A DNA stretch of 64,000 bases. It comes from Thermococcus gammatolerans EJ3. GTDB taxonomy: Archaea; Methanobacteriota_B; Thermococci; Thermococcales; Thermococcaceae. The position numbers and the translations under genes are program-made. Positions 1 through 64,000 of this stretch are shown here, one piece after another (within the stretch, counting starts at the first letter, position 1; each line of letters starts with the position of its first letter). The notes under the pieces are model-generated. The model was given only the letters and a program-made list of their open reading frames with translations, had not been told where the DNA came from and ran no database searches. The DNA lies in contig NC_012804.1 in NCBI RefSeq assembly GCF_000022365.1, positions 1,550,001 to 1,614,000 of the forward strand. The letters run 5' to 3'.

Positions 1-884
1 TGGGAACTGTAAAAACTGAAGAGGCAACCCCCCAACTCCTCGCCAGGATGATGGTCGGCAGGGACGTGGTGTTAAAGATTGAAAAACCACCCAAGGAGCC
101 GGGCAAACCAGTTCTCAGGGTTGAGAACCTGTGGGTCAAGGGGGACAGAGGTGAGGAAGCCGTCAAGGGGCTCTCATTTGAGGTCAGGGAGGGGGAGATA
201 CTCGGCATTGCTGGGGTTGAAGGGAACGGGCAGACTGAGCTTATCGAGGCAATAACTGGCCTTAGAAAGCTGGAAAAAGGGAAAGTAGAACTCAACGGGG
301 TCGACGTAACTGGCAGGCCACCAAAAGAACTCTACGACCTTGGAATGGCCCACATACCTGAAGACAGAACCAACATGGGGCTGATCCTCGACATGACCGT
401 CACCGAGAACTCAATCCTCGGCCTCCAGTGGAGGAAGAAATTCCAGAGGGCTAGGGGGATTATAAACTGGGTGGCGGCCCGGAGGCATGCAAACGAGTTA
501 ATATCCAAATTTGATATAGTGGCGCCGGGTCCGGACGCTCCCGTGAAAAGCCTAAGCGGTGGCAATCAACAAAAACTCATAGTGGCAAGGGAGGTCAGTA
601 AAGAGCCTGCCCTCATCGTGGCCGCTCAGCCCACCCGGGGAGTTGACGTCGCCTCGACGGAGTACATCAGAAACTACCTCGTCAAGCTGAGAAACGAGAA
701 CAAGGCGGTTCTACTGGTCTCCGCTGACCTCGATGAGATACTCCAGCTCAGCGACAGGATGGCAGTGATGTACGAGGGCCAGTTTATGGGCGTTGTAAAA
801 CCCGGAGAAGTTACTCTGGAAGAGATAGGTATGATGATGGGAGGTATTCGCTATGAAGAGCTCAAAAGGGCAAAAGGTGAGTGA
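1..884 (+). CDS. Nucleoside (BMP-family) ABC transporter ATPase, 5' truncated
   Basis: The reading frame is open from the window's first bases, so the gene begins upstream and only its second half is visible. What remains is the C-terminal nucleotide-binding domain of a two-domain sugar/nucleoside-type ATPase (YufO/RbsA class, usually about 500 aa): a degenerate Walker A GVEGNGQTEL, the signature LSGGNQQK, and a Walker B region ending QPTRGVD. It energises uptake through the two permeases that follow, the first of which overlaps it by 32 nt. The BMP-type binding protein is presumably upstream, outside the window. The substrate is inferred to be nucleosides from the permease family, not shown. 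Confidence 0.9.
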   Translation, partial: GTVKTEEATPQLLARMMVGRDVVLKIEKPPKEPGKPVLRVENLWVKGDRGEEAVKGLSFEVREGEILGIAGVEGNGQTELIEAITGLRKLEKGKVELNGVDVTGRPPKELYDLGMAHIPEDRTNMGLILDMTVTENSILGLQWRKKFQRARGIINWVAARRHANELISKFDIVAPGPDAPVKSLSGGNQQKLIVAREVSKEPALIVAAQPTRGVDVASTEYIRNYLVKLRNENKAVLLVSADLDEILQLSDRMAVMYEGQFMGVVKPGEVTLEEIGMMMGGIRYEELKRAKGE

Positions 885-1914
885 GGTACTCTCCAAAATA
901 AACATCAAAGCCTTCGTTGAGAGCGTCCTGGCGATATTAATCGGGTTCCTCATTGGGGCGATTATACTCCTCGCTTTCGGTTACGATCCTGTCGATGCCT
1001 ACGTCGCCCTCTTTAAGGGGGGACTGGCCTCAACGGACAACATAGCGGTGACCCTGCACTACTCTACTCCCTTAATGCTCACGGCCCTGACCTTCGCAAT
1101 CGGTGCCAGAACTGGAATCTTCAACATCGGTGCGGAGAGTTCGTTCTACTTCGGAGCCATAGCGGCGATAGCCTTCACGAACATCTGGGGCAACCTGTGG
1201 TTCGGTCTGCTGATGGGTATGGTTCTCGGAGCCCTCTGGGCCCTTCCAGCTGCGCTTCTCAAGGTTTACAGGGGCGTACACGAGGTCATCTCCACGATAA
1301 TGCTCAACTGGATAGGCTGGTACTTTGTCCTCTGGTTAATCGTGGGGCCATACGCAAATCCCAAGAACCCGATAAAGACAATTAAAGTGCCCCCCTCCGC
1401 AAGGCTTCCGCTTATAGGGAACACGGTTCTCTCATGGGGTTTCATCATAGCGGTCATCGCCTCAGTTTCCATATACTTCATCCTGTGGCACACCACACTG
1501 GGCTTTAGCATGAGGGCCAGCGGTTACAACGAGAAAGCAGCGAGATACGGTGGTATAAACCCCAAGATGGCTGTCCTCTGGTCATTTCTCATTGGTGGTA
1601 TGATGAGCGGTCTGGGGGGTGCGATGAAAATAATGGGTGACTATCCCGGCTATGCCATAAGTCAGGGAGGTGCCAACATTTACGGATTCGGTTTCGACGG
1701 AATAGGTGTTTCCCTCGTCGGAAGGAACCATCCCCTCGGCATAATCCTGTCCGCGATATTCTTTGGAATGTTAAAAGCCGGAACGTCTTCCATGCAGCAG
1801 ACAGGGGTTCCCCTCGAGATAGTGAGGGTTATCCAGGGTGTGATAATCATAACCGTTGCCATTCCAAGCCTGTATGACCTTATAAAGAAGGCCTTAGGAA
1901 GGGGGGCTGCATAA
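853..1914 (+). CDS. ABC transporter permease, YufP-like (nucleoside)
   Basis: A 353-aa polytopic membrane protein of the BPD_transp_2 class, as found with BMP-type nucleoside importers. A cytoplasmic N-terminus is followed by about nine hydrophobic segments. The stretch GVHEVISTIMLNWIG is typical of this permease family. It starts inside the ATPase gene (32-nt overlap) and its TAA overlaps the ATG of the second permease, so the three are almost certainly co-translated. Confidence 0.9.
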   Translation: MKSSKGQKVSEVLSKINIKAFVESVLAILIGFLIGAIILLAFGYDPVDAYVALFKGGLASTDNIAVTLHYSTPLMLTALTFAIGARTGIFNIGAESSFYFGAIAAIAFTNIWGNLWFGLLMGMVLGALWALPAALLKVYRGVHEVISTIMLNWIGWYFVLWLIVGPYANPKNPIKTIKVPPSARLPLIGNTVLSWGFIIAVIASVSIYFILWHTTLGFSMRASGYNEKAARYGGINPKMAVLWSFLIGGMMSGLGGAMKIMGDYPGYAISQGGANIYGFGFDGIGVSLVGRNHPLGIILSAIFFGMLKAGTSSMQQTGVPLEIVRVIQGVIIITVAIPSLYDLIKKALGRGAA

Positions 1915-2801
1915 TGGACGTCGGGGCCCTGATGGTCATTCTGAAAAACTCTCTGATGGCCATGGTTCCTATAGTGCTAACAAGTGTAGGTGCGGCGTGG
2001 AGCGAGAGGGCCGGAGTCGTTAGCATAGGCTACGAGGGGGTTCTCCTCGCGAGCGCGTTCTTTGGGGCAATATTCGCGGAGATAACAGGACACGCCTCCA
2101 TCGGACTGCTTGGCGGGCTTTTTGTTGGGGCACTCTTCGGAATGCTACACGGCTTCCTGACCGTCTACCTCAAGGGAGACCACGTAATCCCTGGCATCGG
2201 TATAAACCTCCTCGCCGCTGGACTAGTTCCCTTCGGAATCATAGCCTACTGGGGCACCGCAGGCCAGCATCAGCTTCCCTTTACCCTGTGGCACCTGAAA
2301 ACAAGGTACGGTGAGTTCAGCCCGATGATACTCGTCACGATAGCGATATCGATAATCACCTGGTGGGTGCTCTTCCGGACTCCCCTTGGCCTGCGCGTCA
2401 GGGCGGTTGGTGAGAACCCGGAGGCAGCAGATGCCCTCGGAATAAACGTCGAGAAGTACCGCTTCTGGTCAACTGTCTACGGCCACGCCCTGGCAGGTCT
2501 CGGCGGGGCTTACATGAGCGTTGACTGGCTCGGAATGGTGCACAAGACGATGTCCGGTGGAAGGGGCTTCATAGCCCTCGCCAACATGGTGTTCAGCAAC
2601 TGGAATCCGCTCGTCTCGCTCATCGGCGGCTGGCTCTTTGGCTTCTTCGATGGACTCGCAACGTGGCTCGCTCCAAAGCACTTGGTTCCAGAGCAGTTCA
2701 TCTACATGCTGCCCTACATAATGACGATAATCATCGTCGCGGGAATAATAGGAAAGGCAAGGCCACCGAAGTGGGATGGAAAACCGTACAAGAGGGAGTG
2801 A
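1914..2801 (+). CDS. ABC transporter permease, YufQ-like (nucleoside)
   Basis: A 295-aa second permease of the same importer, also BPD_transp_2, with about eight to nine membrane segments. Family-typical sequences include ERAGVVSIGYEGVLL near the N-terminus and RAVGENPEAADALGI mid-protein (the coupling-helix region facing the ATPase). The start codon overlaps the previous stop (TAATG). It is the last gene of the operon; a convergent gene ends 1 nt beyond its stop. Confidence 0.9.
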   Translation: MDVGALMVILKNSLMAMVPIVLTSVGAAWSERAGVVSIGYEGVLLASAFFGAIFAEITGHASIGLLGGLFVGALFGMLHGFLTVYLKGDHVIPGIGINLLAAGLVPFGIIAYWGTAGQHQLPFTLWHLKTRYGEFSPMILVTIAISIITWWVLFRTPLGLRVRAVGENPEAADALGINVEKYRFWSTVYGHALAGLGGAYMSVDWLGMVHKTMSGGRGFIALANMVFSNWNPLVSLIGGWLFGFFDGLATWLAPKHLVPEQFIYMLPYIMTIIIVAGIIGKARPPKWDGKPYKRE

Positions 2802-2802
2802 T

Positions 2803-3786
2803 TCAGCCTTTCAGCACGTAGCCGAGGGCTGTGCCGAGGGAGAGACCAGCGAATAGGGCCGAAAGAACGTAGGCCAAGTCGTAACCGTTTCCTTTTTTCT
2901 CCACTTCAACCCTCTTTTCACCCACCGCCCTCAGAACGTTCACCGCATTCTCCCTGAGGACCTCCGTGTAAGGCCTGCCCTCCCAGAAAACAACAACCCC
3001 TGCCAAGGGCTTTCCGCTCTTTTCAGCAAGCTCAAACGCGGCGTTCCGAAGCTGAACCGGGCTCTGGAGGGAGTAAACTATCACATCGGATTCCCCGGCA
3101 ACGGGTACGAGCTCGTCCACGCCCCTGGCCGGCACTTCCTCCTCGGGTTTTATTGAGGCTATTGCCTTTATTCCGAGCCACTCAACGGCGTACTGAACCG
3201 GGGGCATATTTATAACGGCGCTCTTGTTGGCAACGAAACCTGAAAAGGCCCACTTTATGGCACTGACCTTCGTCCTGAAGATGTCGAAGTCCCTCCGATA
3301 CGTTTCCGCGTTGGCCGGATCGACTTTCTCAAGTGCTCCTTCCGTTGCAGATGCTATCGCCAAGGCGTTGTCCGGATCGAGCCATGCCCCATGAGGGTTG
3401 TCTTTGCCACCGTACCAGCGTTCGGGAAGGTAGTGAAAGCCTTTAACCTTGAAGTCGTCTATGAGCAAAACCTCAGCGTTGATGACGCCTTCTTCCTTGA
3501 GCTGGGCAATCTTGGCCTCAACGGGCAAGTGGCCACCTGTGGTGACTATTACATCCGCCCTCTGGAGGAGGTTTATCTGCTCGGCGCTGAGCTGGTACTC
3601 GTGCGGATCCGCCCCGAGAGGAACCAGTGTCACGACCTCGACGGAGTTTCCGAAAGCTTCTTCCACTATCGACGCTATAGGCCCTATGCTCGCCACGACG
3701 AGGGGTCTTCTCTCCTCCGCACCGGCCCCGGGGGCAATGAGGCCCAAGAGGAGAATTGTGAGCAGGAACGCGTGACCTCTCCTCAT
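2803..3786 (-). CDS. ZnuA-like metal ABC transporter substrate-binding protein, membrane-anchored
   Basis: A 327-aa cluster A-I (ZnuA/TroA) binding protein. An N-terminal signal segment (about 5-23) precedes the two-lobe domain. Two expected metal-ligand motifs are present, DPHEY (His62) and NPHGAWLDP (His132). At the third site, where ZnuA usually has HxAFxYF, this protein reads MPPVQYAVEW, so the canonical third histidine is missing. A C-terminal hydrophobic helix (about 307-325) probably tethers it to the membrane. No znuB/znuC partner is adjacent, so it either serves a distant transporter or acts differently. Start ATG follows GGTGATC. Confidence 0.75.
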   Translation of the reverse strand: MRRGHAFLLTILLLGLIAPGAGAEERRPLVVASIGPIASIVEEAFGNSVEVVTLVPLGADPHEYQLSAEQINLLQRADVIVTTGGHLPVEAKIAQLKEEGVINAEVLLIDDFKVKGFHYLPERWYGGKDNPHGAWLDPDNALAIASATEGALEKVDPANAETYRRDFDIFRTKVSAIKWAFSGFVANKSAVINMPPVQYAVEWLGIKAIASIKPEEEVPARGVDELVPVAGESDVIVYSLQSPVQLRNAAFELAEKSGKPLAGVVVFWEGRPYTEVLRENAVNVLRAVGEKRVEVEKKGNGYDLAYVLSALFAGLSLGTALGYVLKG

Positions 3787-3842
3787 GTTAGATCACCCTA
3801 ATCCAGTTCGGAAAAACGGTTTAAAAAAATGAACCCAGGGGA

Positions 3843-4130
3843 TCAGTCGTCCTTTCCGTTATCGCTCTTTATATGCGGCTTGCCGATCGCTATGGTGAAG
3901 CCCTTGAAGCTGTCGTCCTTCCTGTTGAACTCTATAGCCAAAGGAAGGCCGTTGTCCTCGTTGAAGACTATCCTTACTATCCTCGCCCGCGAGTGGTCGT
4001 TCAGATAGTCTTCCTTCAGGCTCTCGTACTCATCGATAACTCGGTCGATGCTCTCGCTGTGCATGTCGTAGATTTCCCGCGCGTAGACGCTGTGGTTTCG
4101 AATCTCCTCGATCTTCTTTTCCCTGTCCAA
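3843..4130 (-). CDS. Small conserved hypothetical protein, TTG start
   Basis: A charged 95-aa protein that I do not recognise. The N-terminal half looks helical and acidic; the C-terminal half has beta-like segments (RIVRIVFNEDNGLPLAIEF). The only start giving the full helix is TTG at 4130, preceded by GGGAGTGG. It lies 12 nt downstream of the phosphoribosyltransferase gene on the same strand, so the two are probably co-transcribed. No enzyme motif is visible. Confidence 0.6.
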   Translation of the reverse strand: MDREKKIEEIRNHSVYAREIYDMHSESIDRVIDEYESLKEDYLNDHSRARIVRIVFNEDNGLPLAIEFNRKDDSFKGFTIAIGKPHIKSDNGKDD

Positions 4131-4142
4131 GCTACCACTCCC

Positions 4143-4790
4143 TCAGGCTTTGCGCCACTTCCCGTCGCGGAACTTAAAAACCTTCCTCCTCTCTGCCATC
4201 CTGAGGGCTTCCTCGAGCTTGCCCTTCGGAACCTCCATTCCGTGGAGTTCCTTGAAGAGCTCGACTATCTCGTCGGTGCTCACCGCTTCCTTCTCGTCTA
4301 GGATGTTGTTCACGAGGTTGATCATGTCCTCAACGAAGTTCCATGGGAAGACTATCCACGCCCAGTCGATTTCCTCGCCGAAGTAGTCGGGCTTGAAGCG
4401 CGAACCCTTAATTGTGAGGAGCGTAGCTGTTCTTATCTCGGCAGGCTTCTGGTTCTCGACGTAGTTCTTGGCGAGGGTTAAGCTCTCGCCCGTGTCGCTG
4501 ATGTCATCAACGATGAGAACCTTCTTGCCACCCAAGTCGTAGCTGGTGCCGTACTTGAGCCTGGCCTTGCCATCCGGGGTTGCGGTAACACCCCAGTGCT
4601 CGACCTTCAGGCTGACCAAATCCTTCACGCCGAGGTAGTCGCAGTAGAGCCTTGCCGGAACCCAGCCGCCGCGGGCAAGGCCGACTATAACGTCAGGCCT
4701 CCAGCCGTCCTCCAAAACTTTCCAGGCCCCCTCCTTGGCCCATCTCTCAATGTCTTCCCAAGAAGCAAGCTTAGCAGGAAACTTCTTCAT
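4143..4790 (-). CDS. Purine (xanthine/guanine/hypoxanthine) phosphoribosyltransferase
   Basis: A 215-aa type I phosphoribosyltransferase of the COG2236 group, which makes purine nucleotides from base plus PRPP. The PRPP-binding loop is VLIVDDISDTGES (residues 91-103). GLARGGWVPAR (about 37-47) is the PPi-loop region. The enzyme core covers roughly the first 150 residues; a C-terminal extension resembles a small winged-helix segment. Role: purine salvage. The exact base preference cannot be read from sequence. Confidence 0.8.
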   Translation of the reverse strand: MKKFPAKLASWEDIERWAKEGAWKVLEDGWRPDVIVGLARGGWVPARLYCDYLGVKDLVSLKVEHWGVTATPDGKARLKYGTSYDLGGKKVLIVDDISDTGESLTLAKNYVENQKPAEIRTATLLTIKGSRFKPDYFGEEIDWAWIVFPWNFVEDMINLVNNILDEKEAVSTDEIVELFKELHGMEVPKGKLEEALRMAERRKVFKFRDGKWRKA

Positions 4791-4848
4791 TGGATTTCCC
4801 TTAAGAAACGGGGGAGAAAGTCCTATTTAAATTTTCCGCTGAAAGAAA

Positions 4849-5103
4849 TCAGGAATAGCGGAGCTTGACGTAGAGGTTGACCCCACTCTGAAAGGCGGCA
4901 AGGCCGTTGAGGGCTGTGAAAATCCAGTCCCTCGGTGGAAGGTACGCGTAGATGGTCAGCAGCGTCGATGCGGTGAAGTATATCAGGATGAACTTCATGT
5001 TCAGAGGGCACTTCTTGGTTCTGAGAGTTTCAATCGTCTGGGGAACCCACGAGCCGACGAGCATGAGCATGCCAATCAGGCCTATCATCTCAATCCACGC
5101 CAT
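4849..5103 (-). CDS. SemiSWEET-like PQ-loop membrane protein
   Basis: An 84-aa protein with three membrane helices and a PQ motif in the first (SWVPQTIETLRTKKC), the hallmark of SemiSWEET half-transporters, which dimerise to pass sugars. The ATG at 5103 is preceded by a near-perfect GGAGGTGA. A longer in-frame extension to 5208 lacks both homology and a binding site, so it was rejected as the start. Substrate unknown. Confidence 0.75.
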   Translation of the reverse strand: MAWIEMIGLIGMLMLVGSWVPQTIETLRTKKCPLNMKFILIYFTASTLLTIYAYLPPRDWIFTALNGLAAFQSGVNLYVKLRYS

Positions 5104-5208
5104 TTTCTCACCTCCAAACCCGAGGAGGGAGAGCATAAAAAAGGTTTTTGCACGATTTTGGCTCAAAAAAAGGTTATGAAATCCCTTCCTTTGAGAAAGA
5201 AACGGCAA

Positions 5209-5670
5209 TTAAACGGTGGTTGCCATCCTTGACATGGCCCACGTCTTGACGTCCTCATCGAGGATGTCGTTTATTATCCTCATCGCCTCGGAAACCTTGC
5301 CCTCCCTCGCGAGCTTTAAGGCAACCTCCGCCTGTATCTTCGACCTGTTGGAAAGATCCCTGATGAACTCCGCTACCCTAAGGGCCTCCTCGTGAAGTCC
5401 GAGCGACAGGAAGTCAAAGGCGAGGCTCATAAGGGCCTTGGTGGCGTCTCCGGATGGCAGATCGGACGTGACGTTGATAGCCCTCTCGAGGGCCTCCCGA
5501 TAATCCCTCCCCTCCCTGGCCAGGTAAACCGCTATCTTGGAGAAGGCCTTCGCCTTGACCTTATCGTCCGGGATCTGTTCGGCCATTTCCAGGGCCGCAT
5601 CGTACCTTCCCGAGTTAAGGAGCCTCATAACCGTGTCGTAGAGGGCACGTGAACGGTACCAAACCTGCAT
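5209..5670 (-). CDS. Alpha-helical (TPR-like) repeat protein
   Basis: A 153-aa all-helical protein built from repeated helix pairs of about 35 residues, e.g. RYDAALEMAEQI, EALRVAEFI and EAMRIINDI, resembling tetratricopeptide repeats. These usually mediate protein contacts; no partner is evident. The ATG at 5670 is chosen over that at 5688 because GGGGGA lies at the right distance before it. It is divergent from the signal peptide peptidase gene. Confidence 0.65.
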   Translation of the reverse strand: MQVWYRSRALYDTVMRLLNSGRYDAALEMAEQIPDDKVKAKAFSKIAVYLAREGRDYREALERAINVTSDLPSGDATKALMSLAFDFLSLGLHEEALRVAEFIRDLSNRSKIQAEVALKLAREGKVSEAMRIINDILDEDVKTWAMSRMATTV

Positions 5671-5766
5671 AGCCTTTCCCCCAAACATCTAACGCAGTTG
5701 AGGTTTTAAACGTCCCGGTGGACAACTTTAAAAGAGATTCCTCCCATGAACTCAGGGGAGTTGAAC

Positions 5767-6756
5767 ATGGAGAGAGACGTGTGGAAGTACATCACTTTTA
5801 TCCTCGTCCTCATTCTCGGCGTCTTCGTTATGTCCACGACCCTTCTCTACCTCCAGAACCAGAGTCTCAGCAGTTACGTTCCCCCCAACGCCACCTGCAG
5901 AACCGAGGTCGTGATCGGTAACCAGACGGCCGAAACAGCACTCCAGGCAAGGATCGCGGAGCTCCAGTCCCTAATCAGGGCAATCGAGATGGAGAGGGGA
6001 GGCACCAACGTCACGAACGCGACAATAGCCCTTGTACCAATCTTCGGCGTTATCGAGGGTCAAACGGCACTCAACACAGTGACAACCCTCGAGAAGCTGA
6101 TGAAGGACGATTCCGTTGGGGGCGTCCTCCTCTGGATCGAAAGCCCGGGTGGAGACGTTGGTGCCGTGAGGGAGATCTACCACGAGGTCCAGGTTCTCAG
6201 GGCTAAAAAGCCGGTCGTCGCGTACACGGGAGGCATAGCCGCTTCAGGCGGCTACTACATCGCCGTCGGGGCCGAGAGGATAATAGCGGATCCCCTTGCC
6301 GAGGTCGGGAGCATAGGCGTTATCTACGTCCACTTCAACCTGGCGGACAACTACGCCTCAAACGGAATAAAGGTCGACGTCTTCAAAACCGGGCCCCACA
6401 AGGACATGGGCGCCGAGTGGAGGGCCCTCACCGAGTACGAGAGGAAGAAGATCTGGGGAATGATAGACGCCTACTTCCAGAGCTTTTTACAGGCCGTCAG
6501 TATGGGGCGGAACATGACGCTCAACGAGACCAGAGAGTACGCAACGGGCGAGACATGGCTTGCCATTAAGGTGAACGGAACGCTCGTGGACGAAACCGGC
6601 AACTTCCAGACGGCAGTGGAGGAACTCGAAAAGCTTATGGGTGTTGAGAGCGCAGAGATTAAGGTGTACGGCTCGCCGACCCAGAGCTACTCCCTCGGCG
6701 TCTTTGGGGAGGGAGCCCTCTACCTCGATCCGCGCTACCTACGGCTGAGGGGGTGA
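5767..6756 (+). CDS. sppA: Signal peptide peptidase SppA (membrane serine protease)
   Basis: A 329-aa archaeal SppA, cleaving remnant signal peptides in the membrane. One N-terminal membrane helix (about 8-30) precedes the ClpP/crotonase-fold protease domain. The Ser/Lys dyad is visible: the Ser in AASGGYY (Ser160) and the second Lys in KTGPHKD (Lys212), 52 residues apart as in characterised Thermococcus SppA. ATG 5767 has GGGGAG upstream; an alternative ATG at 5746 adds seven residues. It heads a likely three-gene operon. Confidence 0.9.
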   Translation: MERDVWKYITFILVLILGVFVMSTTLLYLQNQSLSSYVPPNATCRTEVVIGNQTAETALQARIAELQSLIRAIEMERGGTNVTNATIALVPIFGVIEGQTALNTVTTLEKLMKDDSVGGVLLWIESPGGDVGAVREIYHEVQVLRAKKPVVAYTGGIAASGGYYIAVGAERIIADPLAEVGSIGVIYVHFNLADNYASNGIKVDVFKTGPHKDMGAEWRALTEYERKKIWGMIDAYFQSFLQAVSMGRNMTLNETREYATGETWLAIKVNGTLVDETGNFQTAVEELEKLMGVESAEIKVYGSPTQSYSLGVFGEGALYLDPRYLRLRG

Positions 6757-6760
6757 GGGC

Positions 6761-7240
6761 ATGCTCTGCGAGGAGAAGCTTGAGATCTTCGAGAACGGCT
6801 TTGAGGACGGGAAGTTCAAGCTCAGGATAGAGTACTATGGAAAGGACGCCAGAAAGCTTCTCCTCGCGGTGATACGGGAGCTTTACCTTCCAGACTACGG
6901 TGAAGACTACGTCTACCCCTTCGAATGCGCCAAGGAGTTCTGGGGCATCTACCTTGACCCCGGCGAGATAGTCGCGGAAAAGCCCGACTTCAGCCCGGTT
7001 AAGTTTATCAACAGGAGCGTCATGAACAGGCTCGAAAAGACCCTCAATGAAATAGATGCCCCGGCTGAGATCAAGGAGAGCATAGGGCTTGAAAAGGCCG
7101 AGGTCGTCAAGTTAAAGAGAGCATTGCTCGCGCTCGGAAAGGACTTCATCCTCGACGAGAGGGGCTACCTCATAGTCTTCAGCAAACCGAGCGCGAGGGA
7201 GCTGATACTGAAGTACCTGGGGATGCTGGATGAGGAATGA
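6761..7240 (+). CDS. Conserved hypothetical protein
   Basis: A 159-aa acidic soluble protein without a recognisable motif. N-terminal beta-strands are followed by predicted helices; there is no signal peptide or membrane segment. It begins 4 nt after sppA and overlaps the AI-2E family gene by 11 nt, so it is translated with two membrane proteins. Function unknown. Confidence 0.65.
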   Translation: MLCEEKLEIFENGFEDGKFKLRIEYYGKDARKLLLAVIRELYLPDYGEDYVYPFECAKEFWGIYLDPGEIVAEKPDFSPVKFINRSVMNRLEKTLNEIDAPAEIKESIGLEKAEVVKLKRALLALGKDFILDERGYLIVFSKPSARELILKYLGMLDEE

Positions 7241-8231
7241 AACCCTCATCTGGGCGATCGTCACGGTTGTTATCCTTTACCTTGTGTGGTTAGTGGTGAG
7301 TCCCGTTGTTTCCCCAATAATCCTCGCCCTCGCAGTTGCCTACGTTACCTACCCCCTCCATGAGAAGCTGCTACCAAAAATCGGCCGGAGAAAGGCCGCC
7401 TTTCTCCTGACAGCCATAATAGCTGTTCTCTCATTTTTGTTCCTGATTGGGTTCGTGCTCTGGATCAACGACGTCAAGTACCAGATAGTCAGGTATATGG
7501 AGATATCCTTCACCTGGCTCCAGTCGGTAACGGTTTCCTCCCAGAGGATCAACGAAGTCCTAACGGCCATAACCGAGGGGGTAAGATCAAGGATAGAGTC
7601 CTACATCGTCAGTTACACGTACTCCATACCGAAGCTCGCGCTGGAGATCTTCGTCATGCTCTTCGTCTACTATGGGGCCCTAGTGAACGCGGAGGAAATC
7701 GGGAGGGAACTCTACAACCTCCTGCCACCCCAAAGGAAGGAGTTCGGAATCAGGCTCATCGAGGCCGCCCGCTACACACTGGATACCCTTCTCAAGAGCT
7801 GGCTCACCCTGAGTGTTTTGAAGGGGTTCGCAACGGCCCTCGGCTTCTGGGCCTTTGGAATCGCCCCAACGAGCGGTGCAATAGCCCTCGGTATTCTAAC
7901 GGCCTTCGTTGAGCTCCTTCCCTTCCTCGGTGGCTGGCTCATCTGGATCCCCGGTGTGGTCTACCTCATTCACTCTTCCAACTACGTTCTAGCGTTCCTC
8001 TTCGCCGTTTACTCCATAGTTTTCGTATCCCCCCTACCGGACTTCGTGCTGGCCCCCAAGATGACCCTGAGGAGGCGTGGACTGAACGCCCTCATCTCCC
8101 TTCTCGGAATCTTCGGTGGCCTCTGGGCCTTCGGACTCGTCGGAATAATAATAGGACCCGTCTCCCTCGGTCTGCTGGCGACGGTTATTGAGGAATGGAA
8201 AAAAGCGATGGAGAGCCAACCGGCCGAATAA
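7230..8231 (+). CDS. AI-2E family transporter (PF01594 type)
   Basis: A 333-aa polytopic membrane protein with an N-terminal helix pair, a central amphipathic region (about 85-125), and C-terminal helices containing GILTAFVELLPFLGG, a characteristic AI-2E family segment. Members export small molecules or antiport Na+/H+; the substrate here cannot be predicted. Its ATG lies inside the preceding gene (11-nt overlap). Confidence 0.85.
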   Translation: MRNETLIWAIVTVVILYLVWLVVSPVVSPIILALAVAYVTYPLHEKLLPKIGRRKAAFLLTAIIAVLSFLFLIGFVLWINDVKYQIVRYMEISFTWLQSVTVSSQRINEVLTAITEGVRSRIESYIVSYTYSIPKLALEIFVMLFVYYGALVNAEEIGRELYNLLPPQRKEFGIRLIEAARYTLDTLLKSWLTLSVLKGFATALGFWAFGIAPTSGAIALGILTAFVELLPFLGGWLIWIPGVVYLIHSSNYVLAFLFAVYSIVFVSPLPDFVLAPKMTLRRRGLNALISLLGIFGGLWAFGLVGIIIGPVSLGLLATVIEEWKKAMESQPAE

Positions 8232-8371
8232 ATGGCGACCCTATAGCATCGAGCGCCTCCTCCACGTCTTTTTGGTTCCGATGATGCCCACTCACCCAAG
8301 AGAAGATTTTCCGCAAACTTCATTAGCACCACTGCCAAGACCCATCAGGAGCCAACAAACGGGTGAGAGGC

Positions 8372-9340
8372 ATGATAATCCGGACGCCGAAGAGGCTTCA
8401 CCTCGGCCTGATAGACCCAACGGGCTCGCTCGGAAGGCGCTTCGGAAGCCTCGGGGTGGCGCTTGAGGGCGGCTACGATGTCAAGGTTCTTCCAGCGGAA
8501 AGGCTTGAGGTGAGGGCTGAAGGGGAAGACGTAGAGACGATAAAGAAGGCTGTTGAGAAGATGAACTCGACCTTTGGAACCGGAACCGGCTACCTGATTG
8601 AGGTGCGGAAGACCATTCCGAGGCACGTTGGTCTCGGCTCAACGACCCAGCTGAGCTTGGCCGTTGGAACCGCAATAGCGAGGCTCAACAACCTGAGCGT
8701 TTCGATTGAGGGGCTCGCCGAGGCCCTCGGAAGGGGAAAGAACAGCGGGGCCGGGATTTACGCCTTCGCTTACGGTGGTTTCGTCCTCGACGGCGGAGTC
8801 AAGAAGGGAGTCCCACCACTTATAATCCGTGAAGACTTTCCGGAGGAGTGGGCGTTCCTGCTCGTGATTCCAGAGCTCAGGCCGGGCCTCGACGAAGAGG
8901 AGGAAAAGCCGATAATGGGCGGAAACTTCGGGAGCGCTGAAGTGGCCAGGGAGATAAGCCACCGCATTTTACTCGGCCTCCTGCCAGCGCTAAAGGAGAG
9001 GAACATAAAAGCCTTCGGAGAGCACCTCTCCGCAATACAGAGGCTCGTGGGCAGGCACTTCGCGGAGTTCCAGGGCGGTGAGTTCAGGGGGGACGTTAAG
9101 CTAATTCTCGACTGGCTGGGTGAGAAAACATACGGCGCAGGCCAGAGCAGCTGGGGGCCGACCGTTTACGGCCTAATCCTGAAAGGGGAGTTCCAGAGGC
9201 TCTCGGCGGAGCTGAGTGACTATCTACGGGAGCACGGGATAAAAGCTAAAGTCGAACTCTGCCTTCCGAGGAACACGGGAGCAGAGGTTGTAAGCGAGAA
9301 CGCCTTCCTGGAAAGGTTGATAAGGAGCGTGGCGCAATGA
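8372..9340 (+). CDS. Beta-ribofuranosylaminobenzene 5'-phosphate synthase family protein
   Basis: A 322-aa GHMP-superfamily protein of the beta-RFAP synthase family, opening with TPKRLHLGLIDPTGSLGRRF and carrying the glycine-rich GLGSTTQLSLAVGTAIA. In methanogens the enzyme joins PRPP and p-hydroxy/aminobenzoate in methanopterin synthesis. Thermococcales are not methanogens, so here it probably serves a related pterin cofactor; that is inference. ATG 8372 follows GGGTGAGAGG; a GTG at 8363 is the alternative. Its stop overlaps the next start (ATGA). Confidence 0.85.
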   Translation: MIIRTPKRLHLGLIDPTGSLGRRFGSLGVALEGGYDVKVLPAERLEVRAEGEDVETIKKAVEKMNSTFGTGTGYLIEVRKTIPRHVGLGSTTQLSLAVGTAIARLNNLSVSIEGLAEALGRGKNSGAGIYAFAYGGFVLDGGVKKGVPPLIIREDFPEEWAFLLVIPELRPGLDEEEEKPIMGGNFGSAEVAREISHRILLGLLPALKERNIKAFGEHLSAIQRLVGRHFAEFQGGEFRGDVKLILDWLGEKTYGAGQSSWGPTVYGLILKGEFQRLSAELSDYLREHGIKAKVELCLPRNTGAEVVSENAFLERLIRSVAQ

Positions 9341-10128
9341 CGCTCGACCGCTTCGTGAGAATAAAATACAGAGAGGACAATGAGAAAGTCAACAGGCTCG
9401 TGGAAATACTGCGGGAGCTCGGCCTTGACTGCGCGAGAACCATTGAGGAGAAAGTCGATTTGCAGTTCGATGCACTGAGAAACCTTCGGGAGAACCTGAA
9501 GGACGACGAACTCTTCATCAAGCTCGTCATAGCCAACGCCCTCGTCAGCTACCAGCTGAGCGGGAAAGGCGAGGACTGGTGGTGGGAGTTTTCAAGGTAT
9601 TTCTCGGAGAACCCGCCCGAGGACATAGTGGAGGCCTACTCTTCGTTTCTCCCAAACTCAAAGACAAACAGGCGTCTCGTTGCGGGGAAGCTTAAAAGAA
9701 TCGAGAGGGTCGAGCCGTTCCTGAGCCCTCTCTCGATAAGCGAGATTAGAGACTACTACTTCAACGGCATGGAAAGGCTGAGAGATGAGCTTGCAAGGGT
9801 TATGAAGGCTAAAAGGAGCGCGAAAACGATAGTCTTCGCCGTAAAGATGTTCGGCTACGCGGGAAGGATTGCCTTTAGCGCCTTCGTCCCCTACCCGATG
9901 GCCATCGAGATTCCGGACGATGTGAGAATAAACGCCTACACCAAGCGCTTCACCAGCGAACCCCCTGTGAGCTTCTGGGGCAGAATAGCTGAGGAAACAG
10001 GAATCCCACCGCTCCACATAGACTCAATCTTGTGGCCCGTCCTCGGTGGAAAGGGAGAGGTCTTAAGAAGATTGAAGAAGCACTGCGGGGAAAAGGCAGA
10101 AAGGATACTGGAGCTTAGGGATCTCTAA
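9337..10128 (+). CDS. N-glycosylase/DNA lyase, archaeal 8-oxoguanine glycosylase (AGOG)
   Basis: A 263-aa helix-hairpin-helix family base-excision repair enzyme that removes 8-oxoguanine and nicks the abasic site. AGOG-typical segments are KTNRRLVAGKLKRI, TIVFAVKMFGYAGRI and PLHIDSILWPVLGG. Lys170 (FAVKM) is the likely Schiff-base lysine; Asp194/Asp195 (IPDDVRI) are candidates for the catalytic acid, by analogy. Coupled by a 4-nt overlap to the beta-RFAP synthase-like gene, with no obvious functional link. Confidence 0.9.
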   Translation: MTLDRFVRIKYREDNEKVNRLVEILRELGLDCARTIEEKVDLQFDALRNLRENLKDDELFIKLVIANALVSYQLSGKGEDWWWEFSRYFSENPPEDIVEAYSSFLPNSKTNRRLVAGKLKRIERVEPFLSPLSISEIRDYYFNGMERLRDELARVMKAKRSAKTIVFAVKMFGYAGRIAFSAFVPYPMAIEIPDDVRINAYTKRFTSEPPVSFWGRIAEETGIPPLHIDSILWPVLGGKGEVLRRLKKHCGEKAERILELRDL

Positions 10129-10160
10129 AGGGTGATGGTCTTGCTCCGGAGCTTTTGTAG

Positions 10161-10415
10161 CAGTCTCGTTTCATGCTGATGTACGCACCGATGGGAGAGC
10201 TCGTGAAGGATCCGGCGGTAGTCAGGGAGGAAACCTGGAGGTACGTGACCTACTACCTCCCATTCGAGCCGACGCTGCAGATGAATGAGGCAATGAGCAT
10301 GTTGAGGGAACAGAAAAGCAGGGTAAACGTTCTAAACCTGGTAGTTTTTTCAGTCCTCTACATTGCACTCGCCGCCCTCCGCTTTTCAAGGGTCGAGCGT
10401 TCCCGCTCCGGTTAG
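10161..10415 (+). pseudogene. Remnant of an ABC-2 permease C-terminus
   Basis: About 80 codons encode a segment like the end of an ABC-2 permease: YVTYYLPFEPTLQMNE, then a final hydrophobic helix and basic tail (FSVLYIALAALRF). It resembles the last soluble loop and helix of the permease just downstream, but the other helices are absent and a stop at 10158 closes the frame. One frame over, the preceding bases read GAFVAVSF, plausible as an older continuation joined by a frameshift. No promoter or binding site precedes it. A genuine tiny membrane protein is the alternative. Confidence 0.5.
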
Positions 10416-10444
10416 CCCAGCACTCCCAACTACTACGGGCAAAG

Positions 10445-10456
10445 ATTTTTATACTA
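10445..10456 (+). promoter_or_regulatory. TATA promoter of ABC-2 exporter operon
   Basis: A BRE-like purine run followed by TTTTTATA, about 25 bp ahead of a start near 10475-10480. This places transcription just before the GGGGGTG that precedes ATG 10497. Confidence 0.6.
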
Positions 10457-10496
10457 AGATTGATAGTTCAAAGTGAACATGGGGGTGTTGGATTTG

Positions 10497-11630
10497 ATGT
10501 GGGGACTAAAGCTCGAGATCAAAAAGAGCATCCGGACTAAAAAGTTCTGGGCAATCCTAATTATAATGCTCCTGCTCTACATACCTATCCTCTACGCCAT
10601 AAAGACCGTTCAGCCCTACGGAAGGGAGTTCACGGCATCTGAGGTAATAGCCGCCCTGATATCGATAACGCTGTCCCTGGCAAAGTTCTTCATAACAATA
10701 CTCGCCATAGTGCTGGGGGCAACGGCCGTCAACGCCGAGATAACCGAGGGCACTCTCAGGGTGGCCATAAGCAAACCCATAAGCAGGCTCGGCTACATCG
10801 TCGGCAAGTTCCTGGGTCACATCGTGGTGCTCTTCATAGCCATTCTACTCGCGGTGGTCGTTACTCTGGTCGGAATAGCCATGATGGGCATCGACATAAC
10901 GTCCGGCCTCATCTGGGACGTTCTCCTGCTGAACCTGTCCATCCTACTGGCCATGATGGAGTTCCTGGCCTTGGGGTACATAGTATCCCTCTTCGTCAAG
11001 TCGACGTCAACTGCCATAGGTATAGCGATAGTCCTCCTCTTCCTGATGTCCCTCATGAGCCCAATACTGGTAGAGTACTTCGCTCATTCCAAAGCGGAAG
11101 AACTGACCAGGGAAAAGTTTGGGCCAAACTGGGAGAGAGAGGGCTTTCTCTATCGCAATGAAAGCGTCAAATCGCCTTATGAGTACATGAACATACAGTA
11201 CAACAGGCTCGTTAAGGAGTATAAGAGGAAGTACCTCTTCTTCGATCCTATAACCCAGCTCAACTTCCTCCTTGGTAACCTCACCAAAAAGATTCACGTG
11301 ACGATAACCAACGAGACGTACTATCCAATGAAAAAGGAAGGGCTAACTATAGTGACTGACTACGAGCACCCAATCAAGAGTAATGTAACGAACACCACCG
11401 GCGAGGGTCCGTGCCAGGGGCCTGACGTTGAGGGAGGTAGCAGAACCGAGAACATAAACGGAACGTACGTGGAAGTCAGGTACGAGAAGCGCTGCTACAC
11501 CCTGGAGACCTACCAGGGGGTCGGTTACTCAATCAAGAAGAACCTTGACAGGCTTGGGGTGATGATAGCAATGCTGATCCTCTACCTGGGCGTAGGCTTC
11601 TACCGCTTCCTCCGCATGGATCTGAGGTGA
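10497..11630 (+). CDS. ABC-2 type transporter permease
   Basis: A 377-aa permease with an amphipathic N-terminus, about five membrane helices in the first 200 residues, a large hydrophilic loop (about 205-345) containing two cysteines, and one C-terminal helix ending in a basic tail. This is the NatB/ABC-2 export architecture. Starts at GTG 10473 and ATG 10479 are also in frame; 10497 is preferred because GGGGGTG lies before it. It overlaps the ATPase reading frame closely and forms an exporter with it. Cargo unknown. Confidence 0.85.
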   Translation: MWGLKLEIKKSIRTKKFWAILIIMLLLYIPILYAIKTVQPYGREFTASEVIAALISITLSLAKFFITILAIVLGATAVNAEITEGTLRVAISKPISRLGYIVGKFLGHIVVLFIAILLAVVVTLVGIAMMGIDITSGLIWDVLLLNLSILLAMMEFLALGYIVSLFVKSTSTAIGIAIVLLFLMSLMSPILVEYFAHSKAEELTREKFGPNWEREGFLYRNESVKSPYEYMNIQYNRLVKEYKRKYLFFDPITQLNFLLGNLTKKIHVTITNETYYPMKKEGLTIVTDYEHPIKSNVTNTTGEGPCQGPDVEGGSRTENINGTYVEVRYEKRCYTLETYQGVGYSIKKNLDRLGVMIAMLILYLGVGFYRFLRMDLR

Positions 11631-11635
11631 TGACG

Positions 11636-12562
11636 ATGATCAAAATAGAGAACCTCGTTAAAACTTATAGGGACGTGAAAGCCCTCGATGGCCTAAACCT
11701 CGAGGTAAAGAAAGGACAGATATACGGCTTCCTTGGACCGAACGGGGCCGGAAAGAGCACCACGATACTGAGCGTCCTCGGACTGATATACCCGCAGAAA
11801 GGGAAGATAGAACTCTTCGGCCAGGAGATCTTCAGAGATGGGAAGTACAACGAGAAAAGGCTGGTTGAGGCCAAGAAGAAGATAGGCTACATGCCCGAAC
11901 ACGCAACCCTCTGGGAATTCCTCACTCCGATGCAGACACTGGACATCATTGGAGAGTCTTTCGGGATGTCGAAAGAGGAGAGAGCCAGGAGGAGCAGAGA
12001 GCTTTTGGAGCTCCTCAACCTCTGGGAGGTACGGAACAAGAAGGTTGGCAAGTTCTCAAAGGGAATGAAGCAGAGGCTCCTCCTGGCACAGGCGCTAATA
12101 AACGACCCGGAGCTCCTCATACTGGATGAGCCAATGACGGGCCTTGATCCCAAGGGGATAGCAGAGTTCAAGGACATAATAAGGAGGCAGAAGAAGGAGG
12201 GGAAGACGGTTTTCTTCTCATCCCATATACTGGCCCACGTTGAGGAGGTCTGCGACACCGTTGGGGTCATCGTCAGGGGGAAGCTCCGCGTCGAGGACAG
12301 CATAGACAACATAAAGATGAGCTTCCTGAGGAAGGGCGGTTATCTGATCCTCTTGGAAACGGACAGGCCCGTTGAGTTCAAGGACGTTGACTGGGAAATA
12401 GAGCGCGTCAGCCCAACCAAGTACAAGATAAAAGCACCGGAAGACGTCAGGGCACAGATAAACGATATAGTGTGGAGCCAGGGGGCGAAGATCCTCCAGC
12501 TCATGGTCAGGGTGCCCAGCCTAGAAGAAATATTCCTGAAGATGGTGGAAGAGGAGGGCTAA
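11636..12562 (+). CDS. ABC-2 exporter ATP-binding protein
   Basis: A 308-aa ATPase of the NatA/CcmA class. Walker [10 protein letters not shown] (35-43), signature FSKGMKQRL, Walker [14 protein letters not shown], and switch His in FFSSHI. The C-terminal extension past about residue 225 is typical of ABC-2 ATPases. The upstream gene's stop region supplies GAGGTGATG as ribosome binding site for ATG 11636; ATG 11630 is also possible. Its 3' end overlaps the convergent UbiD gene by 4 nt. Confidence 0.9.
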
Positions 12563-13824
12563 AGCCTGGCCCTCTCGAACTCCTCTTTTCTTTCCAGCGG
12601 TTTCGTCGCGTCTATACCCCACTTGGCAGTTAAGCTCTTCTCCGCCGAGGGGTCGAGGGAGCTACCGCGGGCGTTGGGGACTATCACGAGGTCCCTATCT
12701 GCCTGGAAGCGCGTCGCTATGGCCCACTCCACGTCGCGGTCGTCGTAGATGTCTATGTCCTCATCAACGACAACGACGTGTTTGAGGCTCGGGTGGCCGG
12801 CGAAAGCCGCTAAAATCGCGTTCTTGCCGTCGCCGTCGTGCTGTTTTGTTATTGAAACGACCGCATGAAGCCACATGGCCCCTCCTTCCGTCAGCCGAAC
12901 GCCGTGAACCTTGGGAACCACGCGCTTGACGCTCGCGTAGATTTGAGGCTCCTTGGGGAGGCCCATGAGCATGAAGTGCTCGTAGCCTCCGGGCAGAAGG
13001 GCGTGGAAAATCGGGTCATCAACGTGGTACATCCGCTCAAAGACGACCAAAGGTTGCTTCCTCACGTAGTCGTAGGTTCCCGTTATGTCAACGAAGGGGC
13101 CTTCGTCAACCAGCTCGGGAGTTATCTTCGCCTCGAATACAAACTCGCTCTCCACAGGAACGGGGATTCCTCCCAGCTCGATGACTTCGATGGGCTTTCC
13201 AAAGGCGAGCTCGCTCAGCTTAGAAGCTATCTCAAGCTCGCTGATTCCGTAGGCCGTGCTAGTAGCGCCGGCGAGCAGAAGATGAATCGGGTTTCCGACG
13301 ACGATTCTAACGTCCAGCTCCTCCCCGTGCTCGGCCCTGTCCTTCCACATCGCGTAGAGGTGCCTCGGGACGAGCCTTATCGCAACGGTCTTCTCGTCCC
13401 TGACCATCATCCTGTGGAAGGACACGTTGACAAAGCCGTTATCGTCCTTCGCAATGACCATCGCCGAGGTAAAGTATGGCCCGCCGTCCTTAGGATAGTA
13501 CTTTGGAATCGGGAGCTCAAGAAGGGAGAAATCGCTTGTAGAGTTCTTCAGGAACGGGGCGCTTTCAACGGTTTTGTACGGTGAGGAGTTCTCCATCGCC
13601 TCCGTGAGCATGTGGATGAGGTTTTCTTTTTCAGTGTTGAGGAATCCCGCTATCCTCTCGCGGGTGCTCCAGATGTTTCCAGCGACCCTCCAGCCCTCAA
13701 CGTCCTCGAACAGGACGGGCCTGTCGCGGTATTTAAGGAGATAGCGCGTTATCTCAAGCTCCTTGCTCACGGGTTCCTTTATGACAATCAGGTCATCAAA
13801 AGTTCGAAGAATTTCCCCCAGCAT
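12559..13824 (-). CDS. UbiD-family decarboxylase
   Basis: A 421-aa member of the UbiD/Fdc family, reversible (de)carboxylases using prenylated FMN. Family-typical blocks include [20 protein letters not shown] and, near the C-terminus, [14 protein letters not shown]. Length is standard. No UbiX flavin prenyltransferase is adjacent. The physiological substrate of the Thermococcales members is unknown to me. ATG is preceded by GGTGGT. Confidence 0.85.
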
Positions 13825-13852
13825 GCGACCACCTTAAGCCCTTGTTCCAAAA

Positions 13853-13864
13853 GGGCTATAAAGC
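13853..13864 (+). promoter_or_regulatory. TATA promoter of helicase gene
   Basis: GGCTATAAAG about 30 bp before ATG 13892, giving an mRNA with a leader of only a few bases. That supports ATG 13892 over the TTG at 13886. Confidence 0.55.
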
Positions 13865-13891
13865 CTTTTTCCAGAGTTGCTTTGATTGGCC

Positions 13892-15286
13892 ATGCCTATG
13901 GTTGTCCTCAGGATCCCAGACGGTTCAGCACTGGTTAGGGTCGAGAAGGCAGAGCCGAGCGTTTACTTCAAAATCTACGACTTGCTCACCTATAAGAAGG
14001 ACTACGGTAAGTGGGAGAAGCCAGAGAGCCTCTACGACCCCTACGAGAAGACCTTTCCTGTGGGCCTGCTTCCAAGGGTCAAGAAGTTCCTCAACAGCAA
14101 GGGCTACCGCGTCCGCGTGAAGGACGAGAGGCAGATTAGAGGAACCAAGCTCAACTCAACGTGGAACGAGAACTATTCTCTGAGAAGATACCAGCAGAGG
14201 GCCGTGAGGAAGGCCCTGAGGGAGAAAATGGGAGTTTTAGCCCTGCCCGTCGGGAGCGGAAAAACCGTTGTCGGGCTGAGAATCATCCACGAGCTCGATT
14301 TATCCGCCCTAATCGTCGTCCACACGAAGGAGCTCCTCTACCAGTGGGCAGAGAAGGTTGAGGAGCTCCTCGGCGTTAAAGCCGGAATCGTCGGCGACAA
14401 CAAGTGGAACGAGGAGAACGTGACGGTGGCCATGATACAGACCCTCCTCTCCCGGGGCGCCGACAAGCTGAATAACGATTACGCAATAGTCATGTTTGAC
14501 GAGTGCCACAGGACTTCAGCCGCCGAGAAGTTCTACCAGCTGGGGATAAGCCTCCCTCAGGTCTACCGCTTCGGGCTCTCGGCGACACCCTGGAGGCGCG
14601 TTCGTGGCGAGGAGATAAAGATTGAGGCCGTCGTTGGTCCTATAATCTACGAAGTGAAGGCCGAGGATCTGATAAGGGAAGGCTTTCTGGCGAAACCCAG
14701 GTTTGAGGTAATAACGTACGAGTCAAGAATGCCATCCTTCAGTGAGAGGTATAAGGAGCTCTACGAGGACGTTATCATGAACAACGAAGAGAGGAACAGG
14801 GCGATAGTAGCGAAGGCCAAGGAACTCGTCAGAAAGGGCCACCGCGTCCTCATAGACGTCAAACGCATAGAACACGGCAAAATCCTGAAGGAGATGCTCG
14901 ATAGGGAGGGCGTGAAGGCAGAGTTTCTCAGCTCCCAGAGCCCGAATCGCTGGGAGGTTCTTGAGGCGTATAAAAACGGCGAGATCCCGGTTTTGATTTC
15001 CACACTCCTCAAGGAAGGCGTTGACATCCCCGAGATTTCCGCGATAATCCTTGCTGGCGGCGGAAAGAGCGATATCATGACCATACAAACCATAGGAAGG
15101 GCTCTGAGGCCGAAATGGGGTATGAAGGCTGTTATAGTTGACGTCGCCGACGACGATCCGCTCCTCTATACGCACTTCATCGAGAGGCAGAAGGCCTTGA
15201 AACAGTACTACGGAAGGTACTACGACAGGGAATCAAAGCTCAACGAGACAGTCCCCAAAAAGCGCCGCGCGCGCAAGGGCTCTTGA
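13892..15286 (+). CDS. Superfamily 2 DEAD/DEAH-type helicase, XPB-like
   Basis: A 464-aa two-RecA-domain ATPase. An N-terminal region of about 80 residues recalls the small N-domain of archaeal XPB proteins. Helicase motifs are Q-like SLRRYQQRAV, Walker A LPVGSGKT (about 119-126), DECH, SATP and the motif V/VI region LLKEGVDIPE...QTIGRALRP. Likely role: DNA repair or remodelling. It lacks the RED-type motif I would expect of a strict XPB, so the subfamily is uncertain. The last 54 nt overlap the end of convergent truA. Confidence 0.8.
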   Translation: MPMVVLRIPDGSALVRVEKAEPSVYFKIYDLLTYKKDYGKWEKPESLYDPYEKTFPVGLLPRVKKFLNSKGYRVRVKDERQIRGTKLNSTWNENYSLRRYQQRAVRKALREKMGVLALPVGSGKTVVGLRIIHELDLSALIVVHTKELLYQWAEKVEELLGVKAGIVGDNKWNEENVTVAMIQTLLSRGADKLNNDYAIVMFDECHRTSAAEKFYQLGISLPQVYRFGLSATPWRRVRGEEIKIEAVVGPIIYEVKAEDLIREGFLAKPRFEVITYESRMPSFSERYKELYEDVIMNNEERNRAIVAKAKELVRKGHRVLIDVKRIEHGKILKEMLDREGVKAEFLSSQSPNRWEVLEAYKNGEIPVLISTLLKEGVDIPEISAIILAGGGKSDIMTIQTIGRALRPKWGMKAVIVDVADDDPLLYTHFIERQKALKQYYGRYYDRESKLNETVPKKRRARKGS

Positions 15287-16036
15287 GTAGCGCTCGAAGA
15301 GGTCGCGCCTAGCTTTGGAGAGGCTTTTCCCATCCGTTTTAAACTCCACGTTGGGGTATTCTATGTGCCACAGGATGAGGTTCTCAGGGGGAGCTGGAGG
15401 GACCTTCTTCTCATACACCCCGCTGAGCATGGCCCCCACCTCTTCAGGCTCGAGGAGCGAAAGCCCGCAGAAGCGGAGCGCGTTGACGATTCTCCGCACC
15501 ATTTCCCAGAGGAAGCTCTTGCCGGTGATTTCAATCACGTAATAACCATGCCTTGGGGTGATGCTGATGTGGGTTATCTCCCTAACGGGATCCCTCCCGG
15601 GTTCAAGCCTGGCGAAGGCAGAGAAATCATGCCTCCCCTCGAAGAGTTTGGCACACCCGACCATTTTCTCAAGTTCAAAGCCTTCGTCTATTAGGTAATA
15701 GCGGTAGGTCTTTGAGATCGCCCAGAACCTTGGATGGAAATCGTCGGGAACCTCTGCAACGCCGAGAACCCAGAGATCGTGGAGGTTGTGGTTCAGCACC
15801 TCGGGCCTCGCCAGGTCGGCCCTTTCCCCGGGGACGAACGAAACCACGTTGAAGAACGCGGAAACACCTCGATCCGTCCGGGAGGCACCTTTAAAATCGT
15901 TTTTCTCGGGACTTTCGATGATTTTAAGCTTGGTCAGAACGTTAATCAGCTCACCTTCTACCGTCCTTATTCCAGGTTGCCTCTGGAAGCCATAGAACGC
16001 AGTCCCATCGTAGGCTATTCTAAGGGCGAGCTTCAT
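15233..16036 (-). CDS. truA: tRNA pseudouridine(38-40) synthase TruA
   Basis: A 267-aa TruA, isomerising uridines 38-40 in the anticodon arm. It opens with LRIAYDGTAFYGFQRQPG; the catalytic Asp55 lies in SRTDRGVSA. Both halves of the fold are present. It is directly downstream of the tRNA-Pro gene on the same strand. ATG follows GGGTGGT. Its final 18 codons are antisense to the end of the helicase gene; both proteins keep sensible C-termini, so the overlap looks real. Confidence 0.92.
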   Translation of the reverse strand: MKLALRIAYDGTAFYGFQRQPGIRTVEGELINVLTKLKIIESPEKNDFKGASRTDRGVSAFFNVVSFVPGERADLARPEVLNHNLHDLWVLGVAEVPDDFHPRFWAISKTYRYYLIDEGFELEKMVGCAKLFEGRHDFSAFARLEPGRDPVREITHISITPRHGYYVIEITGKSFLWEMVRRIVNALRFCGLSLLEPEEVGAMLSGVYEKKVPPAPPENLILWHIEYPNVEFKTDGKSLSKARRDLFERYSRALARAALFGDCLVEL

Positions 16037-16052
16037 AAGACCACCCTAAAAC

Positions 16053-16130
16053 TGGTGGGGCCGCCGGGATTTGAACCCGGGTCACGGGCTCCCAAAGCCC
16101 GCAGGATGGGCCAAGCTACCCTACGGCCCC
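16053..16130 (-). tRNA. tRNA-Pro, anticodon TGG
   Basis: A 78-nt cloverleaf on the minus strand. The acceptor stem pairs GGGGCCG with CGGCCCC, the discriminator is A, and CCA is encoded. Anticodon stem CGGGC/GCCCG closes the loop TTTGGGA, giving anticodon TGG (proline CCA codon). T-arm GGTTCAAATCC is normal. No intron. Confidence 0.96.
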
Positions 16131-16151
16131 TTGCCCGGGAATAAGGGCCCT

Positions 16152-16171
16152 GCAAAGCTTATAAACTTTGC
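16152..16171. promoter_or_regulatory. Symmetric divergent TATA promoter (tRNA-Pro / mannose synthase)
   Basis: GCAAAG and CTTTGC (6-bp inverted arms) flank CTTATAAA, so a BRE-TATA can be read on both strands. Leftward it sits about 30 bp before the tRNA 5' end; rightward about 35-40 bp before the glycosyltransferase ATG. Confidence 0.65.
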
Positions 16172-16202
16172 GGGTTTTAGTTCCTTGGCTGGGGGTAACG
16201 CT

Positions 16203-17282
16203 ATGCAGGGCAACAAAAGGCCAAAGGTATCGATAGTGATTCCCACGTACAACGAGCGGGACAACCTCGAGGAACTGTTCGAGAGAATCTCAAGGGCGAT
16301 GGATGGGGAAGGTTACGAATTTGAGATCATAGTTGTGGACGACGACTCTCCCGACGAAACGTGGAAGAAGGCGATGGAACTGGCGGGAAGGTATCCAGTT
16401 AAGGTAATCAGGAGAACTGACGAAAAGGGACTTTCCTCCGCTGTAATCAGGGGGTTTAGAGAGGCGAGCGGGGACGTTTTCGTGGTGATGGACGCTGACC
16501 TTCAGCATCCACCCGAGAAAATTCCAGAGCTCGTTAGGGCAATCGAGAACGGAGCTGACGTGGCGATAGCGAGCCGCTACGTCCCGGGGGGAGGAGTGGA
16601 GAACTGGTACTGGTACAGGAAGCTGATCTCCAAGGGAGCGATAATGATAGGCAGGCTCGCCCTCCCCAGGATCAGGGGGGTAAAGGACCCTGTGAGCGGT
16701 TTCTTTGCCCTCAGCCGGGAGGTCGTCGAGAACGTTGAGCTGAACCCAATCGGCTTTAAGATCCTAATGGAGATTCTCATCAAGGGAAACTACCGGAAGG
16801 TCGTTGAGGTGCCCTTCAAGTTCGGCCTCAGAAAGGCCGGCGAGAGCAAGCTAGGTGGGAAAACTATCCTCTCATACATCAAGCACGTCTACCGCCTCAT
16901 GCGCTGGTCGGGGGAACTGGACAGGCTCGTGAAGTTCAGCATCGTTGGTTTGTCAGGAATCCTTGTGAACGAGGGCTTTCTCTGGCTCTTTGTTCACCTC
17001 GGCCTAAGCAAGTACGTTGCCAACGTTCCAGCCACCGAACTCGCCATACTGAACAACTTCCTGTGGAACGACCTCTGGACGTTTAGGGATTTAAGAACTG
17101 CTCCACTCTGGAGGAGGCTGCTGAGTTTCCACATCGCCGCACTGATGGGTGCCCTCGTGCAGTGGGCGATCTACGTACCCCTTGTCTACCTCGGGCTTCA
17201 CTACCTAATAGCCAACCTAATCGGCATAGGCGTTTCCTTCATCATCCGCTTCCTCTTCAACAGAAACGTGACGTGGGGATAA
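16203..17282 (+). CDS. Dolichol-phosphate mannose synthase with GtrA-like membrane domain
   Basis: A 359-aa GT2 glycosyltransferase. Residues about 1-235 are the catalytic domain: VSIVIPTYNERDNLEEL, VVDDDSPDET and the metal-binding DAD of VMDADLQHPPEKI. Residues about 240-359 hold four membrane helices of the GtrA type ending FIIRFLFNRNVTWG. The layout matches the structurally characterised Pyrococcus enzyme, which moves mannose from GDP-mannose to dolichol phosphate for N-glycan and lipid synthesis. ATG 16203 follows GGGGGTAAC; the frame is open further upstream only through the tRNA. Confidence 0.92.
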   Translation: MQGNKRPKVSIVIPTYNERDNLEELFERISRAMDGEGYEFEIIVVDDDSPDETWKKAMELAGRYPVKVIRRTDEKGLSSAVIRGFREASGDVFVVMDADLQHPPEKIPELVRAIENGADVAIASRYVPGGGVENWYWYRKLISKGAIMIGRLALPRIRGVKDPVSGFFALSREVVENVELNPIGFKILMEILIKGNYRKVVEVPFKFGLRKAGESKLGGKTILSYIKHVYRLMRWSGELDRLVKFSIVGLSGILVNEGFLWLFVHLGLSKYVANVPATELAILNNFLWNDLWTFRDLRTAPLWRRLLSFHIAALMGALVQWAIYVPLVYLGLHYLIANLIGIGVSFIIRFLFNRNVTWG

Positions 17283-17306
17283 AGGAGGGAACAGAAGCTA
17301 ACGGGG

Positions 17307-21186
<3,880 letters not shown>

Positions 21187-21215
21187 GGTATCACCACGAA
21201 AAATGAGCGAAAAAA

Positions 21216-21230
21216 TCGATATAAACTTTG
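21216..21230 (-). promoter_or_regulatory. TATA promoter of CGP-CTERM phosphoesterase
   Basis: On the minus strand ACAAAG followed by TTTATATC, about 35 bp before ATG 21186. It lies between the PEBP gene's stop and this gene, so the phosphoesterase can be transcribed independently. Confidence 0.6.
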
Positions 21231-21247
21231 TCCTATCGATCGAGCGC

Positions 21248-21799
21248 TCAGCCGCGCTGATATAGACCCACAAGCTCCCCCCACGCCAGAACGTGGCCCT
21301 TCATCTCCCTCTCAAGCTCATCCCTTCCGGAGCCGGGCTTGAGGCCCAGTTCTTTGTCCAGGGCATAAACCTTGAAGTGGTAGTGGTGTGCCTTCCCCGG
21401 CGGGGGACACGGACCGTTGTAGCCAATCCGTCCAAAGTCGTTCCTTCCCTGAACGATGTGGATGGGCTCATCGGTTTCTCCCTTTTTGGGTATCCACGGG
21501 GGAACCTCCCCGAGCGGCGGAATGTTCCAGGCTATCCAGTGGGTGAACGTCCCCCCGGGTGCGTCCGGATCATCGACTATAACGACGAGGGATTTGGTGC
21601 CCTCAGGGATCTTCCCAACGTAGATCGGCGGGTTGGTGTCGTCGCCATCACAGGTGTACTCCTTCGGTATGAAGTCCCCCTCGTGGAAAACCGATCCTAC
21701 CTCAAGGGTCTTGGGAGCCTCCACCTTCTCACCCCCTCCTGAGAGACACCCCAAGGCCATAACTAAGAGGGCAACGAGCGGGGGAGCCAGCCACCTCAT
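21248..21799 (-). CDS. PEBP/YbhB-family lipoprotein
   Basis: A 183-aa phosphatidylethanolamine-binding protein/Raf-kinase-inhibitor-like protein (YbhB/YbcL). The signal peptide ends in a lipobox, VMALGC, with Cys18 as probable lipid attachment. The ligand-pocket signatures IVDDPDAPGGTFTHWI and the later GYNGPCPPPGKAHHYHF are intact. Ligand unknown. ATG 21799 is chosen because it gives a clean signal peptide; its ribosome binding site is weak. Confidence 0.85.
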   Translation of the reverse strand: MRWLAPPLVALLVMALGCLSGGGEKVEAPKTLEVGSVFHEGDFIPKEYTCDGDDTNPPIYVGKIPEGTKSLVVIVDDPDAPGGTFTHWIAWNIPPLGEVPPWIPKKGETDEPIHIVQGRNDFGRIGYNGPCPPPGKAHHYHFKVYALDKELGLKPGSGRDELEREMKGHVLAWGELVGLYQRG

Positions 21800-21856
21800 G
21801 GATACATCTACGTCCTTCTCCGTAAAAGTCTTTAGCTTGTCCGCCAACTGGGAACC

Positions 21857-22348
21857 ATGGCAAGGGTTCACCTGATCTACCGAAGGATTCCCAACAGGGT
21901 TCTCGAGCGGGACGATGAAGTTATAGCGGATCTGGGTGACGTGATCATCGCAAAATCCCGTTTCGAGGGCATGCTCGCCCCGTTGAGGGTGAACGGCGTC
22001 GAAGTTATCAGGAACGGCTATACCATGCTCTACTTCGCCTTCATCGGGGAGAACTACGACATTTTGAAGGTCTACGACGAGGAGGGGAACTTCAAGGGGC
22101 TCTACGTTGACATCTTGGCGTACACGAAGCGCGAGGGAAACACAGTAGAGATGCTTGACCTCTTCCTCGACGTCTTCATCTTCCCCGACGGGAGGGCTTT
22201 TCTCCTCGACGAGGACGAGCTTGAGATGGCCCTCAACTACGGGCTGATCGACAGAGAAACCTTTGACTTCGCCTACAGGGTCGCAAGGGAGATAATTGAG
22301 AAGGCCGAGCGCGGCCAGTTCCCGCCCGAAATCGTGTGGAAGTATTAA
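21857..22348 (+). CDS. DUF402 domain protein
   Basis: A 163-aa single-domain DUF402 protein. DUF402 also forms the C-terminal part of archaeal FAU-1 RNA-binding nuclease and is related to nucleotide phosphatases. Conserved-looking acidic segments are [14 protein letters not shown] and [17 protein letters not shown]. Standing alone here, it may bind RNA or hydrolyse a nucleotide. Its 3' end overlaps convergent trmY by 4 nt. Confidence 0.75.
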
Positions 22349-22953
22349 GGAGGGTTCGGAAGGGAGTCGAGGAATATGTTAATGTAAGCGACGACGTGCG
22401 AGGCGAGGTAGCTCTTCCTCCCCACGCTCACCCTCTCCGCTATTCCGTCCAGAAAAGCCTCGTCTTCCGGGCTGAGCCCCTTATGATCCCCCAAGACGAA
22501 GGCAACGTTCTGAGGGAAGCGGATATCAGTTATCGGCCTCCCCTCCTCATGGAGATAATAAATGGCTGAGTTTTTCAGAGTAAGTCTCACGACGTCCTCA
22601 AAGGTCCTGTTGCTGACGTAGAGGCCGGGGTAAACCTCCACCTCCTTCCCCGGCTCCCTTAATCCTCCGCCGGCCTTGAGGGCCTTCACTATGAGCCTCG
22701 CCGTGCTCCTCTCGTCAGGGTTGAGGCGAACCTTCAGCCTAGAGCCTTCAAAGCGTATCGCCTTCGGAGGCTCCGGCGGGCCATAGAGGAGGAGCCAGAC
22801 GCGCACGTTCTTCCGGAAGCCGTGTGAGAGTAGAAAAGCCGAGTTAAGGAACCTGCAAAGGACGTCTATCCTGCCGCTCGTCCCCGGAAGATCGTTCAGC
22901 TTGAAATCCGGCCTTGTGTGAGCCTCGTTCGCCTTGATTATGAACGTCCTCAT
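22345..22953 (-). CDS. trmY: tRNA (pseudouridine(54)-N1)-methyltransferase TrmY
   Basis: A 202-aa SPOUT methyltransferase producing N1-methylpseudouridine at tRNA position 54, an archaeal replacement for the ribothymidine of the T-loop. Family features: N-terminal [21 protein letters not shown] and the C-terminal knot region [20 protein letters not shown]. Start ATG 22953. It is divergent from the DUF167 gene and tail-to-tail with the DUF402 gene. Confidence 0.92.
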
Positions 22954-23010
22954 GAAGAGGGTTGGGAAAGAAGTTTAAAGAGGTTATCCCATTGGGGTCA
23001 GGGTGGTGAG

Positions 23011-23292
23011 ATGAAGTTCCTGAAGGAGACCAAAGACGGAACCCTCCTGCTCGTCTACGTCCAGCCGAAGGCCAAGAAGAACGAGATTGAGGGAATCGAC
23101 GAGTGGCGTGGAAGATTGAAAGTTAAGGTAAAGGCCCCGCCCGTCGGAGGGAAGGCAAACAAGGAGCTCGTTAAGTTCTTGTCGAAGGTTCTTGGAGCTG
23201 AAGTTGAGCTGGTTCGCGGGGAGACGAGCAGGGAGAAGGATTTACTGGTCAGGATGAGCGCGGAGGATGTAAAGAAAAGGCTGGGGCTGTAA
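23011..23292 (+). CDS. DUF167 (YggU-like) protein
   Basis: A 93-aa member of the DUF167/UPF0235 family, an alpha/beta fold found in all domains of life, of unknown molecular function. Typical segments are VYVQPKAKKNEIEGI, LKVKVKAPPVGGKANKEL and RGETSREKDL. ATG 23011 has GGTGGTGAG directly upstream. Its stop directly abuts the stop of convergent gap. Confidence 0.9.
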   Translation: MKFLKETKDGTLLLVYVQPKAKKNEIEGIDEWRGRLKVKVKAPPVGGKANKELVKFLSKVLGAEVELVRGETSREKDLLVRMSAEDVKKRLGL

Positions 23293-24300
23293 TCACTTCA
23301 AAATCCCCAGGCTCTCGTTTGTCTTTCTTATGCTCTCCCACTTCTCGGCGAGCTCAAACATCGCCCTTATCGCGTCGATGTTCTCTGGAACGACGTCGCT
23401 CTCCTGGTGGACGGCCTGAATGTAGAAGAGCCTGTTTCCGCGGACGCTTATGCTCTCCTTCCAAACCGCTATCTCGTAGAGGTTGTTCCACTCGCGGTGA
23501 AGGTCCCTTGCGAACTCTATTATGTGTGCCGTGCTCTCAAAGCCCTTCTCCTTCTCGAAGAGGAGAACCCTTGTAGTGTTCTCGAAGATATCGACGACGT
23601 CCTTCGCCTCGACCGGCTTCTTCAGCTCGACCATTATGCTGTGGACGTGCATGAGCGTCGTTGGGACGACGAAAGCGCTCGTCTCGATGTTAATCGGTAT
23701 GACCGTCTGGACGTCCGGCCCGTGATGAGAGGGCACCGTAACGCTCGGCGTTATGGCGTTTATGGGACCGCGCTTCGTGTCGTTGGGGTCTGCAGCACGG
23801 CGGATCATAACGGCGTAAACGTAGTCTATGTACTCCTGAATCGCGCTCAACGTCCTTGTTAAACCCGTCGTGTTGCAGGAAACTACCCTAACGTAGTCCT
23901 TGCCCAAAGCTTTCTCGTAGTTGGCCTGGGCTACGAAGGAAACCTCGGCAACGTTCGCCTTCTCACCGCCCTGAAAAACGGCCTTAACTCCTGCCTTCTC
24001 GTAGAGGGCCTTGTTCTTCGCCCCCATCCCGCCCGGAGTGGCGTCAACGATTACATCAACCTCGGTGAGGAGGTCCTCCAGCGTTCCGGCGACCTCAAAG
24101 TTGGCCTTCTCAAACCTCGGTAGGAACTCTTCGCTCGCGGCGTAAACCGGAATTCCAAGCTCCATCGCGCGATAGGCTTCAAAGTCCGGCTTTGTTTTGG
24201 TGACACCTATGAGCTTCATATCGTCCTGCTTCGTGACGGCGTAAGCCACCCTCTTCCCTATCGTGCCGTAGCCGTTGATTCCGACCTTGACCCTGGCCAT
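23293..24300 (-). CDS. gap: Glyceraldehyde-3-phosphate dehydrogenase, archaeal type II
   Basis: A 335-aa phosphorylating GAPDH of the archaeal class. Rossmann motif [12 protein letters not shown] at the N-terminus; catalytic Cys142 in SCNTTG. In Thermococcales glycolysis runs through GAPOR, so this enzyme mainly works in gluconeogenesis. ATG 24300, with GGTGGT upstream, gives the usual N-terminus. It shares a short divergent promoter region with the eIF2B-like gene. Confidence 0.95.
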
Positions 24301-24323
24301 GACAACCACCGGGAGTTTTACAG

Positions 24324-24340
24324 CGATAAAATACTTAAAC
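24324..24340. promoter_or_regulatory. Shared divergent promoter, gap / eIF2B-like gene
   Basis: An AT-rich block readable as TATA on both strands. Leftward it gives a start near 24308 and a short gap leader; rightward one near 24360, making the eIF2B-like mRNA essentially leaderless. I see no TATCAC-N5-GTGATA glycolytic-regulator motif here. Confidence 0.5.
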
Positions 24341-24361
24341 CTTGTTTTCACTGAGAGTGAA

Positions 24362-25243
24362 ATGGTAAGCGAAAAGGTGATAAACCGGGAAACCGATCAG
24401 AATCGGCGGTTCACCATGATACCTCCCCAGGTCAGGGAAATCCTCGAGGAGATGCGAACCGAGCGGATTAGAGGAGCCAGCTGGCTCGCGAAAAAAGGAG
24501 CTGAGGCATACCTCCTTCTTTCAGAACTCCTCGTTGGGAAAGAACTTGAACGGGCGCTCTCAGAGATGAGGAAAGAGATCCCCTCCATAAACCCCACCAT
24601 GGCATCCCTCTACAACCTATCACGTTTCATACCGGTAAGCTCATCTCCAGAGCTTGTAAGGGCCAGAGCTGAGGAGTTTCTCAGGCTTATGGATGAGGCA
24701 AGGAGAGAAATCGGGAACATCGGAAGTGAGCTGGTGGACGATGGAGAGGTCGTGATAACCCATTCGTTCTCATCGGCCGTTCTGGAGGTGCTCAGCTCCG
24801 CGTGGAGAAAGGGGAAGAGGTTCAGAGTCATTCTTACCGAGAGCTCACCGGACTACGAGGGGATAGCCCTCGCGAACGAGCTTGACTTTCTAGGCATCCC
24901 TCACGAGGTCATAACAGACGCCCAGCTCGGTCTCTTCGCAAGAAGGGCAACTCTTGCACTCGTGGGAGCCGACAACGTGACGAGAGACGGAGCCGTCCTC
25001 AACAAAGCCGGAACATACCTCCTTGCACTTGCTTGCCATGACGCTGGAGTCCCCTTCTATGTCGCCGCCGAGAGTTTCAAGTTCCACCCTGAGCTGGAGG
25101 CGGAGGAAGTTGAGATAGTGGAGCGACCCTACCACAGACAGGGACATAGGGTGAGGAATTATCTCTTCGATGTAACACCCTGGAAGTACGTCCGGGGAAT
25201 AATCACCGAACTCGGAGTCCTCGTGCCCCCGAAGGAGATCTGA
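24362..25243 (+). CDS. eIF2B/ribose-1,5-bisphosphate isomerase family protein
   Basis: A 293-aa member of the eIF2B alpha/beta/delta and sugar-1-phosphate isomerase family. Conserved blocks: [18 protein letters not shown] near the N-terminus, [46 protein letters not shown] and YFDVTP-like FDVTPWKYV. It differs clearly from the known Thermococcus ribose-1,5-bisphosphate isomerase (shorter C-terminus), so it is a paralogue of unproven substrate. ATG 24362 suits the leaderless promoter; ATG 24416 starts at the conserved region and is the alternative. Confidence 0.8.
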
Positions 25244-25246
25244 CGC

Positions 25247-26452
25247 TCAGATGAGCATTTCTATTTCATCCCATAACCTCTCTGCCAGCTCGCGCTTGTT
25301 CATCCTCGGCAGTCTCTTAACTTCATTGCGGGTGACGAGGAACACTTCGTTCTCCTCGCTTCCAAAGGCCTTGAGCGTGTTCGCGACGACCATGTCGCTT
25401 CCCGCGCGCTCAGTCTGCTTCCTGGCTTCCTCTATGAGCTTATCCTCGCTCGTCTCGGCCTTGAAGCCCACGAGGAATACGTCTGGCTGGAGTTCTTTAA
25501 CGCGGTCTATTATCTTCGGCGTCGGCTCGAGTTCAAGGATAAGACTCTTCCCGCTCTTGATTTTTGCATCCGCCCGGTTTTTGACCCGGAAGTCGCTTAC
25601 GGCGGCGGCCAAAACCACGACGTCGTATTTCCTGACCTTCAGCTCGTTTTCTATCGCCTCCAGCATCTCCTCAACGGTCTCGACCTCAATCTGGTTCTCG
25701 ACGAAGCTCGGGACGCTCCCCTTAGTCCTGATGAGTGTAACCTCCGCCCCCCTGAAGTCCGCCTCTTCGGCTATGGCAACTCCCATTCTGCCACTGCTTG
25801 CGTTGGTGATGTAGCGAATCGGGTCTATGTACTCCCTCGTCGCTCCTGCCGTGACCAGAACGCGCTTCCCCTCGAGGCTCTTGGGGTGGAGCTTTCTGAT
25901 GACGCGGTAGACTATCTCGTCTATTGAAGCGACCTTGGCTTTCCCCTCCTCGAAGCGGGGGCCGATGAACTCGACTCCAAGTTTTCTGAGCTTCTCGATG
26001 TTCTCTTTAACTATGGGGTGTTCGTACATCGTTGAGTGCATCGCGGGGGCTATCATAATCGGAGTGTGGGAGAATGCGGTCGTTACAACCGTCGTGACGG
26101 GTGTGTCATCTATGCCACAGGCTATCTTACCTATGGTGTTCGCCGTCGCAGGGCATACGAGAATCAGGTCGGCCTTGTTCTCGTGCTCTCCAGCCAGTTC
26201 AACGTGCTCTATGAAGCCCGTTATCTCTGTTACGACAGGGTTTCCTGTGGCGAACTCCATCGCGTAGGGGTGGATTATCTTCTGAGCGTTCTCGCTCATC
26301 ACCGCGTGAACCTCTGCCCCGTGCCTTATGAGCTCCCTCGCGAGCTTGACGCACTCGACGGCGGCTATGCTTCCAGGAATCGCGAGAACGATTTTCTTCC
26401 CGACGAGCTTTCTGCTCTTGGTCGCGTAGATAAGCTTGACGTGATGGAGCAT
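25247..26452 (-). CDS. coaBC: Bifunctional phosphopantothenoylcysteine decarboxylase/phosphopantothenate-cysteine ligase
   Basis: A 401-aa fusion making 4'-phosphopantetheine for coenzyme A. Residues about 10-180 are the FMN-dependent CoaC decarboxylase (KKIVLAIPGSIAAVE, PAMHSTMYEHP). Residues about 190-400 are the CoaB ligase, with VLVTAGATREYIDPIRYITN and SSGRMGVAIAEE. ATG 26452 follows GGTGAT; GTG 26461 would add three residues. Confidence 0.93.
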   Translation of the reverse strand: MLHHVKLIYATKSRKLVGKKIVLAIPGSIAAVECVKLARELIRHGAEVHAVMSENAQKIIHPYAMEFATGNPVVTEITGFIEHVELAGEHENKADLILVCPATANTIGKIACGIDDTPVTTVVTTAFSHTPIMIAPAMHSTMYEHPIVKENIEKLRKLGVEFIGPRFEEGKAKVASIDEIVYRVIRKLHPKSLEGKRVLVTAGATREYIDPIRYITNASSGRMGVAIAEEADFRGAEVTLIRTKGSVPSFVENQIEVETVEEMLEAIENELKVRKYDVVVLAAAVSDFRVKNRADAKIKSGKSLILELEPTPKIIDRVKELQPDVFLVGFKAETSEDKLIEEARKQTERAGSDMVVANTLKAFGSEENEVFLVTRNEVKRLPRMNKRELAERLWDEIEMLI

Positions 26453-26499
26453 TGAAATCACCGGTAAGGACTTAGAGCATTCCCGCTAAAAAAACTTCT

Positions 26500-27258
26500 T
26501 CATGAAACGTTGAGCCACGAGAACTCGCGCTCGAGCAACTTGAGCTCCCTCTCCTCGAGCGTTTTGGGATCCACTACCAAAACCAACAAAGCTCCCCTGG
26601 ACAGAATGTTGTCTTTCAGGCTCGTAAGGAATTTGAAAACCGCATCAAAACCGTTTTCAAGGATTAGATACTCAACCCCCTCAATTATTACGGCGGTGTT
26701 ATCATCCGCCCGGTCTACGATATACTGCAGAAGGGGCGCAAGCCGACTAGGCTCGATCCTGTTCTCCCCGCTGATCTTCGTGATCCACAGCGTTGGAATG
26801 TCCGATTCCCTGAACCTCTCGGCGTTCCTTGCAACGGCCAGCAACTTCCAGCCCCCCAGGAGTCTGAGAAGGCGCTGAAGGGGCATCGAAGCGTTAACAA
26901 GGTACGCACCGGACTTTAGAACCCTAGTTCCATCAAAGACCTTGCTCGGAGCGGATTTAAGTTTGAGCTTTCCGTAGATGGGTTGAGCTGTTACGAGGAT
27001 CCAGATCAAACCAAGGGCCACAAGAACATCATCAAACACTTTCATAAACTCCGTCTTGATTATATCGTTGAGGACGTTAACGAAATAACCAGACCAGAAT
27101 ATCAAGAACCCAATTATCGTGTTATTAACTTCCCTCCTGCCCAAACTTGCTCCAAGCCTTTTCCTTATCCTCATCGCCATTACAACTGTGACCGTCAGCA
27201 CCGAAAACGCGATTACCTCTGCAAAAAGCTTGATTTGCTCGTAGCTTGTTGTCCCCAT
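26500..27258 (-). CDS. DUF835 membrane protein, leaderless
   Basis: A 252-aa protein with N-terminal membrane helices (about three in residues 8-90) and a cytoplasmic C-terminal DUF835 domain (about 105-252) ending in a regular alpha/beta segment, TAVIIEGVEYLILENGF...ALLVLVVDP. DUF835 proteins are archaeal and thought to be signalling or regulatory, but no activity is established. ATG 27258 lies at the predicted transcription start 25 bp after a TATA box, so the mRNA is probably leaderless. Confidence 0.75.
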   Translation of the reverse strand: MGTTSYEQIKLFAEVIAFSVLTVTVVMAMRIRKRLGASLGRREVNNTIIGFLIFWSGYFVNVLNDIIKTEFMKVFDDVLVALGLIWILVTAQPIYGKLKLKSAPSKVFDGTRVLKSGAYLVNASMPLQRLLRLLGGWKLLAVARNAERFRESDIPTLWITKISGENRIEPSRLAPLLQYIVDRADDNTAVIIEGVEYLILENGFDAVFKFLTSLKDNILSRGALLVLVVDPKTLEERELKLLEREFSWLNVS

Positions 27259-27276
27259 GATAGCCGATTTGAGACA

Positions 27277-27290
27277 CTCTTTAAAAGTTT
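27277..27290 (-). promoter_or_regulatory. TATA promoter of DUF835 gene
   Basis: On the minus strand AAACTTTTAAAGAG, centred about 25 bp from ATG 27258. It decides the start codon in favour of 27258 over the in-frame codon at 27318, which lies upstream of the promoter. Confidence 0.6.
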
Positions 27291-27387
27291 TTCTGAGTAA
27301 ATAGTACGGATATACCAATAAACCCCCGTACCTTCAATAAAACTATTGAGAATAATAAAACAGGGGAACCCCGCATCGTGTTGGAAG

Positions 27388-27876
27388 TTAACGGGAAGGG
27401 GTCATGGTTATCTTCGTGAGAGAGTTCCGCTCTACCGTTCCAGGCTGATACGAACGTCTGAGGTCAAAGTTACCAAAGTGAGCACTGAGGATCATCTCAA
27501 TGCCTTCCTCAGGAAGGTCACCCCTAGTTATAACAGTAACCCTGACGGGAACGTAGGGGCCACTCTCCCGCGAGTACTCCATCAGGACAACGACGGGATA
27601 GCTCCGGGTTTTAATATGAATTGAGTTTAAAAATGCTTGTCCAACGAGCATCGTCTCGCTATCGCGGAGAACGCTGACCTCGAGAGGTTCTCCATAGGAT
27701 CTTGCAATCATAAAAAGGATCTCCTCAACCTCATCCTCAGGGACGACTATCCTCAGAGAAACAGTACTCCTGAGCTCGTTGTAGAGAACCCACCTAAGGT
27801 AAAGACCCGCATTTGTAACCGGCTGCATTACGGCATTGAGCTTTTCAATTGGAACCTCGAGATCAAATTCTGCCAT
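27388..27876 (-). CDS. Uncharacterised 162-aa protein
   Basis: I do not recognise this protein. It reads as mostly beta-strands alternating with short helices: VSLRIVVPEDEVEEILFMIA, a central PVVVLMEYS strand, and VPVRVTVITRGDLPEEGI. There is no signal peptide or membrane helix. The ATG is preceded by GGTGGTG. It sits in AT-rich surroundings between the DUF835 gene and an orphan promoter with a dyad, suggesting regulated expression. Confidence 0.55.
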   Translation of the reverse strand: MAEFDLEVPIEKLNAVMQPVTNAGLYLRWVLYNELRSTVSLRIVVPEDEVEEILFMIARSYGEPLEVSVLRDSETMLVGQAFLNSIHIKTRSYPVVVLMEYSRESGPYVPVRVTVITRGDLPEEGIEMILSAHFGNFDLRRSYQPGTVERNSLTKITMTPSR

Positions 27877-27961
27877 GATGACACCACCGAATGTAACGCT
27901 TGGTGATTAGAGTGAATCACAGCATACCATGTATGATCTTTATTGGATCATTTCTTGATAA

Positions 27962-27974
27962 TGATTTTAAAGGT
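27962..27974 (-). promoter_or_regulatory. Proximal TATA box for the 162-aa protein
   Basis: Minus-strand AAACCTTTAAAATC predicts a start near 27940 and a leader of about 65 nt. The bases from 27877 to 28156 are otherwise noncoding and AT-rich. Confidence 0.45.
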
Positions 27975-28047
27975 TTTGGTAGTTAGAAGGAAAAGTGAAA
28001 ATAGATTGAACCCGGAGGGTCGGCCACTTATTTTACCAATCAAATTT

Positions 28048-28070
28048 GAACACGTTATTGTAGCGTGTTC
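28048..28070. promoter_or_regulatory. 7-bp inverted repeat at an orphan promoter start
   Basis: GAACACG (28048-28054) and CGTGTTC (28064-28070) are separated by nine bases. A minus-strand TATA, TTTATATA at 28094-28102, would start transcription at about 28070, exactly at the edge of this dyad. It looks like a repressor operator or a 5' hairpin. Confidence 0.5.
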
Positions 28071-28156
28071 TTTGAAGTTATTTTGCCATCATACTATATA
28101 AACTTTTCCCCAAAAATTGTGAGTTTTACAACACAATCTTGGAAATTTTACAAAAA

Positions 28157-28916
<760 letters not shown>

Positions 28917-28950
28917 CGCTGCACCACCCAGAATCCTTTTGAAACGGAGA

Positions 28951-29195
28951 TCAGGCCTTTTTAAAGTTTAGGTAGTACCTGACCTTCTCCTCAACGGATG
29001 AGTAGTCCCTCTCCTCCACGCCCAGTTTTTCCCTGAGCCGCCAGTTCTGAGCTATCATAGCAGAAAGCCGGACTCGCTGACCCCATCATAGAGCACGCTT
29101 TCAATGACGCTACGCTCAAAGTTATCAAGACTCCTGCAAACCGGACAGCCCTCGCCGCTAAGGCTTTCACAGAGGTGTACTCCTAATCGGATCTA
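28951..29195 (-). pseudogene. Broken gene remnant with CxxC motif
   Basis: Minus-strand codons from about 29192 read IRLGVHLCESLSGEGC then PVCRSLDNFERSV before a stop near 29068; no start codon precedes them (in-frame TAG upstream). One base over, the frame then reads IAQNWRLREKLGVEERDYSS and continues to a stop at 28951. The two pieces look like the N-terminal zinc-motif region and the C-terminus of one protein that lost its start and its middle. The crcB promoter lies in its 3' part. The parent family is not identified. Confidence 0.55.
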
Positions 29196-29214
29196 TGAGA
29201 ATCATGTTGGAGTA

Positions 29215-30081
29215 TCAAAGATACCTCATCATTGACTCGATAACTGCCAGTGCGCGGTATGTGTTCTGGAAGTTGGAAATGCCCAGCTCAAGGCTCCTCC
29301 TGAAGCCGCCGTTGGGATTCTGGAGCTGACGTATGAACCATATGTGCCTCCTCGGGTAGGTCGGACTTTCGTTCTGGAGCTCAAGACCCCTAGTGGCATA
29401 AAAGGTCGGCTCAAGGTAGGGCGGAAGACTGTATGGCACCTCAGTAAAGCCACCCCAGTCACCGCAGAGCTCGCAGTTCCTGAAGTGTGGACTCCTTGGC
29501 GGGCGATAGCCGAGGATGTAAAGCGTGAAGAGAGCCTGATACGTCATCGTTGTCGTGGGCTGTTTGACGCCGTAGCCGTTTCCATTGCGGAACTTCATAA
29601 CGAAGGTTCTGATCGCGTCCCTCTCGTCGGGGTTGAACTTCAGGTTGATTGCATCGAAGGCTTTGGTAACCCAGTAGGTGGCCTCGAGCGGGGTCGCCGT
29701 TCCGAACTCCTCACTTCCCCCGAGTCCGACCGCAAACTTGCCTTCCGCGGGGTTGTACTTGGTGAAAACTATCTCGCTCTTCTCCCTCGCAAGGTCTTTG
29801 GCCCCAAGCAGGACAAGGCCCTCAAGGGCCATCGCTATTGCGACTACCGCCGTCTGGGGCTGGATTGCGTTGCCAAGGAATTCTATAGTCTTTTCTGGCT
29901 CGGGGAACTCGATGCCCAGGAGGTTGTAGATTTTAATCGCGTAGTAGGTGTCGTTCACATTGGTGTCATCAAGGACGCTCACGAAGCAGTAACCACCGTC
30001 CTCGTGGCGTCTCTCCTCAACGTAGTGCAGGACGGCATTGACGTTAACGTAGCGCCCGATTTCGTAAAGCTTCGAGCCCAT
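29215..30081 (-). CDS. Prenyltransferase/squalene-cyclase-fold (alpha/alpha toroid) protein
   Basis: A 288-aa protein made of repeated helix pairs with QW-like motifs: EDGGYCFVS, EGKFAVGLGG, NGNGYGVKQP, WGGFTEVPYS and PNGGFRRS. This matches the prenyltransferase beta-subunit/terpene cyclase toroid. The classic Asp/Cys/His zinc triad of protein prenyltransferases is not clear, so function is uncertain. ATG 30081 follows AGGAGGCGG. Upstream lies a GC-rich structured leader. Confidence 0.75.
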   Translation of the reverse strand: MGSKLYEIGRYVNVNAVLHYVEERRHEDGGYCFVSVLDDTNVNDTYYAIKIYNLLGIEFPEPEKTIEFLGNAIQPQTAVVAIAMALEGLVLLGAKDLAREKSEIVFTKYNPAEGKFAVGLGGSEEFGTATPLEATYWVTKAFDAINLKFNPDERDAIRTFVMKFRNGNGYGVKQPTTTMTYQALFTLYILGYRPPRSPHFRNCELCGDWGGFTEVPYSLPPYLEPTFYATRGLELQNESPTYPRRHIWFIRQLQNPNGGFRRSLELGISNFQNTYRALAVIESMMRYL

Positions 30082-30084
30082 TCT

Positions 30085-30172
30085 ACCGCCTCCTAAGCGT
30101 TTAGCGGAGAACAGGCGTCATCAGCCCCTACGGGCGGTTCGGGCCCGAAGCCCCGGGCGGACGCCATCGCCC
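30085..30172 (-). ncRNA. GC-rich structured leader or small RNA
   Basis: Between a minus-strand TATA (30192-30200) and the toroid gene lie about 75 GC-rich bases with several possible helices: GGCGTC with GACGCC (outer), GCCC with GGGC, and CGGGC with GCCCG inside, plus a UUCG tetraloop. It also contains CTGATGAC, like half a kink-turn. A 24-codon frame from an ATG near 30166 spans the same bases and could alternatively be a leader peptide. Whether this is an independent RNA or a 5' UTR cannot be decided here. Confidence 0.45.
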
Positions 30173-30189
30173 AACCACCTCTCAGGGAG

Positions 30190-30203
30190 GTGTTTTAAAA
30201 CAT
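30190..30203. promoter_or_regulatory. Palindromic TATA box
   Basis: TGTTTTAAAACA is a perfect palindrome that can serve both strands. Leftward it places a start at about 30170 for the structured leader; rightward at about 30222, ahead of the arginase-fold gene. Confidence 0.5.
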
Positions 30204-30257
30204 TTTCGCCACACCCAACGTTAAAAGGAGTAACCCCAAACAAAGGAGGGGTGTCTT

Positions 30258-30989
30258 ATGGTAACGTTCGTTCCGTTCGGCGAAAAGCCAAACCGGGAAG
30301 GCGTTGAATACGCGAGGAAACTCCTGCTGAGGGAGGGACTGATCGAAGAAGCGAACACCAGAATCGTGGAGAGCCGAAACGTGGAGGGCCTCGCAAAAGT
30401 GCTTCAGCCAGATTGTTGCTACGTCGTAGGGGAGCATCTCGCCACCTACGGGATCACAATGAAACTCAGACCTCCCTCCATCCTGAGCGTGGACGCCCAC
30501 ACTGACCTCATGCACGACTACCTCGATCACGGCTCGTGGCTGGCCTACGCCCTTGAAAACGGGATTGTGAACCGGGCAGCGGTAGTTGGTGCCGTGCTGA
30601 TGATACCAACGACGAACAGAACCCGGCTGTGGAAAAGAAGGGTGCGGATTTACCCCGCCCTTCCAAGAACGAGGAGAACCGGAAGGGGGTGGAAAGCCTA
30701 CATCAACCTCTCCAACCATGGGGTGGGAGGCGTGCTCGACGACGCTCTTAAGTATCTTGGGAGGGAAGTCTACCTCACGATCGATCTCGACGTTCTGAGG
30801 CCTGAATACAGGATAGCAAGGTTTCAGCACGGAGAACTCACCTTGGAGGAACTCCTGGAGTTGATAGAGGGCATCAAAAACCGCTTTAAGATAATCTCCT
30901 TTGATCTGGCCGAGATATCGGAGAGGATAAAGAGGTCAAAGCAGGGCAAAAAAGCCCTCGTTGAGGTGTTTTCGGCACTGAGGTGGTGA
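30258..30989 (+). CDS. Arginase/agmatinase-fold (ureohydrolase superfamily) protein
   Basis: A 243-aa ureohydrolase-fold protein, shorter than agmatinases (about 290). Metal-ligand motifs are present but altered: SVDAHTDL is intact, TIDLDVLRPEY replaces the usual S-F-D-x-D-x-x-D-P, and YVVGEHLATYG stands where GGDHS is expected (His kept, Asp replaced by Glu). It may hydrolyse a guanidino or formamide compound other than agmatine. ATG 30258 follows GGAGGGGTG. First gene of a three-gene operon. Confidence 0.75.
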   Translation: MVTFVPFGEKPNREGVEYARKLLLREGLIEEANTRIVESRNVEGLAKVLQPDCCYVVGEHLATYGITMKLRPPSILSVDAHTDLMHDYLDHGSWLAYALENGIVNRAAVVGAVLMIPTTNRTRLWKRRVRIYPALPRTRRTGRGWKAYINLSNHGVGGVLDDALKYLGREVYLTIDLDVLRPEYRIARFQHGELTLEELLELIEGIKNRFKIISFDLAEISERIKRSKQGKKALVEVFSALRW

Positions 30990-30992
30990 AAG

Positions 30993-31316
30993 GTGAAAGG
31001 ACCCACCGAGGAGGAGATTAGGAAGGTTATAATGCCCCTCATGCTATCTGGTGCAAAGATGCTCGACAGACACTGTCCCAAGTGTGGATCGCCGCTCTTT
31101 GAGAAGGATGGAAGGGTCTTCTGCCCGGTCTGTGAATACAGGGCAAAACAGAGGAGAGAGAAGGCAAGGGGACTCGAAGATGTACTCCTTCAAAAGCTGA
31201 ACGAGCTTGCATTAGACCTTCCCGACGATCCAGAGGAGCTTGAGAAACGCTTAAGTGTGATGGAGAGGATAATAGACCTGATTGAAAAGTACAGAAGGCT
31301 GGAGGGATCAACGTGA
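30993..31316 (+). CDS. SSSCA1/autoantigen p27-like zinc-ribbon protein, GTG start
   Basis: A 107-aa protein with one zinc ribbon, CPKCGSPLFEKDGRVFCPVC (two CPxC knuckles), between a helical N-terminus (MPLMLSGAKMLDRHC) and a long C-terminal coiled-coil-like helix. This is the archaeal version of the Sjogren syndrome/scleroderma autoantigen 1 family. The GTG start lies 3 nt after the previous stop and is preceded by GGTGGTGA. Function unknown. Confidence 0.8.
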   Translation: MKGPTEEEIRKVIMPLMLSGAKMLDRHCPKCGSPLFEKDGRVFCPVCEYRAKQRREKARGLEDVLLQKLNELALDLPDDPEELEKRLSVMERIIDLIEKYRRLEGST

Positions 31317-31525
31317 AGAACAGGAGGGTTTTAAAGGCCCTTGAGGCTGGCCCCAAGACCGTTGAGGAGATAGCAAAGGAGACCGGACTGGGAGTAATGG
31401 AGGTCAGGAGATACCTCCTCCGGTTCGCGGAAGGGGGAAAGGTCGAGAGCTTCGAGAAGGACGGCAAAATATACTGGAAGATACGGGAGAAAAAGCCCGA
31501 GGAGGAAGAGTTCAAATACGTTTGA
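31313..31525 (+). CDS. Small winged-helix DNA-binding protein
   Basis: A 70-aa winged helix-turn-helix: VLKALEAGPKTVEEIAKETG, recognition helix GVMEVRRYLLRFAEGG, and a beta wing (KVESFEKDGKIYWKI). Its GTG overlaps the stop of the zinc-ribbon gene (GTGA). It probably regulates its own operon, but no operator is obvious. A run of T follows the stop (GGATTTTT), a likely terminator shared with convergent trmBL2. Confidence 0.8.
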   Translation: MKNRRVLKALEAGPKTVEEIAKETGLGVMEVRRYLLRFAEGGKVESFEKDGKIYWKIREKKPEEEEFKYV

Positions 31526-31591
31526 GGATTTTTCCCTTTGTCTACCTATTTCTCGAATGGAAAGAATCAAGAAGAAGGGAAGGGGACAGTT

Positions 31592-32386
31592 TCAAAGCGG
31601 CTTGGCCTTCTCCCAGTACTCGTTGAACTTACCCTCAAAGAGTTCCCTGACGCGGAAGTCCTTGATCCATATCTGGGTCTCGTAGTTGAAGTAGCGGGCA
31701 GCCATGTCCTCAAGGGCGAAGAAGACCTCGTCGTCGCAGATGAGCATCGGTAGCTCAAACTTGTCGGCGACTCTGAGTTCGATCTTGCCGGCCTTTGCGT
31801 AGTCGAGCAGCTTGGAGGACTTAAGCCTCGGGAGGAGGTTCTCAGCGACAACGATCTTAACTTTAACGCCCCTGTCAACCGCGGCTATGATGTCCTTGTC
31901 GAGGTTAACCGCTATGTATCCATCATCGGCGAGGAGTATCTTCTCCTTAACGCCCTCGAACATCTCCTTGGTCTTAAGGGTGGCGTTCCTGATTCCACGA
32001 ACGACCCAAACGCGTTCCACGCCGTACTTCGGGATCTCCGTCTCAATGAGCGGGGTCATAAGTTCGAGGAGCTCCTCTTTCGCTTTCTTCTTAGCCTCAA
32101 GCTCTTCCTTAACGCGCTCCTGCCATTCCTCAATGAACTTCTCAAGGATGTTCTGCGGGTGGACAGGCCTGTACTTGTTAACCTTACCCGGCTGGCTTAT
32201 GGCAAATCCCTTCTTTTCGAGGCTCCTGAGAACGTCGTATGTCCTTGGAGCCGGAACCTCCGAGACGCTTGCCAGCTCTGCCGGGGTCAGTACTCCAAAC
32301 CCTACCAGAGCCACGTACGCCCTTGCCTCGTACAGGTTCAACTCAAAGTGCTCCTGGAGGAGCTCTACCATCCTGTCCTTCACCAT
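31592..32386 (-). CDS. trmBL2: TrmBL2, archaeal chromatin protein and global regulator
   Basis: A 264-aa TrmB-family protein, exactly the TrmBL2 length, with winged HTH (TPAELASVSEVPAPRTYDVL) and C-terminal TrmB domain without sugar binding. In T. kodakarensis the orthologue coats DNA as thick fibres and represses many genes; that is known for the orthologue and assumed here. ATG 32386 follows GGTGGTGG; a 16-codon extension was rejected. Confidence 0.95.
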   Translation of the reverse strand: MVKDRMVELLQEHFELNLYEARAYVALVGFGVLTPAELASVSEVPAPRTYDVLRSLEKKGFAISQPGKVNKYRPVHPQNILEKFIEEWQERVKEELEAKKKAKEELLELMTPLIETEIPKYGVERVWVVRGIRNATLKTKEMFEGVKEKILLADDGYIAVNLDKDIIAAVDRGVKVKIVVAENLLPRLKSSKLLDYAKAGKIELRVADKFELPMLICDDEVFFALEDMAARYFNYETQIWIKDFRVRELFEGKFNEYWEKAKPL

Positions 32387-32431
32387 CTTTACCACCACCA
32401 AAATTTCTTGTTTATAATGTCCGCATAAGCC

Positions 32432-32448
32432 CATATAAATTTTTTCCC
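32432..32448 (-). promoter_or_regulatory. TATA promoter of trmBL2
   Basis: Minus-strand GGGAAAAAATTTATATGG, with the TATA core at 32433-32441, predicts a start near 32410 and a leader of about 25 nt. The remaining bases up to 32656 are AT-rich and noncoding, holding the reverse gyrase 3' flank. Confidence 0.6.
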
Positions 32449-32656
32449 TCTATTCAGTCGGGGACAAATGCAAGAGGTATCCCGTAATGAAATAACTCTT
32501 ACCGGTCTTATTTAGAGTGCATGGAGATGCAACGTTATTACTATGCCTATTTTTTGACTTTAAAGGTTTTTGGTTGGAAAAATATCCGCCCGAAAAAACA
32601 GCGTTACTATCAAGCAAACGGGAAAAAGAAAAAGGGTTACGGATAGTGACAGGGGA

Positions 32657-35600
32657 CTAGCTGCACCCTTCCTTTTTAATCTCGCATGTTATTTCGCGAT
32701 ACAGTTCGTTCAGAACATCAAGGTAATTCAGCTTACCCTCCTCGATGAGATCCATCTTCTCCTCTAGTTCCCTCGTTTTCTCCTCGCTTACCAGCTCGCG
32801 GTATTTGCTGACAAGATAGTGATAAACCTTAATGCCCTTCTCAGTCGGAACAAGCTTCTTCCTACCCCTTGTTTCGAAAACGTAGTACCTCTGGAGGAGG
32901 GTCTGTACTATTTTTGCGTACGTTGACGGCCTTCCGATACCGCGCTCCTTCATCAGGGCTATTATATCGCCCTGCGTGTAGAGTGAAACCTTCGGCGCCT
33001 TCCACTTCTTGGACTCGACGACCTTGAGCTTTGCTCCCTGCTCAAGCTTCGGCAGCTGCCTCATCGGCGGTGAGCGAAGTTTCGTCCAGCCGTCCTTGAG
33101 GATTTCGACGTAGCCTTCGAGCTCGACCTTCCCGACACCCGCGTTTATAACGGCCTTTTCGTAGAGAACCTTCGCTGGAACCATCTGGCTCGTCATGAAG
33201 CGCCTGAATATCATGTCGTAGAGCCTGTAGTGGTTGCGCGTGAGGTTCCTCGGAAGCTGGATTACGCCGTCGCGGATGAGCTGCATCAACCTTCCTGTGT
33301 CGATGGGTCTCGTCGGCCTTATAGCCTCGTGCGTACCCTCTTCACCCCAGGGCCTCGGCTTGAAGTACTCCTCGCCGAGCTCGCTCGTTATGTACTCCCT
33401 GGCGATTTCTATACCAGTACTGCTGACGTGGGTGCTGTCGGAACGGTGGTAGGTGATAAGCCCGAGTTCAAAGAGGTCCTGCGCCAAGCGCATCGTCTCA
33501 GGCGCGGAAAGCTTGAGGAAGGTGGAAGCGTCGCGGAGCATCGCGTCCGTTGTGTACGGCGGGGAGGGGTTGAGTTCCCTCTCCTCAAGCTGGACCTCCT
33601 CCACCGTAACGTACTCGGGTGGCTCAACGTCCTTGCCGTCCTTTCCTAGCTCGACCGTTACCTGAAGGCCGTTCTCAAGGGTTAGACCGAGGAAGTAAAC
33701 CTCGCTCTCGGTAAACTCCTTGTACCGCTCGATGATCCAGCCAAGGACAGGTGTCTGAACCCTTCCGGCGGAGAGGTTCCGGTTCTCAAAGACCCTCTGG
33801 AGCTCCTGGCTGAGCTCAAAGCCTATCCACCTGTCCTCTATGCGCCTCACCATCTGGGCCTCTACCCTCGCCTCGTTGACGTCCCTCGCCTCACGTATGG
33901 CCTTCATTATGGCCGGCCGCGTGACCTCGTGGAACTCAACGCGCTTGATGTTGGGTGTATATGGAGCCAAGACGTTCCTTATGTCCCAGGCTATTTTCTC
34001 ACCCTCCGTATCCGGGTCGGTCGCGATGAGTATCTCGTCAACCTCCTGCGCTATCTCACGCATTGCTTTGACGTTCTCAAGGGCATCGTGGACGTTTCTG
34101 CTTCCACAGCGCGGACAGACGCCCCTCTCCTCCCAGTCCACGAACTGATAACCGCAGTCGCGGCACCGCTTTATTGTATCGTAGATCGGGATGAACTTGA
34201 ACATATCTTCCTCGCGCTCGATTAGAACGCCGTGGTAGCCCTCGTTCGTGACTAGGTCGAACATATGCCCCCCGCTCGCCAGAATCGTTAACATTTTGTC
34301 GCCCACGCTGACCTCGTAGGCAACGAGCTCACCTATTCTAGTCTTGCTCGGCTTCCCGAAGAAGTTGGCTATCGTCCTAGCCTTGTTGGGGCTCTCCACA
34401 ATCATGAGGGCCGATTTGACGAGGTCCTTGACCTTCGAGCTTATCTTGCCCTCCATAACCAGCTTTACCTTCTCCCTGTCCTCGTCTATCTCCTTCAGGA
34501 GTTTCTCGAGGTCAAGCTCCTCGAAGGGCACCATCTTGAACTCCGTGAAGCGCCAGCGCATCTGCCTGACAAGGCCGTTGAAGACCTTCTCGTTGTCCAC
34601 TATAAGGACGCTCAGTCCCTTCGTTATTCCGCCGGCAAATAGGCGGCTCGTCCTCCCGGTTGCCTGGATGTAGGTTCTGACGTCCGGAATCTCGATGAAC
34701 CACTTGCCCTCCTCCTTTACGAGGCTGACGAAGGGGTCTTCGGCAAGCCTTCTAAGGACGTCCTCCTTCTTCAGGACCTCGCGCAGAAACTCGACGAGCT
34801 CGCGGAAGACGTTGAGAACCGTCTTGTGGAAGTCGTTCTCGATGGGAAGGCCCTCGGCTAAAGCCTCCTCAATCTTGAGGAGCTCGAACTGAGGGATGTT
34901 TCTAATCAGCCTCCTGAGCCTCGCGTGGAGCTTCTCTGCAGTTTTCCTGTCCTCATCGTCAAGGAAGTCCATGACCTCGCCCAGCAGACCGAGGGCGCGG
35001 TATATGGTGGGCCTCTCAAGATCTATGCTAAAGCGGAACTTGGGAACACCCGTGAAGACCGCGTAGCGGATGAGGTGGGGCAAATCCAGGCCCCTGACTA
35101 TCGAGCCGTAGTAAGTTGCGACGCCGACGAGGTAATCAGCTTCACCGTTCTCAAACCTCTCAACGGCCTTCTTGTTCTTCGAGCTCGCGAGCTCAACGGC
35201 GAAGCCTTTCTCGCGGAGGTAGTTCACGAGCTCCTCGGCGTAGCTCAGCCCCTGGTCAATGGGGACGAATATCAGGCCACCCTTCCCGAGTTTCCTGAGG
35301 AGCTCCTCCACGTGCTCCTTAACGTCTTTGCTCGGCTTCAAATAGCTGTCCACGACGTTCCTCAGCGCGCTCCTTCCCGAGCCAACTTCAAAGCCGAGCA
35401 GTTCGCGGTAGAGCTTTATCCTGTCGCCCCTCGCCGAGCCAGTCGCCGATGCGATAATCATGATTCCGATGTCGTTCTTCCTCTTGAACTCCTCAATCTC
35501 GCGCTGGAGCTTCTCTATCGCCTCGTTGAGCTCCTTAAGCCTGTCGTTTTTGTCCTCACTGTTTCCGTTGAGGTATCTCGCCATCTGCTTCTTGAGCCTG

Positions 35601-36337
35601 ATGATTTCCCACGCCTTGCCGATGATTTCCTCGGTGAAGCCGAGGAGCAAAAGCGAGCGGTCTATGTTCTTGCTCGCCTTGAGGAAGGCATCGACGTCGT
35701 CAACGAAGATGAAGTCGAAGTGCCTCCCCTTCAGCTTCTCGTCGAAGTTTCTAGCTAACCACTGGGCGCTCGTTATGAGTATGTCGTAGTCCCCGCCCTC
35801 AATTTTGGCGAGCATCTCCTCCTTTTCCTTCTTCCTGAGGTTGCCGTGATAGTAGGCGAGCTTAACGTCCAGCCCCGTCCTCTCGATTATCGCCTGAACC
35901 TTTCTTATGGTCTGGATTACCAGGGGCGTCGTGGGGACGACTATGTAGCTCTTCTTGCCCTTCGTGGCGTAGTAGACGGACATGAACGCTCCAAAGGTGC
36001 TCTTGCCCATTCCCGTTGGGGCTATGATTGAGAAACTCCTGCCCTTGAGGAGCCTCTTAACCCAGGTTCTCTGGGCGCTCCAGAAGGTAAAGCCAGTGGC
36101 CTTCTTAAAGAAGTCCTCTATCTCGCGGCTTTCGCTCTCAAGGCGGTATATCCTCTCCCATTCCTTCAACCGGTTTGCCTTGAGAAGGGCATCTCTGACG
36201 GCAGAAACAAGCTCAAAATAAGAGTCAACTACGATTGGTTCATTTAAACAGCTCTCGCATGGGTTTCTCATGTAGAGCCTCTCGTCGGATATCCTGCCCC
36301 CGCAGTTGGGGCACATCTCCCGGTACAGGGCCTTCAT
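32657..36337 (-). CDS. rgy: Reverse gyrase
   Basis: A 1226-aa reverse gyrase, the hallmark enzyme of hyperthermophiles, introducing positive supercoils. Order: zinc finger with Cys9, 12, 27 and 30; SF2 helicase-like half with Walker [10 protein letters not shown] and VDDVDAFL; then the type IA topoisomerase half with TOPRIM start [17 protein letters not shown], a second zinc ribbon CRDCGYQF...CPRCGS, and the active-site tyrosine in [13 protein letters not shown]. Length is normal and no intein is present. It follows the SWIM-protein gene by 4 nt. Confidence 0.97.
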
Positions 36338-36341
36338 GGTC

Positions 36342-36848
36342 TCACCCCACCGATCTTATCCTTAAACGTTGAAACTCCGATTTAAGCCTTTCTGTGAGGG
36401 CGTAATCAGGAAACAGGGCGGAGTATTCATTCAACAGAACCCCTATCAGCGTCAGTTTTCTGGCATCTGGATCCTTTCCAAGGATGTTAAAAGCCTCATA
36501 AAAGAGTTTTGCAGCGTCGCTTCCGCTCTCATCGGTTTCAAGGGCGTGCTCAAGCTCCCTGAGGAGCACTCTCCATCTCAGCTCTGGGACGGAGTTTAAC
36601 ATTGAATACGCGCAGCCCTCGCCGAAGGGTTCCTCATCGGGACAGTCAAAGTAGAAACCCCTCTCGTACGCTATTTTAACCGCCCGAACGTGCTCGCAGT
36701 TGCCGCCCAGGGGACACGTGCAGAAACTCGAATCCCCGTTAACTTCAACATAATAGGGATAGTCATCAAGGACCTTACCGTAGAGTCGATTGCCGGATTT
36801 CACGACCCAGAGAACCCTGCCGGAGTAGTAGAGACCCTCCCCGTCCAT
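36342..36848 (-). CDS. SWIM zinc-finger protein
   Basis: A 168-aa protein whose N-terminal half carries the SWIM signature CxC...CxH as [12 protein letters not shown]; the rest is helical. SWIM domains bind DNA or proteins. Being immediately upstream of rgy (4-nt gap) and co-transcribed, it may assist reverse gyrase or a related repair process; that is inference from position. ATG 36848 chosen; GTG 36857 would add three residues. Confidence 0.8.
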
Positions 36849-36908
36849 GATAACCACAGAAGTTAGTAAGAAATGCCATTTAAAAAGCTATCGTAGGGGG
36901 AATAAAAA

Positions 36909-37142
36909 TCAAAGCTCAAGGCTGAGCCTTCTAACGACCGGGTTCTCAGCCTCTTCTGGCTTTATCTCTTCGATGCTCTCAATCCATATCTTGGTCCTCG
37001 GAACGCGGTGCTTGCTCCCTATCTCGGAGTAGACAAGCTCCTCGACGTGCTCCGGCTTAAGAGCACGGTACTCCTTGGTGAAGGGCTGCTTGAGCTTACC
37101 CCTCTGGAAGATTCCCTTAACGCGGTAGACCTTGACCTCCAT
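36909..37142 (-). CDS. rplX: Large-subunit ribosomal protein LX (L18ae/L20a)
   Basis: A 77-aa archaeal ribosomal protein LX (eukaryotic L18ae). It starts [27 protein letters not shown] six bases before ATG 37142 favours this start over ATG 37148. It ends the conserved archaeal L39e-L31e-IF6-LX cluster, transcribed right to left. Confidence 0.93.
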
Positions 37143-37187
37143 TTCCATCCCTCCTTCAGCGGGCCTTTGAAGGCGAACTTTTAAGCT

Positions 37188-37874
37188 TTATCCGAGGAAG
37201 CCCAAAGCTTCTTCAATCTTCACTATCTCGGGGCCTGTCGTCAGGTGTCCGACGACGACGCCGTACGAGTTGGCTATCATACACGATCCGACGAATGGGA
37301 CGCCCATGTTGGCGGTTCCGACGTATACATCGACCTTGAAGAGGTCGCTCAGCCACTCAAGCTCCTCGTCGGTCGCCTCTGGGTGCACGAGACCGCCTTT
37401 GTTCGTGACGACGCCAACGCTTCCAACCGCTGTATAGTCTGCTATAACTCCCCTCTCGACGGGGACACCGAGTATGTCCTCAATCTTCCTCGCCTCTTCC
37501 CTCGTGAAGTCCTTGCTGACCAGAGCACCTTTGTCGTTGGCCAGAATCAGGTTCCCAAAGGCGGTGAGCCTGCTCTGGAAGGGGACGACCTCCATGTCAA
37601 TTCCGTACTCCCTGAGCTGGGCGTTTATGAAGTCGAGCTCGGCGTCCCAGATGTACCAGGGGACTATGAGCGCGTTGGAGTTTCCCGCCACGAATATGCC
37701 GACGATACGCGACTTCATGACGCTCGTCTCGATGAGCGGGACCTTCAGAACTTCCCTAAGGGTGGCAAGCTTCTTCTCGCCGAGGCCCTCTCTAATCACC
37801 GCTACCCTGTCGGTGGCGAAGCCGTAAACGCCGAGGTACGGGGAGTTTTCAAAATCGAGCCTCTCGATGTGCAT
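37188..37874 (-). CDS. eif6: Translation initiation factor 6
   Basis: A 228-aa IF-6, the anti-association factor that binds the large ribosomal subunit and blocks premature joining. It shows the fivefold pseudosymmetric pentein repeats, each with a short motif such as GVYGFATDRVA, GNSNALIVP and ANDKGALVS. Located between LX and L31e in the usual archaeal order. Confidence 0.95.
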   Translation of the reverse strand: MHIERLDFENSPYLGVYGFATDRVAVIREGLGEKKLATLREVLKVPLIETSVMKSRIVGIFVAGNSNALIVPWYIWDAELDFINAQLREYGIDMEVVPFQSRLTAFGNLILANDKGALVSKDFTREEARKIEDILGVPVERGVIADYTAVGSVGVVTNKGGLVHPEATDEELEWLSDLFKVDVYVGTANMGVPFVGSCMIANSYGVVVGHLTTGPEIVKIEEALGFLG

Positions 37875-37901
37875 CTCTTCACCTCTAAAAAGTGGTTAAA
37901 A

Positions 37902-38174
37902 TCAGGCCAGAGAGACCTTCGCAACCCTCTTGCCGTCAACTACCTCGACGACGACCTTAACGCGGAGCTTGTTGGGTGGTTTCTCAGCCCCGCGCTCCCA
38001 GAGCTTCTCGTTGACGGCCGGCTCGAGCTTGACCTCCTCGGCCTTGGCGTGCCTCGCTATCCACTCGCGGACGAATTTGGCCGCTCTCGGGGCCCTCTTC
38101 CAGCGTGGAACGCGCTTCTTTATCTTTCTGATAGGAACGACGAATATGACCTCCTGACCGGGTTCAATTGGCAT
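37902..38174 (-). CDS. rpl31e: Large-subunit ribosomal protein L31e
   Basis: A 90-aa L31e, with the typical basic core [20 protein letters not shown]. It lies between L39e and IF-6. An 11-nt gap separates it from the L39e stop. Confidence 0.95.
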
Positions 38175-38184
38175 CTACACCACC

Positions 38185-38340
38185 TCACTCCTTAAGCTTT
38201 GTTCTCCTCCAGTGCCTCCTCTTCGGGTGTGTCATAACTTTCCTGTTGGTCTTTACGATAACCCAGACGGGAACGCGCCTGTTCTGCTTAGCGGCCTTAG
38301 CGAGCCTCAGCTTCTTTGCAAGCGGCTTGTTTCTCGCCAT
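38185..38340 (-). CDS. rpl39e: Large-subunit ribosomal protein L39e
   Basis: A 51-aa, highly basic protein beginning [20 protein letters not shown] and ending [11 protein letters not shown], which is L39e, lining the exit tunnel. It is short enough to be missed by length-filtered gene calling. ATG 38340 has GGGAGGTG upstream. First gene of the ribosomal cluster. Confidence 0.96.
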
Positions 38341-38453
38341 GGCTACACCTCCCGGTTTGCTAAAGTCATCGTGAATGCCTAACGTTCCTTCCGCTACCCG
38401 TTTTTAAGCTTTTTTGTGAAGCTTGAGAAAAGTCCAAAGAAAATGGAAGGAGC

Positions 38454-40142
38454 TCAGAATATCAGCGGTGCCCTGTACTCGCCCCAGACCTCGCGAAGGA
38501 CGTCGGTAACCTCGCCGAGGGTTGCGAGATGGCGGTGCGCCTCGATGATGTAGGGCATGAGGTTCTCGTCCTCGGTTTCGGCCGCGTTCCTGAGCTTATC
38601 GAGGGCCTCCTCGACCTTCTTGCTGTCCCTCTCGGAGCGGAGCTTCTTGAGGCGCTCAATCTGCTTCTCGCGGATGCTCGGGTCAACCTTGAGTATCTCA
38701 ACCTCTATCGGCTCGTCCGTCTGGAACTTGTTGACGCCGACGATTATCCTCTTGCCCTCTTCGATTTCCTTCTGGTACTTGTAGGCGGCATCGGCAATCT
38801 CCTTCTGTATGTAACCGCGCTCTATGGCCCTCATCATTCCGCCCATCTTCTGAATCTTCTCGATGTACTTCAAAGCCTCCTCGTAGATGTGGTCGGTGAG
38901 CCACTCGATGTAGTAGGCACCTCCGAGCGGGTCAACGGTGTCAACGACACCGCTCTCGTAGGCGATAATCTGCTGGGTCCTCAGGGCAATTCTCACGCTC
39001 TTCTCGGTCGGGAGGCTCAGCGCTTCGTCGTAGGAGTTGGTGTGCAGGCTCTGTGTTCCACCGAGGACGGCAGCTAAAGCCTGAATGGCAACGCGGACGA
39101 TGTTGTTCTCGGGCTGTTGAGCCGTAAGGGTTGAACCTGCGGTCTGGGTGTGGAAGCGGAGCATCATGGAGCGCGGGTTCTTGGCGTTGAACCACTCCTT
39201 CATGATGTAGGCCCAGAGCCTCCTCGCGGCCCTAAACTTCGCAATCTCCTCGAGGAAGTTGTTGTGCGCGTTGAAGAAGAAGCTCAATCTTGGAGCGAAC
39301 TTGTCAACCTCCATACCGCGCTCGATGACAGCCTTGACGTACTCTATACCGTCAGCCAGGGTGAAGGCGACCTCCTGGACCGCGTTGGCCCCGGCCTCTC
39401 TGATGTGGTAGCCGCTTATGCTTATCGAGTTCCACTTGGGAATGTTCTCGGCGCAGTACATTATGATGTCCGTTGTAAGGCGCATGCTCGGTTGCGGCGG
39501 GAAGATGTAGGTTCCCCTCGCTATGTACTCCTTAAGGATGTCGTTCTGAACAGTTCCGCGGAGCTTCTCCTGGGGAATCCCCTGCTCCTCGGCAACCAAA
39601 ATGTACATCGCGAGCAGATTAGCGGCGGTCGAGTTAATCGTCATGCTCGTTGAGACCTTGTCGAGCGGAATGCCGTCGAAGAGAATCCTCATGTCCCAGA
39701 GCGAATCAATGGCAACTCCAACCTTTCCGACCTCACCTTCAGCCATCGGGTGGTCGGAGTCGTAACCGAGCTGTGTAGGCAGGTCAAAGGCAACGCTCAA
39801 ACCCGTCTGCCCCTGCTCAAGGAGGTATTTGTAGCGCTTGTTGCTCTCTTCAGCTGTAGCGTAGCCCGCGTACTGTCTCATCGTCCAGAAGCGACCGCGG
39901 TACATGGTCGCGTAGACGCCGCGGGTGAACGGATATTCTCCTGGGAAGCCGAGCTTCTCAAGGTAGTCCCAGTCCTCGCCGAGGTCAGCGGGAGTGTAGA
40001 GCCTCTTAATCTCGAAACCGTCATCGGTCATGAACTTCTCCTTTCTCTCGGGTCTCTTCTCGATGAACTTTTTGACCGTGGTCTCCTCCCAGCGCTTCTC
40101 CTCCTCGCGAATCTTGGCGAGCTTCTCCTTATCGAAGGTCAT
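38454..40142 (-). CDS. Methylmalonyl-CoA mutase, catalytic (large) subunit
   Basis: A 562-aa archaeal split-type mutase subunit, interconverting methylmalonyl-CoA and succinyl-CoA. The TIM-barrel substrate domain is recognised by [20 protein letters not shown], the radical-site region [20 protein letters not shown] and [15 protein letters not shown]. The B12-binding domain is a separate small protein in archaea and is not in this window. ATG 40142 follows GGTGGTTGAT; GTG 40151 is an alternative. Confidence 0.95.
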
Positions 40143-40366
40143 ATCAACCACCGCTTAGGGTAGGGTGGGGAACTATAAAAACCTTTTACATAGCGAAAGG
40201 AAGCATTTGGCATTGGATAAAAAGTCCAGTTTGAGATGTTCGAAAACCTGACAAAACGTCGAGTAGAGAAGGGCATCGTTTTGAATATTGTTCCGAGTTG
40301 GAGCAAAAAACCTAATAAACAACGAATTTCTAAACGGAAAATTGAAAACTTTGCGGAGGTGGTGGC

Positions 40367-40654
40367 GTGCAGACCGTGACAAGGAGGGCCAGCTCCAAAT
40401 GGGTAACCGGGCTGAGACCCAAACTGGAGGAAGCCTTCTCGCGCGGGGCCTTCGAGGGAACTCTCGTTGGGAAGGCCGAGCTCAGGGGGCTCGACATGCT
40501 GGAGGTCGTTGAGGTAAAGCTCGTCCCCGGAAAGCCCGAAGGGCCGTCCTTCGAGGTCTCGGGTAGAATCGTGACGTTCAAGTTCCCCTTGGAAAAGGGA
40601 CAAAACTTAGAGGACGTCTACTACCCCTTGATGGGCATGCTCAACAGGGTCTAA
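40367..40654 (+). CDS. Small conserved hypothetical protein, GTG start
   Basis: A 95-aa protein, not recognised. It looks like a compact beta-rich fold: LEVVEVKLVPGK and GRIVTFKFPLEK read as paired strands, followed by a helix NLEDVYYPLMGMLN. Its GTG at 40367 is supported by GGAGGTGG. Upstream (40155-40366) is AT-rich with TATA-like boxes facing both this gene and methylmalonyl-CoA mutase. Confidence 0.6.
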   Translation: MQTVTRRASSKWVTGLRPKLEEAFSRGAFEGTLVGKAELRGLDMLEVVEVKLVPGKPEGPSFEVSGRIVTFKFPLEKGQNLEDVYYPLMGMLNRV

Positions 40655-40684
40655 AGCTTTAAGCTCCCTCCCCAAGTTTTTCTG

Positions 40685-41542
40685 ATGCTCGTCAAAGGTA
40701 TCGGCCTCGACAGCTCGGCAAAGCTGGCCTTCCAGAGCCACGCCCACAGCGACCACTTCGTCAGCGGGGAGGTTATCTTCGCGACCAGGGCGACGAAGTT
40801 CCTCAGCCACCTCCGCAAGGGCGGGTTCTACCGTGAGGTAAAGTTCAGGAAGACCTTCTACATCGGCGACGTTAAGGCGAAGCTCTATCCAGCCGGCCAC
40901 ATGCTCGGTTCGGCTGGAATAAAGCTCTGGCTCGAGGCCGGAACGCTCTTCTACACCGGCGACACCAAGTGGTTCAAGCTAAGAACTGCCGAGAAGAGCC
41001 GCTTCCCGAGGGCGGACTTTCTGGTAATCGAGGCTACCTTCGGCGTCCCCGCTTTTGCGTTCCCCTCCCCTAGGGAAGCGGAAAAGAAGTTAATCTCTTT
41101 CGTCGAGGAAGCTCTCGACAGGGGAAAGAAACCGGTTCTCTACGTCAACCAGATGGGGAAGGCCCAGGAGGTTATGAAGATACTCGACGTCCACGGGATA
41201 ACGGTCAGGCCCTCGCGCGAGATGCTGAAGGTTGCGAGGGTGTACTCGAAGTTCGGAGTCCGCTTCGACAACATCGAGAGAGATGGGGAGGTAATCCTTC
41301 GCTCCTATCGCTCTCCTAAGGTTGAGAACTCGTTAAGTCCCTGGGAACTGACGGTTTCTGGATTTGGAAGGCTGAAGCTCAGCAACCACGCCGACTTCTG
41401 GGAGCTGGTAAGGATTGTTGAGAAAGTCAAGCCTGAGAAGGTATTCACAGTCTATGGCTTCGCCCGGGAGTTTGCTGAAATTCTCAGGGGACTCGGGCAC
41501 GAGGCCTTTCCATTACTGCCGAACTCGGAGATTAAGGTTTGA
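40685..41542 (+). CDS. Metallo-beta-lactamase-fold nuclease-like protein
   Basis: A 285-aa MBL-fold hydrolase with the metal-binding motif SHAHSDH (His19, His21, Asp23, His24), a further PAGHMLGS, and FYTGDTKW. The C-terminal region KLSNHADFWELV resembles the end of the beta-CASP/RNA-processing family, so an exonuclease role is likely, though the full beta-CASP insert is short. A TATA-like AAAGCTTTAAGC centred near 40660 suggests a nearly leaderless mRNA. Confidence 0.8.
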   Translation: MLVKGIGLDSSAKLAFQSHAHSDHFVSGEVIFATRATKFLSHLRKGGFYREVKFRKTFYIGDVKAKLYPAGHMLGSAGIKLWLEAGTLFYTGDTKWFKLRTAEKSRFPRADFLVIEATFGVPAFAFPSPREAEKKLISFVEEALDRGKKPVLYVNQMGKAQEVMKILDVHGITVRPSREMLKVARVYSKFGVRFDNIERDGEVILRSYRSPKVENSLSPWELTVSGFGRLKLSNHADFWELVRIVEKVKPEKVFTVYGFAREFAEILRGLGHEAFPLLPNSEIKV

Positions 41543-41596
41543 ACGCCGTTCAATATGCACCCGCTTTTTCCCGTGAACCTTGAACATAGAACGAGA

Positions 41597-41624
41597 TCCG
41601 AACCGAAACCTTAATATATTCGGA
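41597..41624 (+). promoter_or_regulatory. Promoter with TATA inside an inverted repeat
   Basis: TCCGAA (41597-41602) and TTCGGA (41619-41624) flank a TATA region CTTAATATAT. The arrangement would let a dimeric repressor cover the TATA box. The predicted start is about 41640, at the first hairpin of the candidate RNA. Confidence 0.5.
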
Positions 41625-41640
41625 ATTCATCAAAATATAT

Positions 41641-41770
41641 CGAAGAACCTTCGCTATTGGGGTCTATTTGTTAGAGAGGTTGCGGGCACGTGGCAGGATC
41701 CCCGCGGCCTGAAGGCCTCAGGCGTTTGGGCATCACAGCTGAAAGGGGGTGATACCCAAGCCACCCCTCC
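41641..41770 (+). ncRNA. Candidate multi-branched structured RNA upstream of hsp20
   Basis: In the 382-nt gap before hsp20, a promoter is followed by consecutive hairpins: CGAAG-aac-CTTCG (41641-41653); then GGGGT (41659-41663) pairing with ACCCC (41763-41767) as a closing helix around three more. These are GCGGG/CCCGC (41682-41705), GCCTGA/TCAGGC with a 5-nt loop (41707-41723), and a 13-position stem with one mismatch (41724-41736 with 41749-41761). The helices abut without gaps. No known RNA family is recognised. A 71-codon frame overlaps but resembles no protein I know. Confidence 0.5.
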
Positions 41771-41854
41771 CACTTCTATCATCTGTTTCTTCTGAGCCCT
41801 AAATCCCGGCCTTCTGGAGACCATTTTTAGTCACCTTTTGTATGGTAAATCGAA

Positions 41855-41868
41855 AAGTTTATAAAGGG
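41855..41868 (+). promoter_or_regulatory. TATA promoter of hsp20
   Basis: A purine-rich BRE (CGAAAAG) followed by TTTATAAA at 41858-41865. The start is predicted near 41888, about 37 nt before the ATG. Confidence 0.7.
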
Positions 41869-41872
41869 TTCC

Positions 41873-41903
41873 TTTTTAGTAACTACTGGTAACCAAAATA
41901 AAG
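41873..41903. promoter_or_regulatory. Probable Phr heat-shock operator
   Basis: Spanning the predicted hsp20 start is a sequence with TTTTTAG, two GTAAC half-sites (41879-41883 and 41889-41893) and a closing AAAATAAA. This fits the form and position of Phr sites, which in Pyrococcus cover the transcription start of hsp20 and the AAA ATPase gene. The match was made by eye, without a scored model. Confidence 0.45.
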
Positions 41904-41924
41904 GCCGTCGGGAGGTGATGCCCG

Positions 41925-42410
41925 ATGGTCTGGAGAAGGGACCGCTACTGGGACCCGTTCGATATAATGAGGGAAATCCAGGAGGAGATTGACGCAATAT
42001 TCCGCGACTTCATGAGGGGCCCAAGAATCTGGAGCTACCGCGAGCCCAGGGAGAGCATTGCCATCAGCGAGAGCTGGAGAGAGCCCTTCGCGGACATCTT
42101 CGACCGCGGTGACAAGTTTGTCATCACCGTTGAGCTTCCAGGAGTCAGGAAGGAGGACATCAAGCTCCGCGTTACAGAGGACACCGTTTACATCGAGGCC
42201 CAGATAAGGCGCGAGAAGGAGCTCGAGGAGGAGGGCGCCATAAGAATCGAGCGCTACTACAGCGGTTACAGGAGGGTCATCAGGCTCCCCGAGGAGGTCA
42301 TCCCAGAGAAGGCGAAAGCGAGGTACAACAACGGCGTCCTCGAAATCGAGATCCCAAAGAAGAACCCAAAGAAGCCCGAGGGAGAGGGCTTCGAGGTCAA
42401 GATCGAGTGA
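41925..42410 (+). CDS. hsp20: Small heat shock protein Hsp20
   Basis: A 161-aa alpha-crystallin-type chaperone that holds unfolding proteins. Variable N-terminus (to about 45), alpha-crystallin domain (FVITVELPGVRKEDIKLRV to NNGVLEIEIPKK) and C-terminal tail. ATG 41925 follows GGAGGTGATG. Heat induction is expected through the Phr-like operator. The Hsp20-Cdc48 pairing is conserved in Thermococcales. Confidence 0.94.
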   Translation: MVWRRDRYWDPFDIMREIQEEIDAIFRDFMRGPRIWSYREPRESIAISESWREPFADIFDRGDKFVITVELPGVRKEDIKLRVTEDTVYIEAQIRREKELEEEGAIRIERYYSGYRRVIRLPEEVIPEKAKARYNNGVLEIEIPKKNPKKPEGEGFEVKIE

Positions 42411-42442
42411 CCCTTTCGTTATTTCCTGCTTTTAACACCGGA

Positions 42443-42457
42443 GGGGGCTCCACCCCC
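42443..42457. terminator. G/C stem-loop between hsp20 and cdc48
   Basis: GGGGG, loop CTCCA, CCCCC, 32 nt after the hsp20 stop. There is no T-run on its 3' side, so it may stabilise the hsp20 mRNA end and not terminate. A separate TATA-like GATAAAAT near 42486-42493 supports an independent cdc48 promoter. Confidence 0.4.
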
Positions 42458-42534
42458 CTACAACCCTCAATAAAGCGATATTTCGATAAAATAAACCCGT
42501 CACAATCATCGCTCATGAAAAGGAGGTGGTATAG

Positions 42535-44925
42535 ATGAGCGAGAGGAAGGAAATCAAGCTTAAGGTCGCGTCCGCTTACCAGAGGGACGTTGGAAGGGGA
42601 ATCGTCAGGATTGACAGGAAGGCTATGCGCGAGCTCGGCGTCCAGCCAGGCGACATAGTGGAGATTATCGGAACCAAGAACACCGCCGCCGTTGTCTGGC
42701 CCGCCTATCCCGAGGACGAGGGACTCAGCATCATCAGAATGGACGGAACCATAAGGAAGAACGCGGGAGTTGGACTCGGCGACGAGGTTACTGTCAGAAA
42801 GGCCGACGTTAAGGAGGCGAAGAAGGTCATCGTTGCCCCAACCGAGCCGATCAGGTTTGGAAGGGACTTCGTCGAGTGGCTCCACAGCAGGCTCGTCGGC
42901 AGACCCGTCGTCAGGGGAGACTACATAAAGGTCGGAATCCTCGGTCAGGAGCTCACCTTCGTGGTAACCGCGACTACGCCAGCTGGAATCGTTCAGATAA
43001 CCGAGTTCACCGATTTCCAGGTCAGCGAGAAGCCCGTCAAGGAGGTCGCCAAGACCGCCACGCTCGGTGTTACCTACGAGGACATCGGTGGCCTGAAGGA
43101 CGTCATCCAGAAGGTCAGGGAGATGATAGAGCTCCCGCTCAAGCACCCGGAGATATTCGAGAAGCTCGGCATCGAGCCTCCGAAGGGTGTCCTGCTCTAC
43201 GGTCCGCCGGGAACAGGTAAGACCCTCCTTGCCAAGGCCGTCGCCAACGAAGCCAACGCCCACTTCATAGCCATCAACGGGCCGGAGATAATGAGCAAGT
43301 ACTACGGCGAGAGCGAGGAGAGACTTAGAGAGGTCTTCAAGGAGGCAGAAGAGAACGCACCGGCGATAATCTTCATCGACGAGATTGACGCGATAGCTCC
43401 AAAGAGGGAAGAGACCCACGGCGAGGTTGAGAAGAGGGTTGTTTCACAGCTCCTGACGCTGATGGACGGCCTCAAGAGCAGGGGCAAGGTCATAGTCATT
43501 GCCGCAACCAACAGGCCAGATGCCATCGACCCGGCCCTCAGGAGGCCAGGAAGGTTTGACAGGGAGCTTGAGGTTGGCGTTCCAGACAAGCAGGGCAGGA
43601 AGGAGATACTCCAGATACACACCAGGGGAATGCCCATCGAGCCCGACTTCAGGAGGGACAAGGTGATAGAGATACTCGAGAAGCTCCGCGGTGACGAGAG
43701 GTTCAGGGACGTTATAGACAGGGCCATAGAGAAGGTCGAGAAGGCGAAGGACGAGGAGGAGATAAAGAGGGACCTCAGGGAGCTTGACGAGAGGCTCTAC
43801 GACGAGGTCAAGGCGAGGCTCATCGACGCCCTGCTGGAGGAGCTGGCCGAGGTCACTCACGGCTTCGTTGGAGCGGACCTCGCAGCGCTCGCAAGAGAGG
43901 CGGCGATGGCCGCTCTAAGGAGGCTCATCAAGGAGGGCAAGATTGACTTCGAGGCCGAGCACATACCCAGAGAAGTCCTCGAAGAGCTCAAGGTCACCAG
44001 GAAAGACTTCTACGAGGCGCTCAAGATGGTCGAGCCGTCAGCGCTCAGGGAGGTCCTCCTCGAGGTGCCGAACGTCCGCTGGGACGACATCGGAGGCCTT
44101 GAGGACGTGAAACAGGAGCTCAGGGAAGCTGTAGAGTGGCCGCTCAAGTATCCAGAAGCATTCATGGGACTCGGAATCACCCCGCCGAAGGGAATCCTGC
44201 TCTACGGTCCACCGGGAACTGGTAAGACTCTCCTCGCCAAGGCCGTAGCGAACGAGAGTGAGGCCAACTTCATCGCCATCAAGGGTCCAGAGGTGCTCAG
44301 CAAGTGGGTCGGCGAGAGCGAGAAGAACATCAGGGAGATATTCAGGAAGGCTCGTCAGGCCGCTCCGACGGTGATATTCATAGACGAGATTGACGCCATC
44401 GCACCGCGCAGGGGCACCGACGTCAACCGCGTAACCGACAGGCTCATCAACCAGCTCCTGACTGAGATGGATGGTATTCAGGAGAACAGCGGTGTCGTCG
44501 TCATTGGAGCCACCAACAGGCCGGACATACTCGACCCGGCTTTGCTCAGGCCAGGAAGGTTTGACAGGCTGATACTCGTTCCAGCGCCGGATGAGAAGGC
44601 CAGGCTGGAGATATTCAAGGTGCACACCAGGAAGGTTCCGCTGGCGGAGGATGTCAACCTCGAGGAGCTCGCCAAGAGAACCGAGGGCTACACAGGTGCC
44701 GACATTGAGGCAGTGGTGAGAGAGGCCGCGATGCTCGCCATGAGGAGGGCGCTCCAGGAGGGCATCATCAGGCCCGGAATGAAGGCCGACGAAATCAGGA
44801 GGAAGGTCAAGGTCACCATGAGGGACTTCGAGGAGGCACTGAAGAAGATTGGGCCGTCGGTGAGCAAGGAGACGATGGAGTACTACAGGAAGATACAGGA
44901 GCAGTTCAAGCAGTCGCGCGGGTAA
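42535..44925 (+). CDS. cdc48: Cdc48/VAT AAA+ ATPase
   Basis: A 796-aa hexameric unfoldase feeding substrates to the proteasome. N-domain about 1-180, D1 with Walker A GPPGTGKT and Walker [16 protein letters not shown]2 with a second GPPGTGKT and [15 protein letters not shown]; arginine-finger regions GRFDREL and GRFDRLI. No intein. ATG 42535 follows AAAGGAGGTGG. In Pyrococcus the neighbouring-AAA gene belongs to the heat-shock regulon. The stop codon sits in the loop of a perfect 8-bp hairpin (see hairpin array). Confidence 0.96.
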
Positions 44926-45017
44926 ACGCGCGACCAGTGAGCGTAAGCTCACGCAGTCTCGTGGATGACCACGAGACCCAGCGAACGAACGTTCGCGCGG
45001 GGCGGGCGGCTGACCGC
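44913..45017. repeat. Array of five consecutive perfect hairpins
   Basis: Five perfect inverted repeats follow head to tail over 105 bp: 8 bp GTCGCGCG with loop GGTAAA (44913-44934, holding the cdc48 stop); 6 bp GTGAGC, loop GTAA (44937-44952); 9 bp GTCTCGTGG, loop ATGA (44956-44977); 6 bp GCGAAC, loop GAAC (44981-44996); 4 bp GCGG, loop CTGA (45006-45017). The stems are unrelated in sequence; four loops are exactly 4 nt and spacers are 2-9 nt. It is not a simple terminator, since no T-run follows until a promoter-like region. Confidence 0.7.
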
Positions 45018-45029
45018 GTGACACCTTCA

Positions 45030-45041
45030 CATTTTTAAATT
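45030..45041 (+). promoter_or_regulatory. TATA promoter of 81-aa protein
   Basis: CACATTTTTAAAT with the TATA core at 45032-45040, placing the start at about 45062, within the tandem 11-bp repeat. Confidence 0.55.
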
Positions 45042-45047
45042 TTCCTA

Positions 45048-45069
45048 AGGCTATCGGTAGGCTATCGGT
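45048..45069 (+). repeat. Tandem 11-bp direct repeat at the transcription start
   Basis: AGGCTATCGGT occurs twice without spacing (45048-45058 and 45059-45069), between the TATA box and the GGAGGTGA of the 81-aa gene. An 11-bp period keeps both copies on nearly the same DNA face, as for cooperative protein binding; a simple duplication is equally possible. Confidence 0.7.
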
Positions 45070-45083
45070 TTGGAGGTGATGGG

Positions 45084-45329
45084 ATGATCTACGGAGTCCT
45101 GCTCAGCATACCCGAAAAGCTGGTGGGAAAATATGAGGATCAGGTCAGGAGGACAATCGGTTACGGAATAGCGAGGGGTGATATAATAAGCTTCACTGAA
45201 GCCCGCTACAAAGGAGATATAGCCTTTGTAATGCTCGCCCGCTCAAGAAGGGCCGCTGAGAGAACGTTTTCAGAACTCTCGGAGCTCCCGATCTACGTCA
45301 AGGTCATAGAGATCGAGGGCGAGAGCTGA
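45084..45329 (+). CDS. Small uncharacterised protein, 81 aa
   Basis: Unrecognised 81-aa protein. Pattern: strand (MIYGVLLSI), helix (GKYEDQVRRTIGYGIARG), strand, strand (DIAFVMLARS), helix (RAAERTFSELSEL), strand (IYVKVIEIE), i.e. a ferredoxin-like alpha/beta sandwich. ATG follows GGAGGTGATGG. Its promoter contains the tandem 11-bp repeat. Confidence 0.65.
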   Translation: MIYGVLLSIPEKLVGKYEDQVRRTIGYGIARGDIISFTEARYKGDIAFVMLARSRRAAERTFSELSELPIYVKVIEIEGES

Positions 45330-45382
45330 TTCTTTAACTTTTTGCCCGGTGAGAAATGGCAAAGGGGAGGAGGGGAGGAGCG

Positions 45383-45532
45383 TCATGCTATGAGCTCGAC
45401 CTCGTATGCTATAGCGTTGAACTCACTCATCTTCTCCCTCGCTATCCTCTCGGCCTTTTTGATATCGTTCGCGGGGATAACGATCTCCCAAGGCATCTCT
45501 TTCTCCCGATAGTAGAGTATTCTCGCAAGCAT
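45383..45532 (-). CDS. 49-aa mini-protein A
   Basis: A 49-codon gene below usual length cutoffs. It begins MLARILYYREKEMPWEI and ends NAIAYEVELIA, predicted beta-beta-alpha-beta. Support: ATG 45532 has GGGGGTGATGG at ideal spacing, and a TATA at 45580-45587 lies at a suitable distance. It resembles the 49-aa mini-protein B 190 nt away: both share an A-x-RIA helix centre and a final (Y/F)E(V/L)E strand. Confidence 0.65.
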   Translation of the reverse strand: MLARILYYREKEMPWEIVIPANDIKKAERIAREKMSEFNAIAYEVELIA

Positions 45533-45577
45533 GCCATCACCCCCTCTGTATCACTCGGCGTGAAAAGCACTGGAGTT

Positions 45578-45592
45578 CAATTTAAAAGCTTT
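45578..45592 (-). promoter_or_regulatory. TATA promoter of mini-protein A
   Basis: Minus-strand CAAAGCTTTTAAATTG, TATA core 45580-45587, start predicted near 45558. The phased GAACA repeats begin directly upstream of its BRE. Confidence 0.55.
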
Positions 45593-45595
45593 GCT

Positions 45596-45644
45596 GAACA
45601 TCATTGAACACCAACGAACAGAATTCGGAGAACATTAATGAACT
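45596..45644. repeat. Helically phased GAACA repeats
   Basis: GAACA occurs at 45596, 45606, 45616 and 45630, and GAACT at 45640: steps of 10, 10, 14 and 10 bp. They stand immediately upstream of the mini-protein A promoter, where an activator would bind. The rest of 45533-45722 shows no gene. Confidence 0.6.
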
Positions 45645-45722
45645 GAAAAGACCCCATAGCCGAGGATGTTCAGCGAACGAGAGGGGAAAGGAGAAGGAAT
45701 AAGAAAGGGACGCAGAACTAAT

Positions 45723-45872
45723 TCAATCGAGCCTTTCTAGTTCAAAAACCCTGGCGTTTTTAGCTTTAAGCTCCTTTACCGCGATCCTGCGGGCGAGATC
45801 GGCGTTTTCAGCCTCAAATGTTATCCTTTCTCTGTGGGATCTTCCCCCGTAGAGAGTCACGGCCCACTTCAT
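45723..45872 (-). CDS. 49-aa mini-protein B
   Basis: A second 49-codon gene: MKWAVTLYGGRSHRERIT at the start, ADLARRIAVKELKAKNARVF toward the end. Predicted beta-beta-alpha-beta, like mini-protein A, with identical length and similar hydrophobic pattern, so probably a paralogue. ATG 45872 follows GGTGGGAGA; TATA at 45905-45913. Function unknown. Confidence 0.65.
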   Translation of the reverse strand: MKWAVTLYGGRSHRERITFEAENADLARRIAVKELKAKNARVFELERLD

Positions 45873-45901
45873 TCTCCCACCGAGCTGTTTGTCAATTGTT
45901 C

Positions 45902-45917
45902 AAACTTTATAAGTTTA
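45902..45917 (-). promoter_or_regulatory. TATA promoter of mini-protein B
   Basis: Minus-strand AAACTTATAAAGTTTG; the AAACTT/AAGTTT arms make it nearly palindromic. It places the start near 45885, about 13 nt before ATG 45872. Confidence 0.55.
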
Positions 45918-45935
45918 ACGCACCAGATTTTAGAC

Positions 45936-45955
45936 ATTTCGTCAAAAAACGAAAT
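45936..45955. terminator. Stem-loop at the GDPD operon end
   Basis: ATTTCGT (45936-45942), a 6-nt loop, ACGAAAT (45949-45955). On the minus strand the loop is TTTTTG and the stem directly follows and touches the stop codon of the second GDPD gene. It probably marks the operon's 3' end. Confidence 0.5.
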
Positions 45956-46701
45956 CATCGAAGGCCGAGCCGAGAGAGATAGGAGAGCATTCTCTCCACG
46001 TCGTTGGTTATAACCACCTCGAAGAGGCCCCTGAGTCTGGCGAGGTTATCCTGAGAGTAAAAGAGTTCTTCGTTCTCTGTCCAAAGAACCACCCTTAGGC
46101 CGAGGGAGCGAGCCCATCGAAGTGCATGGAGGGTTTTTTCAAAGCCCAGCACAGGAATGGCCTCCATCGGGACGTTGATCGACCAGAGGTTTAGCTCTTC
46201 CTTGAGACGGGGGATTAGGGGAACTACATCCTCTCTGTCAATCAAGAGTCCCATCGTTGTCTCATCATCGAACCTGCGGTATTCTCTGAGGGCTTCAACG
46301 TCAAAGGATGAAATCATAATGCGCTGGGGGTTGTTGACCTTCACTATCTCGGCGACCCTCTCAACCGCGTCCCTGTCCTTGAGCTCCACGTTGACGAGTG
46401 CGTCCTCAGGGAGAACCTCAAAGACCTCTTCAAGAGTTGGGATCTTCTCTCCTCCACCTATGTCGGCCTTCTTAAGCTCCTCAAGGGTCATTTCCTTTTG
46501 CTTTCCGCTCATGTTGCTCGTCCTGTCTATTGTCTCGTCGTGCATCACAATAGCGTTCCCATCCTTAGTTAGCCAGACGTCAAGCTCAACTCCGTCCGCC
46601 CCCGCCTCGATAGCCTTCCTGAAGGCGAGCAGACTGTTCTCGGGGAACTTTCCCATACAACCCCTGTGGCCAAGGACTATGATCCTATCCCTCTCCCACA
46701 T
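45955..46701 (-). CDS. Glycerophosphodiester phosphodiesterase
   Basis: A 248-aa GDPD TIM-barrel enzyme that releases glycerol phosphate from glycerophosphodiesters. Catalytic features are intact: [31 protein letters not shown] and NVELKD. In archaea it may degrade membrane-lipid headgroups. ATG 46701 lies inside the upstream paralogue (17-nt overlap), so translation is coupled; a TTG at 46716 is the alternative start. Confidence 0.9.
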
Positions 46702-47431
46702 AGAGCGTCGCCTCAACTTCGGTGCGTCTGGGGGCTATAAACTTTTTCAGCCTCGCGGGGTCGTCGGAAATTACCGCATCCACCAAAAGCATGAATTTTG
46801 GCACAAGTGAGAGCTCGTTCATCCTGTAGTTCCAGAGCCATACCTTCTTCTTTTTCCTGCGGTACAGGGTGAGAAGCGTCAAAAAGCCGCGGAACCCTAT
46901 GTATCCGATCAGGTCGAGGGGGACGTGAATGGAGTAACTCTCAAACCCAAGGCTCTGGAAGAGGTTTCTGGCACTCGTCACTGAGAGACCGACTTTGCAG
47001 TCCGGACACTCCTTCTTGACCATGTTTATCCAATCGGGGACGTCAGTTGAGATGACGGTTCTACCGAGAATCTTCCGCCGTTCCAGGGAACTGAGAAGGG
47101 GCTCAAGCGCATTTATGTCCTTCAGGTCGGCGTTAACGACGCCCGGGCGGAGTTTCAAGACCCGGTCCAGAGTTGGGATCAGCTTTCCAAGGGGATGAAG
47201 CTTCACGAGCTCCCCGTAGGTCAGAAGCTCCACACGATACTGCCGACCGTCAACCGTGAAAACTCCCTCGTGAAGGGGAACGAGTTTGCCATCCATCGTT
47301 ATCCTCACGTCGAACTCTATACCATGACAGTGGTTAAGGGCCCTTCGAAATGCTGGAATAGTGTTTTCCAACGGCCCTTTTGTTCCCCTGTGACCCAATA
47401 TGAAAATATCTCCAATGTCCCCTTGTGTCAT
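46685..47431 (-). CDS. Glycerophosphodiester phosphodiesterase paralogue
   Basis: A 248-aa GDPD-family protein, first of a tandem pair. GHRG, LENT and [12 protein letters not shown] are present, but two acidic positions differ from the classical enzyme: LHEG instead of MHDE and NADLKD instead of NVELKD (metal-ligand Glu to Asp). It may have altered activity or another diester substrate. It has its own TATA near 47465-47475. Gene duplication with divergence is the simplest origin. Confidence 0.85.
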
Positions 47432-47528
47432 ACGTCCAACCGTTCAAACATGCGCTCACAATTCTTAAAAGTTCTTCCAGACAATTTTTCCCGTTATTGC
47501 TCTCTAAAATCTTCGGGGGGATGGAACT

Positions 47529-48890
47529 GTGGAGTTCAAATATTCCCGCATATTCCTGCTCGGCTTCGGTTTCTTTGGTATAAGCATAATATGGGCGCTT
47601 TACAACGCGTACATACCGATATTCCTCCAGGACACGTTCAGAATGAACAGAACGGTGACGGGCTTCATAATGACGATAGACAACCTCTTCGCCGTCCTGT
47701 TGCTCCCGTTTTTGGGCGCGCTCAGTGACATGACGCGAACAAAGCTCGGGAGGAGAAAGCCCTACATACTCCTCGGTGCCCCCTCTGCGGCTCTCATGTT
47801 CGCTCTCATCCCCATAGCCAGGGAGCACGGCAATTTAGCCCTCTTCATGGGCACAATAATCCTCATGAACTTCTTCATGGCCCTCTTCCGCTCCCCGGTC
47901 ATAGCCTTCATGCCGGATATAACACCAAGCGAAAAGAGGAGCCAGGCCAACGGGATAATCAACTTCATGGGCGGTCTTGGAGCCCTGCTCGCGTACTTCG
48001 GCGGGAAGGTCCTCTACGAGATGAACTACGCCTACCCCTTCTACTTCGGAGCGGCGATAATGCTTCTGGCGAACCTTTTGGTTGTCCTCTTCGTGCCCGA
48101 GCCAGAGGAGTACAGGGTTCCGGGGGAGGGCATAAGCCTGAGGAAGCTCCTTTCCGAGACTTCCCACAAGAGCTTCGGTGAGCTCAAGGAGAACCTCAAG
48201 GACGTTTTTGCAAGCCACGAAAAGAGCCTGCTCGCGATCCTGCTCGCGATATTCTTCTGGTTCGTTGCCTTCAACTCCCTCGAGACGTTCTTCACGAGCT
48301 ACGTCAAGTACCACCTCTACGGGATCCCAGTTGGCGCGCCGGAAACCGAGCTCACGAGGAAGATCGAGAGCACAGGGGCCTTTATGCTCGGTGTCTTCAG
48401 CCTGAGCTTCATGCTCTTCGCAATCCCTGCCGGCTTCATTGGTGCAAGGCTAGGCAGGAAGAAGACGATAACACTGGGCCTTCTCCTGGTCATAGTGATA
48501 ATGCTCGGGGCATTCTTCATCGGGGAAACCTCAAAACCATCAAGCCCAAGCCTCTCGGATTCAGTAATAATGACCTTCATGGGGCTGTTCTTCCTGGGTG
48601 GAATCGGGTGGGCGATGATCAACGTGAACTCCCTGCCAATGGTCGTGGACATGACGACGGAGGAAAAGCTTGGTGGCTACACCGGCCTCTACTACTTCTT
48701 CAGCCAGGCGGCAAACCTCCTCGCACCACCCCTCGCGGGAGCGTTCCTTGACGTCATAGGCTACAAAACACTACTTCCCTTCGCAATGGTGTTCTTTGTC
48801 TTAGCCCTGATAACGGTGCAGTTCGTTAGGAGGGGAGATGTTGTTAAAAGCACCGGGGACACGTATGATTACATACCCGATATGGATTGA
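47529..48890 (+). CDS. MFS transporter, SLC45/GPH-like, GTG start
   Basis: A 453-aa major facilitator with twelve predicted helices. Motif A-like GALSDMTRTKLGRRKPYIL after helix 2 is typical of the sugar-transporting SLC45/GPH branch. GTG 47529, preceded by GGGGGGATGG, is the only start giving the full first helix. It begins a three-gene operon (two MFS proteins and a hydrolase). Substrate unknown; a glycoside or sugar is plausible. Confidence 0.85.
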   Translation: MEFKYSRIFLLGFGFFGISIIWALYNAYIPIFLQDTFRMNRTVTGFIMTIDNLFAVLLLPFLGALSDMTRTKLGRRKPYILLGAPSAALMFALIPIAREHGNLALFMGTIILMNFFMALFRSPVIAFMPDITPSEKRSQANGIINFMGGLGALLAYFGGKVLYEMNYAYPFYFGAAIMLLANLLVVLFVPEPEEYRVPGEGISLRKLLSETSHKSFGELKENLKDVFASHEKSLLAILLAIFFWFVAFNSLETFFTSYVKYHLYGIPVGAPETELTRKIESTGAFMLGVFSLSFMLFAIPAGFIGARLGRKKTITLGLLLVIVIMLGAFFIGETSKPSSPSLSDSVIMTFMGLFFLGGIGWAMINVNSLPMVVDMTTEEKLGGYTGLYYFFSQAANLLAPPLAGAFLDVIGYKTLLPFAMVFFVLALITVQFVRRGDVVKSTGDTYDYIPDMD

Positions 48891-48902
48891 GAGGTGAGGG
48901 AG

Positions 48903-50243
48903 ATGGAAAGGCGTTTCAACTGGGGTATTGTGCTCGGTCTCGCGCTGCTTGGGTTCAGCAGGAGCGTTGGATGGGCCATGAACAAGGGGCTGTCATTCCC
49001 TCTTCTTTCAAGCTACACCCAATCGGCCCTAGTTAAGGGTACAATCCTGGCCCTTGAGGGCCTGATAGGACTCTTTGTCCCTGTGGTTTTGGGGTATTAC
49101 AGCGATACCCTCCGCTCCAAGTACGGCAGGAGAAGACCCTTCATAATGATCGGGGGTATCCTCGCGGGCGTGGCGGCACTGATGATATACACCTCGTACG
49201 CCCTCGGTGTTCCCCTGGCGGGCTTTGCTCTCTCGCTGGCGTTCTTCTACCTCTCAATGCACCTCTACACGGCACAGTACAGGGCACTAATGCCCGACAC
49301 AGTGGAGAGCGGTCAGAGGGGGAAAGCAAGTGGTGTCATCACCTTCTTCGAGTGGGCGGGCAACCTCTTCTTCTTCGGTCTGGCAGGCTACCTCGTCGCA
49401 AAGGCCGTCTCCATGACCGGAGAGAAAGAGGGGATAAAGGCCCTCATCCAAACTCCGTACCTCAAGATACCCTTCATAATCACGGCGGTGTTCCTCATCG
49501 GGGCGGCCCTCTTCGTGTACTTCATCGTCCGCGAGCCAGAAGCACCGGAGATCGAGGAAAACGAGACTCTCGGGGAGTACCTCATAAGCATCGTCGAGAA
49601 CAGGGACTTTCTGAAGTTCTACACCGCCCAGACCCTCTGGTGGATGAGCTTCGAGTTCATAGGGATATTCCTATACGGCATCCTTGCGTACATACTCTAC
49701 GGCTCTGCCAGTGAGGAAAACGTAAAGGCAGTTACCTCGCTCGGCCTGTTACTCATGGCCCTGTTCAACGTCACGGTTCTCGTAGGAGCCCTTCCAGGCG
49801 GCATAATCTACGACAAGCTCGGAAGACGTTTAAGTATAATCCTCGGCGGCGTTATATTTGCCATTCCGCAGATCTGGGGATGGTTCATCCACACCAAGAC
49901 CGAGATAACAGTGGCCCTCGGAATAGCGGGGGTCGGGTGGGGAATACTCATGGCCGCTTCCTATCCGGTGGTAGGAGATCTGCTCACAAAGTTCGAGAGG
50001 GAAGCTTTCACCGGCCGCTACTACGGCTTCTTTGAGGCAACCCGCTCCCTGCCGGTGCTGCTGGCGGGTATAATCGGCGGTGCCATCGTTGATCTCGCCG
50101 GGGAAAACTACAGGGTCCTCTTCCCCATCGGAGCGGTACTTGTGCTCCTGGCAATGCCCATGATATGGTTCATGAAGAACCTCGACGAGACCCCAAAGGC
50201 CGAGCCGGAAAGTGATGGGTTGGAGATTGAACTGGAGGTATGA
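48903..50243 (+). CDS. MFS transporter, SLC45/GPH-like, second copy
   Basis: A 446-aa twelve-helix transporter related to the preceding protein, with GYYSDTLRSKYGRRRPFIM as motif A. ATG 48903 follows GAGGTGAGGG; GTG 48894 adds three residues. Two adjacent MFS genes may transport different substrates or form a heteromeric system. It ends in the ATGA overlap region of the hydrolase gene. Confidence 0.85.
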   Translation: MERRFNWGIVLGLALLGFSRSVGWAMNKGLSFPLLSSYTQSALVKGTILALEGLIGLFVPVVLGYYSDTLRSKYGRRRPFIMIGGILAGVAALMIYTSYALGVPLAGFALSLAFFYLSMHLYTAQYRALMPDTVESGQRGKASGVITFFEWAGNLFFFGLAGYLVAKAVSMTGEKEGIKALIQTPYLKIPFIITAVFLIGAALFVYFIVREPEAPEIEENETLGEYLISIVENRDFLKFYTAQTLWWMSFEFIGIFLYGILAYILYGSASEENVKAVTSLGLLLMALFNVTVLVGALPGGIIYDKLGRRLSIILGGVIFAIPQIWGWFIHTKTEITVALGIAGVGWGILMAASYPVVGDLLTKFEREAFTGRYYGFFEATRSLPVLLAGIIGGAIVDLAGENYRVLFPIGAVLVLLAMPMIWFMKNLDETPKAEPESDGLEIELEV

Positions 50244-50245
50244 GT

Positions 50246-51112
50246 ATGGTGTGGCCAATCGTTTTGATCTTTATCCTCCTTCTCTTCCTCGGGTTCGTTG
50301 CCTTCGTTGGTTACAAGATGGTCAAGCCCCCGCGCTTCGTCGGCGACTGGACGCCAAAGGATCTCGGCTACGACTACGAGGAGATAACAATAGAAACCAG
50401 GGACGGACTCAAGCTGAGCGGCTGGTGGATTCCCAACGGAGAGGGAACTGTTATTCCCCTTCACGGCTACACGAGGAGCCGGTGGGACGAAGTTTACATG
50501 AAGCAGACCATTGAATTCCTGCTCAAGGAGGGCTACAGCGTCCTCGTCTTTGACTTCCGCGCCCACGGAAGGAGCGATGGGAAGTACACGACGGTCGGAG
50601 AAAAAGAGCTGATCGACATTCTCTCGGCGGTGGACTGGCTGAAGAAGAACCACCCGGAGAAGGCGGGAAAAATAGGACTCGTCGGGTTCTCGATGGGTGC
50701 GGTGGTCACGATAATGGCCCTGGCCGAGGACGAGAGGGTAACCTGTGGCGTTGCCGACTCACCGCCGATTTATCTCGACAAGACGGGGGCGAGGGGCCTG
50801 AAGTACTTCGCGAACCTTCCGGAGTGGCTCTACATCTTCGTCAAACCCTTCACAAAGCTCTTCAGCGGTGCAAAGGAGCTCAACATGCTGGAGTACGCTG
50901 ATAAAGTTAGAAAACCCCTCCTGCTGATAGCCGGAGAAAAGGATCCCCTCGTCAAGCCAAATGAGGTGAGGGAGTTCTACGAGAGAAACAAGCAAATAAA
51001 CCCGAACGTCGAGCTCTGGATTACCGATGCGCCGCACGTTAGAACTTTGAAGCTCCACCCGGAGGAGTGGAAAGAAAAGGTCAGAGAGTTCCTCGAAAAG
51101 TGGTTGAAGTAA
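50246..51112 (+). CDS. Membrane-anchored alpha/beta hydrolase
   Basis: A 288-aa serine hydrolase. An N-terminal membrane helix (about 1-22) is followed by the alpha/beta fold: oxyanion region IPLHGYTRS, nucleophile GFSMGA (Ser149), acid in GEKDPLV and His in DAPHV. It may act as an esterase or peptidase on the substrate moved by its MFS neighbours. GGAGG favours ATG 50246 over ATG 50240. Confidence 0.85.
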   Translation: MVWPIVLIFILLLFLGFVAFVGYKMVKPPRFVGDWTPKDLGYDYEEITIETRDGLKLSGWWIPNGEGTVIPLHGYTRSRWDEVYMKQTIEFLLKEGYSVLVFDFRAHGRSDGKYTTVGEKELIDILSAVDWLKKNHPEKAGKIGLVGFSMGAVVTIMALAEDERVTCGVADSPPIYLDKTGARGLKYFANLPEWLYIFVKPFTKLFSGAKELNMLEYADKVRKPLLLIAGEKDPLVKPNEVREFYERNKQINPNVELWITDAPHVRTLKLHPEEWKEKVREFLEKWLK

Positions 51113-51119
51113 GCTCTTC

Positions 51120-52349
51120 TTACTCCATTCTTTTTATTGCCCGGTTGTAGAGGATTACCGCGATTAATAGCGCTCCAAAGGCACCGGCCGAGAGCCAAGC
51201 AACATCGGGCAGGATTTCGCCAGCGGGCCTGTGGTAAAGCTCCAGCAGGCGGAGATCCTTCAGGGCCCTCCCGAGGGGGAAGTAGTTCGCTATCGGTCTT
51301 GCCCAGTTCGGGAGTATGCTATCGGGAATGACTACCCCAGCAAGGAAGAGGAGGGGCATGGAGATCAGGTTGATAACCGCGTTCGTTGCCTTTATGCTCC
51401 TCGTGGCCATTGCTATCGCCAGCCCGAGGCCCATAGAAAAGACCGCCGCGAGGAATATCAGAACCCAGCCGAGGAACCCTGGAAAGACCGTCTCACTGAA
51501 GATAAGCTTCGAGTAGGCTATCCCGATCAGTATGCTGATCATTATAACGATGAACGTCGAGAGGATCTTCCCTACCAGAAAGTCCCACGCCGTTGCAGGG
51601 GATGCGGCGATTCTCCTCAGTGTTCCATGTTCAATCTCCTCCAAGGTTCCGGAACCAACCATCATCATCGTTGCAAAGAGGAACTGTATGCCTATGAAGC
51701 TCGTAACGTAGAACTGAATCGGAGATGGGGACTCCCCTGAAACTCCCCTCTCCTCGATGTCCAGCGGATTCGTGAGACCAAGGAGGTACTTCTTAATGTC
51801 ATCCAGCGTGAAGTTCCCGAGTGCACTCTCGGGAACGTACTCCTCCATGTAGGTTAGGGTAATGTTAAGCCTCTTCTCGGCAACCCGCCGCTCAAACTCC
51901 GAGAAAAAGCCCTTCACGGTTCCACTCACTATCTGGTAGTTCTGCGGATCACTTCCCTCAAAATATGCATGGATCTTCGCAGGAAAGCCGCTTGAAAGGT
52001 TCTTCCCAAAACCCTCGGGGAACACGAGGAGGGCATCGATCCTTCTCTGTTTTAAAGCCTTCAGCGCGCTTTCCTCGTCCGAATACTCCCGTATCCTGAA
52101 AACGTGAACGCCGTCGATGGTAACGTTCTCCATTATGCCCACGACGTCTTTAGCAGTAAATGGCGAGCTCTCGTTGTAGTATACCACTCCGAGGTCGATC
52201 TTTACCGGAGGGTTATGGCCACCCCATATGCCCCCGAGCAGGGTTATCCACATGAGCGGAAAGACGAAGATCCAAAACAACGCCATCTTCTCCCGCCTTA
52301 TCTCCCGAAGATCCTTCAGGACTATCCCCTTAACGGCCCTCACCTTCAT
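51120..52349 (-). CDS. ABC-2 permease (DrrB/daunorubicin-type exporter)
   Basis: A 409-aa ABC-2 permease: one N-terminal helix (about 24-44), a large external domain (about 45-220), then five to six helices and a short basic C-terminus. Typical of NatB/YhaP-like exporters. Its start overlaps the end of the ATPase gene (4 nt). Cargo unknown; drugs or lipids are possible. Confidence 0.87.
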   Translation of the reverse strand: MKVRAVKGIVLKDLREIRREKMALFWIFVFPLMWITLLGGIWGGHNPPVKIDLGVVYYNESSPFTAKDVVGIMENVTIDGVHVFRIREYSDEESALKALKQRRIDALLVFPEGFGKNLSSGFPAKIHAYFEGSDPQNYQIVSGTVKGFFSEFERRVAEKRLNITLTYMEEYVPESALGNFTLDDIKKYLLGLTNPLDIEERGVSGESPSPIQFYVTSFIGIQFLFATMMMVGSGTLEEIEHGTLRRIAASPATAWDFLVGKILSTFIVIMISILIGIAYSKLIFSETVFPGFLGWVLIFLAAVFSMGLGLAIAMATRSIKATNAVINLISMPLLFLAGVVIPDSILPNWARPIANYFPLGRALKDLRLLELYHRPAGEILPDVAWLSAGAFGALLIAVILYNRAIKRME

Positions 52350-53236
52350 CCCAGACCCCTCCCGGTGAGTTTCAGGAAAACATCTTCCAGAGTTGGTTCT
52401 TCAACCCGTATCGCCCTTATCTCGCTTCCAGCCCCAACGAGAAGTTCAACGATCTTGGGAAGGGCAGTTTTGGCGTTTTTCACCGATACTCTGAGAGCGT
52501 TTTCACGCTCAACCACCCGATGAAATTCCTTCCTCAGAAGCCCGATCCCTTTCAGAACGCCCTCCACGTGAATGACGCTCTCCTCCCCAGCGAGGGACTT
52601 CAGCTCCTCGGGCGTTCCAACGGCTATGATCCTCCCCTCGTTCATTATGGCCACCCTGTCGGCGAGGGCTTCCGCCTCCTCCATGTAGTGGGTGGCGAGT
52701 AAAACGGTCTTTCCCTCTTCCCGGAGTTCCAGTATAATGTTCCACAACTCCCTCCTCGAGGACACATCCAATCCGACTGAGGGCTCATCGAGGATCAGTA
52801 TCTCGGGCTCGTAGAGAAGGGCTATCGCGAGGTTGAGGCGCCTCTTAAAGCCACCACTCAGCTCTTTGGCCTTTTTCTTTGGAGGAAGGGAAAACCTCTC
52901 GATGAGTTCTCCCACCCTCTCGCTCGGAGCATCGTAGAGGTCAGCGTAAAAGCCCAGGTTCTCTTCGACCGTGAGGAAATCGTAGGCTATGCTTTCCTGA
53001 GGCACGTAGCCAATAAAACGGGCTGTTCTCTTCGAGAGAGGCTCACCGAAGATCCTGACTTCACCGGAGTCATAGCCAAGACCCTCCGCAAGAATCCTAA
53101 TGAGAGTTGTTTTTCCGGCACCGTTCGGCCCGAGGAGCGCGAGTATTTCCCCTTCCTCAACTTCAAGATTCACCCCCTTCAGCGCGAGAAAATTGCCATA
53201 GCTTTTCTTCAATCCCCGGATTTTGATGGCCTTCAT
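52346..53236 (-). CDS. ABC exporter ATP-binding protein (DrrA-like)
   Basis: A 296-aa ATPase with Walker A GPNGAGKTT, signature LSGGFKRRL, Walker B ILILDEPSVGLD and switch His in ATHYMEEAE. The C-terminal DrrA-type extension is present. ATG 53236 follows GGGGGTG; GTG 53242 is the alternative. A minus-strand TATA at about 53267-53276 gives a very short leader. Confidence 0.92.
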   Translation of the reverse strand: MKAIKIRGLKKSYGNFLALKGVNLEVEEGEILALLGPNGAGKTTLIRILAEGLGYDSGEVRIFGEPLSKRTARFIGYVPQESIAYDFLTVEENLGFYADLYDAPSERVGELIERFSLPPKKKAKELSGGFKRRLNLAIALLYEPEILILDEPSVGLDVSSRRELWNIILELREEGKTVLLATHYMEEAEALADRVAIMNEGRIIAVGTPEELKSLAGEESVIHVEGVLKGIGLLRKEFHRVVERENALRVSVKNAKTALPKIVELLVGAGSEIRAIRVEEPTLEDVFLKLTGRGLG

Positions 53237-53320
53237 GGGCACCCCCTACAAATAGAAACGGCATAGGGAAATATAAAGGGGCCAGAAACTCTGGAGTTCA
53301 GAATAGCCTCGGCTAACCCT

Positions 53321-53427
53321 CTTTTCCTCACCGTTCAGCGTGGCTAACGCTCGTCATCGGCCGGAAGAATTAACACCAAGTCCTTAAAAAGGGAACGTGA
53401 GGAAAAGGTTGGGGAATGACGAGCGTT
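53321..53427. repeat. Crossing inverted repeats (potential pseudoknot)
   Basis: Arm A, 53321-53336, pairs with A' at 53393-53407 (11 bp, one bulged C, then 4 bp). Arm B, 53346-53357, pairs with B' at 53416-53427 (12 bp perfect). The order A-B-A'-B' is that of a pseudoknot. AGCGT/ACGCT around 53337-53350 forms a competing local hairpin that uses part of B. A TATA-like AAATATAAAG at about 53268 could transcribe it rightward. Otherwise 53243-53494 shows no convincing gene. Confidence 0.6.
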
Positions 53428-53494
53428 TACCGGTCGGATCGCTACCGGATGAAGAGACTGGCACTGGCCGACCCCATCAAAAAGGAAGGGAGGG

Positions 53495-55003
53495 TCAGTA
53501 GTTAATCTCTCCCTTTTCCTTCAGCTCGAGGTACATACGCCAGCTAATCACAGGCTTCTTGACCGCCATAACGTCATCAACGCGCCTAACTGCTGTGTTG
53601 TGCGGTGCGCTCTTGACGACCTCGGGGTTGGTGTAGGCTTCATCGCTTATCCTCTTCAGTGCCTCGACGTAAGCGTCGAGCTCCTCTTTGCTAACCGTTT
53701 CCGTCGGCTCAATCATCAGGGCCTCGTGAACAATCAGTGGGAAGTAAACCGTCGGCGCGTGCATTCCGAAGTCGAGGAGCCTCTTCGCCACGTCCATCGC
53801 GGTAACGCCAGTTTCCTTCTTCATCGGTTCCGCTGAAAAGACCGTCTCGTGCTTCCTAAGCTTTTTACCTGGCAACTCGTATCCCCTCGTTCCGAGCAGT
53901 TTCCTCGTCAGGTAGTTGGCGTTGAGAACAGCTATCTCGCTCGCGTTCTTAAGGCCATCCCTGCCCATGACCTTGAGGTAAACCAGGGCCCTAACCATTA
54001 CCGCGAAGTTGCCGTAGAGTTCCTTCACCTTCCCGATGCTCTTTGGCACGTTGTAGTCGAGGTAGTAGCGGTCGTTCTCCTCATCGTAGCCCACCAGCGG
54101 AACCGGCAGGTAGTCCTTGAGGAAATCCTTTACTCCAACGGGCCCGCTTCCCGGTCCGCCTCCACCGTGCGGTGTCGAGAAGGTCTTGTGCAGGTTGAGG
54201 TGAACTATGTCGAAGCCCATATCTCCCGGCCTGACCTTCCCGAGGACGGCGTTGAGGTTCGCCCCGTCGTAGTAGAGAAGTCCTCCAGCTTTGTGGACTA
54301 TCTTCGCTATCTCGAGGATCTCGTCCTCAAAGATGCCGAGGGTGTTGGGGTTGGTGAGCATTAAGCCAGCCGTCCTCTCACCGACCGCGTTCTCAAGGGC
54401 CTCCAGATCAACGGTCCCGTTCTCGTTGGAGGGAATCTCGATGACCTTGAAGCCGGCCATAGCGGCACTGGCAGGGTTCGTTCCGTGAGCGGAATCCGGC
54501 ACGAGCATCTCGTCCCTCTGCGGCTCGCCGTTGTCGATGTGATATGTCCGGATTATGGAAACGCCGGTGAATTCACCGTTCGCCCCGGCAGCTGGCTGGA
54601 GCGTGAAGCGGTCCATGCCTGTTATCTCCTTGAGCCACTGCTCAAGCTCCCACATTATCTTTAACGCGCCTTGAACGGTTCTCTCGTCCTGGTACGGATG
54701 GATGTAAGCCACGCCCGGATGAGCGGCCATCTCCTCGTTTATCTTGGGGTTGTACTTCATGGTGCACGAGCCGAGGGGATAGATGCCGGAATCTACGCCG
54801 TAGTTCATCTCGCTCAGCCTTGTGTAGTGCTTGACTATTTCAGGCTCGCTCAGCTCGGGAAGATCGAGCTTGCTCTTCCTCCTAATCTTTTCTGGGATTT
54901 CGACCTCCAAATCCTCAATCGGCTTTGGCAAGGTATAGCCAACCCTCCCCTCGCGGGAGAGCTCGAAGATAAGCGGTTCGTCCCACTTAGCCTGGCGGAA
55001 CAT
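53495..55003 (-). CDS. gcvPB: Glycine dehydrogenase (decarboxylating) subunit 2
   Basis: A 502-aa PLP-binding half of P-protein, decarboxylating glycine in the cleavage system. The pyridoxal-lysine region reads [30 protein letters not shown] is another typical block. Its ATG directly abuts the gcvPA stop (TGAATG). GcvT and GcvH are not in this window. Confidence 0.95.
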
Positions 55004-56350
55004 TCAGGCCACCTCCTTGAGGGCCTCTATGAGGGCATGGACCCATTCCTTCCTCGTCGTTTCAGTTGCCGCGAAGAGGGCCGTCTCACCAAGCTCGGGG
55101 AAGTGCTTTCCGATGTAGTAGCCGCCATGTATTCCCTTTGCAAGGAGCGCCTCGTGTATCTCGCCGTAGGGCCTTTTGAACTTCACAGGAACGTCCTTGA
55201 AGTAGAGGCCCTCGAAGGGAATCTCGGCAACCTCGCTCAACCTCTTCTTCAGGTAGGCGGTGTTCTTGAGGATGACCTCGCCGAGCTCCCTCAAGCCCTT
55301 CGGCCCGAGAGTCGCGAGATGTATCGCTGAGGCAACGGCAACGAGTGCTTCGTTGGAGCAGATGTTTGATGTAGCTTTGGCGCGCCTTATGTGCTGTTCC
55401 CTCGTCTGGAGCGTCATGACGAATGCCCTCTTTCCTTCAGCATCTCTCGTCATTCCGATTATCCTGCCCGGCATCTGGCGGATGAGCTTCTTGTCGTTCC
55501 TGACCGCGAAAACTCCTGCCCTCGGCCCGCCGAAGTTCATTGGGTTGCCGAGGTATGAAGCCTCTCCGACCGCTATGTCGGCGCCAAGCTCGCCTGGCGC
55601 TTCAAAGATCCCGAGCATCGTCGGATCGGCCCCAACGACGAAGTAGGCACCGGCTTCGTGTGCAATTTCGCCTATCTCCCTCACGTTCTCCTCAACGAGG
55701 CCGAAGAAGTTGGCCATCTCGACGTAAACTCCAGCGGAATCCTCAACGGCCTCCTTGAGCTTCTCAATGTCGAGCCTACCGCTCTCGTCCCAGGGAACCT
55801 CGACTATCTCAAGGTTCGCCCCGCGAGTGTAGGTCTCGATGACGGCTTTCTTTTCTGGACTTATAGCCTTTGGAATCACGAAGCGCTTTCTCTTTCCCCT
55901 GTGGAGCCTGACCGTCATCAGAGCGGCCTCGGCTATGGAAGTTCCCCAGTCGTACATCGAGGAGTTGACAACGGGCAAACCGTAGAGCTCGGCCATCATG
56001 CTTTGATACTCAAACAAAGCCTGAAGCATTCCCTGGCTTATCTCGGGCTGATAGGGGGTATATGCGGTCAAAAACTCGCTCCTCTCGATGAGGTACTTGA
56101 CGTGGGCCGGGATGTAGTGGAAATAGGTTCCAGCACCGAGGAAGCTCGGCATCTCAAGAGCCGTTTTGTTCTTGGATAGAGTCTCGTTGAGCTCAATGAA
56201 AACCTCATACTCGCTCTTACCTCCGGGGAGGTTGAACTCCTTTAGCATCCCCTCGGGAACGTCCGAGAAGAGCTCGTCGATTGAGGCAAAGCCGATTTCC
56301 CTCAGCATCTCCTCGCGATGGGCGAGGTTGGGAAGGTAGTGCTTTCCCAT
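55004..56350 (-). CDS. gcvPA: Glycine dehydrogenase (decarboxylating) subunit 1
   Basis: A 448-aa partner subunit of the split archaeal/bacterial P-protein. Conserved blocks: [33 protein letters not shown] and [16 protein letters not shown] 56350 follows GAGGTGATT; GTG 56359 is an alternative. Co-transcribed with gcvPB. Confidence 0.95.
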
Positions 56351-56433
56351 GGCAATCACCTCGAAAGGTTAAGACGGTCGTTTAAAATAGGAGGTACATG
56401 ATTATATGCCTTGTGCTCAAAAAAGAGAAGGGA

Positions 56434-57729
56434 TCAGCCGGTAACGCCGACGTCCTCAAAGAACTTTTCCATAAGCCCGGCGACGGCCCTTATGTCGTAC
56501 TGCATGGTCTCGTAGACGGCCCATTGGACGAGGCTGTACTCCCTGCCGTCGAGGGTCTTGAAGCCGCTCGGAGCGTTCACGTCGAAGTTGGCGTGGAGCT
56601 CGATGTTCCTTATCGCCCATCCATCGACGTCATCGTCGAGCCATGCGTCCCTGTCAACGTGGGTGTAGATGTAAACCGTGTCGCCCGGAACGGTGACTCT
56701 GGTGTCTTTGAGCGGGTTCGGGTCCTGGGCGTAGCGGGCGATGAGGTTCCAGTTTTTGTCGTAGACCTCAACGTAGCCGAGGGTCTTGAAGTAGGCGTTC
56801 TGCATGTCTATGTCCTTGAAGACGATGGTTATCGAGCTGGCTCCCTTGAACTCAAGCTTGAGGACGCTCCAGTCGCCCTTCTTGAGCTCCTTCGTCCAGA
56901 AGTAGCTTCCGAGGTGGCCGCGCTCGCTCCAGAGGTTGATGTCCTTGCCGGTCGAGTAGAGCATGTAACGCCAGGAGTTGTGGGCAATGAGGTCGGCGTA
57001 GGCCCAGGCGACGCCGTTGGCGAGACTCATGTGGCCGTTCTCGTTGTCGGCAACGTAGATGTCCTTCCCTATGATGAACCTCCCCTTCTCCTGAGGGATC
57101 TGCCACCACTTTATCGGCGTGAGGTCGAGGGGGACGCGGTCGTTGAGTATGTCGTCGGCAACGGCGGGGGAAACCTCGTTCTCGACGAAGTCGTGGGCGT
57201 TCTCTATGTACTTGAACTGCTCAAGGTCTTCGAACATGTGGGGGGTCGTGTGGGCAACGAGCATGCTCATGTCCTCGAGGATGTGAACCGTCCTGCCGAG
57301 GTATAGCATGGCCTCCTCCCTTTTGCCCTCCTTCCAGAGCTGAACCGCCTGCTCGTAGAGCCTCTGGGCCATGTCGGCGGCCGATGTGTCCGCATCGCCA
57401 AAGAGATTGACTGTAAGAAGCTCGGCGTGATCCATCGGGTCAAGGAAGTGGTACTGGCTCTGGAGCGTGTAGGTCTTCCCGTTGAACTCTATGCTACCGC
57501 CGCGCCAGTCCTCGTCGTAGGCCCCGTAGAGGAGCTGATCTTTGTACCGCATGAGAATTGAACCGAGGGCGGGATTGTCCTTGTAGACCGCCTGTATGGC
57601 CTTGTAGGTCAGCTTCTGGTGGACGTTCATGGGGTTGTCGAGGGTCGGTCCGTCGGTCGGCCACGCCGAAACGATCCCAATTCCACCTAAAACAACCAGG
57701 ATAAGTAAAGCAACTTTTAACTCCTTCAT
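56434..57729 (-). CDS. Secreted zinc-dependent phospholipase C-like enzyme
   Basis: A 431-aa secreted protein. The signal peptide should be cut after Ala22, giving mature Trp1 (SA/WPTDGP). In Bacillus and Clostridium phospholipase C the mature N-terminal Trp is a zinc ligand, and here HQKLT, YHFLDPMDH, YLGRTVHILEDMS and HTTPHMF supply the other expected His/Asp ligands. Residues about 275-431 form an extra beta-rich domain, perhaps membrane binding as in alpha-toxin. ATG 57729 follows GGAGGTGAT. A phospholipase in an archaeon must act on ether lipids or foreign lipids; unresolved. Confidence 0.8.
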   Translation of the reverse strand: MKELKVALLILVVLGGIGIVSAWPTDGPTLDNPMNVHQKLTYKAIQAVYKDNPALGSILMRYKDQLLYGAYDEDWRGGSIEFNGKTYTLQSQYHFLDPMDHAELLTVNLFGDADTSAADMAQRLYEQAVQLWKEGKREEAMLYLGRTVHILEDMSMLVAHTTPHMFEDLEQFKYIENAHDFVENEVSPAVADDILNDRVPLDLTPIKWWQIPQEKGRFIIGKDIYVADNENGHMSLANGVAWAYADLIAHNSWRYMLYSTGKDINLWSERGHLGSYFWTKELKKGDWSVLKLEFKGASSITIVFKDIDMQNAYFKTLGYVEVYDKNWNLIARYAQDPNPLKDTRVTVPGDTVYIYTHVDRDAWLDDDVDGWAIRNIELHANFDVNAPSGFKTLDGREYSLVQWAVYETMQYDIRAVAGLMEKFFEDVGVTG

Positions 57730-57843
57730 TTTATCACCTCCGGAAATGAGGCAGCTGGCATATCCCACGAAGGTTAATAAATCTTCCGCATGGCAAAAGC
57801 TTTTAGAAGTCCATGGTAACGGCCTTTTGGTTGGGGGATGGGC

Positions 57844-58524
57844 ATGATAATAGCCTTCGATTTCGACGGAACGCTTATCGACAGCTACTCCTGCATAGAG
57901 GAGGCCTTCAAAAGAGCTCTTGAGAGGCGCTACCGCTGGCTCCCGGGGAAGGGACTGTGGGCAAAGTTACTGACCAAAATCGAACTCCAGTTCGAGAGGC
58001 CGAGCTTTGGGGGCCACAAAAAGACCCACAGGCCACCTTTCTTCCTGAGAACGAAGTTCTTCGAGACGTGGTTCATTGAAAGGGCGAAGCTGAGCAAGCC
58101 GATAGACGACGCCCCCGAGCTCTTAAAGCGACTTAGGGAAGAGGGACACACTGTCATCTCGTTCTCTGCAGAGGATTTCATAGACGGCATGAAGGTCAAA
58201 CGGCTGAAGATGGCCGGCCTCTACGATCTCTTCGACGACGTCATCGTTTTTGGTCGGGAGATGACGCTCGACGAGGCCTTTCAGCTCGTCCGCGAGAAGT
58301 ACGGGAACGAGACTTTCATCTGGGTGGACGACAAGCCCTGGCGCTTCATCGGCAGGGGCGACGAGAACACGGAGTTCGTGTGGTACTACTTTCCCTTCAC
58401 CGCTCGCTTCGTTGAGAAGAACCGCGAGAAGCTTGCGTTAATACCGCATCTCCACGTCATAAGGGACCTGTGGAGCATCTTCGACGTTATCAAGAGGGTG
58501 AAAGGGGAGAGGGGGGTCGGATAA
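57844..58524 (+). CDS. HAD-superfamily phosphatase
   Basis: A 226-aa HAD hydrolase. Motif I is FDFDGTLID (Asp6, Asp8), motif II VISFSAED, motif IV WVDDKPWR. A helical cap lies between about 20 and 85. It is 3 nt from a thiamine-type permease gene on the same strand, which suggests thiamine-phosphate or another cofactor phosphate as substrate (inference). ATG 57844 follows GGGGGATGG. Confidence 0.85.
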   Translation: MIIAFDFDGTLIDSYSCIEEAFKRALERRYRWLPGKGLWAKLLTKIELQFERPSFGGHKKTHRPPFFLRTKFFETWFIERAKLSKPIDDAPELLKRLREEGHTVISFSAEDFIDGMKVKRLKMAGLYDLFDDVIVFGREMTLDEAFQLVREKYGNETFIWVDDKPWRFIGRGDENTEFVWYYFPFTARFVEKNREKLALIPHLHVIRDLWSIFDVIKRVKGERGVG

Positions 58525-58527
58525 GGA

Positions 58528-60147
58528 ATGCTCTCCAGGCGCTTCTGGCTGGTGGTGTTCCTTCCGGCACTGGCATTTCTGGTGGTTTTCTTCTACTACC
58601 CCGTGACGCTGATTCTGGAGGACGGCCTCTCGGTTTCGGCCATATCCTCCGTTCTCTCCAACCCCTACTACCGCCACGTCATAGCCTTTACGATCCTTCA
58701 GGCGGTTGGCTCGACGCTCCTGACCCTCGCGATAGGCCTTCCCGGGGCGTACCTCTTCGCCAAGTACGATTTCCCGGGTAAGAGGACCCTGAAGGCCATT
58801 CTGACCGTGCCCTTCGTGATGCCAAGCATAATGGTCGCTCTCGGATTTATACTCCTCTTCGGCAGAGAGGGCTTCTTCACGTCCATTCTGGGCCGCAACC
58901 TGGGGATACTCTACTCGTGGAAGGCCATTCTCCTGGCCCACGCCTTCTACAACTTCCCCGTCGTGGTCAGAATGGTGTCGTCTCTGTGGGAGAGGATAAA
59001 CCCCCACTACGAAGAGGCCGCGATGAGCCTCGGCGCTAGGGGATTCACCCTCTTTCGAAAGGTCACGCTACCGATGCTTTATCCGGCAATTCTCGCGTCG
59101 TCCCTGCTAACCTTCATATTCTCCTTCCTGAGCTTCTCGATCCCCCTCATCCTCGGCGGTTACAGGTACAGCACGATAGAGGTGGCGATATTCACGTCCA
59201 TAATGACCCTCCTCGACTTCAGAACCGGAGCGGCACTCGCCGTCATCCAGATGACACTCAGCTTCACGTTCATGTACCTCTACCTCAAGAGCCTCGACAG
59301 GTATTCCAAGGCCGAGGAGCAGAGGATCCTCCGCGAGCCGAGGAGGCTGAAACTCAAGGATATGCTGAGCCTCAAAGGCCTCGGGATAACCATCTACTCA
59401 GCTATTGTCTTCGTTTTCATCCTCTCCCCCCTCCTCGCGGTCGTCTACGATTCAATCACGTGGAAGGGAAAGTTCACCCTGGAGTTCTACCGCAGGCTTT
59501 TTGACAGCTCTTACAACCCGATATTCGGTTCGGACAGCCTGCACGCGATAGCGTGGACCTTCGCCTTTGGATTTGCGACGGTTCTGCTGGCGACGCTCAT
59601 AGCGCTCGCAATAGCATACTCCGCCCTCAGATGGGATCTACCGGGGAAGACGCTCGTGGACGTTCTGGCGACCCTGCCCCTGGGTTCGTCGGCGATAGTA
59701 ATAGGCCTCGGATACATCAAGGCCTTTCACAGGCCACCCCTCCTTCTCCTCGGAAGTCCGTACCTCATCGTCGCGGCCCATACTGTGATAGCCTACCCCT
59801 TCGCCCTGAGGGCAGTTTCCTCGTCACTCAGAAAGGTGAAGAGCAGCCTCCGCGAGGCCGCGATGAGCCTCGGAGCGACGGACTTCAAGGCGTTCCTGAA
59901 GGTTGAGCTACCGCTGGCCTTCGGCGGGGTCTTGGTCGGGGCAGTCTTTTCCTTCGCGATGAGCATAGCCGAGCTCGGCGCAACGTACATGATCTACCAG
60001 CCGGAGTACACCACGATAACCATAGCCATCTACCGCTACCTCGGTTCACGACAGTTCGGCTCGGCCTCGGCAATGGCCGTCATCCTTATGATCGTCAGCT
60101 TGGTAGGCTTTCTCCTGATAGAGAGGACGGGTGAGGAGGTATGGTGA
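58528..60147 (+). CDS. ABC transporter permease, ThiP/FbpB type
   Basis: A 539-aa fused permease with two binding-protein-dependent domains, about twelve helices. Each half carries an EAA-like coupling loop: [18 protein letters not shown] and [18 protein letters not shown]. This is the ThiP/iron(III)-type layout. It overlaps the ATPase gene by 7 nt. Confidence 0.88.
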
Positions 60148-61145
60148 GGCTTCTTCTAAGGGATGTAAGGCTATCGAGGGAAGGCTTTGAGCTCACAATC
60201 CCCGAACTCGAGGTAAAGGACGGCGAGTTCTTCACGCTCCTGGGTCCGAGCGGCTGCGGAAAAACGACCACGCTGAGGATCATAGCGGGCTTTGAAAAGG
60301 CCGATGGGAGGGTTTACTTTGGCGATGAAGACGTAACCGACAGGCCCCCCTACGAGAGGAACATCGGAATAGTCTTCCAGGACTACGCCCTATTTCCGCA
60401 CATGACGGTGTTCGACAATGTGGCCTTCGGCCTGAGAATGAGGAAGGTTCCAGAGGAGGAGGTTCGGAGGGAGGTAAAGGAGGTTCTCTCCCTCGTTGGT
60501 CTGGAGGGCTTCGAGAAGCGCTATCCCGAGCAGCTCAGCGGCGGTCAGCAGCAGCGCGTCGCCCTCGCAAGGGCGCTCGTTATAAAGCCCAGACTGCTCC
60601 TCTTAGACGAACCCCTTAGCAACCTCGACGCCAAAATAAGGGAAAGGCTCAGGGGGGTCATTAAGAGGATCCAGCGCGAGCTCGGCATAACGACGATCTA
60701 CGTCACGCACGACCAGGAGGAGGCGATGGCGATAAGCGACAGGATAGCTGTGATGAAAAACGGGAGGATAATACAGGTTGGTGAGCCACTGGAGCTCTAC
60801 TATCACCCAAAGGACGAGTTCGTCGCGACGTTCCTCGGCATTGGAAACCTCCTCGAGCTGGAAGCCGAGGGCGGACGTGCGTGCCTCGGCGGGCTGTGCT
60901 TTGAAACAGGACGAGAGGGAAAGGTCAAGGTCTTCTTCCGGCCGGAGAGCGTTATCGTGGAGGAAGGAAAGACCGCCGAGGTGATCGACTACGAGCTCCT
61001 CCCCGGGAGGATGAGGCTGTTCCTCAGCGTCGCGGGAAAAAGGATAACCGCGGAGAGGTTCATCAATGAGCTTCCATTCGACCCGCGAAACGTTCCAAAA
61101 AAAGTGGGAGTGAGGATAAAGGACTACGCTATCCTCTCTCCTTAA
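60141..61145 (+). CDS. ABC transporter ATPase, ThiQ/PotA-like
   Basis: A 334-aa importer ATPase: Walker [10 protein letters not shown] (35-43), signature [15 protein letters not shown], Walker [16 protein letters not shown], switch YVTHDQEE, and a C-terminal TOBE-type region from about 235. The ATG overlaps the permease end; its own stop overlaps the convergent binding-protein gene by 17 nt. Confidence 0.9.
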
Positions 61146-62241
61146 TGATCTCCTCTGGGGACTTGCCCTCGATCATGAGTTCGACCCACTCCCTGACCCA
61201 GCGGTTGTGGTTGGCCTTTATCTCCTCCGGGTCTGGGTTGATTATCTTCTCCGGCTTTACGGCGTACTTGAACACATCAGGCAGGGTGGCGTTTTTGCTG
61301 GCCGGGAACATCCAGTTGTGGAGGGGTATCTCGTTCTGGAACTTGTTGGTAAGCATGAACTCGATGAACTTCTCGGCCAGCTCCCTGTGCTTGGTCCCCT
61401 TGACTATCCCAACACCCTCGATCTGAACGTAGGCCGTTCCGTTGAGGAGTATGACACCTATGTCCGGTTCTGTGCCGTTGTTGTAGTAAGCGCTGTAGGC
61501 GGGATCGGTGGCATAGCTCACGAAGAGCGGGGCTTCCCCCTTGTCCCACATCTCCCAGCCGGCGTCCCAGCCCTCGGTTATCTGGTAGATCTGGGGCTTG
61601 AGCTTCTCCCAGTAGTAGAGCCAGCCGGGGTCGCCGTAGGCCCCTATCGTCCAGAGGAGGAATGACATGCCCGTTGAGCTGGTCCTCGGGTCTTCCACTA
61701 TGAGGCTCTTTTTCCACTCCGGCTTGAGGAGATCCTCGAAGGTCTTTGGCGGGTTCTTAACCTTATCCTTCTTGTAGACTATTGCTATCGGCCCGTAGTC
61801 GTAGGGAATGAGGTGGTAGGTTGGATCGAGGCCCTTAACGAGATCCTCGGGAACGAGGTCTATGTTCTTTGGCTTGTAGACCTCAAGGACTCCAGCCTCT
61901 ATGGCCTTTGCCGCGAGGCTGTTGTCTATCCCTATGACCACGTCCGCCCGCGGGTGGTCCTTCTCGAGGATCAGCCTGTTGAGCACTTTTCCGGCATCGC
62001 CCAGGGTTATGAGCTTCACCTTGACGTTATACTCCTTCTCGAATTTGGGTATCGTCACCTTGGCAACGCTCTGAAAGCTGTCGTAGGCGTAAACCGTCAG
62101 GGTCTCCGGTTTTTTGGTCGTGGTGGACACAGATGAAGATTGAGTCCCCCCAGATTTTTCTTCGTTCCTTGAACCTATGCACCCAAGGCCCACAACGAGC
62201 AGGGCCACGAGGATTATTGCGGCAAGCGTCTTGCTTCTCAT
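61129..62241 (-). CDS. Thiamine-type ABC substrate-binding lipoprotein (ThiB-like)
   Basis: A 370-aa solute-binding lipoprotein: lipobox VVGLGC (Cys21), a Ser/Thr-rich linker, then the ThiB-like domain with [27 protein letters not shown] and [15 protein letters not shown]. The similarity to ThiB supports thiamine as ligand. It is encoded convergently to its permease and ATPase, an unusual arrangement. ATG 62241 follows GGTGGTGAAT. No TPP riboswitch is visible upstream. Confidence 0.85.
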
Positions 62242-62415
62242 ATTCACCACCCTAAAACGCGGTTTTTGTTTTCAATAACCGATTTAGCAAACGGTTAAAA
62301 AGTTTTGCTGGTCGAAAGTGCCCCCACTGGTTTTTAACCGGAGTACGTTTTTGAAGATGTTTCGGAATAGTAACAAAACGGCATAATTTAAACGGAATTT
62401 GTGGTGAGATGCCGA

Positions 62416-62429
62416 AACTATTTTAAAGC
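62416..62429 (+). promoter_or_regulatory. TATA promoter of SNF-family transporter
   Basis: AAACTATTTTAAAG (core 62419-62427) places transcription near 62450, giving a leader of about 60 nt that begins at a dyad. Confidence 0.55.
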
Positions 62430-62460
62430 AGTTCGTCATAGGAAATCAATGTCCCATCTT

Positions 62461-62490
62461 GTCCCGGGTTGATTTATTATTTACCCGGAC
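62461..62490. promoter_or_regulatory. Inverted repeat in the SNF transporter leader
   Basis: GTCC(C)GGGT (62461-62469) and ACCCGGAC (62483-62490), with one bulged base and an AT-rich 13-nt loop, lie just after the predicted start. It may be an operator or an mRNA hairpin. Confidence 0.5.
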
Positions 62491-62512
62491 ACCCAATAAA
62501 GGGGGTGATTGA

Positions 62513-64000
62513 ATGGAGCAGAGGGATCAATGGGCAACAAAGCTCGGTTTGATTTTGGCCATGGCGGGAAACGCAATAGGCTTAGGTAACTTCTGGAGGT
62601 TCCCGTACCAGCTCGCCAGCAACGGTGGCGGGGCCTTCATGATACCGTACTTCATAGCACTGTTCTTCCTTGGTATTCCAGTGATGTGGATTGAGTGGAC
62701 CACCGGTCGCTACGGTGGCAAGTATGGTCACGGTACTATCGGCCCAATGTTTTACCTCATGGCCAGGGAGAGCGTCAAGCCCAAGACCGCGCTTATCTTT
62801 GGTATCATCGGTGGAATGCTGGCCTTCTCGGTCGCATCGCTACTGAGCTCGTACTACTACCAGGTTATCGGATGGTCAGCGGCCTACACCTACTACAGCC
62901 TCACGGGAGCGTACTTCGGCAAGGACACCGTCCAGTTCTTCCTTGACTACGTGGCCAACACCAAGGCGGTGATATTCTTCTGGGGTCTCACGATGGTCCT
63001 GCTCGGCATAGCCGTCGGTCAGGGTGTCAGCAAGGGTATCGAGAGATGGGTCAAGGTCATGATGCCCCTCCTGTACGTGTTCGCCATACTCCTCGTTATC
63101 AGGGCCCTGACCCTTGGTTCACCAGTCAAGCCGGAGTGGAGCTCAATAAAGGGTCTGGAGTACATCTGGAAGCCGGACTTCCAGACACTGAGCAAGCACT
63201 TCTTCAAGATAAGCCTGGCAGCAGCGGGACAGATATTCTTCACACTATCGCTCGGTATGGGTATCATCCACAACTACGCAAGCTACCTCGGACCCGAGGA
63301 CGACGTTGCCCTGAGCGGTCTTGCCACGGTCTCGCTCAACGAGTTCGCTGAAGTAGTACTCGGTGGCTCCCTCGCCATCCCAATAGCCTTCGCCTACCTC
63401 GGACCGGAGCAGGCCATCAAGGGTGGCGTTGGATTGGCGTACATGGCGCTGCCTAACGTCTTCGCCAACATGCCTGCTGGACAGATATTCGGTGCAATGT
63501 GGTTCCTGCTCCTCTGGTTCGCTGGATTCACCTCGGCAATAGCAACGTACAACTACCTTGTGGCAATGCTCGAAGAGGACATACACATCGAAAGGAAGAT
63601 AGGCACATGGGTGGTCTGGATATTCCTGTTCATCCTCGGACTCCCGGTTGCCCTCGACAGCACCCTCGCCTACCTGAGTGAGCTCGACATGTGGGTCGGC
63701 AGCTACTTCCTCGTCCTGCTCGGTCTCTTCGACGTCATAGTGGCAGTCTGGCTCTTCAAGCCTGACAACTTCTGGGAGGAGCTCCACAAGGGTGCGTACA
63801 TTAAAGTACCAGAGTGGTTCAAGCCGATCATCACCTACATAGCGCCGCTCTTCATGATAATACTCCTCGGCGGCAACACCTACGACTACTGGAAGAATGG
63901 GGCATTCAGCGTCTCAAAGTACTATGTCACAGAAGTACTCAAGTACGACTACACGCCTGAGATCATCAGTCTCATTACCAGAGCCAGGATAGTGATCTTC
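62513..64000 (+). CDS. Sodium-dependent (SNF/NSS family) transporter, 3' truncated
   Basis: The 496 codons present run off the window edge without a stop, so the C-terminus is missing. An LeuT-fold transporter: helix 1 carries the unwound Na+/substrate motif NAIGLGNFWRFPYQL; eleven or so helices are visible. It probably takes up an amino acid with sodium. ATG 62513 follows GGGGGTGATT. The substrate is not predictable from the sequence. Confidence 0.92.
   Translation, partial: MEQRDQWATKLGLILAMAGNAIGLGNFWRFPYQLASNGGGAFMIPYFIALFFLGIPVMWIEWTTGRYGGKYGHGTIGPMFYLMARESVKPKTALIFGIIGGMLAFSVASLLSSYYYQVIGWSAAYTYYSLTGAYFGKDTVQFFLDYVANTKAVIFFWGLTMVLLGIAVGQGVSKGIERWVKVMMPLLYVFAILLVIRALTLGSPVKPEWSSIKGLEYIWKPDFQTLSKHFFKISLAAAGQIFFTLSLGMGIIHNYASYLGPEDDVALSGLATVSLNEFAEVVLGGSLAIPIAFAYLGPEQAIKGGVGLAYMALPNVFANMPAGQIFGAMWFLLLWFAGFTSAIATYNYLVAMLEEDIHIERKIGTWVVWIFLFILGLPVALDSTLAYLSELDMWVGSYFLVLLGLFDVIVAVWLFKPDNFWEELHKGAYIKVPEWFKPIITYIAPLFMIILLGGNTYDYWKNGAFSVSKYYVTEVLKYDYTPEIISLITRARIVIF

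Follow-up and report, generated by a model that had tools for sequence, protein, structure and literature searches.

The gap between an MBL-fold nuclease-like gene and hsp20 in Thermococcus gammatolerans EJ3 is likely to encode an undescribed RNA, restricted to the genus Thermococcus, that would be either a small RNA with its own promoter or a 5' leader. The window analysed here comprises 64,000 bases, positions 1,550,001-1,614,000 of a 2,045,438-base contig (genome G000). We propose that positions ~41641-41800 of the plus strand would form a Thermococcus non-coding RNA made from its own BRE/TATA promoter after the nuclease-like gene, and we infer that it is transcribed. Two parts would do its work: on the 5' side a core hairpin whose conserved apical loop reads GYGGCA, and on the 3' side a Shine-Dalgarno-like element that lacks a start codon and that flanking sequence could hide; a pyrimidine-rich tail would probably terminate the RNA. 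Beside hsp20, the RNA would end ahead of the hsp20 promoter and act as a free small RNA, and where the gene p95 follows, the same module would open the p95 mRNA as its 5' leader. The complete reading, a non-coding RNA with core hairpin, start-codon-less element and tail, is one we regard as reasonably probable. The case for this putative RNA is carried by sequence conservation. Comparison with relatives shows selection on its predicted promoter, core and element, a fixed position, no conserved reading frame and repeated loss.

All genes at the locus lie on the plus strand. The MBL-fold nuclease-like gene (40685-41542; TIGR04122-like, under the cut-off) is the constant upstream neighbour of the RNA and precedes hsp20 in nearly all Thermococcus loci examined. 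The hsp20 gene (41925-42410, matching PF00011) was found in 87 of the 94 genomes of the family, so that the region upstream of it could be read in relatives. It has a separate promoter region (41858-41930) with a TATA box at 41858-41866, a putative Phr-like operator at 41875-41898, a short 5'UTR and a start codon at 41925. The 95-residue gene p95, at 40367-40654 in the window, gave no Pfam or NCBIfam match and occurs in 27 of 61 Thermococcus genomes; where it could be placed, it is close to the MBL-hsp20 locus, upstream of the MBL gene in some cases and between that gene and hsp20 in others. The hsp20 5'UTR (41903-41930) has a possible 10-bp helix, GGCCGTCGGG with CCCGATGGTC, whose loop would hold the Shine-Dalgarno sequence and whose 3' arm would include the start codon. 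Loci L026 and L029 have GACCGTCGGG (A-U for G-U), L015 has GACCAT/ATGGTC, L028 and L032 have GGCACC/GGTGCC instead, and the helix is missing in many other members. In a hyperthermophile, it might serve as a start-codon hairpin or an RNA thermometer.

Within the Thermococcus gap after the MBL gene, the shared order is promoter, leader, core, middle, Shine-Dalgarno-like element and pyrimidine-rich tail. The covariance-model search of relatives that the initial annotation had proposed was carried out with a model (R1) built from 12 Thermococcus loci, which matched 16 genomes of the genus at E below 1e-10 (1e-11 to 1e-19), all at this locus (group 1). A second set of R1 matches was weak, about ten of them at the corresponding place. 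In nine genomes (group 2), the order is MBL gene, RNA, p95, hsp20. A second model (R2), built from the nine group-2 loci alone, gave weak matches at the hsp20-adjacent locus in G047, G053, G030 and G000 (E 5e-5 to 0.09), and since these are four group-1 loci, the two groups are probably one RNA family. Further copies were minimal (L079), divergent (L017) or decayed (L083, in G003). No match of R1 in the family's other genera, or in the remainder of the phylum sample, was convincing as a copy; a match in G108 (E 1.6e-4), a genome from a different family within the class, reads unlike the RNA family, and a pattern scan of viral contigs gave 42 short matches, none backed by the model (best 18 bits).

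Carriers of the RNA are dispersed across a tree of the MBL protein, on which well-supported branches force at least six changes of state; L023, which has the RNA, groups with L026 and L030, which do not. This pattern fits an old RNA with several losses, and since it has been lost repeatedly the RNA would be dispensable. Two of the loci without it belong to genomes that we take to be T. kodakarensis (G011) and T. onnurineus (G013). Transcriptomes have been published for both T. kodakarensis (PMC4247193) and T. onnurineus (PMC5316973). In four loci (L092, L093, L095 and L096, of genomes G028, G026, G013 and G016), what by eye appears to be a frame for an MscS-type-channel-like protein replaces the RNA between the MBL gene and hsp20. 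In L042 and L073, the space between the MBL gene and p95 holds a different GC-rich leader, with GGGAGGTGATAGCC immediately before the p95 ribosome-binding site, which may be a remote relative of the RNA or an analogue of it.

The predicted RNA promoter (41603-41618) consists of a BRE-like CCGAAAC followed by a TATA box, CTTAATATA, at 41610-41618, which places the predicted start near 41641. The conserved BRE/TATA lies approximately 30 nt ahead of the predicted start, as is expected of a stand-alone archaeal small RNA with its own promoter. In relatives the promoter often reads AACCGAAACCTTAATATATTCG. The TATA box is inside an inverted repeat, CCGAA (41603-41607) with TTCGG (41619-41623), that is broken in L019 and L023. 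The promoter-proximal stretch and 5' leader (41619-41678) show 37% identity, the neutral rate, and in relatives 60 to 70 nt of unconserved leader separate promoter and core. A leading hairpin, CGAAG-AAC-CUUCG at 41641-41653, is specific to this genome.

The initial annotation had described positions 41641-41770 as a multi-branched RNA before hsp20, with its own promoter and a possible response to heat stress. Its description of the promoter, with the TATA box in an inverted repeat, the predicted start near 41641 and the leading hairpin, is borne out by the sequence. The minimum free energy fold of 41641-41770 is also essentially as it described, and every element it named is present, among them the closing helix (GGGGU 41659-41663 with ACCCC 41763-41767) and a hairpin of 13 positions (41724-41736 with 41749-41761) in which 12 of 13 are paired and C41731 is opposite A41754. 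On the plus strand the fold has -54.3 kcal/mol and z = -2.0, a stability that 7 of 200 shuffled sequences equalled and thus only modestly better than chance. The opposite strand gives z = -2.6, and the z-scores of relatives scatter around zero. What did not survive comparison is the architecture. When the fold was projected onto 15 group-1 sequences and paired cells were counted against slid positions, 56.7% of cells were paired versus 35-42% when slid, with almost all of the support coming from the core hairpin (82%). The leading hairpin reached 50%, the closing helix 48% with gaps in more than half of the 15 rows, and both the 13-position hairpin and a small second hairpin 36%. We therefore rejected the multi-branched fold as a conserved architecture, its closing helix and 13-position hairpin being specific to this genome. 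Compensatory changes in homologous regions, whose absence was to count against an RNA, are nearly lacking, the only double changes being isolated ones in the 3' hairpin described below. The position before hsp20 holds in part of the genus, while in nine genomes the RNA precedes p95 and not hsp20. This, the lack of a Phr-type site in the RNA promoter and the unchanged hsp20 promoter of many relatives without the RNA leave a link to heat stress unsupported.

The core hairpin (41679-41711) has a helix of 41679-41686 with 41701-41708 and a loop containing GUGGCA (41690-41695), and the 35-nt consensus is GUUGCGGGCnCGYGGCAGnG..CCCGYGGC. In this helix 90.6% of cells are paired versus 45-62% when slid. 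An alternative helix (41683-41687 and 41689-41693 with 41702-41706 and 41707-41711), in which 83.3% of cells are paired, uses the same 3' strand and excludes the first. Neither core helix shows any double compensatory change. The core helix contains G-U pairs, which on the opposite strand would become C-A, and these, together with the promoter direction, favour the plus strand. An H-type pseudoknot, GCGGGC/GCCCGC with GGC/GCC, noted by eye and attractive in the divergent L017, is not claimed because its 1-nt linker is sterically doubtful and nested helices fit the same bases. The variable middle (41712-41743; 41% identity) is about 30 nt long and unconserved in relatives; in this genome its bases 41724-41736 pair with 41749-41761, so that the Shine-Dalgarno-like element is covered, but relatives do not keep this pairing.

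The Shine-Dalgarno-like element (41745-41761) reads GGGGGTGAT (41745-41753) and then ACCCAAGC. GGNGGUGRU was found in all 25 members examined, with the consensus GGNGGUGRU..CAAG. None of the 25 has ATG, GTG or TTG within 14 nt after the element, nor therefore a start codon at the 4 to 14 nt that would mark a translational riboswitch. A possible 3' hairpin (41744-41768), AGGGG (41744-41748) with CCCCT (41764-41768), would mask the element. In group 2, A-U replaces G-C in L061, the one double change counted; hand reading gives a second replacement in L067, shifted by one column in the alignment. The element does not pair significantly better with its own tail than with those of other members (permutation p about 0.1), and its pairing with the tail or the upstream region was rejected as a defining structure (p 0.10 within groups, 0.36-0.41 overall). 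The tail (41762-41800), a probable 3' end or termination region, is followed by a T5 near 41824-41828. Over 45 nt, its C+T content is 76% in the window and 69-87% in group 1, where random 45-mers of the window have a mean of 50%. Group-2 tails have no T-run. T-runs in the tail are about as frequent as a rough chance estimate, which leaves termination there putative.

Promoter, core and Shine-Dalgarno-like element evolve much slower than silent sites. Across the 16 group-1 genomes, mean pairwise identity is 88% for a 15-nt promoter segment, 69% for the core and 82% for the element, versus 46% at fourfold sites of the MBL gene, 37% for the leader, 41% for the middle and 37% for the tail; because motifs were used to find the TATA box, core and element, their identities are somewhat inflated, though the gap is large. 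Between groups 1a and 1b the corresponding values are 85%, 65% and 78%, with 43% at fourfold sites, 28% for the leader, 39% for the middle and 35% for the tail.

A protein frame over the same bases, which was likewise to count against an RNA, is not kept among the relatives, where stops and indels intervene between groups. This bears on the reading of the region as a small protein gene, served by the Shine-Dalgarno-like element or by an upstream frame, which we consider very unlikely. Such a gene would account for the strong Shine-Dalgarno sequence and for the TTG-initiated frame that stays open through the core in group 1b, but no member has a start codon after the element, stop codons interrupt the core frame in several members of group 1a, this genome among them, and indels shift it. 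The listed 71-residue TTG frame over the region begins upstream of the promoter.

The most conserved part of the region is its promoter, which lies partly within the inverted repeat, and the core is GC-rich and partly palindromic with few compensatory changes. These features would also suit a DNA element, with transcription-factor sites around a promoter and no RNA. We think this improbable, given two conserved blocks that lie approximately 40 and 105 nt past the predicted start, the RNA-like G-U pairs of the core helix and a Shine-Dalgarno-like sequence that is near-perfect for ribosome binding and in the transcribed orientation.

If an RNA is made, it may be a cis-acting 5' leader of the next gene, similar to a riboswitch or attenuator, controlling p95 in group 2 and hsp20 by read-through in group 1; we hold this possible, though on balance unlikely. 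A gene on the same strand always follows the RNA, P. abyssi has stable leader-derived RNAs (PMC3124441), and in the nine group-2 genomes, whose tails are free of T-runs, no promoter stands between the RNA and p95, so that the RNA must be within the p95 leader there. Against this, hsp20 is served by a Phr-type promoter of its own that lies beyond the RNA and is retained where the RNA has been lost, and the Shine-Dalgarno-like element is ~140-220 nt from the hsp20 start. Seven group-1 genomes (G004, G010, G017, G027, G029, G030 and G048) keep the RNA without p95, as do the minimal and divergent copies, and eight others (G006, G009, G011, G012, G015, G038, G043 and G057) have p95 without a recognisable RNA. 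As each occurs alone, the RNA is not merely the p95 leader, a reading that we discarded, and since the hsp20 promoter is kept with or without the RNA, neither neighbour gene defines it. A separate RNA is the likelier form in group 1, given the tail and the independent hsp20 promoter. It is also conceivable, though scarcely probable, that the region is a functionless, decaying relic of a 5' leader, left behind when its p95 gene moved elsewhere. The position of p95, which immediately follows the RNA in group 2 and elsewhere precedes the MBL gene, the decayed copy in G003 and the repeated losses fit such a history; the slow evolution of promoter, core and element in group 1, including in genomes without p95, does not.

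The candidate RNA, as had been supposed, matches no recognised family. Among the 4227 families of Rfam 15, nothing was found over 41600-41800 at E<=5, or in the RNA regions of seven relatives. Elsewhere in the window the search returned a fluoride riboswitch (RF01734, 30105-30180, minus strand, 48.5 bits) and the C/D guide RNA sR34 (RF01273, 53307-53361, minus strand, 76.2 bits), both over the gathering score. The alignments have no conserved ACA at the 3' end and no Rfam H/ACA model matched. A C/D guide RNA fits no better; GUGAUG is present in group 1a, but group 2 and most of group 1b have GUGGUA or GUGGUG, and a conserved CUGA is absent. The nearest known kind are the 5'UTR-derived non-coding RNAs of P. 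abyssi, sRkB, sRk28, sRk33/SscA and sRk61 (PMC3124441), with which the candidate has in common that it is short, intergenic, from the Thermococcales and preceded by a BRE/TATA promoter. Some of those are conserved, one has a proposed pseudoknot and several are thought to derive from mRNA leaders (PMC3124441). The candidate differs in that the SscA family of Rfam has no match here and the neighbours are different, sRkB adjoining PAB0571 and sRk28 adjoining PAB1992 (PMC3124441). HgcC, HgcE, HgcF, HgcG and other Rfam archaeal RNAs are hyperthermophile non-coding RNAs found through GC content and conservation; the candidate matches none of their models, and HgcC was not found in this genome by search. 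The candidate resembles Shine-Dalgarno-masking translational riboswitches and RNA thermometers in having a strong Shine-Dalgarno-like sequence and flanking RNA able to pair with it, and differs in that no member has a start codon after that sequence. The neighbouring hsp20, with its Phr-like operator, resembles the Phr-regulated hsp20 promoter of the Pyrococcus furiosus Phr regulon, from which the RNA promoter differs in having no such site.

How a non-coding RNA of this form would act can be suggested only tentatively. It might expose or hide the ribosome-binding element, either by switching between the two exclusive core helices or by binding a protein, which we consider unlikely though possible. 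A more specific scheme, in which a ribosome-binding module lacking a start codon captures or releases the 3' end of 16S rRNA according to the core-helix switch, so that the small RNA would act on the ribosomes themselves and be reused as an mRNA leader in some species, appears rather improbable. Archaeal small RNAs beyond the modification guides are poorly understood, and the fixed locus, the conserved promoter and the natural presence or absence of the RNA in close relatives of laboratory species make this a clean test case. To our knowledge, no RNA acting on ribosomes through a ribosome-binding element without a start codon has been described in archaea. Should the element prove functional, it would suggest a new mode of action on ribosomes in this domain.

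Follow-up and report, generated by a model that had tools for sequence, protein, structure and literature searches.

Why does cdc48 of Thermococcus gammatolerans EJ3 end in a row of perfect hairpins, and what keeps them paired? The window analyzed here is the stretch from 1550001 to 1614000 (64,000 nucleotides) of a single-contig genome of 2,045,438 bp, labelled G000 in the comparisons. A hairpin search found five perfect hairpins filling positions 44913–45017 of the window, with stems of 8, 6, 9, 6 and 4 bp and loops of 6, 4, 4, 4 and 4 nt. This confirms the initial annotation in number, size and position, including the four loops of 4 nt. Its further statement that the first hairpin wraps the stop codon of cdc48 was also correct, as TAA (44923–44925) lies within the loop GGTAAA. 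The locus contains the following features.

42535–44925, plus strand: cdc48, coding for a CDC48-family AAA ATPase of 796 aa with the C-terminus ...EQFKQSRG* (ORF list; NCBIfam TIGR01243 CDC48; Pfam)
44911–44953, plus strand: module copy A, the cdc48 tail CAG TCG CGC GGG TAA with hp1 and hp2 (self-alignment; covariance-model match of 27.7 bits, E 5e-4)
44913–44934, plus strand: hp1 of copy A, 8-bp stem, 6-nt loop GGTAAA (hairpin search)
44937–44952, plus strand: hp2 of copy A, 6 bp, GTGAGC-GTAA-GCTCAC, loop GTAA (hairpin search)
44954–45000, plus strand: module copy B, a second, non-coding cdc48 tail with hp1 and hp2 (covariance-model match of 64.1 bits, E 9e-12, over 44954–45007)
44956–44977, plus strand: hp1 of copy B, 9-bp stem, loop ATGA (hairpin search)
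44981–44996, plus strand: hp2 of copy B, 6 bp, GCGAAC-GAAC-GTTCGC, loop GAAC (hairpin search; the same hairpin stands 3' of cdc48 in other Thermococcus)
45004–45025, plus strand: partial copy C, GGGCGGCTGACCGCGTGACACC (comparison with G009, G012, G020, G031 and G053)
45006–45017, plus strand: fifth hairpin, 4 bp, loop CTGA, within partial copy C (hairpin search)
45030–45043, plus strand: T-rich tract CATTTTTAAATTTT, by its composition a probable archaeal U-tract terminator of cdc48 and/or a promoter-like stretch for the next gene
45084–45329, plus strand: gene of an 81-aa conserved protein (MIYGVLLSIPEKL...), the next gene after the array and outside the module (ORF list)

The product of cdc48 is identified as CDC48 by NCBIfam TIGR01243 (1298 bits) and by the Pfam domains CDC48_N, CDC48_2 and two AAA domains. 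Directly 5' of the gene, and likewise in most Thermococcus genomes examined, lies a small protein judged by eye to be Hsp20-like (41925–42410). The 81-aa protein matched no Pfam or NCBIfam family; its gene is a neighbor of cdc48 in many genomes of Thermococcus and in some Pyrococcus-like ones. A short tandem repeat, GGCTATCGGTA GGCTATCGG, occupies 45049–45068 between the T tract and this gene.

The stems had been described as unrelated in sequence, and this description does not hold. Self-alignment resolves the array into approximately 2.5 tandem copies of a module of about 43 nt, composed of hp1, in which the cdc48 tail QSRG* is folded on the stop codon, and hp2 (GYGARC-N4-GYTCRC). Hairpins 1, 3 and 5 are copies of each other, and so are hairpins 2 and 4. 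Copy A starts with CAGTCGCGCGGGTAA... and copy B with CAGTCTCGTGGATGA...; the tail of copy B, CAG TCT CGT GGA TGA, would also translate to QSRG*, the tail being coding in copy A only. Copy C is a remnant homologous to the cdc48 tail and UTR of sister species (CGCGGTTGACCGCGTGGCACC), and its hairpin ends 12 nt ahead of the T-rich tract.

Copies A and B are identical at 31 of 45 positions (69%). Among the 12 pairs common to their stems, eight are unchanged, four are changed on both sides with the pairing kept (GC/TA, CG/TA, TA/CG and GC/AT) and none is changed on one side. The eight of 24 stem positions that differ form exactly four complementary pairs, for which the combinatorial chance is about 8e-6.

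The array is the only run of at least four perfect hairpins in 464 kb of the genome, i.e. in the window and 20 spaced stretches of 20 kb (23% of the genome), searched with a minimum stem of 5 or of 6 bp, loops of 3–6 and gaps of at most 8; a first-order shuffle gave none. The search for similar runs that the initial annotation proposed for the host genome therefore leaves this array without a second example in the sample. Single-strand folding of 44890–45040 gave z = −5.45 for the plus strand and −4.82 for the minus strand, and none of 200 shuffles was as low. The predicted minimum-energy RNA fold is a closed multibranch structure of −67.2 kcal/mol compared to −57.4 kcal/mol for the linear row of hairpins; in it a helix between the cdc48 tail GTCGCGCGG and CCGCGTGAC (45014–45022) encloses hairpins 2–4. 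Rfam returned no match for the array even at E values up to 5. A C/D-box sRNA was considered because of the CTGA and ATGA loops and was discarded, as boxes and spacing judged by eye do not fit and Rfam is silent. Outside the window, a dispersed perfect palindrome, GAAACTTTTGC-N3-GCAAAAGTTTC, occurs in this genome in three copies with exact arms (G000:C1 1706786–1706810, 1834115–1834139 and 1905931–1905955; L219, L221). One or two copies of it are present in G002, G019, G020, G027 and G059, and a shorter variant is found in L203 at 17975.

To see how far the module extends among relatives, the 3' ends of cdc48 were compared in 57 Thermococcus genomes and 20 genomes from other genera of the family. 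A covariance model built from 17 units was searched in 94 family genomes (61 Thermococcus, 33 other genera). At E < 0.05 the module, whole or decayed, occurs in 15 of the 61 Thermococcus genomes, and all 15 matches lie at the 3' end of cdc48; the 33 genomes from elsewhere in the family gave none. Away from cdc48 the model scored two weaker matches, with E values of 0.18 and 0.57, which are probably chance hits. A pattern search for hp2 in whole genomes concurs: there is one locus per genome, at cdc48, two off-site matches carry three mismatches, and close copies away from cdc48 are missing. The module is a real, ordered and gene-specific feature of the cdc48 3' end; roughly one in four of the searched Thermococcus genomes has it, G000 in tandem copies. 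An assembly artefact can be dismissed, since 14 further genomes carry this module at the corresponding site.

One unit is found in G048, G045, G060, G018, G013, G016, G026, G027 and G042, and weakly in G019 and G044. Two units are present in G000, in G001, where the second has diverged, and in G052 in the order B then A, the contig of G052 starting inside the array. Remnants of the module remain in G032, G058, G002, G024, G059 and G021. In the other Thermococcus genomes read, cdc48 ends without it, so that comparing the cdc48 3' region, as had been proposed, gave a divided answer: the module recurs at the same spot, and orthologous loci lacking it are common. Where Pyrococcus-like genera have a comparable tail, e.g. 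CAG GCT AGG GGA TGA (QARG*), no module accompanies it. Where a species has a single unit, the stop codon mostly falls in the 3' arm of hp1 and not in the loop. As a separate observation, the sequence after cdc48 differs from species to species across Thermococcus, and G004, G027 and G042 (L071, L073, L085) carry a GC-rich, hairpin-bearing stretch shortly after the gene (TCGCCCCTCACGGCGGGGAGGAGGTCAGC in G027), perhaps one terminus of an insertion element.

A small selfish palindromic element, one of the readings offered at first, finds no footing in this distribution, and a dispersed element of the REP or MITE kind can be ruled out, since pattern and covariance-model searches of whole genomes give one locus per genome and always cdc48. 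Neither is an origin from viruses, plasmids or phages indicated: the hp2 pattern has no match in viral contigs, and the module has no blastn match in plasmids or phages. A loose hp1 pattern matched 78 viral contigs; with so degenerate a pattern and so large a collection, matches by chance are likely.

The gene downstream of cdc48 varies among bearers of the module. The 81-aa gene follows cdc48 in some bearers only (G000 and G060), and a different small gene does so in G048, G045, G018, G013, G016, G026 and, further away, G001. Because the neighbor differs, the module goes with cdc48. In some species hp2 is a conserved 16-nt palindrome closely 5' of the next gene, as would be expected of an operator or protein landing site for that gene. 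We nevertheless reject this reading as very improbable, because the downstream gene is different or even convergent among the bearers; moreover the stems covary rather than hold one sequence.

A hairpin-dependent transcription terminator of cdc48 appears just as improbable. The hairpins do stand directly ahead of a T-rich tract, but a terminator scan of 44800–45200 found no site of the bacterial kind (a stem of at least 5 bp followed directly by a T run), and sister species without the array retain the T tract. In addition, archaeal termination is described as based on U-tracts without a strict requirement for a hairpin (PMC7515710). Together with the frequent cdc48 orthologues that do without the module, this speaks against the terminator cassette of the initial annotation.

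The conservation of the unit between species is an argument that its pairing is constrained. Units are 86–100% identical among G048, G045, G060 and G018, and 93% identical between G001 and G016. In the extreme case the units of G045 and G048 agree at 42 of 42 positions, while the four-fold-degenerate sites of cdc48 are 51% identical; over the compared pairs these sites are 46–51% identical and thus near saturation. Decayed units such as that of G044 fall to 60–79% identity. Among 17 units, which are related, phylogenetically non-independent and were picked for looking alike, 88.8% of the cells of the named structure are paired compared to 12–54% for slid structures, and 14 double-changed cells were counted versus 4.9 ± 1.8 in 500 shuffles, none of which reached that number. 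This supports a constraint on the pairing of the module stems.

Of 55 Thermococcus species, 14 have a perfect stem of at least 5 bp at the cdc48 stop codon, versus none of 30 for each of two control orthologues, an excess that is suggestive only as the species are not independent. The stems have distinct sequences (GGGGC-TGAT-GCCCC, CGCGG-TTGA-CCGCG, GCGGC-TGAC-GCCGC and GGGCA-TGA-TGCCC). Across this genome such stems were found in 15 of 393 genes (3.8%) compared to 2.7% in an internal control; they are not enriched, and the excess is therefore peculiar to cdc48.

The compensatory changes are those expected of a structured cis RNA, but a correction at the level of DNA would give the same. This leads to the main rival explanation, in which the hairpins have no function: they would be formed and perfected by foldback or template-switch synthesis at a 3' end prone to repeats, and duplicated by slippage. 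Correction of quasi-palindromes would yield perfect, compensated stems, and the tandem copies, the reordered units of G052 and the scattered gain and loss mark a lively locus. Among single-sided stem changes, G-U and A-C wobbles on the sense strand are equal (6 versus 6), whereas a selected sense RNA should favor G-U; this count either says nothing or speaks slightly against an RNA. Such a process leaves the confinement to cdc48 unexplained, however, and fails to account for the identity of up to 100% between units of species saturated at silent sites. We regard it as possible but doubtful. The alternative put forward at the outset, selection for structure or a palindrome-generating mechanism, thus remains alive on both sides and is backed by the compensatory changes, while its premise of unrelated stems has been lost.

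Further hints come from sites that lack the unit. In the sister pair G037 (empty) and G045 (filled), the sequences read CAG-GCCAGGGGCTGATGCCCC and CAG-[TCACGCGGAGCGTGACCCAGCGAACGAAAGTTCGCGCGGG]-GCCAGGGGCTGATGCCC, a near-clean difference. The older tail persists downstream of the unit in G045, where it is now non-coding. Similar contrasts exist between G028 and G016/G026/G013 and between G014 and G060, and the near-precise empty sites keep the older QARG* tail. As this tail is retained behind the unit, the protein encoded at filled sites ends in SRG(A)* in place of ARG*. Presence of the module changes eight times on the cdc48 tree and is patchy between sister species; since most species, among them sisters of bearers, lack it, the module is not essential.

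This pattern could be read as a laterally moving, site-specific insert, a unit of about 40 bp that moves between species and always enters at this spot, through homologous exchange at the cdc48 end or the action of a recombinase, similar to the remnant of an attachment site. The almost exact correspondence of empty and filled sites, where the QARG tail survives behind the unit, the identical units in distant species and the eight changes on the tree agree with it. On the other hand, the CDS windows beside the unit show no raised identity in the pairs examined, which gives no sign of a long recent exchange tract. No genome searched has a second locus, and the viral, phage and plasmid collections hold no copy. 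The two unit types, with GTGAAC and GCGAAC stems, are discordant with the cdc48 tree, but G000, G052 and G001 each carry both. The unit types would therefore be explained by loss of one or the other unit between repeated tails, starting from an ancestral array of two, as well as by lateral transfer. We consider the lateral insert unlikely, and even less likely its boldest form, a two-hairpin insert of about 40 bp that homes to the cdc48 stop codon as its single address, passes between Thermococcus species, rewrites ARG* to SRG(A)* and stacks in tandem.

Our preferred reading, to which we would give an even chance, is a cis-acting structural module of the cdc48 3' end, most likely with a structural role in the 3' UTR. 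The unit, which is bounded by the last cdc48 codons on one side and the U-tract on the other, would have arisen or been acquired within the genus, with tandem amplification leading to approximately 2.5 units in this genome. The array would be transcribed as the 3' UTR of the cdc48 mRNA, and its presumed role is at the level of that mRNA, a possibility already raised as mRNA stabilization. Stacked beside the U-tract, the GC-rich stems could protect the mRNA end against 3'-to-5' decay, and hp1 would pack the stop codon into a stem-loop. Selection rather than a bias of DNA repair might preserve the pairing, and contraction between repeated tail copies could produce the patchiness. Against this 3'-UTR module count its absence from most species, the equal number of G-U and A-C wobbles, the preference of the predicted fold for a multibranch structure over a row, and the position of the stop codon mostly outside the hp1 loop in single-unit species.

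The module is not described in the literature searched, nor does that literature describe stop codons inside hairpins or conserved 3'-UTR structures for Thermococcus. The main text of the T. onnurineus primary transcriptome paper does not mention cdc48 (PMC5316973). As versions with zero, one and two units exist naturally, also between sister species, and the genus is genetically tractable, one can test directly how the module affects the 3' ends and the decay of the mRNA and the stop of translation. Since hairpins are gained, lost and duplicated here with their pairing preserved, the locus lends itself to telling selection on structure apart from mutation that corrects palindromes.

Among known systems, attC sites of integrons and attachment sites of integrative elements resemble the module in their structure-conserved hairpins at a gene end and in repeated copies of the gene tail, but no recombinase, cassette or second distant copy was found for cdc48. 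Intrinsic bacterial terminators also consist of a hairpin followed by a T-rich tract; the cdc48 array differs by its five hairpins, the last of them 12 nt before the tract, by the lack of a scan site and by sister species that do without it. REP/BIME and other dispersed palindromic repeats likewise form short palindromes in a row at gene 3' ends, whereas the cdc48 module is restricted to one locus per genome and has no dispersed copies. Descriptions of conserved 3'-UTR structures in archaea are, to our knowledge, scarce, and those of stop codons inside hairpins scarcer still. From the stem-loops that protect mRNA in 3' UTRs the module, with its putative protection, differs in that it wraps a stop codon, belongs to one gene only, is tandem and lineage-patchy and has no Rfam family; it shares with them GC-rich stem-loops at a gene 3' end beside a termination signal, and a structure that is kept while the sequence drifts.
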